Shown piece by piece: positions 1-47,890 of a DNA stretch of 47,890 nucleotides (within the stretch, counting starts at the first letter, position 1; every line of letters starts with the position of its first letter). The notes beneath the pieces are model-generated. The model was given only the letters and a program-made list of their open reading frames with translations. It made no database searches and had not been told where the DNA came from. Position numbers and translations under genes: made by a program. Source of the DNA: Clostridiales bacterium (lineage in GTDB: Bacteria; Bacillota; Clostridia; Christensenellales; DTU072); NCBI GenBank assembly GCA_012520515.1, contig JAAYOD010000046.1:1-47890 (forward strand). The letters run 5' to 3'.

Positions 1-1
1 A

Positions 2-1357
2 CTTAAGACCGCAAAATCTATCAAAACAGAGTATCTTGAAGAGCAATACAAGCTAGAAGAAGAACGCAAAGACGCCGCGCAACAACAAATTGTGCGCTTG
101 GTGGAAAGCAGGGTAGAAGAAGAAAAACAAAGTATCATTGCTCAAGAGAATTTGCGTGTAGAGCAAGAGAGAGAAGCTATCAAAAAGTCCACGGCCAGAG
201 ATGCGGTACTTAGAATTATAGCAGCGGAGAAAATGGCTGAAGATAAGATTCAAGAAGCCGAAAGAAGAGCTGATGATGCCATTAAAAACCGCGCTAGAGA
301 AATAGATAGCATTGTTGAAGAAGAAAAAAGGAAGGTGCTTGAAATTGCTTCTCAAAAAGTAGTAGCAGCTAGAGCTGGCATAGAAGAAGCGGCAAGAGAG
401 CAAATAGAAGCAAATAAGAAAATAGCTGAAAAATTTGCTAAAGATGCAATTAGCAGCGAAAAAGATAAATCTGAAAGAAGCGCGGCAAGAAGAGCAGTAC
501 TTAGAATAATTGCGGCAGAAAAAGCAGCCGAAGAAAAAATTAAGGCTACAAAAGAAGCGTTGCAGCAAGCTGCAGTTGAAAGAATTATTGCCGAAAGAGA
601 ATTAGCTGATAAAGAAGCATCAGCTAGATATCTTGCTGAAAAGCAAGCAATTGAAAGAGCAGCAGATGAAAGAATTAGGGCTGAAAAAGAAGTTATGAAG
701 AAACTTCTTGAAGGCAGACAGGGTACATACAGCGGCGGATACGCAATGCAAGGACAAGGCGCAGGCGGAGCAAACTATGTGCAACCGCTTACTATTGTGC
801 CTTATGTAAACACTCATCAGCCTGTACATCAATATAGACCAAATCAAGTCTATAAATTTGTTTCCACGCAACCCCAAACAGCTGTAAGCGGCAATACGAA
901 TGCTTATGACACAGCCAAAAGTAGTGCGGAAGAAAGGCCGCAAAAAAGTAAAAAGGTTAGAGTAACAGGCCTTATTTGCCTTATTTTAGCTGTTGCTATT
1001 TTGGCGCTTGGTATACTTCCTATCATTTCTGCCAATATTTTATCAGACAACGGAATTCCTAATTTAACATCGCTAGCTGACATTGGCACAATGGAAACTA
1101 AAGCTACAATTGCTCTTATTGGCTTTACTGCGCTTATAGCGTTTGCTTTAATTGCTTTAGTTCAAAGTGTTATTAGGCTGATAACTGGCAAAGCAAAATT
1201 ATTAGGTTTTATCATACCGCTAATTGCGCTTGTTGGCATTTTGGTTGCATTTATTGGAATGGAAGTGACGACAATTGTTATTGTGTTTGCAGCTCTTAGC
1301 GCGCTTTTGTTATTGTTTAACATTATTGGCGGGATAAGCAAAAGAGAGCAAATTTAG
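2..1357 (+). CDS. Coiled-coil protein with C-terminal membrane domain (5' end outside window)
   Basis: The frame is open from the first bases of the window, so the real start lies upstream and about 451 residues are visible; a GTG at 92 is internal and has no ribosome binding site. The first two thirds are a long Glu/Ala/Lys/Arg-rich coiled coil with an internal repeat (see the repeat entry). A Gly/Gln-rich linker follows, carrying QPLTIVPY and then QPVHQY (about 782-835). The C-terminus holds four hydrophobic helices (about 970-1050, 1105-1170, 1197-1260 and 1267-1335). I do not recognise the family. The linker segment is shared with four downstream proteins, so this is probably the scaffold member of that set, with the coiled coil in the cytoplasm (inference). 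Confidence 0.8.
   Translation, partial: LKTAKSIKTEYLEEQYKLEEERKDAAQQQIVRLVESRVEEEKQSIIAQENLRVEQEREAIKKSTARDAVLRIIAAEKMAEDKIQEAERRADDAIKNRAREIDSIVEEEKRKVLEIASQKVVAARAGIEEAAREQIEANKKIAEKFAKDAISSEKDKSERSAARRAVLRIIAAEKAAEEKIKATKEALQQAAVERIIAERELADKEASARYLAEKQAIERAADERIRAEKEVMKKLLEGRQGTYSGGYAMQGQGAGGANYVQPLTIVPYVNTHQPVHQYRPNQVYKFVSTQPQTAVSGNTNAYDTAKSSAEERPQKSKKVRVTGLICLILAVAILALGILPIISANILSDNGIPNLTSLADIGTMETKATIALIGFTALIAFALIALVQSVIRLITGKAKLLGFIIPLIALVGILVAFIGMEVTTIVIVFAALSALLLLFNIIGGISKREQI
197..541 (+). repeat. Internal protein repeat in the coiled-coil gene
   Basis: Two copies of a roughly 19-residue unit, pattern A-R-x-A-V-L-R-I-I-A-A-E-K-x-A-E-x-K-I, begin near 197 and 484, about 96 residues apart. 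They are embedded in a continuous Glu/Lys/Ala coiled coil. The spacing suggests an ancient duplication of a coiled-coil module or a repeated docking site. Confidence 0.65.
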
Positions 1358-1407
1358 TAAGGAAGCGTAAGCAGCATAATTTATAAAGGTAAAAGAAGGA
1401 GTCCTAT

Positions 1408-2250
1408 ATGGCAAAAAAGAGTGAGTTTAACAGCGTGCCGACAAAGAGCATAGATGAAATGAGTGATATAGAATTTATCACTTCGGCAGATTATTTGGCA
1501 AGCCCCTACTATCGCGCTTATGTCAGCGCAAGGGCAAGAATGGAGAGCCAATTTGATCAGCCAAGAAATACTGAAAATGTAAAAACTAAAGGCAAAGCGC
1601 AAAAACCTGCTTATACTGGCGGCGCTATAAAAGGCGCTGTTTATAGCAAAAAAAGAAGTATATGCCACATTTTGATAGCGGTATTTATGTTAGTTACGCT
1701 AACTGTTGCACTCCTTAGCTTTTTAAATATAGATGGTGTTGAGCCTTATTCTGCAGTCTTTGTAAAAAGTGGCGTCAATGAAGACACCAATACCTATGTT
1801 GGATTATTAGACCCTATTTTTGGACTTGTTAAAAAGGTGGCAAAGGTAAATGTAGACAGCTTTTACTTTGATAGCTATGTATCAAATATGTCACCTGAAA
1901 CTGACATAATGACAAAGATATCTTTATATGCAGTACCAGTAGCCGCTCTTTTAATTGTGATATGCGCAATAATTGGATTTTTCAAAAGCATAGTTGCGCT
2001 TGTTTCCAAAAGGTATGCTAATGGATACTACAAAAAGTATAAATTTGGTTTTTTAAGTATAGTAATGTTGCTTAGCGCCCTTGTCTTGCTAGTTGGTGGA
2101 ATGTTTGCAAGCGGAGCAGATATTAGTGTGATTTTAGATTTTATATTGGGCAAGACAACTAATCTTAATGCAGGTTATGGGGTATATGCTTTGATTCTGC
2201 TGCCTATACTGACCTTTATATTAAGTTGCGTGAGTTATAAGAAAGCATAA
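1408..2250 (+). CDS. Four-helix membrane protein, paralogue B of the tandem cluster
   Basis: 280 residues of unknown family. A polar, basic N-terminal region of about 85 residues, probably cytoplasmic, is followed by one helix (86-107), an outside loop of about 65 residues, and three more helices (about 172-198, 213-233, 256-276). The loop contains the segment LLDPIFGLVKKV; the next gene has LDPIFGFIKN in the same place, so the two are paralogues. A Gly-Tyr-Gly pattern precedes the last helix in both. The start has a good GAAGGAG site and lies 50 bases after the coiled-coil gene. A clear terminator follows at 2269-2296, so genes A and B may form one transcript and the rest of the cluster another. 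Function unknown. Confidence 0.8.
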   Translation: MAKKSEFNSVPTKSIDEMSDIEFITSADYLASPYYRAYVSARARMESQFDQPRNTENVKTKGKAQKPAYTGGAIKGAVYSKKRSICHILIAVFMLVTLTVALLSFLNIDGVEPYSAVFVKSGVNEDTNTYVGLLDPIFGLVKKVAKVNVDSFYFDSYVSNMSPETDIMTKISLYAVPVAALLIVICAIIGFFKSIVALVSKRYANGYYKKYKFGFLSIVMLLSALVLLVGGMFASGADISVILDFILGKTTNLNAGYGVYALILLPILTFILSCVSYKKA

Positions 2251-2268
2251 AAATTAGATTTAGATAGC

Positions 2269-2296
2269 AAAAAGGCGACAAATAGTTGCCTTTTTT
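2269..2296 (+). terminator. Rho-independent terminator after paralogue B
   Basis: An 11-bp stem (2269-2279 with 2285-2295, one G-U pair, loop of 5) is flanked by A5 and T6. It ends the first transcript of the membrane-protein cluster. Confidence 0.8.
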
Positions 2297-2577
2297 GTTA
2301 TAATGGTAAAAATTTACTTGTTATAAATAAGGTTAAACAATGGATTATATAGTATAATTAACATAGCAAAAACAGGCTTTGTTTGCACTTTGTAATGACA
2401 AATTTCGCATAACAAATAACAAACTTTTTGCCAATAGACTATTGTATTTTTTTATATTATATGATACACTATTTTATATAATAATATAATGAGGGCTTAT
2501 TATGCGCTTTTTTGATAAAAAAGTATAAAAAATAGCAAAATTTCATTATATTAGGAGCCCAAAAACAAGGTGGTACA
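2297..2577 (+). promoter_or_regulatory. AT-rich spacer, presumed promoter region of the C-H cluster
   Basis: 281 bases without a gene of its own. Several TATAAT-like boxes are present (for example 2353-2358 and 2485-2490), but none has a convincing -35 box at 17 bases. The least poor pair is TTGTAT at 2442 with TACACT at 2465. The next gene is translated from a GGTGG site. A promoter is required here by the upstream terminator, but I cannot place it. Confidence 0.35.
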
Positions 2578-3663
2578 ATGGCAAATAATAGAATGGGCGG
2601 TATGAATATAGGCGCTGTTGGCGGACACCCGAATAGGGCAACTCAGCCATATAACAAACCTATGTCATCAAGCGCATCAAAAGGCAAGAAAAAACAGCTT
2701 TCCGTTAAAGAACAAGCTGAAAGAAAACGCATGAAAAAGGTGCTGATTGCTAGGCAGCAATATGCTTTGGAGAATTTGGAATATCGCAGAAAGATAGAAG
2801 CTATAAATTCTTCCCGCGGCGGTATGGACCGTACGATATATAAACTTGCAGCCGATGTAAAGCCAAGAAAAGAAAGAGATTATTTTTACATAATGCGTAA
2901 AAGCATATGCTTTTTGATGTTCCTGCTATTACTTGTAAGTTTGGCAGGTTTTGCGCTTAGTTACATAAAAGTAGAGCAAATACCAAAGAAGTATATTGCT
3001 GTATATGCAGAGACGGAAGCAGCTCCTGTTGCTGTCGATGAGGAAAAGGAAGAAGGAGAAGAGCAAGAGATAAAAACTACTGAGACTGACCAAGAGGGCG
3101 AAGAAGCTGAAGAAGGGGAAGAAGGCAGTGAACAAGCGAAAGCAGAAAGCGGAGAGTACTATTCTGTGCTTGACCCTATATTTGGGTTTATTAAGAACAT
3201 TAGCGGTAAGCTATTAAATAAAGAAATATCGCTTGGCGAAAGTCCGCTTTATGACAAAATGCTTGCAAAAAGCGAAGTGGGTATGACAGATATTGTAGCT
3301 AGAATTGCGCTAGAATATTTCCCTGTAGCTATCATCATTTATGCAATAACTGCGCTTATAATGATGTTTAAAGCATTCTTTTCACTGTTTGGCAAAAGAG
3401 TTTTTAAGAAATTCGGGCTAGGCAGTATAATTATGATTATTTGTGGCGGAATAATTGCGCTAGCCGGGCTTGCCTTTATGACAGAGCCTAACTTAAAAAT
3501 GGCTTACGGAAACATTGTTAATATTTTACTAAACGGCATACTGGGCAAAGGCGGATTTGCTGCAGGATATGGCTTAGTTGGAATTATTGCAATACCAGTA
3601 CTTATCCTTATACTTAGCATATTTGCCAAAAAGAGAGTGCCTTACAGCATTTTTGATAATTAG
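2578..3663 (+). CDS. Four-helix membrane protein with acidic ectoloop, paralogue C
   Basis: 361 residues of unknown family with the same plan as the gene at 1408. A basic N-terminal region of about 108 residues is followed by a helix (110-131), an outside loop, and three helices (about 243-268, 281-300, 332-352) ending in KKR. The loop differs by a strongly acidic Glu-rich insert (about residues 145-190) placed just before the shared LDPIFG segment. A G-Y-G pattern precedes the last helix as in paralogue B. It is the first gene after the terminator at 2269 and is followed 15 bases later by the small gene at 3679. The acidic loop could bind cations or a basic surface polymer; that is speculation. 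Confidence 0.8.
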   Translation: MANNRMGGMNIGAVGGHPNRATQPYNKPMSSSASKGKKKQLSVKEQAERKRMKKVLIARQQYALENLEYRRKIEAINSSRGGMDRTIYKLAADVKPRKERDYFYIMRKSICFLMFLLLLVSLAGFALSYIKVEQIPKKYIAVYAETEAAPVAVDEEKEEGEEQEIKTTETDQEGEEAEEGEEGSEQAKAESGEYYSVLDPIFGFIKNISGKLLNKEISLGESPLYDKMLAKSEVGMTDIVARIALEYFPVAIIIYAITALIMMFKAFFSLFGKRVFKKFGLGSIIMIICGGIIALAGLAFMTEPNLKMAYGNIVNILLNGILGKGGFAAGYGLVGIIAIPVLILILSIFAKKRVPYSIFDN

Positions 3664-3678
3664 ATTAAGGAGTTACAG

Positions 3679-3942
3679 ATGGCAAGAAAGAGCAAAAGGG
3701 AAAAAAGACGCTTAGAACAAGAATACAGGCAAGATTTTGGACAAGGTTATGGCTACCAAAATTCACCTCACGCTTTTTATGGTCCAGTTCAAGGACTAAT
3801 CCCCGTTGCGCCTCCAGCAAGGCAACCTATTCAGCTTGCTCCTATAATTCAACCAATTGCCTTATCGCCTTATGGGCAAGGGCAACAACAACCACCACAG
3901 CAAGAGCAATCGTCATACGATGACGACGATTATGACTTTTAG
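3679..3942 (+). CDS. Small soluble Pro/Gln-rich protein with the shared QPIA segment
   Basis: 87 residues with no membrane helix and no signal peptide. The N-terminus is very basic (RKSKREKRRLEQEYRQ), the middle is Pro/Gln/Ala-rich and carries QPIALSPY (codons from 3850), and the last residues are acidic (DDDDYDF). It looks disordered. AAGGAG sits 6 bases before the ATG. It lies between two membrane-protein genes with gaps of 15 and 13 bases, so it is part of the same operon. I infer a soluble adaptor or partner of the membrane members, based only on the shared segment. Confidence 0.75.
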   Translation: MARKSKREKRRLEQEYRQDFGQGYGYQNSPHAFYGPVQGLIPVAPPARQPIQLAPIIQPIALSPYGQGQQQPPQQEQSSYDDDDYDF

Positions 3943-3955
3943 GGAGTAGACCTAT

Positions 3956-4642
3956 ATGGCAAAAAATACTAGCACAAACGAACCAATAAATGCGCAAGAA
4001 AATGTTTTAATACCGGTAAAACCAGCTACCGATAATTTTCGCATACCGTTTGTAAATGAGCCAAGCTCTTTTATGATGTATGGTGAAAACGCGCTAGAGC
4101 AATACACTGCTGAAGTTAAGAGAGTGGAAGCAGAAATTTTAAGAGAACTATCAGGTTATACTGAAGAAGTTGAAGTAGTTAGAGATAGAAAAGTAAATGG
4201 TTGTTCAATTTTTGCAATAATTTTGTCTATACTGACGCTAGCTATGCTTGTGATTGGTAAGTTTGTCAGCATTGACGCAATGCCAGGGCTATTTATCATT
4301 ATAAATGGCGTAGACGCGGCAACTTATATAATGGAATTTATGTCAGCTACAAGCTATGGCATTTATGCATTAATAGGCGCAATTGGCATAATTGTGACAG
4401 CAGTATTTTGCTTAATTTCCCTTTTGATAGGTATTTTCACCGTCAACAAAGCAGGAACGGGCATATTTATGAGAATCTGTCTATTTTTAAGCTTTACAGG
4501 AGCAATACTTGTTGCTGTTATGCAACTTGTGGGCAGTAAAGACATTGATACAGGATTATATATTGTTATTGGGCTGACCTTCCTTGCTACCTTGATTGGA
4601 TTTATTTCAAAAGGCATTGTGGCAATGAGTACAGTTGAGTAA
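3956..4642 (+). CDS. Four-helix membrane protein, paralogue E
   Basis: 228 residues of unknown family. About 80 polar residues contain IPVKP and IPFVNEP stretches, a diverged version of the Pro-rich linker of its neighbours. Four helices follow (about 83-107, 133-158, 172-192, 199-224) with a short outside loop between the first two. In the same position the first helix carries a V-I-G-K-F-V sequence nearly identical to that of paralogue F (VVGKFV), which ties the two together. AGGGAG lies before the start. The gene is 13 bases after the small Pro/Gln-rich gene and 10 before paralogue F. Confidence 0.78.
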   Translation: MAKNTSTNEPINAQENVLIPVKPATDNFRIPFVNEPSSFMMYGENALEQYTAEVKRVEAEILRELSGYTEEVEVVRDRKVNGCSIFAIILSILTLAMLVIGKFVSIDAMPGLFIIINGVDAATYIMEFMSATSYGIYALIGAIGIIVTAVFCLISLLIGIFTVNKAGTGIFMRICLFLSFTGAILVAVMQLVGSKDIDTGLYIVIGLTFLATLIGFISKGIVAMSTVE

Positions 4643-4652
4643 GGAGGACAAG

Positions 4653-5438
4653 ATGGCAAGATTACATAGTCAAACATCTAACTGGAATAATTCTAGTCAA
4701 GCTAACATAAAGCGTCCAACAGAACCAGTTTTGCCTGCTAATAATGCTCCAGCCCATTCAGGCAATATAAATGTGGTTACTAAGGTTGTTTCCGATTATG
4801 ACCCAAGTGATGTTACTGTGGCAAGAACCATAGTGCAACCAATAGCAATTGTGCCCTATAACACAACTGAACAGCCTTTATATCAATATGAATCGCAACA
4901 AGCTTATGGCCAAGGCTATACAGATGAATATAGCTATGGCGACCAAAATTATGATAGCCGCTCTCTTGAAAGAACCACCGCAAAAAAAGGGTTAAACGCA
5001 CTAAAAATTATTTTAATGGTGCTAAGCCTTTTACATATAGCTGTTATAGTAGTTGGTAAGTTTGTAGACTTAGAGTATTTAAAGTTTGATGCAAATAGGT
5101 CAGGGCTTGAAATTGTGCTAAAAGCAACTAGCGTGTTTAGTCAAGGGTTTCAAGGGCTAAAAGAGCTTGATATAAAAGAAATGCTTTTCCCAATTTTATT
5201 GGCAGCAAACTGCTTGTTTGTGCTGATGCTATTTTTGGCTAGCATATTTAGCATAAAAGGCGGAGTAAGCATTTTTGAAAAGATAATAGCAATATTGTCG
5301 CTCTTGTCTATGGGCGGCTTTGGCTACTTGATGTACGATGCAAAACTTAGCTTTGGCTATGGTTTTTATGCAGCAGTTGCGCTAACTGCGCTAATAGCTA
5401 TTCTTGCACTTGTGGGCAAGAGAAGAAGAAACTTGTAG
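4653..5438 (+). CDS. Four-helix membrane protein with QPIAIVPY segment, paralogue F
   Basis: 261 residues. I start it at ATG 4653, directly after AGGAGG at 4642-4647, rather than at an in-frame codon 18 bases upstream that would precede the ribosome binding site. The first 115 residues are polar, with QPIAIVPY followed by QPLYQY (4836-4892) and a Tyr/Gly/Gln-rich stretch. The helices lie at about 118-138, 178-200, 208-228 and 233-253, and the protein ends in a basic GKRRRNL. The V-V-G-K-F-V near the first helix matches paralogue E. Unknown function; same operon as its neighbours (gaps of 10 and 9 bases). Confidence 0.8.
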   Translation: MARLHSQTSNWNNSSQANIKRPTEPVLPANNAPAHSGNINVVTKVVSDYDPSDVTVARTIVQPIAIVPYNTTEQPLYQYESQQAYGQGYTDEYSYGDQNYDSRSLERTTAKKGLNALKIILMVLSLLHIAVIVVGKFVDLEYLKFDANRSGLEIVLKATSVFSQGFQGLKELDIKEMLFPILLAANCLFVLMLFLASIFSIKGGVSIFEKIIAILSLLSMGGFGYLMYDAKLSFGYGFYAAVALTALIAILALVGKRRRNL

Positions 5439-5447
5439 GAGTTATTT

Positions 5448-5762
5448 ATGAAAAAGAATAAAAACAGACCGCAACAAAATTATGTAAGGGAAACTCAGCC
5501 TAGTTTGAAAAATCCATTTCCTACGGCAAAATCGCCCAATGTGGTATTGCCTATGCCCAACGCATACAGAACTGTGGAATCAGACTATGGCACGGTAGAT
5601 TTGCCTGCCTATATGTGTAGAGATGAATATGGCAGAGTTTATCAAGCGCAAGTATTTTATGACACTTTGCCTTGCAACGCTCCAGTGCCTGTTCCTATGC
5701 CTACGCAAACGCCACAAGTACAGCCGATAATAATACCGATAAACGATAATAAAAGATACTAA
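5448..5762 (+). CDS. Small soluble Pro-rich protein, second of its kind
   Basis: 104 residues without membrane helix or signal peptide. The N-terminus is basic and Asn/Gln-rich, the centre has a few Tyr and Cys, and the C-terminal end is Pro/Gln-rich with QPIIIPIND (from 5721), a weaker match to the shared segment. It parallels the small gene at 3679 in size, composition and position between membrane-protein genes. An AGGAG site overlaps the stop codon of paralogue F, which suggests coupled translation. Confidence 0.72.
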   Translation: MKKNKNRPQQNYVRETQPSLKNPFPTAKSPNVVLPMPNAYRTVESDYGTVDLPAYMCRDEYGRVYQAQVFYDTLPCNAPVPVPMPTQTPQVQPIIIPINDNKRY

Positions 5763-5786
5763 AAAACAAAATTAGGGAGATTTGTG

Positions 5787-6707
5787 ATGAACACTAACAA
5801 CAACTTTCAGAATATGAATTGCGGACAGCCTCAGGTTGGCTCGCCCACAGGGCAAGAAGGAGTCTGGGTGCCAGTAGATGCGAATTCTTTACCCTTTACG
5901 GTGGGTGGCAATGTCAATGAGCCTATTCAAGGACCTGACGGCTCTTATTATTGCATTTCACCTGCATCTCCTAATTATGGACCTATTGGAGCAAACCTAA
6001 ATAATGCTATCCCTACGCCCTCTAGCACAGTGCAATTGCCTGCTATAGTGCAACCAATAGCTTTAGTTCCTTATGCTTCTCAAAATCAGCCTTTAGTGCA
6101 ATATAATCCCTCTTATCAGCCTGAAATTCCTTTGGGTAATAGCGGCGACCCTGTTTATAAGGCAAAACCTTATGCGGCGCTAAGTGTGTCTATTATATTG
6201 TTTGCTGTGGCATCTGTGGTTGCTTTAGCGTTGCTTAGCTGTCTAAAGAGTGTTTCTAGCATAACTGGGCTTGATGCAGTGCTTGGTTTGGCGCAAAAAT
6301 TTAATTTAGGCGAAATCAGCTCTAAATATTACACAGAAGTGTTTGACCCGCTTTCAAGCAGCGCTGATATTATGGTAAAGATAGCTATTTGGGCAATTCC
6401 TATTATCTTTGCGTTGTTAGCTATTTTTGCAGTTATTTTGACTATAAAATATCTTGTAAAATTAGGTGGAAGAAAATCTCCAAGATGTTTTAGCGTGCTT
6501 GCGTTTATCGGACTTATACTAAGCGCTATAAACCTAGTAATATTTATGATGAGCGATGTTATTTTAGGACATACTTTAACGGTGGAACTTGGAATGTACA
6601 TAGCACTTGGCGCATACTTGCTTATGTTTATCTTGCCTTTCTTTGCCAAAAAAGGCGCAGTAGTGGTAGACTTAGAAGCAAGCAAGAGAGTTTATACTTA
6701 TCGTTAG
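5787..6707 (+). CDS. Four-helix membrane protein with QPIALVPY segment, paralogue H
   Basis: 306 residues. ATG 5787 is chosen over the adjoining GTG at 5784 because of its spacing to AGGGAG. A polar N-terminal half of about 130 residues carries QPIALVPY then QPLVQYNPSYQ (6051-6110). Helices lie at about 131-152, 192-222, 233-255 and 267-287. The loop after helix 1 contains a V-F-D-P-L stretch where paralogues B and C have L-D-P-I-F, so the family resemblance extends to this member. It is the last gene of the cluster and is followed by a hairpin at 6738-6767. Function unknown. Confidence 0.8.
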   Translation: MNTNNNFQNMNCGQPQVGSPTGQEGVWVPVDANSLPFTVGGNVNEPIQGPDGSYYCISPASPNYGPIGANLNNAIPTPSSTVQLPAIVQPIALVPYASQNQPLVQYNPSYQPEIPLGNSGDPVYKAKPYAALSVSIILFAVASVVALALLSCLKSVSSITGLDAVLGLAQKFNLGEISSKYYTEVFDPLSSSADIMVKIAIWAIPIIFALLAIFAVILTIKYLVKLGGRKSPRCFSVLAFIGLILSAINLVIFMMSDVILGHTLTVELGMYIALGAYLLMFILPFFAKKGAVVVDLEASKRVYTYR

Positions 6708-6737
6708 GTGTAAACACTTAAAAGTAGGCAATATCAA

Positions 6738-6767
6738 ATAAAGCGAGGGTATATTGCCTCGCTTTAT
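6738..6767 (+). terminator. Hairpin ending the membrane-protein cluster
   Basis: A perfect 11-bp stem (6738-6748 with 6757-6767, core GCGAGG/CCTCGC) has an 8-base loop. The following DNA is AT-rich, but the T-run is short, so the terminator call is probable rather than certain. Confidence 0.6.
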
Positions 6768-6782
6768 ATATATTGATATATT
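6754..6782 (+). promoter_or_regulatory. Possible acpP promoter
   Basis: TTGCCT at 6754-6759 and TATATT at 6777-6782 are separated by 17 bases. It overlaps the 3' arm of the preceding hairpin, and the surrounding AT richness makes a chance match possible. Confidence 0.3.
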
Positions 6783-6820
6783 AATATATAACATTATTAG
6801 TACTTATAAAGGAGTAAGTT

Positions 6821-7042
6821 ATGGTTTTTGAAAAAGTAAAAATACTTTTGGCGGAACAATTTTCTGTAAACCCAGAAAGTATTACGCTAGATAGTGACTT
6901 AGTTAAAGACTTAGGTGCAGACAGCCTAGACTTAGTGCAGTTATTGATAACTATGGAAAAGGAGTTTGGCATGGTTTTTGATGACGATGAAATACAAAAT
7001 ATTGCAACGGTAGAGGATGTTGTTAATTTTATTGAAGGCTAA
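6821..7042 (+). CDS. acpP: Acyl carrier protein
   Basis: 73 residues, typical of the family. It carries the growing acyl chain on a phosphopantetheine arm during fatty acid synthesis in the cytoplasm. The attachment serine lies in G-A-D-S-L-D-L-V within helix II, preceded by L-D-S-D-L-V-K-D-L. The protein is acidic as expected (F-D-D-D-E). AAGGAG precedes the ATG. No other fatty acid synthesis gene is adjacent; it stands alone between the membrane cluster and the ribosomal region, so it could serve another acyl pathway, but the sequence looks like a housekeeping ACP. Confidence 0.93.
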   Translation: MVFEKVKILLAEQFSVNPESITLDSDLVKDLGADSLDLVQLLITMEKEFGMVFDDDEIQNIATVEDVVNFIEG

Positions 7043-7067
7043 TTAAGTTTATTATTTTGATAAATAG

Positions 7068-7096
7068 TTGACAATAAAATAGCTTTATGATATATT
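7068..7096 (+). promoter_or_regulatory. Promoter of rpmG-secE-nusG
   Basis: A perfect TTGACA (7068-7073), a 17-base spacer and TATATT (7091-7096), 47 bases before the rpmG start. It should drive rpmG-secE-nusG and perhaps rplK-rplA. Confidence 0.8.
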
Positions 7097-7142
7097 AATT
7101 AAGCACCTTTGCAAGGTGTAATTTTTTTGGAGGTGACAACCC

Positions 7143-7292
7143 ATGCGTGTTAAAATAACGCTAGCTTGTACGGAATGTAAGCAACGCAATTATGACAATA
7201 TGAAAAATAAAAAGAACTCACCTGACAGGTTGGAGTTAAATAAATATTGCAGATTTTGCAAAAAGCACACCGTTCATAAAGAAACGAAGTAA
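7143..7292 (+). CDS. rpmG: 50S ribosomal protein L33, zinc-binding form
   Basis: 49 residues beginning [17 protein letters not shown]. This is the classic L33 start, with two Cys pairs (C-T-E-C and C-R-F-C) that bind zinc. A GGAGGTGA site lies just before ATG 7143. L33 sits in the large subunit near the E site. Position immediately ahead of secE and nusG is the usual bacterial order and supports the call. Confidence 0.95.
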
Positions 7293-7307
7293 TTACGGAG
7301 GCAGATA

Positions 7308-7622
7308 GTGGCTAAAAACATTAAGTTGGACTTGCCTGAAATGGTGGACACTAATCCATCGACCAAATCAGACAGGAACAGAAAGAACAAACCTTCCAAG
7401 AAAAATGTTAAGAAGCGTAGAAGTTTAGCTAAATTTTTCCGCGATATAGTTAGTGAGTTAAAGAAAGTAGAGTGGGCTAAGTTTAAGAAAAACAAAGCAA
7501 ATAGCGGTGTTTTTGCGCAAACTGGTACTGTGCTTATTGTGGTGCTGTTTTTTACCATAATAATTACGGCTATTGACCTTGGCCTTACTGAACTGTTGAC
7601 ACTACTTCTTAACGCAGCGTAA
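7308..7622 (+). CDS. secE: Protein translocase subunit SecE
   Basis: 104 residues starting at GTG 7308 after GGAGG at 7297-7301. The N-terminal half is very basic, followed by F-F-R-D-I-V-S-E-L-K-K-V-E-W, the conserved amphipathic SecE segment, and one membrane helix near the C-terminus (about residues 68-97). SecE clamps SecY in the membrane during protein export. It is one of a few non-ATG starts in this window. The N-terminal extension of about 40 residues is longer than in the shortest Firmicutes SecE proteins but not unusual. Confidence 0.93.
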   Translation: MAKNIKLDLPEMVDTNPSTKSDRNRKNKPSKKNVKKRRSLAKFFRDIVSELKKVEWAKFKKNKANSGVFAQTGTVLIVVLFFTIIITAIDLGLTELLTLLLNAA

Positions 7623-7638
7623 AAACATAGGAGTGATA

Positions 7639-8175
7639 ATGAGCGAAGTTAGCAATAATGATGTAAGATGGTATATCATCCATGTTTATTCGGGATATGA
7701 AGCAAAGGTAAGAGATAACCTGTTAAAGATGATTGAAAACAACAATTTGCAAGATTTCATCTTTGAAGTTTCTTTCCCCACTGAAGAAGATATTGTAGAA
7801 AAGAATGGCAAAAGGAAGGTTGTTGAAAGAAAGAAATTCCCCGGGTATGTGTTTGTTAAAATGATATATACCGACCATATATGGTATATGGTCACCAATA
7901 CGCGCGGGGTGACTGGGTTTGTTGGGCCTCAAGGCAAGGCGCAGCCATTGACTGTAGAAGAAATAAAGAGAATGGGCCTAGAAAAGATAAGCAGTGAAGA
8001 CTTTGATATTGAAGTAGGCGACAATGTTAAAGTTATAAGCGGCGCTTTGGAAACTTTCATAGGCGAAGTGGAAAGCATATCTAGCGAAAAGCAAAAAGTA
8101 AGAGTTGTTGTACAGATGTTTGGCAGACAAACTCCTGTAGAACTTGACTTCCACCAAATAGAAAAAATTAATTAA
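7639..8175 (+). CDS. nusG: Transcription termination/antitermination factor NusG
   Basis: 178 residues. ATG 7639 is chosen; an in-frame GTG six bases earlier overlaps the AGGAG ribosome binding site. The N-terminal NGN domain has the family hallmark W-Y-I-I-H-V-Y-S-G-Y-E and the F-P-G-Y-V-F-V segment. The C-terminal KOW domain begins around VGDNVKVISG (residues about 125-178). NusG binds the RNA polymerase clamp and links transcription to Rho or ribosomes. It directly follows secE, with a 16-base gap. Confidence 0.96.
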   Translation: MSEVSNNDVRWYIIHVYSGYEAKVRDNLLKMIENNNLQDFIFEVSFPTEEDIVEKNGKRKVVERKKFPGYVFVKMIYTDHIWYMVTNTRGVTGFVGPQGKAQPLTVEEIKRMGLEKISSEDFDIEVGDNVKVISGALETFIGEVESISSEKQKVRVVVQMFGRQTPVELDFHQIEKIN

Positions 8176-8203
8176 AATATAGGCTTTTACAGCTTGTATA
8201 TAA

Positions 8204-8248
8204 TGGGAGAGTAATAACAAATCTTGAACTTATTGCTCGTTAGGACCA
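8204..8248 (+). promoter_or_regulatory. Candidate L1-binding autoregulatory element in the rplK-rplA leader
   Basis: A 9-bp stem (8209-8217 with 8230-8238, one U-G pair) is closed on the outside by TGG (8204-8206) pairing with CCA (8246-8248). The asymmetric internal loop has GA on the left and GTTAGGA on the right. This two-helix layout with GGGAG on one strand and CTCGTTA...ACCA on the other resembles the L1 target on 23S rRNA and on L11-L1 mRNAs. The rplK start site follows directly. Confidence 0.5.
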
Positions 8249-8272
8249 AGTAGTCGAAGGAGGAAATTGACT

Positions 8273-8698
8273 ATGGCAAAAAAAGTAACCGCAGTAGTTA
8301 AACTACAATTACCTGCAGGCAAGGCAACACCTGGACCGCCTGTTGGAAGCACTTTGGGACCATACGGTATAGCAATACCGATGTTTACCAAAGAATTTAA
8401 TGAAAAGACGGCAAGTCAAGCAGGTCTAATAATTCCTGTTATTATGACCATATACGCCGACCGTTCTTTTTCTTATGAGTTAAAGACACCACCAGCAGCA
8501 GTTCTTATCAAAAAAGCCGCAAAGATAGAAAGCGGCAGCGCAGTGCCTAATCGCGACAAGGTAGCTAAGATAACAAAAGCTCAAGTGGAAGAAATTGCAA
8601 AAACAAAGATGCCAGACCTAAATGCAGCAGATTTAGACGCCGCTATGAAAATGGTCGCTGGCACAGCTCGCAGCATGGGCGTAACTATCGTAGACTAA
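8273..8698 (+). CDS. rplK: 50S ribosomal protein L11
   Basis: 141 residues, the normal length. Start at ATG 8273 after AGGAGG at 8258-8263. The N-terminus has [16 protein letters not shown], the highly conserved L11 motif, and the C-terminal RNA-binding domain ends [11 protein letters not shown]11 binds the GTPase centre of 23S rRNA and takes part in factor binding and the stringent response. It is followed 13 bases later by rplA, and a likely feedback site for L1 lies just upstream. Confidence 0.97.
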
Positions 8699-8711
8699 GA
8701 GGAGGTAAGGT

Positions 8712-9395
8712 ATGAAACACGGAAAAAAATATGTAGACTCTTTGAAGGCATACGATAAATCTAAGACTTATGACCCAGCTGAAGCTATTCAACTGGCAAT
8801 AGATACAGCAAAGGCAAAGTTTGATGAAACTATCGAATTGCACTGCAGGCTGGGGGTAGACCCAAGACACGCAGACCAACAGGTTAGAGGCGTTGTTATT
8901 CTTCCTAATGGCACAGGCAGAACGGTTAGAGTTTTGGTAATTACCAAAGGCGCAAGAGCAGACGAAGCTAAAGAAGCGGGCGCTGACTTTGTGGGCGCAG
9001 AAGAAGCTATCCAAAAGATACAAGGCGGATGGGTTGATTTTGATGTGTGCGTTACAACTCCTGATATGATGGGGCTTGTAGGCAGGCTAGGAAGAATTCT
9101 TGGACCAAAAGGACTAATGCCCACTCCTAAAGCTGGCACAGTAACTAACGATGTTGCTAAAGCCGTTAAGGATATTAAGGCTGGTAAAGTGGAATATAGA
9201 GTGGACAAAAACGCTATAATTCACTGCCCTATTGGCAAAGCTAGCTTTGGCAAAGATAAAATTTTGGAAAACTTTAATGTTTTGATGGATGCTATTGTTA
9301 AAGCAAGACCTGCTGCCGCTAAAGGAACATACCTAAAAAGCGTAACTTTAGCTAGTACAATGGGTCCTGGCGTTAAAATAAATTATAAGGTGTAA
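8712..9395 (+). CDS. rplA: 50S ribosomal protein L1
   Basis: 227 residues, standard size. It contains the [17 protein letters not shown] segment that is diagnostic of L1. AGGAGG (8700-8705) precedes the ATG. L1 forms the mobile L1 stalk at the E site and in many bacteria represses its own L11-L1 message; the structure at 8204-8248 would be the target. A new promoter follows the gene, so rplJ-rplL are separately controlled. Confidence 0.97.
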
Positions 9396-9400
9396 TTTAC

Positions 9401-9430
9401 TTGACAATAGAAAACTATTGTCTGTATAAT
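9401..9430 (+). promoter_or_regulatory. Promoter of rplJ-rplL
   Basis: A perfect TTGACA (9401-9406) and a perfect TATAAT (9425-9430) with an 18-base spacer, right after the rplA stop. Transcription would begin near 9437, at the head of the L10 leader. Confidence 0.82.
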
Positions 9431-9436
9431 AACAAC

Positions 9437-9600
9437 AACTTAAAAATAAATCTCTATTCAAAGACTGCAGGCACTTTTATAGTTTAATTGCTTAAACAGC
9501 GGCCAGCATAGAAATGAGAAAGATAACTTAGTTATTTTCACTCCGCATTTCGGTCTTTGAGAATGCGGAGTTTTATTTTGAAAATAAAGAAGGAGGTACT
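9437..9600 (+). ncRNA. Ribosomal protein L10 leader
   Basis: The leader between promoter and rplJ folds with a long-range stem TCAAAGAC (9455-9462) with GTCTTTGA (9553-9560). Inside it, CTG-(CA)-GGC near 9463-9469 can pair with GGCCAG near 9501-9506 leaving a bulge, the kind of kinked helix bound by L10-L12. A local hairpin lies at 9515-9540. This matches the L10 leader of Bacillota: excess L10-(L12)4 binds the RNA and lowers rplJ-rplL expression. The exact 5' end is an estimate. Confidence 0.8.
9541..9579 (+). terminator. Attenuator terminator of the L10 leader
   Basis: A perfect 9-bp stem CTCCGCATT/AATGCGGAG (9541-9549 with 9562-9570) is followed by TTTTATTTT. Its loop contains the 3' strand of the leader's closing stem (9553-9560), so the terminator and the closing stem sit in the same short stretch and probably interfere with one another. 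Confidence 0.75.
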
Positions 9601-9604
9601 GAAA

Positions 9605-10093
9605 TTGTCAACACTGAAAGACTTAAAGATTAAAAAGGTTGCCGAAATCAAAGAAAAGCTACAAAACGCTAAGTCTTTTATTTTGGTTAATTATCAAGGT
9701 CTAACTGTTGCAGAAGATACTGAGTTGCGTAATGAGTTTCGTAAACTAGGTGTTTCCTATCATGTTTACAAAAACCGTCTTTTAAAGATTGCGTTAAATG
9801 ATTTAGGTTATACCCAGTACGATGAAGCTTTGAACGGGCCTACGGCTATCGCAATGGCAAGCGAAGATATTGCTGCCCCTGCAAGAGTTGCTGCAAAAAA
9901 GGGCAGAGAACTAAAGAAATTGGCTATCAAGTGTGGCTTGGCCGATGGCAACTTCTTAAATGAAGAAGAGTGCAAAGTCTTAGCTACGCTACCAAGCAGA
10001 GAGGGACTTATCTCTCAAATACTTGGACTACTACAAGCACCTATCGCAAGCTTTGCAAGAGTGCTTGATGCTATCGCAGAAAAGCAAGCTTAA
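9605..10093 (+). CDS. rplJ: 50S ribosomal protein L10
   Basis: 162 residues from a TTG start at 9605, eight bases after AGGAGG (9591-9596). An upstream in-frame start would lie inside the attenuator and give an atypical N-terminus. The protein begins with the usual LKDLKIKKVAEI segment and contains F-I-L-V-N-Y-Q-G-L-T-V and the Y-H-V-Y-K-N-R-L-L motif. L10 anchors the L7/L12 dimers to form the stalk. The rare TTG start may itself keep L10 low relative to L12 (inference). Confidence 0.94.
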   Translation: MSTLKDLKIKKVAEIKEKLQNAKSFILVNYQGLTVAEDTELRNEFRKLGVSYHVYKNRLLKIALNDLGYTQYDEALNGPTAIAMASEDIAAPARVAAKKGRELKKLAIKCGLADGNFLNEEECKVLATLPSREGLISQILGLLQAPIASFARVLDAIAEKQA

Positions 10094-10120
10094 CAGAATA
10101 ATAAATGGAGGATTTTTAAA

Positions 10121-10495
10121 ATGGCAGATATCGCTAAAATAATTGAAGAAGTAAAAGCAATGACAGTTTTGGAGCTTAACGAATTGGTAAAGGCTCTTGA
10201 AGAAGAATTTGGCGTAAGTGCAGCAGCTCCTATGGCAGCAGCAGGCGCACAAGTAGCAGCAGACGCTCCACAAGAAGAAGAAAAGACAGAATTTGATGTA
10301 ATTCTTAAGGGCGTAGGCGCTAACAAGATTTCCGTAATTAAGGTTGTTAGAGAAATTACAGGTCTTGGACTAGTAGAAGCTAAAGGTCTTGTTGACTCTG
10401 CTCCTAAGGCAGTTAAAGAAGGCGTAAGCAAGGAAGCAGCTGACGAAGCAGCAGAAAAACTAAAAGCCGCTGGCGCAGAAGTAGAAGTTAAATAA
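10121..10495 (+). CDS. rplL: 50S ribosomal protein L7/L12
   Basis: 124 residues. An N-terminal dimerisation domain ([14 protein letters not shown]) is followed by an Ala-rich hinge and a C-terminal domain with [20 protein letters not shown], the factor-binding surface. Expressed with rplJ, 27 bases downstream and with its own GGAGG site. In most bacteria rpoB would follow directly; here a divergent block of four genes intervenes. Confidence 0.97.
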
Positions 10496-10517
10496 TAAAA
10501 TTACTATATTTTAACAA

Positions 10518-10563
10518 GCAAAATAGAGATTAAGCTATAAAACTTGCTTCATCTCTATTTTGC
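10518..10563 (+). terminator. Long hairpin after rplL
   Basis: A perfect 13-bp stem (10518-10530 with 10551-10563, GCAAAATAGAGAT/ATCTCTATTTTGC) has a 20-base loop. It lacks a T-run, so it may protect the 3' end of the abundant rplL message or act together with the true terminator downstream. Confidence 0.5.
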
Positions 10564-10600
10564 AACGATATTATAGTTTATAAAAAATTAGCTATTTTTA

Positions 10601-10634
10601 AAAAAGACTGCTCTAAATTAGGGCAGTCTTTTTT
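10601..10634 (+). terminator. Bidirectional terminator between rplL and rplI
   Basis: Stem AAAAAGACTGCTC (10601-10613) with GGGCAGTCTTTTT (10621-10633, one U-G pair), a 7-base loop, and A- and T-runs on either side. It can end both rplL (plus strand) and the converging rplI (minus strand). Confidence 0.85.
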
Positions 10635-10662
10635 AAGTGGTTTTACTAAGTTTTGACTAAAA

Positions 10663-11103
10663 TTATTCTTTTATTACATTTAGCGTTATGGTGGCGGTGT
10701 AGTTAGGATAGCACCAAATTTCAATAGGGTACTTGCCTAAAGCTCTAATATTTTCTTTTAATTTTACATTTTTCTTGTCCACTTTAAAGCCGTTGTTTTC
10801 TAACTCTTTTGCTATGTCTTGAGTGGTGACGCTGCCATACATTTTGCCATCACCGCATTTTACTTTAATATCTATTGTTTGTCCTTTTAGCGAATTATAC
10901 AAAGCAAGCGCTTTTTCTTTTTCTTCAGCTTTTATCTTAGCTTCTTTTGCAAGGCGTTGTTTTCTGTTGTTAATAGCGGCGCTGGTAGCTTCTGTGCCAA
11001 GCTTTTTAGGAATTAGGAAATTGCGCGCATAACCATCGTTGACTTCTACTAAATCGCCTTTTTTGCCAAGTGATTTTACATCTTCAAGCAATATGATTTT
11101 CAT
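10663..11103 (-). CDS. rplI: 50S ribosomal protein L9
   Basis: 146 residues, typical length. It begins M-K-I-I-L-L-E-D-V-K-S-L-G-K-K-G-D-L-V-E-V-N-D-G-Y with A-R-N-F-L-I-P, the L9 signature. A long connecting helix (about 45-75) leads to the C-terminal domain. L9 binds 23S rRNA near the L1 stalk and supports frame maintenance. Read alone on the minus strand from a strong promoter. Its usual partners (dnaB, rpsR, the GdpP phosphodiesterase) are absent, so it appears relocated into the interrupted rplL-rpoB junction. Confidence 0.96.
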   Translation of the reverse strand: MKIILLEDVKSLGKKGDLVEVNDGYARNFLIPKKLGTEATSAAINNRKQRLAKEAKIKAEEKEKALALYNSLKGQTIDIKVKCGDGKMYGSVTTQDIAKELENNGFKVDKKNVKLKENIRALGKYPIEIWCYPNYTATITLNVIKE

Positions 11104-11133
11104 TGTTATCTCCCTTTGAATTTGTTTAGCTAA

Positions 11134-11162
11134 AGTATAGTAAAAAAAACCGTTCTTGTCAA
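11134..11162 (-). promoter_or_regulatory. Promoter of rplI
   Basis: On the minus strand, TTGACA (11162-11157), a 17-base spacer and TATACT (11139-11134), about 30 bases ahead of the start codon. Confidence 0.75.
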
Positions 11163-11223
11163 CTTGTTGAATATTTTGACAAAATTTATTGATACTAAAT
11201 CTGCTTTAGGAGGACTGTTTACT

Positions 11224-11535
11224 ATGATGCAATTAAAATGTACTACAAGCAACTGTCAGCACAACTTAAAATGTCACTGCAATGCAGGTGTTATATCTGT
11301 TACAGACAGGGCAGTATGCGATAGCAAAATTAAAAGAGCGGGAGGCGCTTTAGAACAAACATTTAAAGAGCTTGAGGCAAGCGATGAGTTTTTAAGCGAT
11401 GCGCCAAGCGTTGTTCAATGCACGGCAGAATGCGTTTATAATGAAAATAAAAGATGCAAAGCTACTTCCATTTTGGTAAGAGATACCATGATGAGCACAA
11501 AATGCGTAACTAGAATAAAACCAACAAATAAATAA
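11224..11535 (+). CDS. DUF1540 protein, two Cys-rich modules
   Basis: 103 residues. ATG 11224 follows AGGAGG at 11208-11213; an upstream in-frame start lacks a site. Two similar Cys-rich units are visible, L-K-C-x5-C-x5-C-H-C-x(8)-D-R-x-V-C (residues about 3-35) and V-Q-C-x3-C-x(7)-C-x(10)-D-x7-C (about 63-98), joined by a charged helix. The spacing fits DUF1540, a small family common in Clostridia and presumed to bind metal. No membrane helix. The gene is read alone, and its stop abuts the converging ispDF stop with no terminator between them. Confidence 0.8.
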   Translation: MMQLKCTTSNCQHNLKCHCNAGVISVTDRAVCDSKIKRAGGALEQTFKELEASDEFLSDAPSVVQCTAECVYNENKRCKATSILVRDTMMSTKCVTRIKPTNK

Positions 11536-12606
11536 TTAAATGACAGAGGCAATAGCAAGCGCGGCTATTGCTTTTTCTTCTCCTATAATACCTAAATTTT
11601 CCGTAGTAGTTGCAGTAATATTGATACTTGATATATCTGTTTGTAAAACGGAAGCTATTTTTTCTTGCATTTTGGGGATATAGTGGGCTAATATAGGTTT
11701 TTGCGCCATAATAGTAACTGTTATGTTATTAATTATGGCGTTTTTGTTTGCAAGAATTTCTTTAACTTTGGCTAGTAGCTTTGTACTGTCAATAGACTTG
11801 TATTTATCGTCATAGTCGGGAAAGTGAATGCCAATATCTCTTTCTCCTGCCGCAGATAAAAGGGCGTCCATAATAGCGTGAATTACTACATCACCGTCGC
11901 TGTACGCTTTTAAACCCTTATCAAAAGGTATTTTAATTCCGCCTAAAACAAGTTGCTTTCCACTCTCAAATTGGTGGACATCAAAACCGCTGCCTATGCG
12001 TGAAGCAATGTTTAAAAGGTCTTCAATATAAGTGATTTTCCTATTGGAATTTTCTCCTAACAAAGCATAAGGCGGTTCAATAAATTTAGCGTAAATTTCA
12101 CTTTCGTCAGTGTTTAAGTTGTCATTATTAAGCTTATAAGCTTGCAAAATTTGACTGGTTTTATAACCTTGCGGAGTTTGCACGCAAACGATGCTCTCTC
12201 TGTCAACAGCACTAGTAAGTCTATTTTCTTTTATGCGCCTTAAACTGTCGGCTGATTTTATATAGGGCACAGCGGAATTATGCTCTTTTGTCGCTTGCAT
12301 AATTTGTTTAATTAGCTTAGCGCTGACAAAAGGCCGCGCGCCGTCGTGAATTAATACATATGGCGATTTTACTAGTTTTAGTCCGCACTTTACCGATTGG
12401 CTTCTAGCAACTCCGCCACTGGTAACTATAACATTTTTTTTGTTTATATCTCTATCGGTAACTACGATTATGTTGTTTATGCCGCCTATGCCTACAAATG
12501 CGTCAATAGTTCTGTCTAGCACGCTTTTGCCGTTTAAGTCAAAGCTAAGCTTATCAAGCCCAGCTCTTTGGCTTTTTCCATAAGCTACAATAATTACATC
12601 AAACAT
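11536..12606 (-). CDS. ispDF: Bifunctional IspD/IspF of the MEP isoprenoid pathway
   Basis: 356 residues. Residues 1-200 are IspD, which makes CDP-methylerythritol (V-L-I-H-D-G-A-R-P-F-V present). Residues 205-356 are IspF, the cyclodiphosphate synthase (G-F-D-V-H metal ligands, S-D-G-D-V-V-I-H-A, A-T-T-T-E-N-L-G). Fusions of this kind are known in several lineages. Two oddities: the IspD nucleotide loop reads AYGKSQRAGLDK rather than the usual A-A-G-x-G-x-R-M-x(4-6)-K, and the IspF motif H-S-D has Tyr in place of His. Start overlaps the rqcP stop as TAATG, so translation is coupled to rqcP. Confidence 0.9.
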   Translation of the reverse strand: MFDVIIVAYGKSQRAGLDKLSFDLNGKSVLDRTIDAFVGIGGINNIIVVTDRDINKKNVIVTSGGVARSQSVKCGLKLVKSPYVLIHDGARPFVSAKLIKQIMQATKEHNSAVPYIKSADSLRRIKENRLTSAVDRESIVCVQTPQGYKTSQILQAYKLNNDNLNTDESEIYAKFIEPPYALLGENSNRKITYIEDLLNIASRIGSGFDVHQFESGKQLVLGGIKIPFDKGLKAYSDGDVVIHAIMDALLSAAGERDIGIHFPDYDDKYKSIDSTKLLAKVKEILANKNAIINNITVTIMAQKPILAHYIPKMQEKIASVLQTDISSINITATTTENLGIIGEEKAIAALAIASVI

Positions 12607-12857
12607 TAATTTTCCTCAATGATTTGGTATAGCATATCAGCTGAGTTTTTTGTTACATTGCCTTGCGGCACTTGCAAGACCTTAAAAGTTATTGCCTTTT
12701 GGCCAAATCCAATTGTGTAAATGTCGCCAACCTTTACTTCTTTTGACGGCTTAACTGCTTTGCCGTTCATAGTGACGCGGTCTTTAGCGCAAGCTTCATT
12801 TGCAACAGAACGCCTTTTTATTATTCTTGCCACTTTTAGATACTTGTCTAATCGCAT
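12606..12857 (-). CDS. rqcP: S4-domain ribosome quality control protein RqcP
   Basis: 83 residues beginning M-R-L-D-K-Y-L-K-V-A-R-I-I-K-R-R-S, the S4 RNA-binding fold of the RqcP/Hsp15 family. In Bacillota, RqcP works with RqcH to add Ala tails to nascent chains on stalled 50S subunits. The length (about 85) fits RqcP rather than the longer Hsp15. AGAGGATAACTT precedes the ATG. In many Clostridia rqcP sits beside spore genes yabP/yabQ; here it is cotranscribed with ispDF, and a YabQ-like fragment lies far away at the window's end. Confidence 0.88.
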   Translation of the reverse strand: MRLDKYLKVARIIKRRSVANEACAKDRVTMNGKAVKPSKEVKVGDIYTIGFGQKAITFKVLQVPQGNVTKNSADMLYQIIEEN

Positions 12858-12887
12858 AAGTTATCCTCTATACAAAATTATGACTAA

Positions 12888-12916
12888 ATGATAACAGCAT
12901 AATATTTTTTTGTCAA
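12888..12916 (-). promoter_or_regulatory. Promoter of rqcP-ispDF
   Basis: On the minus strand, TTGACA (12916-12911), 17 bases and TATCAT (12893-12888). It diverges from the rpoB promoter about 100 bases away. Confidence 0.7.
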
Positions 12917-13014
12917 TAAAGCTCTAAATTAATACCTTTTTCATTTAAAACATAGTTAAGACTATTATATATATAAATAATAAAATTAATTTGTAAGTAA
13001 AAGGTAAAAAACAT

Positions 13015-13043
13015 TTGACTTACTTTACTATTAGCTGTATAAT
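13015..13043 (+). promoter_or_regulatory. Promoter of rpoB-rpoC
   Basis: TTGACT (13015-13020), a 17-base spacer and TATAAT (13038-13043). It gives rpoBC a transcript independent of the ribosomal protein genes. Confidence 0.8.
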
Positions 13044-13182
13044 GCTATAATGTCCTAATATAATCAAAAGTATATTTTAGAGTAGAAAACACCATAAAAT
13101 ACATGCTTAAAATTTGAAGGAAATGTCTATATATCTAAAGAATTGGACATAATTTTAATAATTTTTTAAAAGGAGTAATGCG
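13044..13182 (+). other. Untranslated leader of rpoB
   Basis: About 130 bases between promoter and start with no reading frame of note. ATAATGTCCTAAT (near 13047) can pair imperfectly with ATTGGACATAAT (near 13141), one mismatch and one bulge, enclosing an AT-rich loop. No terminator is present. AAAAGGAG lies before the ATG. A control role is possible but not shown. The other part of the gap, 12917-13014, is AT-rich with only a spaced 8-bp inverted repeat (TACCTTTT 12933, AAAAGGTA 12999). Confidence 0.4.
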
Positions 13183-16100
13183 ATGTCTGAAAGTATGCGC
13201 AAAATCATGTGCGGAAAGACCGAGAGAGTAACCTTTAGCCGAATCAAGCACAATTGTGAAATGCCTAATCTTATCGAAATTCAGAAAGATTCCTACAAAG
13301 AGTTTGTTGAAAAAGGTATCGAAAAGGTCTTTAGGGATTTTTCTCCTATCACTGACTATAGTGCCAAGATGGAGTTAGAGTTTTTGGACCCCAACCTTGA
13401 CGGAGTGTGCAAGTACACCATCAAGGAATGTAAAGACAGGGATGTTACCTATACTTCCCCATTAAAGGTTAAAATTAGATTGACTGTTAAAGACACAGGC
13501 AAAATGATTGAACAAACAGTATTTATGGGTGATATTCCAAAAATGACGGAAGAAGGCACATTCATAATTAACGGAGCGGAAAGAGTTGTGGTTTCACAGC
13601 TTGTAAGAAGCCCCGGCGTTTATACAAAAAGCGAAATTGATAAAAATGAAGTAACTAGATACAATACCACTGTTATTCCAAACAGAGGGGCATGGCTTGA
13701 GTTTGAGCAAGATGCAAACGGCATACTCAATGTCAGAGTGTACAAAGCGCGTAAGATGAACGCCACTATTTTACTTCGCGCGCTTGGATTTAGTTCTGAC
13801 CAAGAACTGCTTGAGCTGTTTGACAATGATCCCATGATTGCCGCAACTGTGGCTAAAGACGGTGACATTGACAATACCGCAATTGCTAAAGTGGAGCTTT
13901 ATCGTAAGCTAAAGCCAGGCGAAGTACCCACACAAAGCGGTGTAGATGCGTTACTGCAAAACATCTTCTTTGAGCCAAGAAGATATGATATCAGCCATGT
14001 AGGCAGATATAAATTTAACAAGAAATTAAGTTTAGCTAACAGAATTGAAAATCTTATTCTTTCCCGTCCTGCAATAGATGAGATGGGAGAAATAATTGCT
14101 GAAGTGGACGATAAACCGCTTTCTTATGAAACGGCAAAGCGCATTCAAGACGCTGGCATTAATGTTGTGTACTTAAAATGCAGTGAAGAGTATGCCAAAA
14201 AACACGGTCAAGCAGAAATTAAGATTATTGGCAATAATACCGTGGATTTGGCGGCATATATCGATTGCAATCCAAGAGAACTTGGCATTAAAGAAAATGT
14301 ATATTATCCCACATTAAAGAGTTTGCTAGAAGATTTTGGCGACGACCAAGAAGCGTTGAAGCAAGCTATAATTGCGCAAAAAGAAAAGCTTGTTTATAAG
14401 CATATAACCACAGATGATATAGTAGCTAGCGTAAACTACAATATCAATATGAAATACGGTTTTTGGGAAGAGGACAATATTGATCACCTTGCAAATAGAA
14501 GAGTGCGTTCTGTTGGTGAGCTTTTGCAAAACTATTTCCGTATCGGCATGGCAAGATTGGAAAAGAATATCCGTGAAAAAATGGCAACGGTACAAGACCC
14601 CAATGAAATTACCCCTCAAAGTCTTATAAATATTCGTCCAATAAGCAGCGCCATTAGAGAATTTTTTGGCAGCAGCCAATTGTCGCAATTTATGGACCAG
14701 CCCAATCCAATTGCTGAGCTTACGCATAAGAGAAAGTTGTCAGCTTTAGGACCTGGCGGACTAAATAGAGAAAGAGCAGGATTTGAAGTTCGTGACGTTC
14801 ACTATACGCACTATGGCAGAATGTGTCCGATAGAAACGCCAGAAGGACAAAATATTGGACTTATTACTTCGCTATCTAGCTATGCAAAAACAAATGAGTA
14901 CGGCTTTATTCAAACGCCTTATTTTAAGGTTATAAAAGGTACAGGCATAGTTACAGACGAAGCGCATTATTTTGACGCAGACGAAGAAGATAGATATATC
15001 ATAGCGCAAGCAAATGAGCCTGTTGATGAAAATAATAAGCTTGTCAACAAGAGAGTTACTTGCCGTTATCGTGACAAGATAAGAGAGTTCCCAGCTGAAG
15101 AAATAGAGTATATGGACGTTGACCCAAAACAGCTTGTTTCTGTGGCAACAAGCCTTATTCCCTTCTTGGAAAATGACGACGCAAACCGTGCGCTAATGGG
15201 TAGTAACATGCAGCGCCAAGCAGTGCCATTGTTAAGACCGGAAGCGCCAATAGTTGGTACGGGTATGGAATATAAGGTGGCTACCGATAGTGGAGTTTGC
15301 GTTATTGCAAAGGCAGATGGCGTTGTTAAAACGGTGTCGGCGGACCATATTATTGTGCAAAATGACGATGGCGAAGAAGAGTTTTATGAGTTGCAAAAGT
15401 TTAGAAGAAGTAACCAATGCACTTGTATAAACCAACGCCCTATAGTTTCCAAAGGCGACAAAGTCAAAAAGGGAGAAATTATTGCTGACGGGCCAGCTAC
15501 CGATAACGGAGAGCTTGCGCTAGGTAAAAATGTTCTTATTGGCTTTATGACTTGGGAAGGTTATAACTATGAGGACGCTATCTTGATAAGTGAAGACCTT
15601 GTAAAAGACGATACCTTTACCACCATTCATATAGAAAAATATGAACTTGAAGCAAGAGATACCAAACTTGGCAAGGAAATCATTACTAGAGATATTCCTA
15701 ATGTAAGTGAAGACCTACTAAAGAATTTGGATGAAAATGGCATTATTAGAATAGGCGCAGAAGTTAAGAGCGGTGACTACTTGGTAGGAAAGGTAACCCC
15801 TAAAGGTGAAACTGAACTTACTCCTGAAGAAAGGTTGTTAAGAGCTATCTTTGGTGAGAAAGCCCGCGATGTAAGAGATGTTAGCTTAAAAGTTCCTCAC
15901 GGCGAAAGCGGAACGGTAGTTGATGTCAATGTCTTTACAAGAGAAGAAAAAGACGAACTTGACCCTGGCGTTAATCAACTAGTTAGAGTTTATATTGCTC
16001 AAAAGAGAAAAATATCAGTGGGCGATAAGATGGCTGGCCGTCACGGTAATAAAGGTGTTATTAGCAGAGTATTGCCAAGAGAAGATATGCCTTTTATGGC

Positions 16101-17085
16101 CGATGGCACACCCCTCCAGATTGTGCTTAATCCGCTAGGCGTTCCTTCCCGTATGAATATCGGGCAAGTGCTTGAAGTGCATTTAGGTATGGTAGCTAAA
16201 ATGCTAGACTGGAAAGTGGCATCGCCTGTATTTGACGGAGCTAGAGAAGAAGATATAGTAAAACTGTATAAGCAAAACGGTATGTCGCCAGATGGTAAAT
16301 GGCAGTTGTTTGACGGCCGTACAGGAGAGCCTTTTGAGCACAAAATCACAGTTGGATATATGTATATGCTCAAGCTTATCCACTTAGTTGACGATAAAAT
16401 TCACGCACGCTCAGTAGGACCATATAGCTTAGTTACGCAACAACCGTTAGGCGGTAAGGCGCAATTTGGCGGACAGAGATTTGGTGAGATGGAAGTTTGG
16501 GCGTTAGAGGCGTATGGAGCTAGCCATATTTTGCAAGAGGTGTTGACGGTAAAATCCGACGATGTTATGGGCAGAAACAAGGTATTCCACTCCATTATAA
16601 ACGCAAGCGTCACAACAGAGCCTGGCATTCCTGAAGCATTTCGAGTGCTTCGTCGAGAAATGCAAGCATTGGGGCTTGATATCAAGTTAAGCGAAAACGG
16701 GCAAGAAGTTATTCTGCCTGATAGCTATGACGATGAAAGAGATTATGAGCCAATGCTTAAGAAGAGAGAAAAGTTTAAGGAAATCAGCTTAGATGAAAGC
16801 TTAGGCGACATGAGCGGATTTGGCTCCTTGTTCCCAAGCGAAATTGACCCTGTGGGAGAAGATGACGATATCTCTGAAGAAGCTATAAGTGCAGGTGATG
16901 AGGACCTATTAAAAGGCTTGTTTAACTTGGAAGATAGCTTAGATGTCTTTGCCGACAGCGGACTATTAGGTAAAGATGACGACGATGAAGAAATAAGCAG
17001 TGAAGACTTTTCTAAAGAAATGGGCCTAGATAAATTGGATACCGATATCCTATCTCAGGCTTTTGGCGACGACGACCTAGTATAG
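13183..17085 (+). CDS. rpoB: RNA polymerase subunit beta
   Basis: 1300 residues. Conserved blocks run in order, including the rifampicin pocket ([13 protein letters not shown] then [12 protein letters not shown]), [12 protein letters not shown], and near the C-terminus the [15 protein letters not shown] motif. The residues matching E. coli D516, H526 and S531 are wild type, so the pocket looks drug-sensitive. After the conserved core (about residue 1170) an extra tail of some 130 residues follows, rich in Asp and Glu, longer than the short acidic tails of Bacillus. The promoter and leader directly upstream are its own. rpoC starts 18 bases after the stop. Confidence 0.97.
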
Positions 17086-17103
17086 TAAGAGGTGAAGTAT
17101 AAA

Positions 17104-20100
17104 ATGATTCCTGAAATAAATAATTTTGATTCCATACAAATAAGCATAGCATCTCCTGAAAAGATTAGAGAATGGTCACATGGAGAGGTGTTAAAACCTG
17201 AAACTATAAATTACAGAACACAAAAACCAGAGAGAGATGGACTATTTTGTGAGAGAATTTTTGGACCGACAAAGGACTACGAATGCCATTGCGGAAAGTA
17301 TAAGAGAATCAGGTACAAAGGCGTTATTTGCGATAAGTGCGGCGTTGAAGTAACAAAAAGCAAAGTAAGACGGGAGAGAATGGCGCATATTGACTTAGCA
17401 GCGCCTGTCACTCATATTTGGTATTTTAGAGGCGTTCCAAGCAGAATAAGCACTATACTTAATGTCAGCCCAAAACACATTGAGCAAGTAATTTATTTTG
17501 CCTCATTTATAGTGCTAGACCCTGGCGAAACCAATTTTTATAAAAAGCAAATTATTAAAGAAGAAGAAAGATTGGCGGCAATTGAAGAATTTGGACCAAA
17601 TAGTTTCCGCGCAGGAATGGGCGCAGAGAGTCTTAAAGAGTTGCTTAGAGAAATCGACTTAGAGCAAGAAAGCAAAGAGCTAAAAGAAGCTATTGAAACG
17701 ACAAAAGGCCTAAAGAAAGCTAAGCTTGCTAAAAGATTGGAGATAATTGAAGCGTTTAGAAAGAGCGGAAATCGTCCAGAGTGGATGATACTTGATGTTA
17801 TTCCTGTACTTCCGCCAGAGCTTCGCCCAATGGTTCAGCTAGACGGCGGCAGGTTTGCCACAAGTGACCTTAACGACTTGTATAGAAGAGTTATAAATAG
17901 GAATAACCGTTTGAAAAAGATTATAGAAAGCGGCGCTCCTGATATTATGATTCGCAACGAAAAGCGCATGCTGCAAGAAGCTGTCGATAGCCTTATAGAT
18001 AATGGCCGTCACGGCAAAGCCGTAACAGGCGCTGGCAATCGCCCATTAAAATCTCTTAGCACAATGCTAAGCGGTAAGACAGGGCGTTTTCGTCAAAACC
18101 TGCTTGGTAAGCGTGTTGACTATTCTGGGCGTTCTGTTATTGTGGTAGGACCTGAATTAAAGCTTTATCAATGCGGTTTGCCTAAGGAAATGGCGCTTGA
18201 ATTATTTAAGCCCTTTGTCTTTAGAAAACTTGTAGAAAAAGAAATTTGCAGCAATATAAAGAGTGCAAAGCGCACAGTGGAAAGAGTAAAACCTGTGGTT
18301 TGGGATATCTTGGAAGAAGTTATTAAAGACCATCCTGTACTGTTAAACCGCGCTCCCACTTTGCATAGACTTGGTATTCAAGCTTTTGAGCCTGTGCTAG
18401 TTGAAGGCCGCGCAATTAAACTGCACCCACTAACCTGTACTGCATTTAACGCAGACTTTGACGGCGACCAAATGGCTGTGCATGTACCGCTTGGTTTAGA
18501 AGCGCAAGCTGAAGCTAGAATTCTTATGCTTGCAAGCAACAATATATTAAAGCTTAGTGATGGACAATCCATAGTAACGCCCACTCAAGACATGGTGCTT
18601 GGCACATATTATTTGACGCAAGAAAAAGATATGCCAAAAGATGAAACCAAAATGCGTTACTTTAAAGACCCCAACGAAGCAAAAATGGCTTATCAAGTAA
18701 AAGAGATAGGCTTGCAGGATTGGATTAAGGTTAGGATAATAAAGGAATTAGATGGAGTAGAGTATCGCGGTGTCATTACTACAACGGTAGGAAAAATCAT
18801 TTTTAATGATGCTATTCCTCAAGACCTTGGATTTGTTAAAAGGACACCTGGCAACACCGAAGCGATAATTTCTTTGGAAATTAACAGTATTGTTAAAAAG
18901 AGGACATTAGGTCAAATTGTGGACCGTTGTTTCCGCTTAAAAGGCGCAACGGCGACTGCTGAAGTGCTTGACAAGATAAAAGCGCTTGGATTTAAGTTCT
19001 CAACAGTGAGCGGTATGACTACTAGCGTATTTGATATGAAAATACCTGGAGATAAGTCAGCTATCTTAGAAAAAGCAGATAAAGAAGTATTGCAAATTGA
19101 GAAAAACTTCAAGCGCGGACTTATCACTGATGAAGAAAGATACAAAGAAGTTATTGATATTTGGACAGGAGCTACTGCCGAAGTTGAGAAAGACCTTGAA
19201 AGCAACTTTAAGAACTTTGACAGGTTTAACCCCATTTGGATGATGGCTAATTCAGGCGCGCGTGGCAGTATGCAACAATTAAAACAGCTATCTGGTATGC
19301 GTGGTCTTATGAATGACCCGTCTGGTAGAGTTATTGAGATTCCTGTTAAGTCATCTTTCCGTGAAGGCCTATCCGTTTTGGAATACTTTATTTCCTCTCA
19401 CGGCGCGCGTAAAGGTGGAGCCGACACAGCGCTAAAAACTGCTGACTCTGGTTATTTGACAAGAAGACTAGTTGATGTTAGCCAAGATGTTATTATTAAC
19501 GAAATTGATTGCGGAGATACCAAAGGCATGGTAATTACTGACCTTGATTATGGCAGTGGCGTGGAGTCCATAGCAGAGAGAATTACGGGCAGGTTTACCA
19601 TAGGTGATGTCATTAATCCAAAGACTGGCGAAATTATTGTGCCACATGGAGAGATGATAACAGAAGATACTGCAAAAGAGATTAAAGACGCAGGCATAAA
19701 GTCAGTTAAGATTCGTAACATTTTGACTTGCAAGTGCAAGCGTGGTTTGTGCAGTAAGTGCTATGGCGCTAATATGAGCAGCAATAACCCTGTTAAGCTT
19801 GGCGAAGCTGTTGGAATTATTGCAGCTCAATCCATCGGTGAGCCTGGAACACAGCTTACCATGAGAACATTCCACACAGGTGGTGTTGCGTCCAGCGCGG
19901 ACATTACGCTAGGTCTTCCTAGAGTGCAAGAGCTAGTTGAAGCAAGAAAACCAAAAGGCTATGCGCCTGTTGCTGACATTAAAGGCAAGGTAACCACAAA
20001 GCTAACAGATGATGGCAGAATTGATACTGTTATTGTGGAAAATGAAGAAGGGTCTAAAGAGTATAAAATTCCGCAAGGTATAAAAGTGCTTGTTAAAGAC

Positions 20101-20712
20101 GGCGATGTGGTAGAGGCTGGCACACAAATTTATGCAGGTAATGTAGACCCACATGAAGTGTTAAAGACAAAAGGCGTAGCTGGCGTACAAGAGTTTATGA
20201 TTAGGGAAATTCAAAGAGCTTACAGAAGCAACGGCGTGCATATCAATGATAAGCATATAGAAATTATTATTCGTCAAATGCTAAGAAAGGTAAGAATAAG
20301 CAATCCTAATGATACTGACTTATTATATAATGAGCTTGTCGATGTTTCAAGGCTAGAAGAAGCTAATGAAAAAGCTTTGGAAAATGGCGGAATGCCAGCA
20401 ACAGCTATTAGAGTATTGCTAGGAATAACAAAGGCAGCGCTAGCTACTGAGTCATTCTTGAGTGCAGCGTCATTTCAAGAGACTGCAAAAGTGCTTACTG
20501 ACGCTGCTATAAAAGCTAAGACAGACAGCCTTGTAGGATTAAAGGAAAATGTTATTATAGGTAAACTGATACCCGCAGGCACTGGTCTTAAGAATTATAA
20601 AAATATAAAGCTTAAAGAAAATGATGAAATATTGTCTGGCTCTAAGGTAAAGAGTAATCTGGCAGAAAGTGACTTTAGAGATATCTTTGAGCAGATATCG
20701 GACGCAGAATAA
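17104..20712 (+). CDS. rpoC: RNA polymerase subunit beta-prime
   Basis: 1202 residues. ATG 17104 is used because the GAGGTG ribosome binding site (17089-17094) overlaps an in-frame GTG at 17092. The N-terminal zinc site is C-H-C-G-K-Y-K with C-D-K-C-G (about 62-80). The catalytic N-A-D-F-D-G-D-Q-M lies near 448-456. The second zinc site is [11 protein letters not shown], and the trigger-loop/bridge region contains [16 protein letters not shown]. Length fits the compact form of Bacillota. Cotranscribed with rpoB. No ribosomal protein gene follows; the next gene is metK after a hairpin. Confidence 0.97.
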
Positions 20713-20731
20713 CATATATAATAGCGGCATT

Positions 20732-20772
20732 TTGGGTTATGAGTTATTTTGCGCCTATAACCCAATTTCTTT
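20732..20772 (+). terminator. Hairpin between rpoC and metK
   Basis: A 9-bp stem TTGGGTTAT/ATAACCCAA (20732-20740 with 20757-20765), a 16-base loop, then TTTCTTT. A modest terminator. Since no promoter could be placed before metK, it may allow partial read-through from rpoBC. Confidence 0.6.
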
Positions 20773-20784
20773 GAAAGGAGAAAA

Positions 20785-21957
20785 ATGAAAAGGTTATTTA
20801 CAAGTGAAAGTGTAACAGAAGGGCATCCTGATAAGATTTGCGACCAAGTTAGCGATGCTATTTTGGACGCTATACTTGCGCAAGATAAAAATGCAAGAGT
20901 GGCTTGCGAATGTTCTTGCACTACAAACTTTTTGCTCATAATGGGAGAAATTACTACAATGGCTAATGTAGATGTTGAAAAGGTAGCAAGAGAGACTATA
21001 AAAAATATTGGCTATGATAGTGATGAGTGTGGCTTTAATTATCAAACTTGTCAAATAAAAGTTCTTTTGAATAAACAATCGCCTGATATAGCAATGGGGG
21101 TAAATGACAGCTTAGAGAGTAAAGACACCAATGAGATGTTTTCCAAGGTGGGGGCGGGCGACCAAGGTATGATGTATGGCTATGCCACAGATGAAACGCA
21201 AGAATATATGCCTCTCTCTATATTGCTCAGCCATAGGCTTTGTCAAAAGCTTGCAAAAGTTAGGAAAGAAAAAATCATTGATTATTTAAGACCTGACGGC
21301 AAAGCGCAAGTTACAGTAGAATATAAAAACAATAAGATAAATAGGATAGATACAATTGTTGTCAGTGCGCAACATCACGCTGATGTAGATATTGAAGTTG
21401 TGCGAAAAGATATTATGGAAAAGGTGATAAAGCCTACCATAGACAGCGACCTTATAGATGAAGATACTAAGTTTTTTATCAATCCAACGGGGCGGTTTGT
21501 CATAGGCGGGCCTATGGGAGATAGCGGGCTTACTGGCAGAAAAATCATAGTTGATACCTATGGTGGATATGTCCCGCATGGCGGTGGTTGCTTTAGCGGC
21601 AAAGACCCAACAAAAGTGGACAGGAGCGCCGCTTATTATGCTAGATATGTTGCTAAAAACTTAGTAGCAAGCGGAGTATGCAATAGGTGTGAGATATGCG
21701 TAGCTTACGCTATTGGCAAAGCTAACCCTGTAAGCATAGATATAAATTCTTTTGGCACATCTAAAGTGGGAGATGAAAAGCTGGTAGAGATAGTAAAAAA
21801 AGTCTTTGATTTCCGCCCGCAAGCTATAATAAATAATCTCTCATTAAATCAGCCTATATATGCAAAATCAGCAAGCTATGGACATTTTGGCAGAGAAATT
21901 TTTTCTTGGGAAAAATTAGATAAGATAAAGGAAATCAAAGCTTACCTTGCAAAATGA
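20785..21957 (+). CDS. metK: S-adenosylmethionine synthetase
   Basis: 390 residues, the family's normal size. It makes S-adenosylmethionine from methionine and [15 protein letters not shown] (residues about 5-16) and [12 protein letters not shown] carry substrate and metal contacts. [18 protein letters not shown] is the phosphate loop signature. AAAGGAG precedes the ATG. Only 72 bases separate it from rpoC, with no room for a SAM riboswitch. Its stop overlaps the recD2 start (ATGA). Confidence 0.96.
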
Positions 21958-24155
21958 CTATTAAAGGTACAGTATTTGGCATAATTTATGTAAACGAAGA
22001 AAATGGATATTCTGTAATAGAATTTGAAGCCGACAACAACAGGTACTTTACCGCTGTCGGCATTTTTCCTATTGTGGAAGAGGGAGAAATGCTCTCTCTT
22101 ACTGGCGAATTTCATCAAAACGCAAAGTTTGGAGAACAGTTTGTAGTAGAGCAGGTAGAGTTTGTAAAACCAAGCGATATAACAAGTATAAAAAAATACT
22201 TATCTAGCGGTCTGTTTAAGGGAATTGGGGAAAAGCTAGCAAATGAAATAGTAAAAAAGTTTGGCGCTAGCACAATGGACATTATAGAAAACAACCCCAA
22301 AGAGCTAAAAAAAGTTAGCGGAATAGGCAAGGCAAAACTAGCTTCCATTATTGAAAGTTATCAAGTAAACAAAGAGATGAAAGAGAGTATATTCTTCTTG
22401 CAAAAACAAGATATTACTATGAATATAGCTCTCAAAATATATAGGTTTTATGGAGATACCACCATAACAGTAATAAAAAACAATCCTTATATTTTGGTAA
22501 AAGATATAGATGGCGTGGGGTTTTTTACTGCTGATAAAATTGCTATGAAGTTAGGGATTGCAGAGGATAGCGCTTTCCGTATTCAAGCGGCAATTTATCA
22601 CACTTTAACAGAAGCGGCTTTAAGAGGTGGCCATACTTGCTTGCCTGATAATATCCTTATCAGTCAAACGGCCAACCTGTTAAAATTTGGAAATCTAGAC
22701 GCAATTATAGAATGCCTAGACGGTATGGATAATATTAAGGTGGTCAATGTAGACGATGTAAATATGGTTGTGACAAAAGTTAATTTTCATACAGAGAAGT
22801 TAATTGCAACTAAATTACTATCTCTAAACGCCACAGCAGAAAAATGGGATTTTGATATAGCAAAAGAGTTTGAGTATTACCAAAAGACTAGCGGACTTGA
22901 ATTGCACGATTTGCAAAAGTATGCGATAAAAAGCGTTTTTGAAAATGGTGTTAGTGTTATAACAGGCGGCCCTGGAACGGGAAAAACCACCATAATAAAG
23001 GGAATAACAAGCATTCTTACCAATCACAATAAAAAGGTGGCTTTATGCGCGCCTACAGGAAGGGCAAGCAAGCGAATGACGGAAGCTACGGGAATAGAAG
23101 CTAAGACTATTCATAGATTGCTTGGTGTAGAGTTTGGCAGAAATGATGGCAATGCATTTACGCATAACGAAAGTAATTTACTTGAGCTTGACGCACTTAT
23201 TGTAGATGAAATAAGCATGGCTGATATTTATATTTTCCACGCTCTTGTAAAGGCAATGCCCTTTGGAGCAAGACTTATTTTAGTTGGGGATAAAGACCAG
23301 TTGCCTAGCGTTTCTTGCGGTAATATTCTTGCTGACATAATTAGTAGCGGACTTATTAATGTGGTCTATCTTACTGAAGTTTATAGACAATCAAAAGAAA
23401 GTGCAATCGTTACAAATGCCCACAGAATTAATGAAGGTAAAATGCCTATAACGCAAGGTGCAAAAGATTTCTTTATAGACACACAAGAGGACAATTTGGG
23501 TATCCTAAATGCTGTAACTAGTATGACAAAGTCAAGAATACCAAATTACTTAGATATAAATTCTAAAGAAATCCAAGTGCTTACGCCTATTAGAAAAGGT
23601 TTAGTTGGAGTGGAGAATTTGAATGTAGAGTTACAAAAAGCATTAAATCCAACTGGACAAGGCATTAAGTATAAAGACACTTATTTTCTTGTTGGCGACA
23701 AGGTTATGCAGACTGTAAATAACTATACTGTAGAATGGAAAAAGCTAGGTAATTATGAGAGCGGAAAAGGCGTCTTTAATGGCGACATAGGCTATGTTAT
23801 TGACGCCTATGATGATACAGTTATAGTTGAGTTTGAAGATGGAAAGGTGGTAACTTATAAAGCAGGGGACTTAGATGAATTAGTGCTTGCATATTGTGTC
23901 AGCGTTCATAAGTCGCAAGGCAGTGAGTTTGATGTGGTTATTATTGTCATTAGCGGTGGAAGCTATATGCTTTTGACAAGAAATCTTTTGTATACTGCAG
24001 TAACGCGCGCAAAAAAAATGGTGGTGCTTATTGGCAGTCAAGAAAATATAGCTAAAACGGTGTCTAATACCTATACGGTAAAACGACATTCGCTTTTAAG
24101 ACATTTTTTGCTTAGCGGAAAATCAAAGGTTGATTTGTTATGGGGAATAAGTTAA
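21954..24155 (+). CDS. recD2: ATP-dependent DNA helicase RecD2
   Basis: 733 residues. Superfamily 1B 5'-3' helicase of the RecD2/YrrC type, which acts in replication-fork and recombination repair without RecBC. An OB-like N-terminal region and helix-hairpin-helix repeats ([16 protein letters not shown]) occupy about 60-230. Walker [10 protein letters not shown] starts near residue 339. D-E-I-S-M-A-D is motif [16 protein letters not shown] is motif V, and Y-T-A-V-T-R-A-K is motif VI. Overlaps metK by 4 bases and comF by 16, so the three are translationally coupled. Confidence 0.94.
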
Positions 24156-24811
24156 AGCAGTTCTTTAATAAAGTTTTGGATATTATGTATCCAAAAGGTC
24201 TTGCGTGTATTTCTTGCCAAAGAGAGCTAGACGACCATGAAAGAGAGTATGCCTTATGTAAAAAATGCCACGGCTTACTTACGCCAGTTGAAAGTCATAC
24301 AAAGATTATTATAGGCACCAAGGTTTTTAGTTGTTTTGAATATGACAAAGTGGCAAGGCAGTTTGTGCTTAGTTATAAAGATAGCGAAAAGCCTTATATA
24401 GCTGAATACATAGCAAAGTTTATCAAGGATAAGTATATAGAAAAAAACTTAGACCTAGATGGCATTGTGTTTGTTCCGTCCAGCCTTAAAAAAATTAGCA
24501 AAAGAGGCTATGACGCATTAAAAATTGTGGCAAAGCATTTGTCAAGTATGCTTGATATCCCTATTCTTTATGGGCTTAGTAAAAAAAATGTTGCTACTGA
24601 TTTGACTGAAGTGCCAAAAGAAAAGCGCGCTAAAGCAGTTGAAGATATGTTTTTTGTAGCAAAAGATAATAACCTTAAAGATAAAAAGGTGTTAATTATT
24701 GACGATGTAATTACGACGGGCGCTACTTTAAATAAGTGCGTAAAAGAACTACAAAATGTTGGCGTAAAAGAAGTTACGGCAATAACATTTAGTAAAGCTT
24801 ATCACCAATAA
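24140..24811 (+). CDS. comF: ComF family phosphoribosyltransferase-like protein
   Basis: 223 residues. Zinc-finger-like N-terminus C-I-S-C-x(14)-C-K-K-C (about 17-38), then a phosphoribosyltransferase fold with V-L-I-I-D-D-V-I-T-T-G-A-T-L (about 188-200) as the PRPP loop. ComF proteins take part in DNA uptake or recombination, and the N-terminal fingers are typical. The expected R-x-x-N/Q-x-x-L region appears only weakly (V-A-T-D-L-T-E-V). Starts inside recD2; such recD2-comF neighbours fit a DNA-handling operon. Confidence 0.88.
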   Translation: MGNKLKQFFNKVLDIMYPKGLACISCQRELDDHEREYALCKKCHGLLTPVESHTKIIIGTKVFSCFEYDKVARQFVLSYKDSEKPYIAEYIAKFIKDKYIEKNLDLDGIVFVPSSLKKISKRGYDALKIVAKHLSSMLDIPILYGLSKKNVATDLTEVPKEKRAKAVEDMFFVAKDNNLKDKKVLIIDDVITTGATLNKCVKELQNVGVKEVTAITFSKAYHQ

Positions 24812-24837
24812 GTAGGATAAAAAATTCATTTTTTATA

Positions 24838-24866
24838 AGTTTTTGCATAATTTTGCGCAAAAAACT
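24838..24866 (+). terminator. Weak hairpin after comF
   Basis: AGTTTTTGC (24838-24846) and GCAAAAAACT (24857-24866) can pair with one bulge. No T-run follows, so this is only a possible terminator. Confidence 0.3.
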
Positions 24867-24889
24867 AGCCAAATCGCTTTTTGTTAGTA

Positions 24890-24918
24890 TTGACAACCTT
24901 TATGTTAAATAATATAAT
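24890..24918 (+). promoter_or_regulatory. Promoter of the DUF2804 gene
   Basis: A perfect TTGACA (24890-24895), 17 bases, and a perfect TATAAT (24913-24918), 58 bases ahead of the chosen start. Confidence 0.8.
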
Positions 24919-24975
24919 TAGTAATATGTTTAATGATAAAATAAATAAAAAATTATGTATATGAGAGGTGGAAAA

Positions 24976-26022
24976 ATGGTGCAAAAAGAAATTACAACTA
25001 GACAGCCTTTATTAAATGAAAAAGGCGATATAGCAAATCCAGGCTATGCCAAAACTTTGATATGGGATTATAATAGAGAAAATATCACAAAGCGCGCTAC
25101 GCGCATTAAGGAATGGGATTATTATTATATAGGCAACGATGACAGTGCTATATGCCTAACTATCGCTGACCTTGGCTATGTAGGCGCATTGAGCGCGTCA
25201 GTGCTTGACTTTAATGAGCCGTCGCAAATAACTAAAAGCAGTGTTTGTCTATTTCCTATAGGCAAAATGAAAATGCCAAGAACATCGGTCGTTGGCGACG
25301 CTGTATGGAAAAATAAAGATGGCGTTGAGATGAGCTTTTTAAACGATGGCCAAACTAGACACCTTTTTGGCAAGTATCCAAAGTTTGGCAACAACGGTGA
25401 AGAATTGACCTTTGATATAGTGCTTACAGATGCGCCTAAAGAGAGCATGGTAATTGCTACACCTTTTGCAAAGAAAAAACATTTTTACTATAATCAAAAA
25501 ATTAATTGTATAAAAGCTAAGGGTGTTTATACGCTTGGCGACAAGGAGTACAAATTAGATGAAAAGACAAAGAGCCTTGCTACGCTTGACTGGGGAAGGG
25601 GCGTTTGGACATATGACAATACTTGGTACTGGGGAAGTTTGCAGGCAATATTAGAAGATGGCTCTACATTTGGATTTAATATTGGCTATGGTTTTGGCAA
25701 CAATGACCAAGCGACTGAAAATATGGTGTTTTATAAAGGTATTAGTCATAAATTAGATGAAGTTACTTTTAATATACCAAAAAATGATGATGGCTCTTTT
25801 AATTATTTAGGAGATTGGACATTTACTTCAAACGATGACCGTTTTTATATGGAAATGAAACCTATCATTGACAGGTACGCGCCATTTGACTTAAAGATTA
25901 TGGCTATGATACCGCACCAAGTTTTTGGGCATTTTACAGGATATGTTAAACTTGACGATGGCACAAAGATAGAAGTTTCTAATTTGCTTGGGTTTGCTGA
26001 ACATGTGCATAACAAGTGGTAA
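24976..26022 (+). CDS. DUF2804 family protein
   Basis: 348 residues. ATG 24976 follows GAGGTGG; an in-frame ATG 21 bases upstream would place the site inside the gene. The protein is rich in beta-strand and aromatic residues, with Y-A-K-T-L-I-W-D-Y-N-R near the start, L-D-W-G-R-G-V-W-T-Y near 207 and F-G-H-F-T-G-Y-V near the end. This pattern matches DUF2804, thought to share a lipocalin-like fold with CrtC hydratases. No signal peptide or membrane helix, so cytoplasmic. The biochemical role is not established. A YdcF-like gene follows after 5 bases. Confidence 0.8.
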   Translation: MVQKEITTRQPLLNEKGDIANPGYAKTLIWDYNRENITKRATRIKEWDYYYIGNDDSAICLTIADLGYVGALSASVLDFNEPSQITKSSVCLFPIGKMKMPRTSVVGDAVWKNKDGVEMSFLNDGQTRHLFGKYPKFGNNGEELTFDIVLTDAPKESMVIATPFAKKKHFYYNQKINCIKAKGVYTLGDKEYKLDEKTKSLATLDWGRGVWTYDNTWYWGSLQAILEDGSTFGFNIGYGFGNNDQATENMVFYKGISHKLDEVTFNIPKNDDGSFNYLGDWTFTSNDDRFYMEMKPIIDRYAPFDLKIMAMIPHQVFGHFTGYVKLDDGTKIEVSNLLGFAEHVHNKW

Positions 26023-26027
26023 AGCGC

Positions 26028-26690
26028 ATGGCAGATAACATAATTATTGTACTTGGACAGTATTTATTAGATGATGGCACTCTCTCTTTGCAGTGCAGAG
26101 AGAGATGCTATCATGCCTTTAATTTGTATAAAGAAAATAAGGGCAATAAGTTTTTGCTGTCGGGCGGAGTAGCTAATAAAAAAGCTAAAATTTCTGAATC
26201 TGAAGCTATGCAAAATTACCTTGTTTCGCTAGGTGTTCTGCCCAAAGACATAATTATGGAAAAGCAATCTAAAAACACCTATGAGAATGCAAAATTTTGC
26301 GCTGAGATTTTAAGCAAATTACAGTACAATAAACTTATTTTGGTGTCTAGCAGTTATCATATTTATAGATGGTACTTTAATCCTGTTAGATTCTTTAAGT
26401 GGATTTTTCACCTTAAAGTAAAACCAGATAGCTGTATAGATAGCTTAATTGTAATGTTAAATGGTTTTGATAAGGAAAAGCCGTCAGTTTTTGCGCTTGT
26501 TAAAAGCGATAAAAACTTAAAAGAGTTTTTGGAAAACAATCAAGATAAAAATGTGTTTGTCAAAACGGTAAACAGCTCTATTAAAAAAGGTTTTTTAATG
26601 AAAAAAATAAAACCGCAAGATATAGATATGCTTGCCAATCTAATAAAAAACTTATATCAGCTAGATGATATAAAGGTTCTAAGACTTTAA
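26028..26690 (+). CDS. YdcF/SanA-like DUF218 protein
   Basis: 220 residues. I use ATG 26028; the earlier GTG at 26016 lies inside the upstream gene and neither has a clear ribosome binding site. The N-terminal half has the DUF218 pattern: I-I-I-V-L-G, a Leu-Ser-x-x-C-R-E-R-C helix, F-L-L-S-G-G, S-E-S-E-A-M, G-V-L-P-K-D-I-I-M-E and K-N-T-Y-E-N-A. The C-terminal 90 residues are Lys-rich and not typical of the family. Many DUF218 proteins are membrane-bound and linked to the envelope, but this one has no membrane helix. Function uncertain; probably cotranscribed with the DUF2804 gene. Confidence 0.75.
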   Translation: MADNIIIVLGQYLLDDGTLSLQCRERCYHAFNLYKENKGNKFLLSGGVANKKAKISESEAMQNYLVSLGVLPKDIIMEKQSKNTYENAKFCAEILSKLQYNKLILVSSSYHIYRWYFNPVRFFKWIFHLKVKPDSCIDSLIVMLNGFDKEKPSVFALVKSDKNLKEFLENNQDKNVFVKTVNSSIKKGFLMKKIKPQDIDMLANLIKNLYQLDDIKVLRL

Positions 26691-26762
26691 GCGATAAAAT
26701 TTGAGTATCAAAAAACATTTCAATGTAAAACATCTTAAATAAGATATGCTAAAGGCGCATAG

Positions 26763-26775
26763 ACTTAGGCTAAGT
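26763..26775. promoter_or_regulatory. Inverted repeat just upstream of the ABC exporter promoter
   Basis: ACTTAGGCTAAGT, a 6-bp half repeated around one central base, flanked by GCGCA and GTGCG that extend the symmetry imperfectly. It ends 11 bases ahead of the -35 box. Could be an operator or part of an RNA hairpin ending the upstream transcript; no T-run follows. Confidence 0.35.
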
Positions 26776-26786
26776 GCGTATTTAAC

Positions 26787-26815
26787 TTGATTATGGGAGA
26801 TAATTTTGTTATAAT
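26787..26815 (+). promoter_or_regulatory. Promoter of the ABC exporter pair
   Basis: TTGATT (26787-26792), 17 bases, and a perfect TATAAT (26810-26815), with a leader of about 60 bases. A second TATAAT at 26841 lacks a -35 box. Confidence 0.65.
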
Positions 26816-26884
26816 TTATTTTCTTTATACACATTTTTAGTATAATAAGAGAGTAACCATTTTTAGTAAATTTAAGGAGAGTTA

Positions 26885-28624
26885 ATGTTAAAACAGCTAA
26901 GCAAATTTACAAAAGGATATAGAGGCTACACCGTTATTACGCCACTTTTAGTTATGCTAGAAGTAAGTATGGAAGTTACACTGCCTTTTATTATGTCCAA
27001 AATAATAGATAATGGCATAAACGGCTCAGGCGGCACTCCTTATGTTGTAAAAATGGGGCTAATTATGGTGGCTATGGCTATGTTTAGCTTAATAACAGGC
27101 GGGTTTGCAGGGCGTACTTGCTCGGTGGCGGCCGTTGGATTTAGCACCAATTTGCGCAATGGGCTATTTTCTAAGGTGCAAGATTTTAGTTTTTCAAATA
27201 CCGATAAATTCACTACAGCTGGTTTAGTAACTAGGCTGACCACCGATGTTAATAATGTGCAAATGGCATATATGATGTTGCTTAGAATGCTAGTTAGAAG
27301 CCCGATGATGCTTATTTGCGCAACGGCGTTTGCTATGAGAATTAATTTTAAACTTTCCATTGTTTTCTTGGTTGCTATACCTGTTCTTGGCGGAGCAATT
27401 CTTACTCTTGGCGTCATAGCATATCCAAGGTTTATAAAAATGCTTAAAAAGTATGATTTGCTCAATGAGAGCGTGCAAGAAAACCTTGCTGGCATTAGAG
27501 TAGTTAAAACTTTTGTAAGAGAAAATCACGAAACGGAAAAATTTCGCCAAGCAAGCGATAATTTACGCAAAATGCACATAAGCGCAGAAAAATCTTTGAT
27601 TAAACTTATGCCTATAATGATGCTTGTAGTTTATGCTTGCATTCTTTCTGTGCTTTATATTGGCGGTGGATTTATAACTAAAGGCGCTATGACCACAGGT
27701 GAGCTTACTAGCTTTTTGTCCTATAATATGCAAATTCTAATGTCGCTGCTTATGCTAGGATTTATTTTTGTAATGGTAGTAATGAGCAGAGCAAGCGTCA
27801 GTCGTGTAACTGAAGTTTTGAATGAAGAAATTGAAATTACCGACGATGAAGCCAATCCCTCCCTTACAGTAAAAGACGGGAGCATAGTATTTGAAAAGGT
27901 CAACTTTGCTTACGCAAAAGATTGTGAAAACTATGTGCTAAAGGATGTTAACTTAGAGATAGATAGTGGTCAAACTGTGGGGATAATAGGTGGCACAGGC
28001 GCGTCAAAAACTACACTTGTTCAGCTCATACCAAGGCTTTATGACGCAACTTGTGGAAATGTTATGGTAGCTGGACACAATGTCAAGGATTATAAGCTTG
28101 ATGTTTTGCGTGGCGCAATTGGTATGGTTTTACAAAAAAATGAACTTTTTAGCGGCACTATTAAAGAAAACTTAAAATGGGGAAATAATGATGCTACCGA
28201 TAAGGAGATAGAAGATGCATGCAAGGTAGCTTGCGCATATGATTTTGTTATTAACTTCCCCAATAAGTTTGACACTGTTTTAGAGCAGGGGGCAGTTAAT
28301 ATAAGTGGCGGACAAAAGCAGAGATTAAGCATTGCAAGAGCATTACTAAAAAAACCTAAGATTATGATACTTGATGACAGCACAAGCGCAGTAGATACTG
28401 CAACTGACGCAAGCATAAGAAAGGAATTAAAGCACAATCTTAAGGGTATGACCACAATAATTATTGCGCAAAGGATAGCAAGCGTTATCGACGCAGATAA
28501 AATTGTTGTTATGGACAACGGTAAAATAGTGGCAATGGGCATGCACGACCAGCTGCTTAAAACCTCTAAGATATATCAAGAAGTGTATTTTTCACAGACC
28601 AATACGGAGGTGGAAAATGTCTAG
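26885..28624 (+). CDS. ABC exporter half-transporter with degenerate ATP site
   Basis: 579 residues. Six membrane helices in residues about 15-300, then a nucleotide-binding domain. The Walker A loop reads G-G-T-G-A-S-K-T-T (369-377), with Ser374 where Gly is usual. Signature I-S-G-G-Q is intact. The residue after the Walker B Asp is Asp498 instead of Glu, and the H-loop is Q529 (A-Q-R). These changes match the inactive site of heterodimeric type IV exporters such as TM287/288, BmrCD and LmrCD, not decay of the gene. AAGGAG precedes the start. Its partner starts within its last codons. Substrate unknown; drugs, peptides or lipids are typical. Confidence 0.92.
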   Translation: MLKQLSKFTKGYRGYTVITPLLVMLEVSMEVTLPFIMSKIIDNGINGSGGTPYVVKMGLIMVAMAMFSLITGGFAGRTCSVAAVGFSTNLRNGLFSKVQDFSFSNTDKFTTAGLVTRLTTDVNNVQMAYMMLLRMLVRSPMMLICATAFAMRINFKLSIVFLVAIPVLGGAILTLGVIAYPRFIKMLKKYDLLNESVQENLAGIRVVKTFVRENHETEKFRQASDNLRKMHISAEKSLIKLMPIMMLVVYACILSVLYIGGGFITKGAMTTGELTSFLSYNMQILMSLLMLGFIFVMVVMSRASVSRVTEVLNEEIEITDDEANPSLTVKDGSIVFEKVNFAYAKDCENYVLKDVNLEIDSGQTVGIIGGTGASKTTLVQLIPRLYDATCGNVMVAGHNVKDYKLDVLRGAIGMVLQKNELFSGTIKENLKWGNNDATDKEIEDACKVACAYDFVINFPNKFDTVLEQGAVNISGGQKQRLSIARALLKKPKIMILDDSTSAVDTATDASIRKELKHNLKGMTTIIIAQRIASVIDADKIVVMDNGKIVAMGMHDQLLKTSKIYQEVYFSQTNTEVENV

Positions 28625-30500
28625 GCATAAAATGAAAGGCGGCGCAAAGCCAAGAAACATTAAAAAGACGCTTGCAAAGATGGCGAGCTTGTTAAAACCT
28701 TATAAAGGATTATTGGCTGTCGTTGTAGTATGTATATTGCTAGGCAGTGTAGTTGGCGTTGCGGGCACATTTTTTATTCGTGTGGCTATTGATGACTTTA
28801 TAGAAGTTGCAAACCCCAATATGCAAAAGTTTTTAAAAGCGTTGCTTACCATGGGGGGAATATACCTTGCTGGCGTAATAACTACCTTTATTTATACTAG
28901 AATAATGCTCAGCATAACAGCAGGCACAATGAACAGAGTTAGGATAGATTTGTTTGCGCATTTGCAAAAACTGCCTATAAAATATTATGACTCGCGCACA
29001 CATGGTGAAATAATGTCACGATTTACCAACGACACAGATACCATGCGTGAAATGCTTAGCAATGCCTTGCCCCAGCTAATTAATTCATCCATTACATTAA
29101 TTGCTGTAATTACAGGTATGCTAATTTTTAGTCCTGTGCTTACTGCGCTTGTATTTTTAGTTATAGTGGTAATGGTAGCTTTTGTAGGCAGGATTGGCAA
29201 AATAAGCGGAAAGTATTTTGTCAAGCAACAACAGTCCATTGGCGAAGTTGATGGTTTTGTAGAAGAATTTATAAATGGTCAAAAAGTTGTCAAGGTGTTT
29301 AGCTATGAAGAAAACATAAAAAAAGATTTTGAAAAAATTACTGCTAAACTACGGCACGACGCTACAACTGCTACCACTTGCGCCAATATCTTAATGCCAA
29401 TTATGGGCAATTTAAGCCATATTTTATATGCGCTTATTGCAATAGTGGGCAGTCTTATTGCCATTAATCCTAAACTTGGCATACCAATGACGACAGGAAC
29501 TTTAGTAACCTTTTTGTTGCTTACAAGAACGGTAAGTAATCCAATTACTCAAATTGGCCAGCAGTTTAACAATATTCTTGTTGCGCTTGCAGGCGCAGAA
29601 AGGATATTTGAAATTATGGAAGAGAATGAAGAAGTAGATGACGGATATGTAACTTTGGTAAATGCAAAGCTTAATGAAAACGGTGACATTGTAGAAAGTA
29701 ATGAAAGAACGGGAATGTGGGCGTGGAGATACCCGCACAAAGACGGTACAATAATTTATAAGCTTTTGCAAGGCAAAGTAACATTTAGCAATGTAGTGTT
29801 TGGTTATGAAGAAGACAAAATTGTTTTAAGGGATATAAGCTTGTACGCAAAACCTGGTCAAAAAGTAGCTTTTGTGGGTTCAACGGGCGCAGGCAAAACA
29901 ACAATTACCAACCTTATTAATCGCTTTTATGATGTGCCTGACGGCAAAATTAGATATGATGATATCAATATTAATAAGATAAAGAAAGCTGATTTGAGAA
30001 GCTCTCTTGGCGTAGTTTTGCAAGATACCAACCTGTTTACAGGAACGGTTATGGAAAACATTCGCTATGGCAGACTAGATGCAAGCGACCAAGAATGTAT
30101 TGAAGCTGCTATTTTAACTAACGCTCACTCTTTTATCGCAAGACTGCCCGACGGCTACAACACCAAGCTTACCGCAAATGGCGCTAATTTAAGCCAAGGA
30201 CAACGGCAACTTTTAAGTATAGCAAGAGCAGCAATTGCAAATCCGCCTGTTTTGATACTTGATGAGGCTACTTCAAGTATTGATACCCGAACTGAAAAGT
30301 TAATACAAACAGGTATGGATAAGCTTATGGAAGGACGCACTACCTTTGTTATAGCGCATAGGCTAAGCACTATAAGAAACGCAGACGCCATTATGGTGCT
30401 TGAACATGGCGAAATAATAGAAAGGGGCACTCATGAGAGTTTGATTGAGCAAAAAGGAAAATATTATGAGCTATATACAGGTATGCTTGAATTAAGTTAA
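28617..30500 (+). CDS. ABC exporter half-transporter with canonical ATP site
   Basis: 627 residues. A basic N-terminal tail and six membrane helices are followed by a nucleotide-binding domain with a normal Walker A (G-S-T-G-A-G-K-T-T, near 421), Walker B L-I-L-D-E (Glu near 550) and an H-loop A-H-R. Its signature is L-S-Q-G-Q, a substituted form that would face the partner's degenerate Walker site. Between the domains lies the W-A-W-R-Y-P-H insert (about 350-385), seen in the larger subunit of many Bacillota exporters. Overlaps the first subunit by 8 bases, which suggests coupled translation and 1:1 assembly. A terminator follows. Confidence 0.93.
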   Translation: MSRHKMKGGAKPRNIKKTLAKMASLLKPYKGLLAVVVVCILLGSVVGVAGTFFIRVAIDDFIEVANPNMQKFLKALLTMGGIYLAGVITTFIYTRIMLSITAGTMNRVRIDLFAHLQKLPIKYYDSRTHGEIMSRFTNDTDTMREMLSNALPQLINSSITLIAVITGMLIFSPVLTALVFLVIVVMVAFVGRIGKISGKYFVKQQQSIGEVDGFVEEFINGQKVVKVFSYEENIKKDFEKITAKLRHDATTATTCANILMPIMGNLSHILYALIAIVGSLIAINPKLGIPMTTGTLVTFLLLTRTVSNPITQIGQQFNNILVALAGAERIFEIMEENEEVDDGYVTLVNAKLNENGDIVESNERTGMWAWRYPHKDGTIIYKLLQGKVTFSNVVFGYEEDKIVLRDISLYAKPGQKVAFVGSTGAGKTTITNLINRFYDVPDGKIRYDDININKIKKADLRSSLGVVLQDTNLFTGTVMENIRYGRLDASDQECIEAAILTNAHSFIARLPDGYNTKLTANGANLSQGQRQLLSIARAAIANPPVLILDEATSSIDTRTEKLIQTGMDKLMEGRTTFVIAHRLSTIRNADAIMVLEHGEIIERGTHESLIEQKGKYYELYTGMLELS

Positions 30501-30528
30501 TAGAAATATAATGTAAAACAATAAACTA

Positions 30529-30560
30529 AAAAAGACTGCTATTTTACTAGCAGTCTTTTT
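30529..30560 (+). terminator. Bidirectional terminator between the ABC exporter and PFOR
   Basis: A perfect 13-bp stem AAAAAGACTGCTA/TAGCAGTCTTTTT (30529-30541 with 30548-30560) with a 6-base loop, placed between converging genes. Its arm shares eleven bases with the terminator at 10601. Confidence 0.87.
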
Positions 30561-30584
30561 GTGTTATTTAAGACAAGGTGTGTC

Positions 30585-33500
30585 TTATTTGCCTTCATGT
30601 AATCTCTTATAGGTTGCAATCCTTTCTTTTGCTTCTTGCTCATTTAGTTCAAATAGCTTTTCAGCAACTTCAGGATATAGCTTTTTCAAGCTTGCATATC
30701 TGGTTTCGCCTGCTAAGAAAGACTGGTAGTCGTCTACTGGATCCTTGCTGTCAAGCACAAAGGGATTTAGTCCTTTTTCTTGTAGCTCAGGATTGTAGCG
30801 ATATAGTGACCAGTATCCAGCGTCTACTGCTCTCTTTTCTTCAGCAAGAGAGTTGCTCATATTGATACCGTGATTGATACATGGAGCGTAAGCAATGATA
30901 AGTGATGGTCCTTTATAAGCTTCAGCTTCTTTAAGCGCTTTAACAAGTTGCGCTTGGCTTGCGCCCATGCTAACTTGAGCTACATAGACATAGCCATAAC
31001 TCATAGCCATCATGCCAAGGTCTTTCTTCTTGGTGCGTTTTCCGCTTGCTGCAAACTTAGCTATGCTTCCTGTTGGAGTTGACTTGCTTGCTTGGCCGCC
31101 CGTGTTGCTGTAGACTTCGGTGTCAAGCACTAAAATATTAACATCTTCGTTTTGAGCAAGAACATGGTCTAGTCCGCCATAGCCAATGTCATAAGCCCAA
31201 CCGTCACCGCCAAAAATCCAAATAGATTTTTTAATGAGCATATCTTTGTTATCCATTATTGCTTTCATAATTTCGGGACGCGCTGTTTCTTTTGCAATAG
31301 CTTCAATAACTTTTTCAGAAGCAATAACGCTTTCTTTAGCTTGCTCCATATTGGCTATCCACTCTTCAAAAGCAGCTTTTGTTTCAGCATTTACATCGGC
31401 CATTGCTGCTTCCATATTTTGTTTAATTTTTTCTCTTCTTTGAGTAACTGCTAGGTTAAAGCCATAGCCAAACTCAGCATTGTCTTCAAACAAGCTGTTT
31501 GCCCAAGCAGGTCCATGACCCTTATCGTTGGTGGTATATGGGCAAGTGGGCGCACTTCCGCCGTAAATAGATGAGCAACCTGTTGCGTTTGCTATCATCA
31601 TTCTGTCGCCAAACATTTGCGTAACTAGCTTGATATAAGGTGTTTCGCCGCAGCCAGCGCACGCTCCGCTAAACTCAAATAAAGGTTTGCTAAATTGACT
31701 GCCTTTTACAGTGTCTATTTTGTAAATGGGGTCGATTTCAGGTAGTTTTTCATAATATTCCCAGTTTTCTGCTTCGCGCGCTATTCCTTCTGCAATAGGA
31801 ATCATCTCTAGAGCCTTTCCTTTTGGAGCAGGGCAAACATTTGCGCACACTCCACAACCTGTGCAGTCATATGGGCTTATTTGAATTCTGTACTTGTAGC
31901 CTTTAAATCCAACAGCGTCCTTTGTATCAAAGGTTTCAGGTGCGTCGCTAAGTTGTTCTGGTGTGTTAAGAGCAGGTCTTATAACTGCGTGGGGGCAAGC
32001 CATAGCGCATTGGTTACATTGTATGCAGTATTCCTTAATCCACTTGGGAACATTGACTGCAATACCTCTCTTTTCGTGTTTAGATGTGCCAACGGGAACA
32101 GTGCCGTCTGCGTTAAATGCGCTAACAGGCAAGCTGTCGCCTTGCTGTTTTAGTATAGGGCTTATAACATTTTTGTAATAGTCGTCGCCACGCACAACAT
32201 TCATTGATGCGCCTTCTGTCGTTGTTGCCCACTTTTCAGCGTCATATTTTACTTCAATAAGGTTGGAGATAGCTCCATCTACTGCCGCATAGTTCATATT
32301 GACTACTGCGTCGCCTTTTTTGCCGTAAGTTTTCTTAATAGCTTCTTTTATATACCTTTCTGCATCTTCATAAGGAATGACATTGGCTAGTTTAAAGAAT
32401 GCCGCTTGCATAACGGTATTTAGTCCTCTTCTTGCGCCAATGCTTGTAAGCACCTTGTTTCCATCTAGCGTATAAAACTTTATTTTTTTCTTTGCAATGG
32501 TGTTTTTAACTGATGCAGGAAGATGTTCGTCCATTTCTTCCGGTGTCCAAATGCTGTTAAGTAAGAATATTCCATTTTCCTTTAATTCGCTTAGCATATC
32601 GTAGTGATATATATAGCTTGGATTGTGGCAAGCTACAAAGTCAGCGCTATCGATTAGGTAAGAACTCTTTATAGGTTGGTCGCCAAAACGAAGGTGAGAA
32701 ACGGTAAGTCCGCCGCTCTTTTTGCTGTCGTATTGGAAATATCCTTGAACATACTTATCAGTGTGGTCGCCAATTATTTTAATGGAGTTTTTGTTTGCGC
32801 CTACAGTGCCGTCGCTGCCTAGTCCATAGAACTTAAGGTTGATACTGCCTTTAGGTGATGCGTCAACAAATTCTCCCATTGGAAGTGATGCAAATGTAAC
32901 ATCATCAATTATACCCACTGAGAAGTTGTTTTTATTTTCTCCGCCCATGTTGGCATAAACGCTAGCTATCATGGTAGGATTAAATTCTTTACTGCCCATG
33001 CCATAGCGTCCGCCCAAAATGGTATAAGGTGTCTTAGCAAGAGCTGTGCATACATCAAGATATAGAGGTTCACCAATTGAGCCCGGCTCTTTTGTTCTGT
33101 CCAAAACAGTAATATACTTTGTGGTTTTGGGAATTGCCGCAATAAGTTTTTGGCTGTCAAAAGGACGATATAGTCTAACTTTAACAAGACCAACTTTTTG
33201 TCCGCGCGCATTTAGATAGTCCACAGTCTCTTCACAAGCTTCGCTGCCGCTACCCATCATTATGATGATTTTTTCGGCGTCGTCTGCTCCATAATAATCA
33301 AAAAGATTATACTTTCTGCCCGTAATGGACTCAACTTGCTTCATACACTCTTCAACAATTGCGGGAACTTTTTGATAGTAAATATTGCAAGCTTCTCTAT
33401 TTTGGAAATAGATATCGCCATTTTGCGCAGTGCCTTTTTGAACAGGGCGTTCAGGGTTAAGCGCTCTTGATTTAAAATCTTCAATATCTTTCATGTCAAC

Positions 33501-34079
33501 TAGTGACTTCATTTCGTCATAGTCAATCACATCGATTTTGCTCAGCTCGTGGCTGGTGCGGAAACCGTCAAAGAAGTGTAGAAATGGCACTTTGCTCTTT
33601 AGCGTAGCTAAATGAGAAACTAAAGCTAAGTCCATAGCTTCTTGAACAGAGTTGCTACAAAGCATAGCAAAACCTGTTTGGCGGCAAGCCATAACATCGG
33701 CATGGTCACCAAATATATTTAGTGCGTGTGCTGCAAGAGCGCGCGCAGAAACATGAAAAACGCTTGGCAGTAATTCTCCCGCTATTTTATACATATTCGG
33801 TATCATAAGCAGTAAGCCTTGGCTAGCTGTAAATGTTGTGGTTAGCGCACCTGCACAAAGAGAACCATGAACAGCGCCTGCCGCGCCTGCTTCAGACTGC
33901 ATTTCGGCAATGCGTACTGTTTGACCGAAGATATTTTTTCTTCCTTGAGCAGCCCATTCGTCTGCCATTTCTGCCATGTTGGAAGAAGGAGTGATGGGAT
34001 ATATAGCAGCTACTTCGCTAAACGCATACGCTACATGAGCGGCAGCTGTATTGCCATCAATAGTCATTTTTTTACTCAT
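30585..34079 (-). CDS. nifJ: Pyruvate:ferredoxin oxidoreductase
   Basis: 1164 residues, a single-chain PFOR of usual length. It converts pyruvate and CoA to acetyl-CoA and CO2, reducing ferredoxin, in the cytoplasm of anaerobes. ATG 34079 lies 5 bases after GGAGG; the in-frame ATG at 34091 overlaps that site. The N-terminal pyruvate-binding region has Y-P-I-T-P-S-S-N-M-A-E. Two ferredoxin-type 4Fe-4S motifs follow, C-I-Q-C-N-Q-C-A-M-A-C-P (about 690) and C-T-G-C-G-V-C-A-N-V-C-P (about 740). The TPP region carries the third cluster (C-A-G-C-G-E near 805, A-T-G-C-S-S, and G-D-G-W-A-Y-D-I-G). Monocistronic with its own promoter. Confidence 0.97.
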   Translation of the reverse strand: MSKKMTIDGNTAAAHVAYAFSEVAAIYPITPSSNMAEMADEWAAQGRKNIFGQTVRIAEMQSEAGAAGAVHGSLCAGALTTTFTASQGLLLMIPNMYKIAGELLPSVFHVSARALAAHALNIFGDHADVMACRQTGFAMLCSNSVQEAMDLALVSHLATLKSKVPFLHFFDGFRTSHELSKIDVIDYDEMKSLVDMKDIEDFKSRALNPERPVQKGTAQNGDIYFQNREACNIYYQKVPAIVEECMKQVESITGRKYNLFDYYGADDAEKIIIMMGSGSEACEETVDYLNARGQKVGLVKVRLYRPFDSQKLIAAIPKTTKYITVLDRTKEPGSIGEPLYLDVCTALAKTPYTILGGRYGMGSKEFNPTMIASVYANMGGENKNNFSVGIIDDVTFASLPMGEFVDASPKGSINLKFYGLGSDGTVGANKNSIKIIGDHTDKYVQGYFQYDSKKSGGLTVSHLRFGDQPIKSSYLIDSADFVACHNPSYIYHYDMLSELKENGIFLLNSIWTPEEMDEHLPASVKNTIAKKKIKFYTLDGNKVLTSIGARRGLNTVMQAAFFKLANVIPYEDAERYIKEAIKKTYGKKGDAVVNMNYAAVDGAISNLIEVKYDAEKWATTTEGASMNVVRGDDYYKNVISPILKQQGDSLPVSAFNADGTVPVGTSKHEKRGIAVNVPKWIKEYCIQCNQCAMACPHAVIRPALNTPEQLSDAPETFDTKDAVGFKGYKYRIQISPYDCTGCGVCANVCPAPKGKALEMIPIAEGIAREAENWEYYEKLPEIDPIYKIDTVKGSQFSKPLFEFSGACAGCGETPYIKLVTQMFGDRMMIANATGCSSIYGGSAPTCPYTTNDKGHGPAWANSLFEDNAEFGYGFNLAVTQRREKIKQNMEAAMADVNAETKAAFEEWIANMEQAKESVIASEKVIEAIAKETARPEIMKAIMDNKDMLIKKSIWIFGGDGWAYDIGYGGLDHVLAQNEDVNILVLDTEVYSNTGGQASKSTPTGSIAKFAASGKRTKKKDLGMMAMSYGYVYVAQVSMGASQAQLVKALKEAEAYKGPSLIIAYAPCINHGINMSNSLAEEKRAVDAGYWSLYRYNPELQEKGLNPFVLDSKDPVDDYQSFLAGETRYASLKKLYPEVAEKLFELNEQEAKERIATYKRLHEGK

Positions 34080-34106
34080 TTGAACCTCCATTTGAAAATA
34101 GTTATA

Positions 34107-34129
34107 TTGTTAAAACATTAGTTAAACAA
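34107..34129. promoter_or_regulatory. Rex-like inverted repeat in the nifJ leader
   Basis: TTGTTAAAAC (34107-34116) and GTTAAACAA (34121-34129) form an inverted repeat of TTGTT-x-AA(A)C halves, at about +1 to +23 of the nifJ transcript. Redox repressor Rex binds TTGTTAA-type inverted repeats and controls fermentation genes, but the spacing here differs from the usual site. Confidence 0.4.
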
Positions 34130-34133
34130 CCTA

Positions 34134-34153
34134 TACTATTATATATAATAGTA
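34134..34153. promoter_or_regulatory. 20-bp perfect palindrome over the nifJ -10 box
   Basis: TACTATTATATATAATAGTA is a perfect palindrome that contains the minus-strand -10 box. It is AT-rich, so part of the symmetry comes from TATA content, but the outer TACTA/TAGTA arms add to it. A likely operator position. Confidence 0.5.
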
Positions 34154-34166
34154 CCCTAAAAGTCAA
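34138..34166 (-). promoter_or_regulatory. Promoter of nifJ
   Basis: On the minus strand, TTGACT (34166-34161), 17 bases, and TATAAT (34143-34138). Confidence 0.78.
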
Positions 34167-34219
34167 TGGTTTTTTATGATAAGTTGGGCATAGCAAAAAG
34201 CCAAAAAATGCATAATTAC

Positions 34220-34248
34220 TTGCAAAAAAGTCTTAAAAAATGTAAAAT
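34220..34248 (+). promoter_or_regulatory. Possible promoter of the six-hairpin glycosidase gene
   Basis: TTGCAA (34220-34225), 17 bases, TAAAAT (34243-34248), about 30 bases before the start. Moderate match. Confidence 0.45.
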
Positions 34249-34279
34249 TACTACATACTAAACAGTAAAGGAACTTTAT

Positions 34280-36322
34280 ATGAAAGTAAAACAAATCATT
34301 TCCATAATTAAGGGCTTAGACAAAGCGCAAGTGCAAGAATTTTTGTATAATTTATTTAGGCGTCCATCAACTTTTCCTAAGCTAAAAAACAAAACTAAAC
34401 AAAACAAGGTTTTGCACAATAAAGCTGTTAATTTTAGAGTAAAGGGAGAATTTTATGACCATATTGAGATGAGCGGCACTTATGCAAGCGCAATTATTAG
34501 TTATGGCCAAGACGCAAAAAAGCGTTTAAGAATTTTTCGCCATGTCACCTTTCCAAGCCTTAGATTAAAACACGATATGACAACATCGTCTGTATGTCAT
34601 AATTTTACCAAAGAGCCTAAAATATTAGTAAATGGCGTTATGGTTAATAATGAAACCTTGGAAAGAGTTTATATCAAAGGCAACTTGGAATTAACTTCCA
34701 ATTTTAAAAATGGATTGCGCATAGTGCGAAGTGAAATTATAAGTAAAAATTATGAAGCGCTTATAGAAAAAACAACGATAACCAACTTGACAAAAAACAA
34801 AGTTAACTTAGAGATTATTGCTGATGTAAAACCTTATAAAATAAGTCATAGAATGTGCAAAAATGGCGATATAAAAATGGTTACCGCTCTTTGCGGAGAG
34901 CAAGGAGATTTTGAACTTGATAAGGAAACAAAGCTGGAAAAAGATTTAGTGCCAAAAGCAAGCTTTACATTTTATGCCGTGTATATGGCGGTTAAAGATG
35001 GTATAAAAGTTAGTATTAATTTATCTGAACAGATAAGGATAAGAAATAGCTTTATTGATACCGCTATGGATTATACCACTTTGGAAACGCCAAATCACTA
35101 TATTAACGCGCTTTATTCTCACTGTATGATAAGGGGAGTAGAGAGTATTTTTGAAACGCAAAAAGGCTTGCTTCATTCTCCAGGCGGCGGAAGGTATTAT
35201 GCTGCGATTTGGGCAAATGATGAATTAGAATATGCATCTCCCATAGCGCCATTTTTAAAGAGCGACGAACTAACGACAGCTACAAAAAACGCAATTAATT
35301 TATATGTCAATTATATGGATACAAGCGATGTTCCCTTTGAGCATAAAAATCCTCTTCCGTCAAGCATAATAAATGGCGTGCGTCCATATGGCGTTGCTGG
35401 CGACAGGGGAGATACCGTTATGGTGGGTTTAGGTCTTGCCTTGTTTTTGCTAAATTTGGGTAACCAAAGTCTAGCAAAAGAGTACCTTTGGGCAGTAGAA
35501 TGGTGTGTAGAGTTTTGCAACAGCCGCAAGACAAAGGACGGCGTTATTTATTCTGACAGTGATGAACTGGAAGGCAGATTTCCGTCAGGAAATTGTAATT
35601 TAAGCACCAACATAAATTATTATATGCTGCTTGACAGCGCAATTGTTTTGCAAAAAGAGCTAGGGATTTTTGATAAAGCAGAATGCTATGAGAAAATGCA
35701 AAAAGAGCTTAAAAAAGCAATAAAGACATATTTTGAAGGACAGGTTGAAGGTTTTGATACCTATCGCTATTATGAAAACAATCAAGAGCTTAGGTCTTGG
35801 ATTTGCTTGCCTTTAATAGCTGGTATTTTTGATAGGAAAGAAGGAACTATTAAAGCGCTTATAACAAAGCTTTATAAAGATGGCAAAATGCTTACTTCAT
35901 CAAAGCGTACTACCGTTTGGGACAGGTCGCTTCTATTTGCGCTCAAGGGAATTTTTATGTCGGGGGAAACAGATATTGCTATGAAGTATTTATCTGACTA
36001 TTCTTATGATAGATTGCTTGGTATGCATTCGCCATATCCTTATGAAGCTTACCCTGAAGGAAATGGTGCGCAGCTTTCAGGGGAGAGCTTACTGTATTTG
36101 CGCATTATAATAGAAGGTATGTTTGGTATAAAATCAATTGGATTAGGCAAGTATGAAATAACGCCAAAAGTGCCTTTTGACGGCGTGTACAAACTAAATA
36201 AAATTATGCTGGGCAATAAGCTTGCAGACATTGAAGTTGAAAAGGGCAAAATAACCGTTAAGACAGTGGATAAAACCTTTACAGGCCTAGTAAGTTTGGT
36301 TGTGGATTTTGGCAGCAATTAA
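34280..36322 (+). CDS. Six-hairpin (alpha/alpha)6 glycosidase-like protein
   Basis: 680 residues. The first 270 are beta-rich and bind-like; from about 285 the protein is helical with conserved acid-rich turns, including A-A-I-W-A-N-D-E-L-E-Y (near 312), G-D-R-G-D-T (near 375) and T-V-W-D-R-S (near 555). This two-part plan is that of amylo-glucosidase, GH63, GH78 and related six-hairpin enzymes; the exact family cannot be fixed by eye. There is no signal peptide, so it probably acts on imported oligosaccharides in the cytoplasm. Candidate catalytic acids are in the W-A-N-D-E and E-G-N-G-A-Q-L-S segments. Reads alone, divergent from nifJ. Confidence 0.75.
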   Translation: MKVKQIISIIKGLDKAQVQEFLYNLFRRPSTFPKLKNKTKQNKVLHNKAVNFRVKGEFYDHIEMSGTYASAIISYGQDAKKRLRIFRHVTFPSLRLKHDMTTSSVCHNFTKEPKILVNGVMVNNETLERVYIKGNLELTSNFKNGLRIVRSEIISKNYEALIEKTTITNLTKNKVNLEIIADVKPYKISHRMCKNGDIKMVTALCGEQGDFELDKETKLEKDLVPKASFTFYAVYMAVKDGIKVSINLSEQIRIRNSFIDTAMDYTTLETPNHYINALYSHCMIRGVESIFETQKGLLHSPGGGRYYAAIWANDELEYASPIAPFLKSDELTTATKNAINLYVNYMDTSDVPFEHKNPLPSSIINGVRPYGVAGDRGDTVMVGLGLALFLLNLGNQSLAKEYLWAVEWCVEFCNSRKTKDGVIYSDSDELEGRFPSGNCNLSTNINYYMLLDSAIVLQKELGIFDKAECYEKMQKELKKAIKTYFEGQVEGFDTYRYYENNQELRSWICLPLIAGIFDRKEGTIKALITKLYKDGKMLTSSKRTTVWDRSLLFALKGIFMSGETDIAMKYLSDYSYDRLLGMHSPYPYEAYPEGNGAQLSGESLLYLRIIIEGMFGIKSIGLGKYEITPKVPFDGVYKLNKIMLGNKLADIEVEKGKITVKTVDKTFTGLVSLVVDFGSN

Positions 36323-36359
36323 GCATTAATTTTATAGCGTCTTAAACTAGTAATCGGTA

Positions 36360-36388
36360 TTGACTTTATTATATATGTATTATATAAT
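36360..36388 (+). promoter_or_regulatory. Promoter of the ectodomain membrane protein pair
   Basis: TTGACT (36360-36365), 17 bases, and a perfect TATAAT (36383-36388), 36 bases before the start codon. Confidence 0.78.
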
Positions 36389-36424
36389 CATTGTATCGAA
36401 TTTTTCTGAGGAGAGTATTGTGTA

Positions 36425-38074
36425 ATGAACAAAACGAGAAAGAAATACAATCGTTATCGAACATTAAAAACAATATGCTACCTTTTAGGATTTCCACTTC
36501 TATTTTTATTGGTGTATTTTGGCAGTACTAGCATAATTTATAGTGATGCTTTTACAGACACAAAGTATTACGGGCTTATAGCCGTAGCAATATTATGGTT
36601 GGTTGTGACAATTCTTCAAGCGTTGTTTTCAATGTTTTGCAAAAGCAAAAACGGCAGAGCCATGTTTGGAATGATTATTACCTTAGTTTTGGTAATTGGC
36701 GGCGCAGTCGCGTTTGACATTTTTGCAGAAAAAGAGTTCAAAAAGATTGAAGAAACTTATCAGTCTTATGGTACTACCATGAAAGAATATAAGTATCAAA
36801 TCAATCATTATCAGACCTTAACTAAAGGCAAAAAAAGTTTGACGGACCAATATAATGAAACTGTGAACAGATTTATCACCGTTTATAATATAGGCGTTAA
36901 AGGAAAATGTTATAGCGACGATTATAATATGGACGGCTCTTTACCTACTTATGACAAAGAAAGAGATGCATACTTTAGTCCAAATGGCATGTACGCTGAC
37001 GGATATGTATTTAGCATGAATGAAGCTATAGATATCCTTATTACATACCATGAAGCAAGGCAAGAATATGCAAAAAAGGATAAAGACATAGATAAAGAGC
37101 TAGAAAAAGCCATTAATCAAATCAAAACTTCTTCAAAATATATAGCTTATCAAAGTACTGAAGAGTACAAAAAGGCCTATAACACCACTGACGGTACAGC
37201 GTATAACCATATGCTTACCATAGAGCAGGTTGATGAAATTTTGTCAATTATTGGCAAAGAGATTGGTACGCTTACTTCTAATAGTCTTATACAGTCTTTT
37301 ATTCCTGCAAGCTTATCAGCGCTAACTGATATTTTGAATGAAAATTTAAGTATAGATACATTAGTTGATACCATTAATGATTTAAAGCTTGGTACTGTTT
37401 TGTCACTTGTAAGCTTTGAGCAAGAACTTATGGATGTTGTTTTTGAAGCGCTTATACCTATATTAGAATATGTGACCTTGCCCACTACAGAATTGCAGTT
37501 TGATTCAGCGGCAAACCTAAAGGCAAGCTTAGAGAATATTGCTATTAAAGATTTGCTCAATCAGCTAGATTTTGACAAGCTAAACGCAACGGTAAGCAGC
37601 TTTGGCTTAGACCTTAATGAATATCAGACACTTTTTGAAAATGGTCTTACCAAAGAATTTGTACAAGATTTAATTTACAATCTCTCTTTTACTAGCAATC
37701 TATTTTTCTATCAATCGCCTACGGTAAAACCTGTGTTTGATTTTATTGAAGATGAAACGCTAAAATCTTACGCATACGCTAGATACTATGCTACCGTTCA
37801 TGGCGCAAATGTAGGCAGCGTTCTTATTGGCGATAGTATAGGCGGTGTTACTTTCTCAAGCGGCGGATATCCAGCTAGCCATGGTTTTACCTTGCAAGAG
37901 TTATATCAGCTAAAGATGGATAATTCATATATTCCAAGAGCATATCCGCTATTTGCAGCTAGAAGATATATGTATGTTATGGGTGGAGTTATAGTAATTA
38001 TGATAGCGCTTTACTATCACAACTCACGCAAACAAGAGCAAGCATTTAAGCAAATAACAGGAGGCAGGCGTTAA
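36425..38074 (+). CDS. Membrane protein with large ectodomain, first of a pair
   Basis: 549 residues of unknown family. Three membrane helices lie near the N-terminus (about 15-37, 49-70, 79-98), with an L-G-F-P-L-L motif in the first. A predicted outside domain of about 410 residues follows, then one helix (about 514-532) and a short basic tail. The ectodomain is helical, Asn/Lys/Leu-rich, with a single Cys, and carries a W-free repeat-like stretch of L-x-x-L helices (about 265-430). GAGGAGAG lies 10-12 bases before ATG 36425. The gene at 38077 has the same plan and L-G-F-P-A-L in its first helix, so the two are distant paralogues. Confidence 0.8.
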   Translation: MNKTRKKYNRYRTLKTICYLLGFPLLFLLVYFGSTSIIYSDAFTDTKYYGLIAVAILWLVVTILQALFSMFCKSKNGRAMFGMIITLVLVIGGAVAFDIFAEKEFKKIEETYQSYGTTMKEYKYQINHYQTLTKGKKSLTDQYNETVNRFITVYNIGVKGKCYSDDYNMDGSLPTYDKERDAYFSPNGMYADGYVFSMNEAIDILITYHEARQEYAKKDKDIDKELEKAINQIKTSSKYIAYQSTEEYKKAYNTTDGTAYNHMLTIEQVDEILSIIGKEIGTLTSNSLIQSFIPASLSALTDILNENLSIDTLVDTINDLKLGTVLSLVSFEQELMDVVFEALIPILEYVTLPTTELQFDSAANLKASLENIAIKDLLNQLDFDKLNATVSSFGLDLNEYQTLFENGLTKEFVQDLIYNLSFTSNLFFYQSPTVKPVFDFIEDETLKSYAYARYYATVHGANVGSVLIGDSIGGVTFSSGGYPASHGFTLQELYQLKMDNSYIPRAYPLFAARRYMYVMGGVIVIMIALYYHNSRKQEQAFKQITGGRR

Positions 38075-38076
38075 AA

Positions 38077-39381
38077 ATGAAAAAAGCATTAATAATTATT
38101 TTACACATTTTAGGTTTTCCTGCGCTACTAGGTTATCTTACCTATAAAAGTATCGATATGATAAAAGGCGGACTAAGCTATGGAGTGTTTGTCTTTGTAG
38201 GATTAATAGTCACTTTGCTTTTTGCGCTCATTTATTTTCTTGTTATTGGCATTATGGCAAAGAAAGCCAAGAAAAAGAACAAGAAAAATATTTATAGACA
38301 AACTTTTGTTGCTATGATTTTGAGTTTTTGCCTGCTTGGCGGATTGTGGATAGGGCTTGACCTTGGTATTCCAAATTTCTTAAAGGATGCCACAAGCAGC
38401 ACTATATTCTATGAAGACTTAGCAGACAATTATTATGCAAGAAGCGTAGTAAATAAAGAACTGCTTAATGAATACATTAAAAGAAATGTAGAGAATGGCA
38501 ACTTGAGCTCAGCTACTTTGGAAGAATACCAAAAACAAGGCGTTAAAAATGAAGAAGTAGCAAATCTTATAAAGGTTCATTTTGCCAGCATTGACAAAGA
38601 CGGTTATGCAACTTTTAAAGGACCTAACATTGACTTTGCGCTATCGGACAGAATGACAATAGCTGTACTTGTGCATTTGCTGCTTGACACTAGAAAAATA
38701 TCTGACCAAGAGTATCATTTGTATGACGCAAAGACTAAAGATGTTGTAACTGACCCTGTGGAGTGGAATATTTTGGATATGCTTGGCGAGCCTATGGATA
38801 TTGCTGACATTGAGCTATTAGGCGATGAAGGATACAAAGACTTTTTAAATAGCTTACCCGCAGCTGCCAAAGGTGTTTTACAGCTTGCAGCGCCAAACGG
38901 TGAAGCTTTCCGCAAATTTATAACCAACACTGTAAACGGTGAAAACCTAAAGGGTGTTTTGCCAAGAATGACAGAAGGCATCACTGGCTCACCAATTTTT
39001 ATAGGCATAGATGGAGTTACCATTCAGTTAGTGCCATCTAACCAATCGCGCGGCGTGCTTGACTATCAAAGTATGGGCTGGCTAAATTCTAACGGGCTTG
39101 TATACGCAATCGTTATGCTGTTTTCTACAAGAAAACTGTTTCTTATTTGGGCGGCAGTGCTTGTTGTGACAAACTTTTTGATAGGTATGTTACGCGGTAT
39201 GGGTGCAGAGCTTAAGGAAAAGGAAGAACAAATGCAAAAGGAAGCTCAACCTGCTACCAACCCTTATATGAGAGCGGGATATGGCGCTTATCCTGGTGTA
39301 ACTTATGGCAGTGTAGCTTATCCGCCGTCAAGCGGTTATAGCGCAGCGGTAAGAAGATACGATATGAGTAACTTTAGATAA
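38077..39381 (+). CDS. Membrane protein with large ectodomain, second of a pair
   Basis: 434 residues of unknown family. Helices at about 3-24 and 32-60 are separated from the third (about 75-95) by a very basic KKAKKKNKK loop that should be cytoplasmic. An outside domain of about 240 residues follows, then a C-terminal hydrophobic segment (about 345-372) and a 60-residue cytoplasmic tail rich in Tyr, Gly and Pro. The start is 2 bases after the previous stop and its AGGAGG site lies inside the previous gene, so both proteins are made together and may form one complex. The order basic tail, ectodomain and Tyr-rich tail does not match any family I know. A strong terminator follows. Confidence 0.8.
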   Translation: MKKALIIILHILGFPALLGYLTYKSIDMIKGGLSYGVFVFVGLIVTLLFALIYFLVIGIMAKKAKKKNKKNIYRQTFVAMILSFCLLGGLWIGLDLGIPNFLKDATSSTIFYEDLADNYYARSVVNKELLNEYIKRNVENGNLSSATLEEYQKQGVKNEEVANLIKVHFASIDKDGYATFKGPNIDFALSDRMTIAVLVHLLLDTRKISDQEYHLYDAKTKDVVTDPVEWNILDMLGEPMDIADIELLGDEGYKDFLNSLPAAAKGVLQLAAPNGEAFRKFITNTVNGENLKGVLPRMTEGITGSPIFIGIDGVTIQLVPSNQSRGVLDYQSMGWLNSNGLVYAIVMLFSTRKLFLIWAAVLVVTNFLIGMLRGMGAELKEKEEQMQKEAQPATNPYMRAGYGAYPGVTYGSVAYPPSSGYSAAVRRYDMSNFR

Positions 39382-39411
39382 TCTAATTTATTTATTAAAA
39401 ACCTTATACCT

Positions 39412-39450
39412 GTTGGGCGTATTTGCAAAATACGCCCAACTTTTATTTTA
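39412..39450 (+). terminator. Strong terminator after the ectodomain pair
   Basis: A 13-bp perfect stem GTTGGGCGTATTT/AAATACGCCCAAC (39412-39424 with 39428-39440), then TTTTATTTTA. Confidence 0.9.
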
Positions 39451-39498
39451 TTCCAATTTTTACTTTTGTGTTATATGGTCGCCTTGCCTTAGCATTCA

Positions 39499-39527
39499 TT
39501 GACAATAGGCGGTTATTATATTATAAT
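39499..39527 (+). promoter_or_regulatory. Promoter of the M6 protease operon
   Basis: A perfect TTGACA (39499-39504), 17 bases, and a perfect TATAAT (39522-39527), 50 bases before the protease start. Confidence 0.82.
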
Positions 39528-39577
39528 AAAATGCGTAAAAAGGGCATTGTTTATGGCTTTTTTAAAAGGGAAAAAGA

Positions 39578-42523
39578 ATGCAAGCACGGACAAAAAAAAG
39601 CATTATCTTAATACTATTTATTGTTTTTGTAATACTCGCGGCACATATGGCGAGTATTTCAAGCTGTGATGTTTATAATACCCCTAGAGCAGTTGATTAT
39701 CAAAGATTTGATTTAGATAATCAAGCTTTTAATGAAAGCAATGTTGCTAGCTATAAAGCTTCGCAGTCTTATGCGCCTGTTGAGGATGAACTACACCTTG
39801 CCAATGTGGTAATTTTTATTTATTTTAACAATGAAATAAAACCTGATATAGACGCTGCTGTTTTAGACCAATTTAGAGCTCAGCAAAACTCTCTTTATAG
39901 CTATTATCAAGAGATTAGTTATGGCAAAATAAATATAACCACCTATTATGCGTCTAGCGAAGAAGGCGAGAGCATCATTTACCATGCATTTAAAGCGCCG
40001 CAAGCAAGAAGTTTTTATGAAGCTATTAAAGACGGGGATTCGCGTAGGGCAAGCGTTGAAAGAGAGCTTGTTTCCGCGGCAATAGAGGACTTTAATGAGC
40101 ATATTGACTATACCGATATAAATGTTGACCAAAATAATGACGGATATGTTGACAGCGTTAGCTTTGTAGTTAGCGGTAATTATGAAAAGACATCTGCTAA
40201 CTGGGGTGGTTTGATGTGGCCGCATTCTTTACGGCTAACAAAACTTGGCGGCGATACGGTAACTATGAATAAAAAAATAGTTGATTACTATACCTTTAAC
40301 TTTTTTGATAGCTTAACGGTGGGGCTTTTATGTCATGAGTTTGCCCATGTGCTTGGAGCGCCTGATTTGTATCACTATAAGTATGATACTAGCCGTTTTC
40401 AAGTAGGATATTGGGATTTGATGCACTTTGAGTGTGACACTCCCCAATATATGACAACGCACATGCGTTTAAGATATCTAGGCTCTAAAAGCGTAAGCTT
40501 AAGTAATTTGTATACAAGCAAGATATCTCAAATAACCAAATCAGGCAATTTTACTTTGCGCGCTGTTACTCAAGTTGGAGTAGATGACGATGATTTTTTG
40601 GCGTATAAGATAGAAATAAATGAATATGAAAGCATTTGGATTGAATATAGAAACAATAATGTTGGTACTTATGATAGCAAGCTACCTGGTTCAGGGCTAA
40701 TTGTATATAGAGTTAATAATAAAGTTAGCGGTAATGAAGATGGCCGATATCAAAGAAATTCTAATCCTGATGAAGTTTATGTATATAGACCAAACTTTAG
40801 TGTAAAAAGCGATACTAGTCAAAGAGAAAGAGAAAATTTAGATTATGCTTATTTAAGCAACAACAACCCAAAGTTTAAAAGCGTTGGCAAAAGCAATGCC
40901 ACCAAAAAGTATGAAGAAAGCACTATCTTTTTAACAGACGGCACAAATACTGGCATTAGGCTTAGTATAAATAGCCAAACAGACCAAGAAATAAGCTTTA
41001 GCGTTATAGTTCCTGAGTCGCTTTCTAGCGCAAACCAAGTTGAGAAAGTGGAAGTTTTGGACAAAGTTAAGTTTGAAACGCTGGGGATTAAAGACTCTCA
41101 TATAATAGTTGGCAAAAAAAATGATATGCTGTCAGTGTTAAGGAACAGCGTCAAGGTTATTATTACCTATCAAGACGGCAGTAGTTTTTCAGCGCCTATG
41201 GATAACATTAGTTTTGTGTTTAATATAGGAGTTATAGGTGTATCGCAAATGGCTACTGTTAGATATTCAGATGCCTATAATATAAATATAGTAGGCTACT
41301 TTACCTTAACTATAAGAGATGGCAACCTTACCGCGCAAGTAAGCTCTTATCCTAATAAAACTATATATAAACTAGGAGAAGAGTTAGACTTAACAGGACT
41401 AAGGCTATCCATAACTTACCAAAGCGGAACGACAAGCACAGAAGTTGCATATGAGAGCGCGCCGCAAAAATTTTCTTATATAGGGTACGACAAAAGCCAA
41501 AGCGGCGAATACAAGGTAGAAATAACTTACAGTGATGACTTAGGCAATCAAGACACTGTACAGATTAGCGTAAAGGTAATTGCTGTCCCTAATGGCATTA
41601 GCATAAATCAAAGAAATAGTAAGCAGATAGCGTTTTTTGAAAAGGGCACTACACAAAATAATATTATTAAGGGGTTAGCTAGCTATTTAGAAGTTATTTG
41701 TACACAAGAAGATGGCAAATCTTTTATTTTGCAAAGCTATGAATATGAAATAAACCTTGAATCAGCTTGGGACGGACTTAACAAAAAGTACGACATAACA
41801 GCAAAGCTTTCGGAAGATAACAAGCTTAAGAGCGCAAAGTATAGCATAATGATAATGGAAAATACAGACATTATTGATGTAAAAATAGCTACTTTGCCAA
41901 AATTAGATTATGGGTATGGTCAAAGTCTAAACTTAAAAGATGGAAGTATATTTATAGAAACTGGTATTACTACATTTACCGTTAGTATGGAAGGATACTA
42001 TAATGAATTTTTGCAAAATTATGATTGCACAAAGGCTGGCAATCAAGAACTTAGCGCAAATATTTATGGATTTAGTGTTAAATTTACCGTTAAAGTAGAC
42101 AGTGACCAAAGTAAGCTACTGACAGTTAATGCAAATACTATCTTTACAAGGGAAAATTATTTGCGCCTTGCAAAAAGCATGACTGTTCAAGACTTTATAA
42201 AATCTCTTGCAAGCGTATTTACCATAAAGGTGTATTATAACGATATGCACATTAATCTAAACGCATATAAAGATATGCTTGTTTCTGACAAGTTGAGCAT
42301 ACATTTAATTAATGATGATAATGTTGTCGTGACAAAATTTAATATTCACATACTAGGCGATGCAGACAGTAATGGCATAGTTGACCAAAATGATATAGAA
42401 AGTTTAGCTCATGCTATTTTGTCTAGGCAGACAAATAGCCATAACTACGACATCAATCAAGATGGTGTATATGATATAGCCGATTTTGCGCTAATTTTGG
42501 AGCAAATAAGAAATGAAAAATAA
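39578..42523 (+). CDS. Exported M6-type metalloprotease with dockerin-like C-terminus
   Basis: 981 residues. A hydrophobic export segment lies at residues 8-30; I-S-S-C at 27-30 could also be a lipobox. The zinc motif is H253-E-F-A-H257 with L-G-A-P-D263, the pattern of M6 (immune inhibitor A-like) peptidases. Ig-like modules follow (for example 585-670, with Y-K-L-G-E-E-L-D-L-T-G-L and V-K-V). The last 55 residues contain two calcium-loop repeats, D-A-D-S-N-G-I-V-D-x-N-D and D-I-N-Q-D-G-V-Y-D-x-A-D, i.e. a dockerin type I-like module. It should cleave proteins outside the cell. The next gene overlaps its end by 11 bases. Confidence 0.88.
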   Translation: MQARTKKSIILILFIVFVILAAHMASISSCDVYNTPRAVDYQRFDLDNQAFNESNVASYKASQSYAPVEDELHLANVVIFIYFNNEIKPDIDAAVLDQFRAQQNSLYSYYQEISYGKINITTYYASSEEGESIIYHAFKAPQARSFYEAIKDGDSRRASVERELVSAAIEDFNEHIDYTDINVDQNNDGYVDSVSFVVSGNYEKTSANWGGLMWPHSLRLTKLGGDTVTMNKKIVDYYTFNFFDSLTVGLLCHEFAHVLGAPDLYHYKYDTSRFQVGYWDLMHFECDTPQYMTTHMRLRYLGSKSVSLSNLYTSKISQITKSGNFTLRAVTQVGVDDDDFLAYKIEINEYESIWIEYRNNNVGTYDSKLPGSGLIVYRVNNKVSGNEDGRYQRNSNPDEVYVYRPNFSVKSDTSQRERENLDYAYLSNNNPKFKSVGKSNATKKYEESTIFLTDGTNTGIRLSINSQTDQEISFSVIVPESLSSANQVEKVEVLDKVKFETLGIKDSHIIVGKKNDMLSVLRNSVKVIITYQDGSSFSAPMDNISFVFNIGVIGVSQMATVRYSDAYNINIVGYFTLTIRDGNLTAQVSSYPNKTIYKLGEELDLTGLRLSITYQSGTTSTEVAYESAPQKFSYIGYDKSQSGEYKVEITYSDDLGNQDTVQISVKVIAVPNGISINQRNSKQIAFFEKGTTQNNIIKGLASYLEVICTQEDGKSFILQSYEYEINLESAWDGLNKKYDITAKLSEDNKLKSAKYSIMIMENTDIIDVKIATLPKLDYGYGQSLNLKDGSIFIETGITTFTVSMEGYYNEFLQNYDCTKAGNQELSANIYGFSVKFTVKVDSDQSKLLTVNANTIFTRENYLRLAKSMTVQDFIKSLASVFTIKVYYNDMHINLNAYKDMLVSDKLSIHLINDDNVVVTKFNIHILGDADSNGIVDQNDIESLAHAILSRQTNSHNYDINQDGVYDIADFALILEQIRNEK

Positions 42524-43247
42524 ATTGCTTGTGTGTATTGCGCTTTTGGTAAGTTTTGTTATGCTAATAGGTTGCAGTGATAGAACAGAGATTGCTGTAA
42601 CTAGTATTGACATAAAACCAAACTCATTTAAGACAAGCTATGAAATTGATGAACAATTAATTTTTGACAATATTTTTATCCTAGTCACATACGATAATGG
42701 AGAAAGCAAGCTTGTGCCTTGTGATCATAGTATGATAAGGGGATTTGATACAACAACAACGGGAGAGAAACAGCTATATGTTGAGTATGGCGGTGTAGAA
42801 AGCGCACCAGTTGATTATGAAGTATTATATTCTAAAGACAATTCCAAAAAAATAATGACTAGCGCAAGGCTTGAATACAATTCTTTTGATACAAATGAAA
42901 TAGTTAGCTATACAATAAACTATTTTTGTGGTAACCTTAAAAATGCGCAAGCTATTTATTTTAACTTGTATAGTGAGGACGATTTAAATATAAACTATGA
43001 CTTATTAAATGTAAGTTTTGAATTGCCTACTGGCTGGAGCTGTACAGCAAAGCAGTTACAAAGTAACGATATGAGAGTGCTGTTTTATAACAAGGACAAC
43101 ATTCAAGGGCTAAATTCAAATACAGCATTTAGAATAAATATAAATAATGGCAATAAATCAGCTAAAGCTATATTAAGAGATATTGAAATCTCTACCATAG
43201 AGAATGATGGCGCAGTAAAATATTATATTCCTGATTATGAGAGGTAA
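42513..43247 (+). CDS. Lipoprotein with Ig-like domain and possible cohesin-like domain
   Basis: 244 residues. Signal peptide with lipobox L-I-G-C (Cys21), so anchored to the membrane surface. Residues about 25-95 form a bacterial Ig-like unit (V-T-S-I-D-I-K-P, V-T-Y-D-N-G-E-S-K) like those in the protease. Residues about 108-235 are beta-rich with the order I-Y-F-N-L-Y ... L-N-V-S-F ... R-V-L-F-Y ... T-A-F-R-I-N-I, which recalls cohesin. That likeness is my reading, without a search. The gene overlaps the dockerin-bearing protease, so the pair could work as anchor and enzyme. The following GH20 gene starts 4 bases later. Confidence 0.72.
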   Translation: MKNKLLVCIALLVSFVMLIGCSDRTEIAVTSIDIKPNSFKTSYEIDEQLIFDNIFILVTYDNGESKLVPCDHSMIRGFDTTTTGEKQLYVEYGGVESAPVDYEVLYSKDNSKKIMTSARLEYNSFDTNEIVSYTINYFCGNLKNAQAIYFNLYSEDDLNINYDLLNVSFELPTGWSCTAKQLQSNDMRVLFYNKDNIQGLNSNTAFRININNGNKSAKAILRDIEISTIENDGAVKYYIPDYER

Positions 43248-43251
43248 AATT

Positions 43252-44712
43252 ATGTTAAAACTTATTCCGCAACCTGAAATTATTGAGTATAAAAAAGGGT
43301 TATCAAAGAATATTGTAAGCTATAAACAAGATGCAGGTATAGCTAGTCAAGGGTATGAAATAGATGCAGACGCTGACGGCATAGTAATATCTTATAGCGA
43401 CGAAAAAGGCAAGTTTTACGGGCAAAAAACAGTAGAGCAAATTATTAGACAGTCGCAATTTGGAATACCCCAAGTGCATATTAAAGACGCGCCAAAATAT
43501 GAGTACAGAGGCTTTATGATGGACTGCTCTAGACACTTTTTTACAATTGGCGAAATTAAAAAATATTTAGATACTATGGCGGACTTAAAGCTAAATAAGT
43601 TTCATTGGCACATAACCGATGACCAAGGGTGGCGCATAGAGATAAAAAAATATCCTAATCTTACTGAAATTGGCAGTAAAAGAAATGCAACAAGAGATGA
43701 TGGCGTAGAAGTTAGCGGATATTATATGCAAGATGAAATAAAAGAAATTGTGGCGTACGCTAAAGAAAGGTTTATAGATGTCATTCCTGAAATTGATATG
43801 CCCGGACATTTTACCGCAGCAATTGCAAGTTATAACTATTTAGGCTGTCAAGACAAAAGCGTTAAGGTTAGTGAAAGTTTTGGCATACATGCAGAAATTG
43901 CTTGCGCTGGCAAAGATAGCACATATGAGTTTTGTAAAGATGTGCTTAAGGAAGTGTTTGAGCTTTTCCCATACAAATATATCCACTTAGGCGGTGACGA
44001 AGCGTTAAAGTTAAGGTGGATAAACTGTCCTCATTGTCAAAATAAGATGGAAGAGAATAATTTATCTAATGAAGAGCAACTGCAAGGATATTTTATGAAC
44101 AGTATGGTGGCTTTTGCGAAAGAGCATGGCAAAACAGTTATTAATTGGAATGACGGCTTATGCGGAGGCAATATAGATAATAGTGTTATATTGCAGTATT
44201 GGAAAGAGAGTAAGCTTGGTAAAAAGGTGCTTTACAGTCAGTCAAAAAAGGGCAGAAAGATCATTATGAGCCCCTTTTATTCATACTATATGGATTATCC
44301 GTACGGTATGACTAATTTGAAAAAGACCTATAATTATGATGTAGATAAAGTTCTTGATGATGATGTGCTTGGACTAGAAGCGCCCATTTGGACAGAATAT
44401 GTGGAAAATGCTAAAAAACTAGAGTATATGGTGTTTCCGCGACTTATTGCGGTGGCGGAGAGAGCATGGAGCAAGCAAAAAGACTATGATGGGTTTTTGG
44501 TTAGGTTAAAAGAGTATTATAACTATTTAGATGGGCTTGAAATTAATTATGCAAGCGATTATAACCCTAATAAGATAAAAGGATTGTGGCAGGTGTTAAG
44601 GTTCTTTGCTAATGCAAATGATAGAACAAATAGAAAAAACTTCAAGCTACTCCTTTTAAATAATAAAGCTGTTAAGAAAAAATATGGCAAGAAAAATCAA
44701 GTTGAATTATGA
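43252..44712 (+). CDS. GH20 beta-N-acetylhexosaminidase
   Basis: 486 residues. ATG 43252 is used because GAGAGG lies 7 bases earlier and overlaps an in-frame ATG at 43237. G-F-M-M-D-C-S-R-H-F, F-H-W-H-I-T-D-D-Q-G-W-R and the catalytic pair D249-E250 in H-L-G-G-D-E-A are the GH20 hallmarks; W-E-aromatic segments near the end (Y-W-K-E, P-I-W-T-E) line the substrate pocket. Enzymes of this family release terminal GlcNAc or GalNAc from glycans. No signal peptide, so probably cytoplasmic, although it sits between exported proteins. The gene follows the lipoprotein by 4 bases and belongs to the same operon. Confidence 0.93.
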   Translation: MLKLIPQPEIIEYKKGLSKNIVSYKQDAGIASQGYEIDADADGIVISYSDEKGKFYGQKTVEQIIRQSQFGIPQVHIKDAPKYEYRGFMMDCSRHFFTIGEIKKYLDTMADLKLNKFHWHITDDQGWRIEIKKYPNLTEIGSKRNATRDDGVEVSGYYMQDEIKEIVAYAKERFIDVIPEIDMPGHFTAAIASYNYLGCQDKSVKVSESFGIHAEIACAGKDSTYEFCKDVLKEVFELFPYKYIHLGGDEALKLRWINCPHCQNKMEENNLSNEEQLQGYFMNSMVAFAKEHGKTVINWNDGLCGGNIDNSVILQYWKESKLGKKVLYSQSKKGRKIIMSPFYSYYMDYPYGMTNLKKTYNYDVDKVLDDDVLGLEAPIWTEYVENAKKLEYMVFPRLIAVAERAWSKQKDYDGFLVRLKEYYNYLDGLEINYASDYNPNKIKGLWQVLRFFANANDRTNRKNFKLLLLNNKAVKKKYGKKNQVEL

Positions 44713-44730
44713 TTAATTGTTTGATATAAT
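44702..44730 (+). promoter_or_regulatory. Possible promoter of the hydrolase-like gene and signal peptidase
   Basis: TTGAAT (44702-44707), 17 bases, TATAAT (44725-44730), overlapping the end of the GH20 gene. Confidence 0.6.
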
Positions 44731-44768
44731 TATTACTAATTCCAAAATTTTATAAGGAAAAATCAAAT

Positions 44769-46403
44769 ATGAATTTGTTGACTGCTCCGCAAGTATGGGC
44801 GGATTATAATGCAGAAGATTACGACCTTGATGTAAAATTAATATACGATAGCAAAGATAAACAAACCTTTAGTTATGTCGCCAATAAAGTTATTGACGGC
44901 GATATTGTAGTGCAAATAGATGTCTATAAACCTGCCTTTGACTCTAATAAAATATTATTGTTGGTTGGAGAATATCAAAAAAATGTCCAAAAGGAAGTAA
45001 TTAGAGATTTAACTGAGCGTGGGTATGTAGTTTGCGTACCTGATTATAGCGCAATTTTACCAGAAACAAAGACTTTTTTTCCGCCTAGCGTAGAGTATGG
45101 GTATTGTTCCAAAGCAGGCGACCATATCAAAAAAGTAAGTCCTACCGCTAAAGACACTAGCCAGTATCTTTATAGTGTTAATTTAAGAAGGGCAATAAGC
45201 TTTATTGTAGATTATATTGGCAAAAAAGAAATAATAGTTATAGGCTTTGGCGTGGGCGTTGAAGTTGCTATGCAAGCTGTTGCTCAAGATAAAAGACCAA
45301 TTGGTCTTGTATGCATTAATGGCGCAAGCTATTTAGAATATGTAAACTATCAAAAATACGGCACAGAAAAAGAAATGCAAATTGATGATGAGCTTATGCT
45401 GTGGCTGACGGGCGTTAGCAGTATAGCTTATGCAAAGCATATCAATATCCCTGTGCTTTTTGCGCTAGGCAGTAATGGCACTTTGAGTGATATAGACAGA
45501 CTTGCTAATATCTATAACCTGCTAGCTAGCGACGATGTAAGGTTAGTTATAAGTCCAAGGTACACCGATAATATTGACAAAAAAGCATATAATACTGTCT
45601 TAGCGTGGCTGGAAAGCCGTTTTGTGTATAGTACTTTGCCTGAAAATCCTACCGTTAGCGTAAGCGTCAATAAAGAAGGCGTAATTTATGCCGATGTAAA
45701 AATTGATAGCATAATTAAGATAGAAGAAGTAAAAGTATATTATTCTTATGGTGATTATAATCATGCTACAAGGTATTGGGAAGTAGTAAGCGGTGAAGCG
45801 GTGGCTGTTGATAACTATATAGCAAAATTGGAAGTTAGCGAAGCTGATATTCCTTTATTTGCTTTTGCAGAAGTAAAATATCGCAACAATATCACGCTTT
45901 CTAGTTTGCCCTATTATCAAAACTTAAGCTCACACAAAGTTAAGAGTTCACGCTATAAGCTAAACCCAATTGTCTTTCAATACTCTACTGGCGAAGGTGA
46001 TTTTACAGAGATAAGCAAAGACGCAGTAGTTTTAGAGAGTAGCTTAAGCCAAACTGTTATTCCCATAGGGTTAAAGGGATTAGAGTGCAAGCAAGGGGGC
46101 ATGGTGAGTTTTGCCATTGGAGCAAAAAAGAATATTACGCAGGATAAGTTATTGCAAATTGACACCTTTTCTGAGCAAGGGAAATATGACCTTAGCATTA
46201 CTTTAATCACAGGTGGAGAAGTGAGTAATGAGTATACTGCAACAAAGCATATAGAAGTAGATACAGATACCTTTAGCAGTGAAAGGTTTGTGGCGCATGA
46301 TTTTAAAGATAGCAATTTCAAACCGCTTGAAAACTGGTCGCTAGTTAAGGGTATAAGGATAAACAATTCCAATGTTATTGTTGGAAAAATTATGTTTGTG
46401 TAG
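44769..46403 (+). CDS. Alpha/beta-hydrolase-like protein lacking the nucleophile serine
   Basis: 544 residues. The first 300 look like an alpha/beta-hydrolase: a strand I-L-L-L-V-G-E-Y, V-V-C-V-P-D-Y-S, then the elbow V-I-G-F-G-V-G-V-E-V-A, where the usual G-x-S-x-G has Gly instead of Ser. I-N-I-P-V-L-F-A-L-G-S and V-I-S-P-R-Y-T follow as in the family. The remaining 240 are beta-rich, possibly Ig-like or sugar-binding. No signal peptide. If the elbow is read correctly the protein cannot be a normal esterase and may bind a ligand instead. No close family recognised. Cotranscribed with the signal peptidase gene (8-base gap). Confidence 0.65.
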   Translation: MNLLTAPQVWADYNAEDYDLDVKLIYDSKDKQTFSYVANKVIDGDIVVQIDVYKPAFDSNKILLLVGEYQKNVQKEVIRDLTERGYVVCVPDYSAILPETKTFFPPSVEYGYCSKAGDHIKKVSPTAKDTSQYLYSVNLRRAISFIVDYIGKKEIIVIGFGVGVEVAMQAVAQDKRPIGLVCINGASYLEYVNYQKYGTEKEMQIDDELMLWLTGVSSIAYAKHINIPVLFALGSNGTLSDIDRLANIYNLLASDDVRLVISPRYTDNIDKKAYNTVLAWLESRFVYSTLPENPTVSVSVNKEGVIYADVKIDSIIKIEEVKVYYSYGDYNHATRYWEVVSGEAVAVDNYIAKLEVSEADIPLFAFAEVKYRNNITLSSLPYYQNLSSHKVKSSRYKLNPIVFQYSTGEGDFTEISKDAVVLESSLSQTVIPIGLKGLECKQGGMVSFAIGAKKNITQDKLLQIDTFSEQGKYDLSITLITGGEVSNEYTATKHIEVDTDTFSSERFVAHDFKDSNFKPLENWSLVKGIRINNSNVIVGKIMFV

Positions 46404-46411
46404 GATAATAA

Positions 46412-46936
46412 ATGAAAAATAAGTCATTTCGGAATACAATTATTTTAATTATGGTGTGCCTTGTTGTAATGGGCGCAAGCTTTTATGTAAGCCGTAATCT
46501 TTTGGTGGTGTTTCCCGTAAAAGGAAGCAGTATGGAGCCTACTTTATCTTCTCAAGAAAATGTGCTTTTGTTTAGAACCACTAAGCTTAAATATGATGAT
46601 ATCATAGTTTTTTATGTGCCCCATGAAGATAGATATCTTGTAAAAAGAGTGATAGGTTTTGCTGACGATGAGATAGACATAAGGTATGACTATGATAAAG
46701 ATTGTTATCATGTGTTCCGCAATGGAAAGTTGGTCACGGAAGAATATATTAATGAGCCAATGCGGGGTTCTTATGAGCCAATGACTATGAAGATACCGCA
46801 AGGCAAAATATTTTACCTTGGCGACAACCGCAACAACTCTGACGACAGCCATGTAAACGGCGCGCTTGCCGATGTATCCCAGGTGCAAGGCGTTGCATTT
46901 CTAAAATATAAAGGATATAGATTTAAGTTCTTATAA
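46412..46936 (+). CDS. Type I signal peptidase
   Basis: 174 residues. One N-terminal membrane helix (about 10-30), then the S26 pattern: G-S-S40-M-E-P-T-L with catalytic Ser40, L-V-K78-R-V-I-G with the general-base Lys78, and Y-L-G-D-N-R-N-N-S-D-D-S-H. It cleaves signal peptides of exported proteins on the outer membrane face; the size fits Gram-positive SipS/SipT. The start has only a weak GGAT site. It lies at the end of the exoenzyme region, 8 bases after the hydrolase-like gene, and may process those products, although a general role is just as likely. Confidence 0.93.
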   Translation: MKNKSFRNTIILIMVCLVVMGASFYVSRNLLVVFPVKGSSMEPTLSSQENVLLFRTTKLKYDDIIVFYVPHEDRYLVKRVIGFADDEIDIRYDYDKDCYHVFRNGKLVTEEYINEPMRGSYEPMTMKIPQGKIFYLGDNRNNSDDSHVNGALADVSQVQGVAFLKYKGYRFKFL

Positions 46937-46940
46937 AAAT

Positions 46941-46971
46941 AAAGACGCTTTAATAGTTAAAGCGTCTTTTT
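46941..46971 (+). terminator. Bidirectional terminator after the signal peptidase
   Basis: A perfect 13-bp stem AAAGACGCTTTAA/TTAAAGCGTCTTT (46941-46953 with 46957-46969), with T-rich ends on both strands. It also suits the converging gene at 47027. Confidence 0.85.
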
Positions 46972-47026
46972 AAGATTGGCCCTTTATTCAAAATAAAGCT
47001 CGCCCCCCAAATCCAGTTGGTTAAAT

Positions 47027-47605
47027 TTATAAAAATAGCTTAAGGTCTTCCAAATTTTGCTGTAATAACATCATCATTTTATCAGCAAAATGGTTATGAG
47101 AGTTGGTATCTGATAAGTGGTTTTGCACTTTGGTTATGCTAATTATGCCCATGTTGATACCCTGAATCATAATTTCACTAAGCTTGGAATTGGACTTGTC
47201 TTTTAGAGTGTTTATAGCTGTTGTTATAAACATCATAATTTTGCTAAACATACTGTTTGACTTTAATTCTATATTGTGATTGGCGCAATATATTTCCATT
47301 TCTTTTGCCAATCCGTTGTACTCTGAATATTGGCGCATCAATAAGTTTCTAAATCCCTTATCTTCGCTAAATGGCCTTAATATTTCTATTGAAGACATTC
47401 CTACTTTGGCGTTTCTGTATATCTCTTGCATACAGCTTTCTGCTGTTTGCGCCATTGCGCTTATCTCTTCTTCGCACTCTTTTATAATCTGCTGTAATTT
47501 TTGATTTCTTGATTGACAATCTTGCTGATTTTCTTGCTGATGGTCTTTTGATTTGCCTTGATTGTTTAGCTGTTGCGCTTTTGGCTCTTTTACTTGTTCG
47601 GTCAT
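47027..47605 (-). CDS. Hypothetical protein with ferritin-like helical pattern
   Basis: 192 residues from ATG 47605, which follows AAAGGAGG; a longer in-frame start to 47698 has no site. The first 55 residues are Gln/Lys/Asn-rich and look disordered. The rest is all helix with N-A-K-V-G-M-S-S-I, L-L-M-R-Q-Y-S-E-Y, M-F-S-K-I-M-M, S-N-S-K-L-S-E-I-M-I-Q-G-I-N-M-G-I-I, a pattern I recall from small ferritin-like proteins of Clostridia. No membrane helix. It has few of the Glu/His iron ligands, so iron binding is doubtful. Its 5' third overlaps the upstream YabQ-like frame. Confidence 0.7.
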   Translation of the reverse strand: MTEQVKEPKAQQLNNQGKSKDHQQENQQDCQSRNQKLQQIIKECEEEISAMAQTAESCMQEIYRNAKVGMSSIEILRPFSEDKGFRNLLMRQYSEYNGLAKEMEIYCANHNIELKSNSMFSKIMMFITTAINTLKDKSNSKLSEIMIQGINMGIISITKVQNHLSDTNSHNHFADKMMMLLQQNLEDLKLFL

Positions 47606-47890
47606 GCTTCCTCCTTTTTCTTTTATTATGCAATTTTTCAATATATTTATTCCAGCGCAAATGGTAATGCTTAAGCTTTTTATGTATAAAACTGGCAAAT
47701 ACGCTAAAAAAGTTTCGCAAAGATGGTTTTGCTATCACTCTTAAAATTGCTATGCCCATTATAAATGAGAATAAAGTAAAAAATTGTATTTGCCCATAGT
47801 GCGCTATTTCAGTGATAGCGTAAAAAATTAACCCTGCAAAACATACTGAAAATAAATCGCAAATAAACTCTACAAGTTTTGAAGGCAGCA
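47367..47890 (-). CDS. YabQ-like spore membrane protein, 5' end outside window
   Basis: An open frame on the minus strand enters from the window's right edge; the real start is beyond it. Two hydrophobic helices (about 47820-47740) with F-I-C-D-L-F, G-L-I-F-Y, Y-G-Q-I-Q-F-F-T-L-F and M-G-I-A-I-L are like spore cortex protein YabQ. After these comes a tail rich in Lys, Arg and Ser. The frame ends at 47367, about 239 bases inside the next gene. Either the tail is a true overlap, or a frameshift or error has opened the frame beyond the real end near 47600. YabQ normally adjoins rqcP and yabP, but that set is not here. Confidence 0.5.
   Translation of the reverse strand, partial: LPSKLVEFICDLFSVCFAGLIFYAITEIAHYGQIQFFTLFSFIMGIAILRVIAKPSLRNFFSVFASFIHKKLKHYHLRWNKYIEKLHNKRKRRKHDRTSKRAKSATAKQSRQIKRPSARKSARLSIKKSKITADYKRVRRRDKRNGANSRKLYARDIQKRQSRNVFNRNIKAI

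Follow-up and report, generated by a model that had tools for sequence, protein, structure and literature searches.

A conserved peptide module shared by membrane and soluble proteins encoded in one gene cluster of Clostridia

The EAGR box occurs in several proteins of the mycoplasma terminal organelle. This small shared module marks the proteins of one cell-envelope assembly (PMC4833410). A likeness is also found in the bacterial proteins with a clamp-binding motif, where a short conserved peptide, common to different proteins of replication and repair, docks on a known hub, the sliding clamp (PMC11139829). Here we analyse a clostridial locus in which a conserved segment is likewise common to different proteins, contained in the first part of a contig of 47,890 nucleotides (the whole stretch of DNA that was analysed, hereafter the window).

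The window begins with eight consecutive plus strand open reading frames (from 2-1357 to 5787-6707), as the sequence-only reading had claimed, and the QPIA-x-VPY segments indicated there sit at their positions and form the core of a module of about 36 residues. Genes 1 to 8, in coordinate order, are referred to as A, B, D, E, F, G, H and I; class labels of the cluster proteins derive from blastp clusters and position. Frames were called as the longest non-overlapping ones, a procedure that misplaces some of the starts and wrongly divides a few genes. The features are the following:

2..1357, plus strand: gene A, truncated at its 5' end where the contig begins; contains a coiled coil, the module and a four-helix membrane domain
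779..844, plus strand: module copy in A, variant VQPLTIVPYVNTHQPVHQYRPN; model match
1408..2250, plus strand: gene B, tetraspan protein without module
2251..2577, plus strand: gap before D, 327 bases
2578..3663, plus strand: gene D, tetraspan protein with an acidic long loop 1, without module
3679..3942, plus strand: gene E, small and soluble product with a basic N-terminus, the module and an acidic C-terminus
3808..3909, plus strand: module copy in E, leave-out model score 17.8 bits
3956..4642, plus strand: gene F, tetraspan protein without module; in the blastp cluster of class G
4653..5438, plus strand: gene G, module and tetraspan domain
4800..4895, plus strand: module copy in G, leave-out model match
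5448..5762, plus strand: gene H, small soluble protein
5679..5759, plus strand: module copy in H, degenerate; 3.1 bits, not significant alone
5787..6707, plus strand: gene I, module and tetraspan domain; most conserved module of all classes
6006..6110, plus strand: module copy in I, leave-out model match
6738..6767, no strand assigned: hairpin 3' of gene I, scored on the minus strand; consensus match only

The hairpin is a possible transcription end, and the gap before D, which measures at least 100 bases in 26 of 35 cases, perhaps holds a second transcription start, judging from its length. No RNA element reached the gathering score in the window's first 12 kb. None of the eight proteins passed a Pfam or NCBIfam cut-off, in agreement with the earlier reading, in which they could not be assigned.

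The module was searched for with a leave-out model, built solely from copies of families f14 and f3 and of locus L128 and containing no sequences of family f1 (f-numbers, including f8, are family labels, g13 is a genus label in f3, and L-numbers are loci). Run on the six-frame translation of the window (1,196 segments), with E-values for 10,000 sequences, it gave 45.3 bits for I, 36.1 for G, 18.4 for A and 17.8 for E (E 2e-12 to 9e-4), and the next-best segment scored 6.0 bits. Of the five carriers previously proposed, four are therefore recovered at 17.8-45.3 bits; the copy in H, which reads QPIIIPI, scores 3.1 bits (E 35) and alone does not reach significance. In a number of relatives, the gene that takes the place of H in the cluster does have the module, likewise at the C-terminus, and in some f1 members the protein encoded there has a zinc ribbon. 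When the same model was applied to the 528 f1 proteins (plus strand frames of at least 60 aa), 138 matched, with all 38 loci represented, these loci being fewer in genomes since at least two genomes contribute two loci each. The model matched 0 of 3,168 controls obtained by shuffling or reversal. Chance or low complexity as the origin of the module is ruled out by these results.

Carriers of the module amount to 66 of 396 genomes drawn from the order and fall within three families, with up to seven matches per genome; in a class-wide draw the module was found in 1 of 391 genomes, namely the window's own. In the whole 1.56 Mb of this genome, both a 25-residue query (E<=10) and the module model (E<=0.001) gave four matches, all in the cluster. 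Homologues keep the segment in place: among blastp-grouped members it is present in classes A (21/21), G (31/32) and I (33/33) and absent from B (0/25) and D (0/36), and it occurs in a further 66 proteins shorter than 160 aa. In the B/D blastp cluster 12 proteins were left ungrouped, one of which has the segment (L125, 8490-9464) and is a G by position; protein A of L125 is also ungrouped, with a module score of only 12.4 bits. The 36 named records considered here are all uncultured or metagenome-assembled. Several of the carrier Clostridia come from animal guts.

In the examined f1 and f3 loci the cluster lies directly behind the glutaminyl-tRNA synthetase gene, its gene order is conserved, and in f3 it consists of about three genes. 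In eight module-free genomes, the 7-8 kb behind glutaminyl-tRNA synthetase contained no significant module match, and the zinc-ribbon pattern was absent from the frames listed there. In a tree of this synthetase, f1, f3 and f8 group together with 99/99 support (25 rows, after exclusion of G027, G038 and G032 from the initial 28 for wrong frames and very long branches). A PDB search with the module returned one match, to an unrelated protein (E 1.9), and nothing matched in the libraries searched. A literature search, with subscription papers and preprints outside its scope, retrieved no paper with the motif letters and none combining zinc-ribbon, four-transmembrane and cluster terms.

The module is the most constrained stretch of the proteins. 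In fact, identity in the module as compared to the rest is 0.66 vs. 0.31 in A, 0.83 vs. 0.57 in C, 0.67 vs. 0.50 in E, 0.69 vs. 0.32 in G, 0.72 vs. 0.56 in H and 0.89 vs. 0.39 in I, and purifying selection gives a pN/pS of 0.039 in the module vs. 0.229 elsewhere, in a comparison where some genomes enter more than one pair. Copies share the same codon at a rate of 0.477, as compared to 0.453 expected (2,185 residue pairs), which rules out gene conversion as the process that keeps them alike. Module signatures are class-specific, and different-class copies within one genome show no co-variation (excess -0.009), so that nothing indicates that the copies follow changes in a common receptor. Predicted confidence at the module is low (pLDDT block means 45-57 in I and 42-57 in A) and the adjoining helices are confidently modelled; the module is predicted to be disordered or flexible. 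In the 89 proteins, from five classes, for which the prediction gives exactly four helices, loops 1-2 and 3-4 are acidic on average, and loop 2-3 and the C-terminal flank are basic on average. On the basis of these charges, the module is probably cytosolic.

The carriers had been described as sharing nothing but the segment. This description does not hold for the tetraspan classes A, B, D, G and I, whose domains are homologous: hhalign paired them with probabilities of 81-99.9 in 10 of 10 pairs, as compared to at most 7.3 in 55 family-versus-control membrane comparisons (control families of 3-11 members). Unrelated tetraspan carriers are thus ruled out. The membrane proteins of f14 and f3 are linked only in part by hhalign. 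Gene 1, described before as a long coiled-coil protein, combines a coiled coil with a tetraspan domain. The stretch of A from the module end through the membrane helices has a possible, borderline distant kinship with DUF6264 (PF19779, cut-off 31 bits), suggested by profile scores: E<=0.01 is reached by 4 of 22 A sequences, the best score seen is 30.9 bits (L115) and that of the window's A is 21.4 bits, with the cut-off not reached in any case seen. DUF6264 is absent among the families matched by 31 gene I proteins, and in the proteins looked at no curated cut-off was reached by the membrane domain.

Complete relatives' A proteins have an extra N-terminal zinc ribbon, CxxCG-x-N-x-I...CxxCGK-x-RPR; the window's A lacks it because it is truncated at the contig start. 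A search of its own genome with the N-terminal part of a relative's A found only the window's contig, downstream of the ribbon. Across 22 A sequences the zinc ribbon and the module stay, whereas the coiled coil and the membrane domain come and go. Zn_Ribbon_1 or DZR (PF13240, PF12773) matched 13 of the 22 at E<=0.01 and passed the Pfam cut-off in 10 of 10 A proteins scanned singly; two CxxC pairs together with a profile score above cut-off are thus present in protein A of the relatives. The zinc-ribbon protein of f14 has no recognised module. In a model of protein A from L119 (pTM 0.39, 18 sequences, without residue-residue confidence), the module is of low confidence and no docking of it on A's own zinc ribbon is visible.

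We consider it somewhat more probable than its opposite (roughly 0.55) that the cluster encodes one assembly at the inner face of the membrane, in which the module would dock its carriers on a common partner and A would act as scaffold. Several paralogous four-helix membrane proteins, the zinc-ribbon protein A and small soluble proteins would all expose the same flexible cytosolic peptide, and each copy would bind one site of the common partner. Since each class has its own signature, the copies probably occupy different places in an ordered complex. Protein A, with its zinc ribbon, would be the best candidate for the scaffold. The earlier reading had already proposed a shared binding partner and an assembly associated with the membrane. 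Neither outcome that would have spoken against it came up, since homologues keep the segment in place and no member reached a family cut-off, and it fits the conservation in three families, the extreme constraint, the predicted disorder, the probable cytosolic placement and the strict allocation to paralogue classes; what has changed is that the tetraspan carriers are paralogues and that the window's H copy is degenerate.

The module might instead bind itself, its copies pairing or polymerising into a sub-membrane layer or condensate without a separate receptor. The number of matches in a single genome, the Gln- and Pro-rich composition of the segment, the failure to find a separate universal receptor, and signatures that could set a pairing order are all in favour of this idea, which we regard as rather doubtful, considering that the fixed prolines would make a plain amyloid-like zipper unlikely and that direct contacts might produce the co-variation that same-genome copies of different classes lack. 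Sorting and quality-control tags are also short, disordered and conserved, and carriers that vary in size and in the presence of membrane helices would suit a tag that some general factor recognises, such as a protease, an insertase or a polar marker, with no single complex; we judge this unlikely, since a general tag would be expected elsewhere in the genome and not in this cluster only, and conserved gene order and class signatures suit a complex better. Least probable, and already disfavoured, is that repeated duplication left copies alike by descent, with a segment of no shared function. The tetraspan domains are indeed paralogous, but constraint on the module far exceeds that on other parts of the proteins, the module occurs in proteins without a membrane domain, it is missing from two paralogous classes, and codon sharing between copies is little above expectation.

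A role in morphogenesis, in cells without the rod-shape machinery, is quite improbable in our judgement. It would agree with the presence of MreB (E<=1e-75) in 0 of 66 module genomes vs. 138 of 330 others (two draws of 396 genomes, crossed by genome lists and taken as the same set), of MreC in 0 of 16 vs. 7 of 18, and of a single RodA/FtsW-type match in each of the 16. However, descent is a strong confounder, f1 and f3 (and f8) being grouped in the synthetase tree, MreC is missing also from 11 of the 18 module-free genomes, and the contrast inside f3 is weak because the two g13 genomes tested have MreB matches, no MreC and no module. FtsZ is present in all 33 genomes tested. With regard to a spore-specific role, SpoIVA does not discriminate (16/16 carriers and 13/17 non-carriers). 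Returning to the assembly at the inner membrane face, its boldest version, which we put forward as tentative and rather unlikely, is a new sub-membrane scaffold of up to seven peptide-plugged proteins, nucleated by a zinc ribbon, anchored by home-grown tetraspans, found solely in lineages free of the rod machinery and possibly serving envelope growth or shape.

Claudin/TARP-like proteins have four helices, as does the cluster's membrane domain; Foldseek with gene I against the PDB gave no match at E<=0.001 (best E 0.5), with query TM-scores of at most 0.30 among the best 50 of 206 matches. TARP chains were frequent among these matches, but they are also numerous in the PDB, and this is not evidence of kinship. 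The A4 profile had one match up to E 1 among PDB sequences (a virion membrane protein, E 0.32), and claudin/PMP22/TARP membership was supported neither by structure nor by sequence. There was likewise no support for anti-phage defence (one weak CorA-like match, E 0.0044, in gene F, from PADLOC on nine proteins), phage or mobile origin (gene I has no viral-contig relative or phage record match) and membership in the MreBCD-RodA elongasome (no MreB, MreC or RodA Pfam match in eight proteins), and none of nine proteins had a PHROG match at E<=0.01. Zn_Ribbon_1/DZR is a generic domain, uninformative on the tetraspan domain, the module and the cluster. The module occurs in 66 of 396 genomes of the order, yet it had no library match, and the cluster, with about three genes in f3, offers a compact starting point in the search for a new complex of the envelope or of membrane organisation. 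For the EAGR box a structure is available (PMC4833410), whereas the present module is predicted to be disordered. As compared to the clamp motif, the module is longer, with its 36 or so residues, is confined to one gene cluster and is membrane-linked. To our knowledge, there are few descriptions of bacterial membrane assemblies in which as many subunits as here would share a single linear motif, and the locus has one trait of a short-linear-motif and hub system, namely a conserved peptide, disordered by prediction and common to different proteins.

The module around QPIA-x-VPY and its gene cluster, which the sequence-only reading had singled out, proved to be real and undescribed. The QPIA-VPY and QP-x-x-QY pieces noticed at that stage are the second half of a unit of about 36 residues, which in the copies of relatives reads P-x-x-x-P-S-x-x-V-Q-L-T-P-I-V-Q-P-I-A-x-V-P-Y-x-T-Q-N-Q-P-L-x-Q-Y-D, with P17, V21, P22 and Q28 invariant (24 chosen rows). 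A leave-out model (24 copies from families f14 and f3 of the same order and from locus L128; threshold E<1e-3) matched 138 of 528 proteins of f1, the window's family, spread over 38/38 loci, and 0/3,168 shuffled or reversed control sequences. Of the five carriers claimed for the window, genes 1, 4, 6 and 8 were recovered; the fifth copy, in gene 7, is too worn to score. Genome searches found no module outside the cluster in the window's own genome (1.56 Mb, the window being one entire contig), so that the cluster is the sole match.

Features of the window
First 6.7 kb (+): eight-gene cluster, from ORF reading; none of its proteins exceeds a Pfam or NCBIfam cut-off
Downstream of the cluster: genes for acyl carrier protein and ribosomal proteins (read by eye) and rpoB (Pfam)
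11536-12606 (-): IspD and IspF (YgbB) domains in a single fused ORF
34280-36322 (+): 680-aa ORF without a Pfam match at E<=1e-5
39578-42523 (+): 981-aa ORF that matches an M6-type peptidase (E 2.9e-8) and carries a bacterial Ig-like domain
43237: family 20 glycoside hydrolase; this and the M6-type ORF are possibly exported degradative enzymes

The usual gene order in f1 is A-B-C-D-E-F-G-H-I, with C, E, F and H absent from a number of loci; window genes 1, 4, 6, 7 and 8 are A, E, G, H and I.

Protein classes of the cluster
A: zinc ribbon, coiled coil (often), module, four helices (usually)
B: tetraspan protein
C: small protein with module
D: tetraspan protein
E: small protein with module
F: tetraspan protein (some members)
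G: tetraspan protein with module
H: small protein with either module or zinc ribbon
I: tetraspan protein with module

When members were grouped by blastp, the module was present in A (21/21), G (31/32) and I (33/33) and absent from B (0/25), D (0/36) and F (0/1). There are 73 further f1 carriers, 66 of them proteins of <160 residues. Among ungrouped members of the B/D cluster the module was found in 1/12, a protein that is G by position (L125 8490-9464); the A protein of the same locus, also ungrouped, has a module score of 12.4 bits. The gap upstream of D measures 327 bases in the window and at least 100 bases in 26/35 cases, and therefore the cluster may be transcribed as two transcripts. 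By eye, the N-terminus of B (window 1408-2250) shows a YLxSPYYRAYxxAR-type segment, also seen in some other module-free tetraspan proteins, which is perhaps a second docking element.

The carriers had been thought to share nothing else, which turned out to be wrong. Profile comparison of the membrane domains in classes A, B, D, G and I linked 10/10 pairs at 81-99.9% probability, as compared to <=7.3% in 55 control comparisons with five other membrane families (3-11 members), and this shows, at the level of sequence profiles, that these domains are homologous. The f14 and f3 membrane domains link to only some of the five. In 89 proteins for which exactly four helices were predicted, loops 1-2 and 3-4 are net acidic, and loop 2-3 and the C-terminal flank net basic (average, five classes); charge is mixed in the flank preceding helix 1 (-1.7 in G). 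These loop charges suggest that the N- and C-termini are inside. AlphaFold2 predicted the membrane helices of gene I (31 sequences) with confidence (block means 80-96, residues 121-300), and block means of 45-57 across the module; the model of protein A from locus L119, built on 18 sequences, was confident for the second zinc ribbon (89-90) but not for the module (42-57). PDB searches by sequence and by fold gave nothing significant, and frequent, non-significant claudin/TARP matches are at most a hint of topology.

The A2 alignment of the module, used as search model at E<=1e-3, matched 66/396 genomes of the order (f1 31, f14 6, f3 29); among 391 genomes drawn from the whole class, the window's own was the sole match. 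Relatives of gene I occur in 23/39 genomes of an initial, smaller draw, namely 22/23 of f1 and one of f14; the single f1 genome without one is 68% complete. The 36 named relatives are Clostridia, uncultured or metagenome-assembled, some labelled Christensenellaceae, Christensenella sp. or Candidatus Stercoripulliclostridium, with roe deer rumen, sheep gut and goat gut among the sources given. The f3 loci read hold a reduced set, consisting of a soluble protein (several zinc ribbons, C-terminal module) and tetraspan proteins with and without module; those of f14 hold tetraspan proteins interspersed with several tiny proteins that carry the module, and in their zinc-ribbon tetraspan protein the module was not recognised. 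In f1 and f3 loci that extend far enough and were inspected for this point, the glutaminyl-tRNA synthetase (GlnRS) gene directly precedes the cluster. In GlnRS trees f1, f3 and f8, another family of the order, form one group (support 99/99), and therefore the common ancestor of f1 and f3 probably already had the locus. No GlnRS match at E<=1e-60, by which f14 could be placed in these trees, was found in the two f14 genomes tested (G035 and G083), nor was there one in G023 and G049; it was present in the other 21/25 tested.

A protein of about 400-460 aa with three predicted helices recurs upstream of GlnRS (following an AddA-like helicase in L025). It has no Pfam match over cut-off (one member scanned), and profile comparison does not link it to the membrane domain of the cluster (at most 7.3%). 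Its members, some on a reversed locus, are:
L025 5468-6676
L042 5726-7000
L038 5511-6887
L041 1748-3022

FtsZ and SpoIVA were each found in 16/16 carriers tested, and a RodA/FtsW-type model gave a single match in each of 16. MreB (E<=1e-75) is absent from 66/66 carriers and present in 138/330 other genomes; MreC is absent from 16/16 carriers tested and present in 7/18 others, being thus missing also in 11/18 non-carriers. This absence is heavily confounded by descent, and a shape-related role of the cluster, although testable, is not likely. Several families of the order have no MreC and no strong MreB match, but retain an MreB-like protein that is divergent (about 70-230 bits); in two genomes of the f3 genus g13 the MreB matches are stronger, with MreC absent.

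Conservation is stronger in the module than in the remaining protein for all six carrier classes compared, and the module has a pN/pS of 0.039 vs. 0.229 elsewhere (12 close genome pairs, some genomes reused). Gene conversion or recent duplication as the cause of the likeness between copies is ruled out, since copies of different classes are no more alike within than between genomes (average -0.009) and the same-codon rate of identical residues is 0.477, about the 0.453 expected. It is selection on the protein segment itself that keeps the copies alike. The copies do not co-vary, and so there is no sign that they track one changing receptor.

As to the function of the cluster, which we infer, the most plausible reading of the module would be a docking motif within a single assembly, because the peptide is conserved, predicted to be disordered, probably cytosolic to judge from the predicted topology, and common to membrane and soluble proteins of one cluster. 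The copies might instead bind one another, a self-association that we regard as unlikely, and a role as sorting or quality-control tag appears quite improbable. Each carrier class keeps its own signature, for example QPFVVVPYVNPxQPLWQY in A, QPIAFVPYSTQxQPLYMY in G and QPIALVPYTSQNQPLLQYD in I. Under the docking-motif reading, these signatures would point to ordered places of the different classes in the assembly. Protein A would be the candidate scaffold; in 22 A sequences the conserved residues are those of the zinc ribbon and the module, the coiled coil and the membrane helices being lost in some.

The module has no match in the libraries used (Pfam, NCBIfam, PDB, PADLOC, PHROG), and the tetraspan domain of the window's proteins reaches no curated Pfam or NCBIfam cut-off; gene I members give scattered weak Pfam matches, each in <=3/31. 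The nearest match of the A membrane part is to DUF6264, a Pfam family of unknown function, just under its cut-off of 31 bits (L115 30.9, L119 29.6, window 21.4), and such scores make a distant kinship possible. Module and gene cluster are therefore categorically new as protein module and as cluster. The principle of a shared docking peptide is already familiar.
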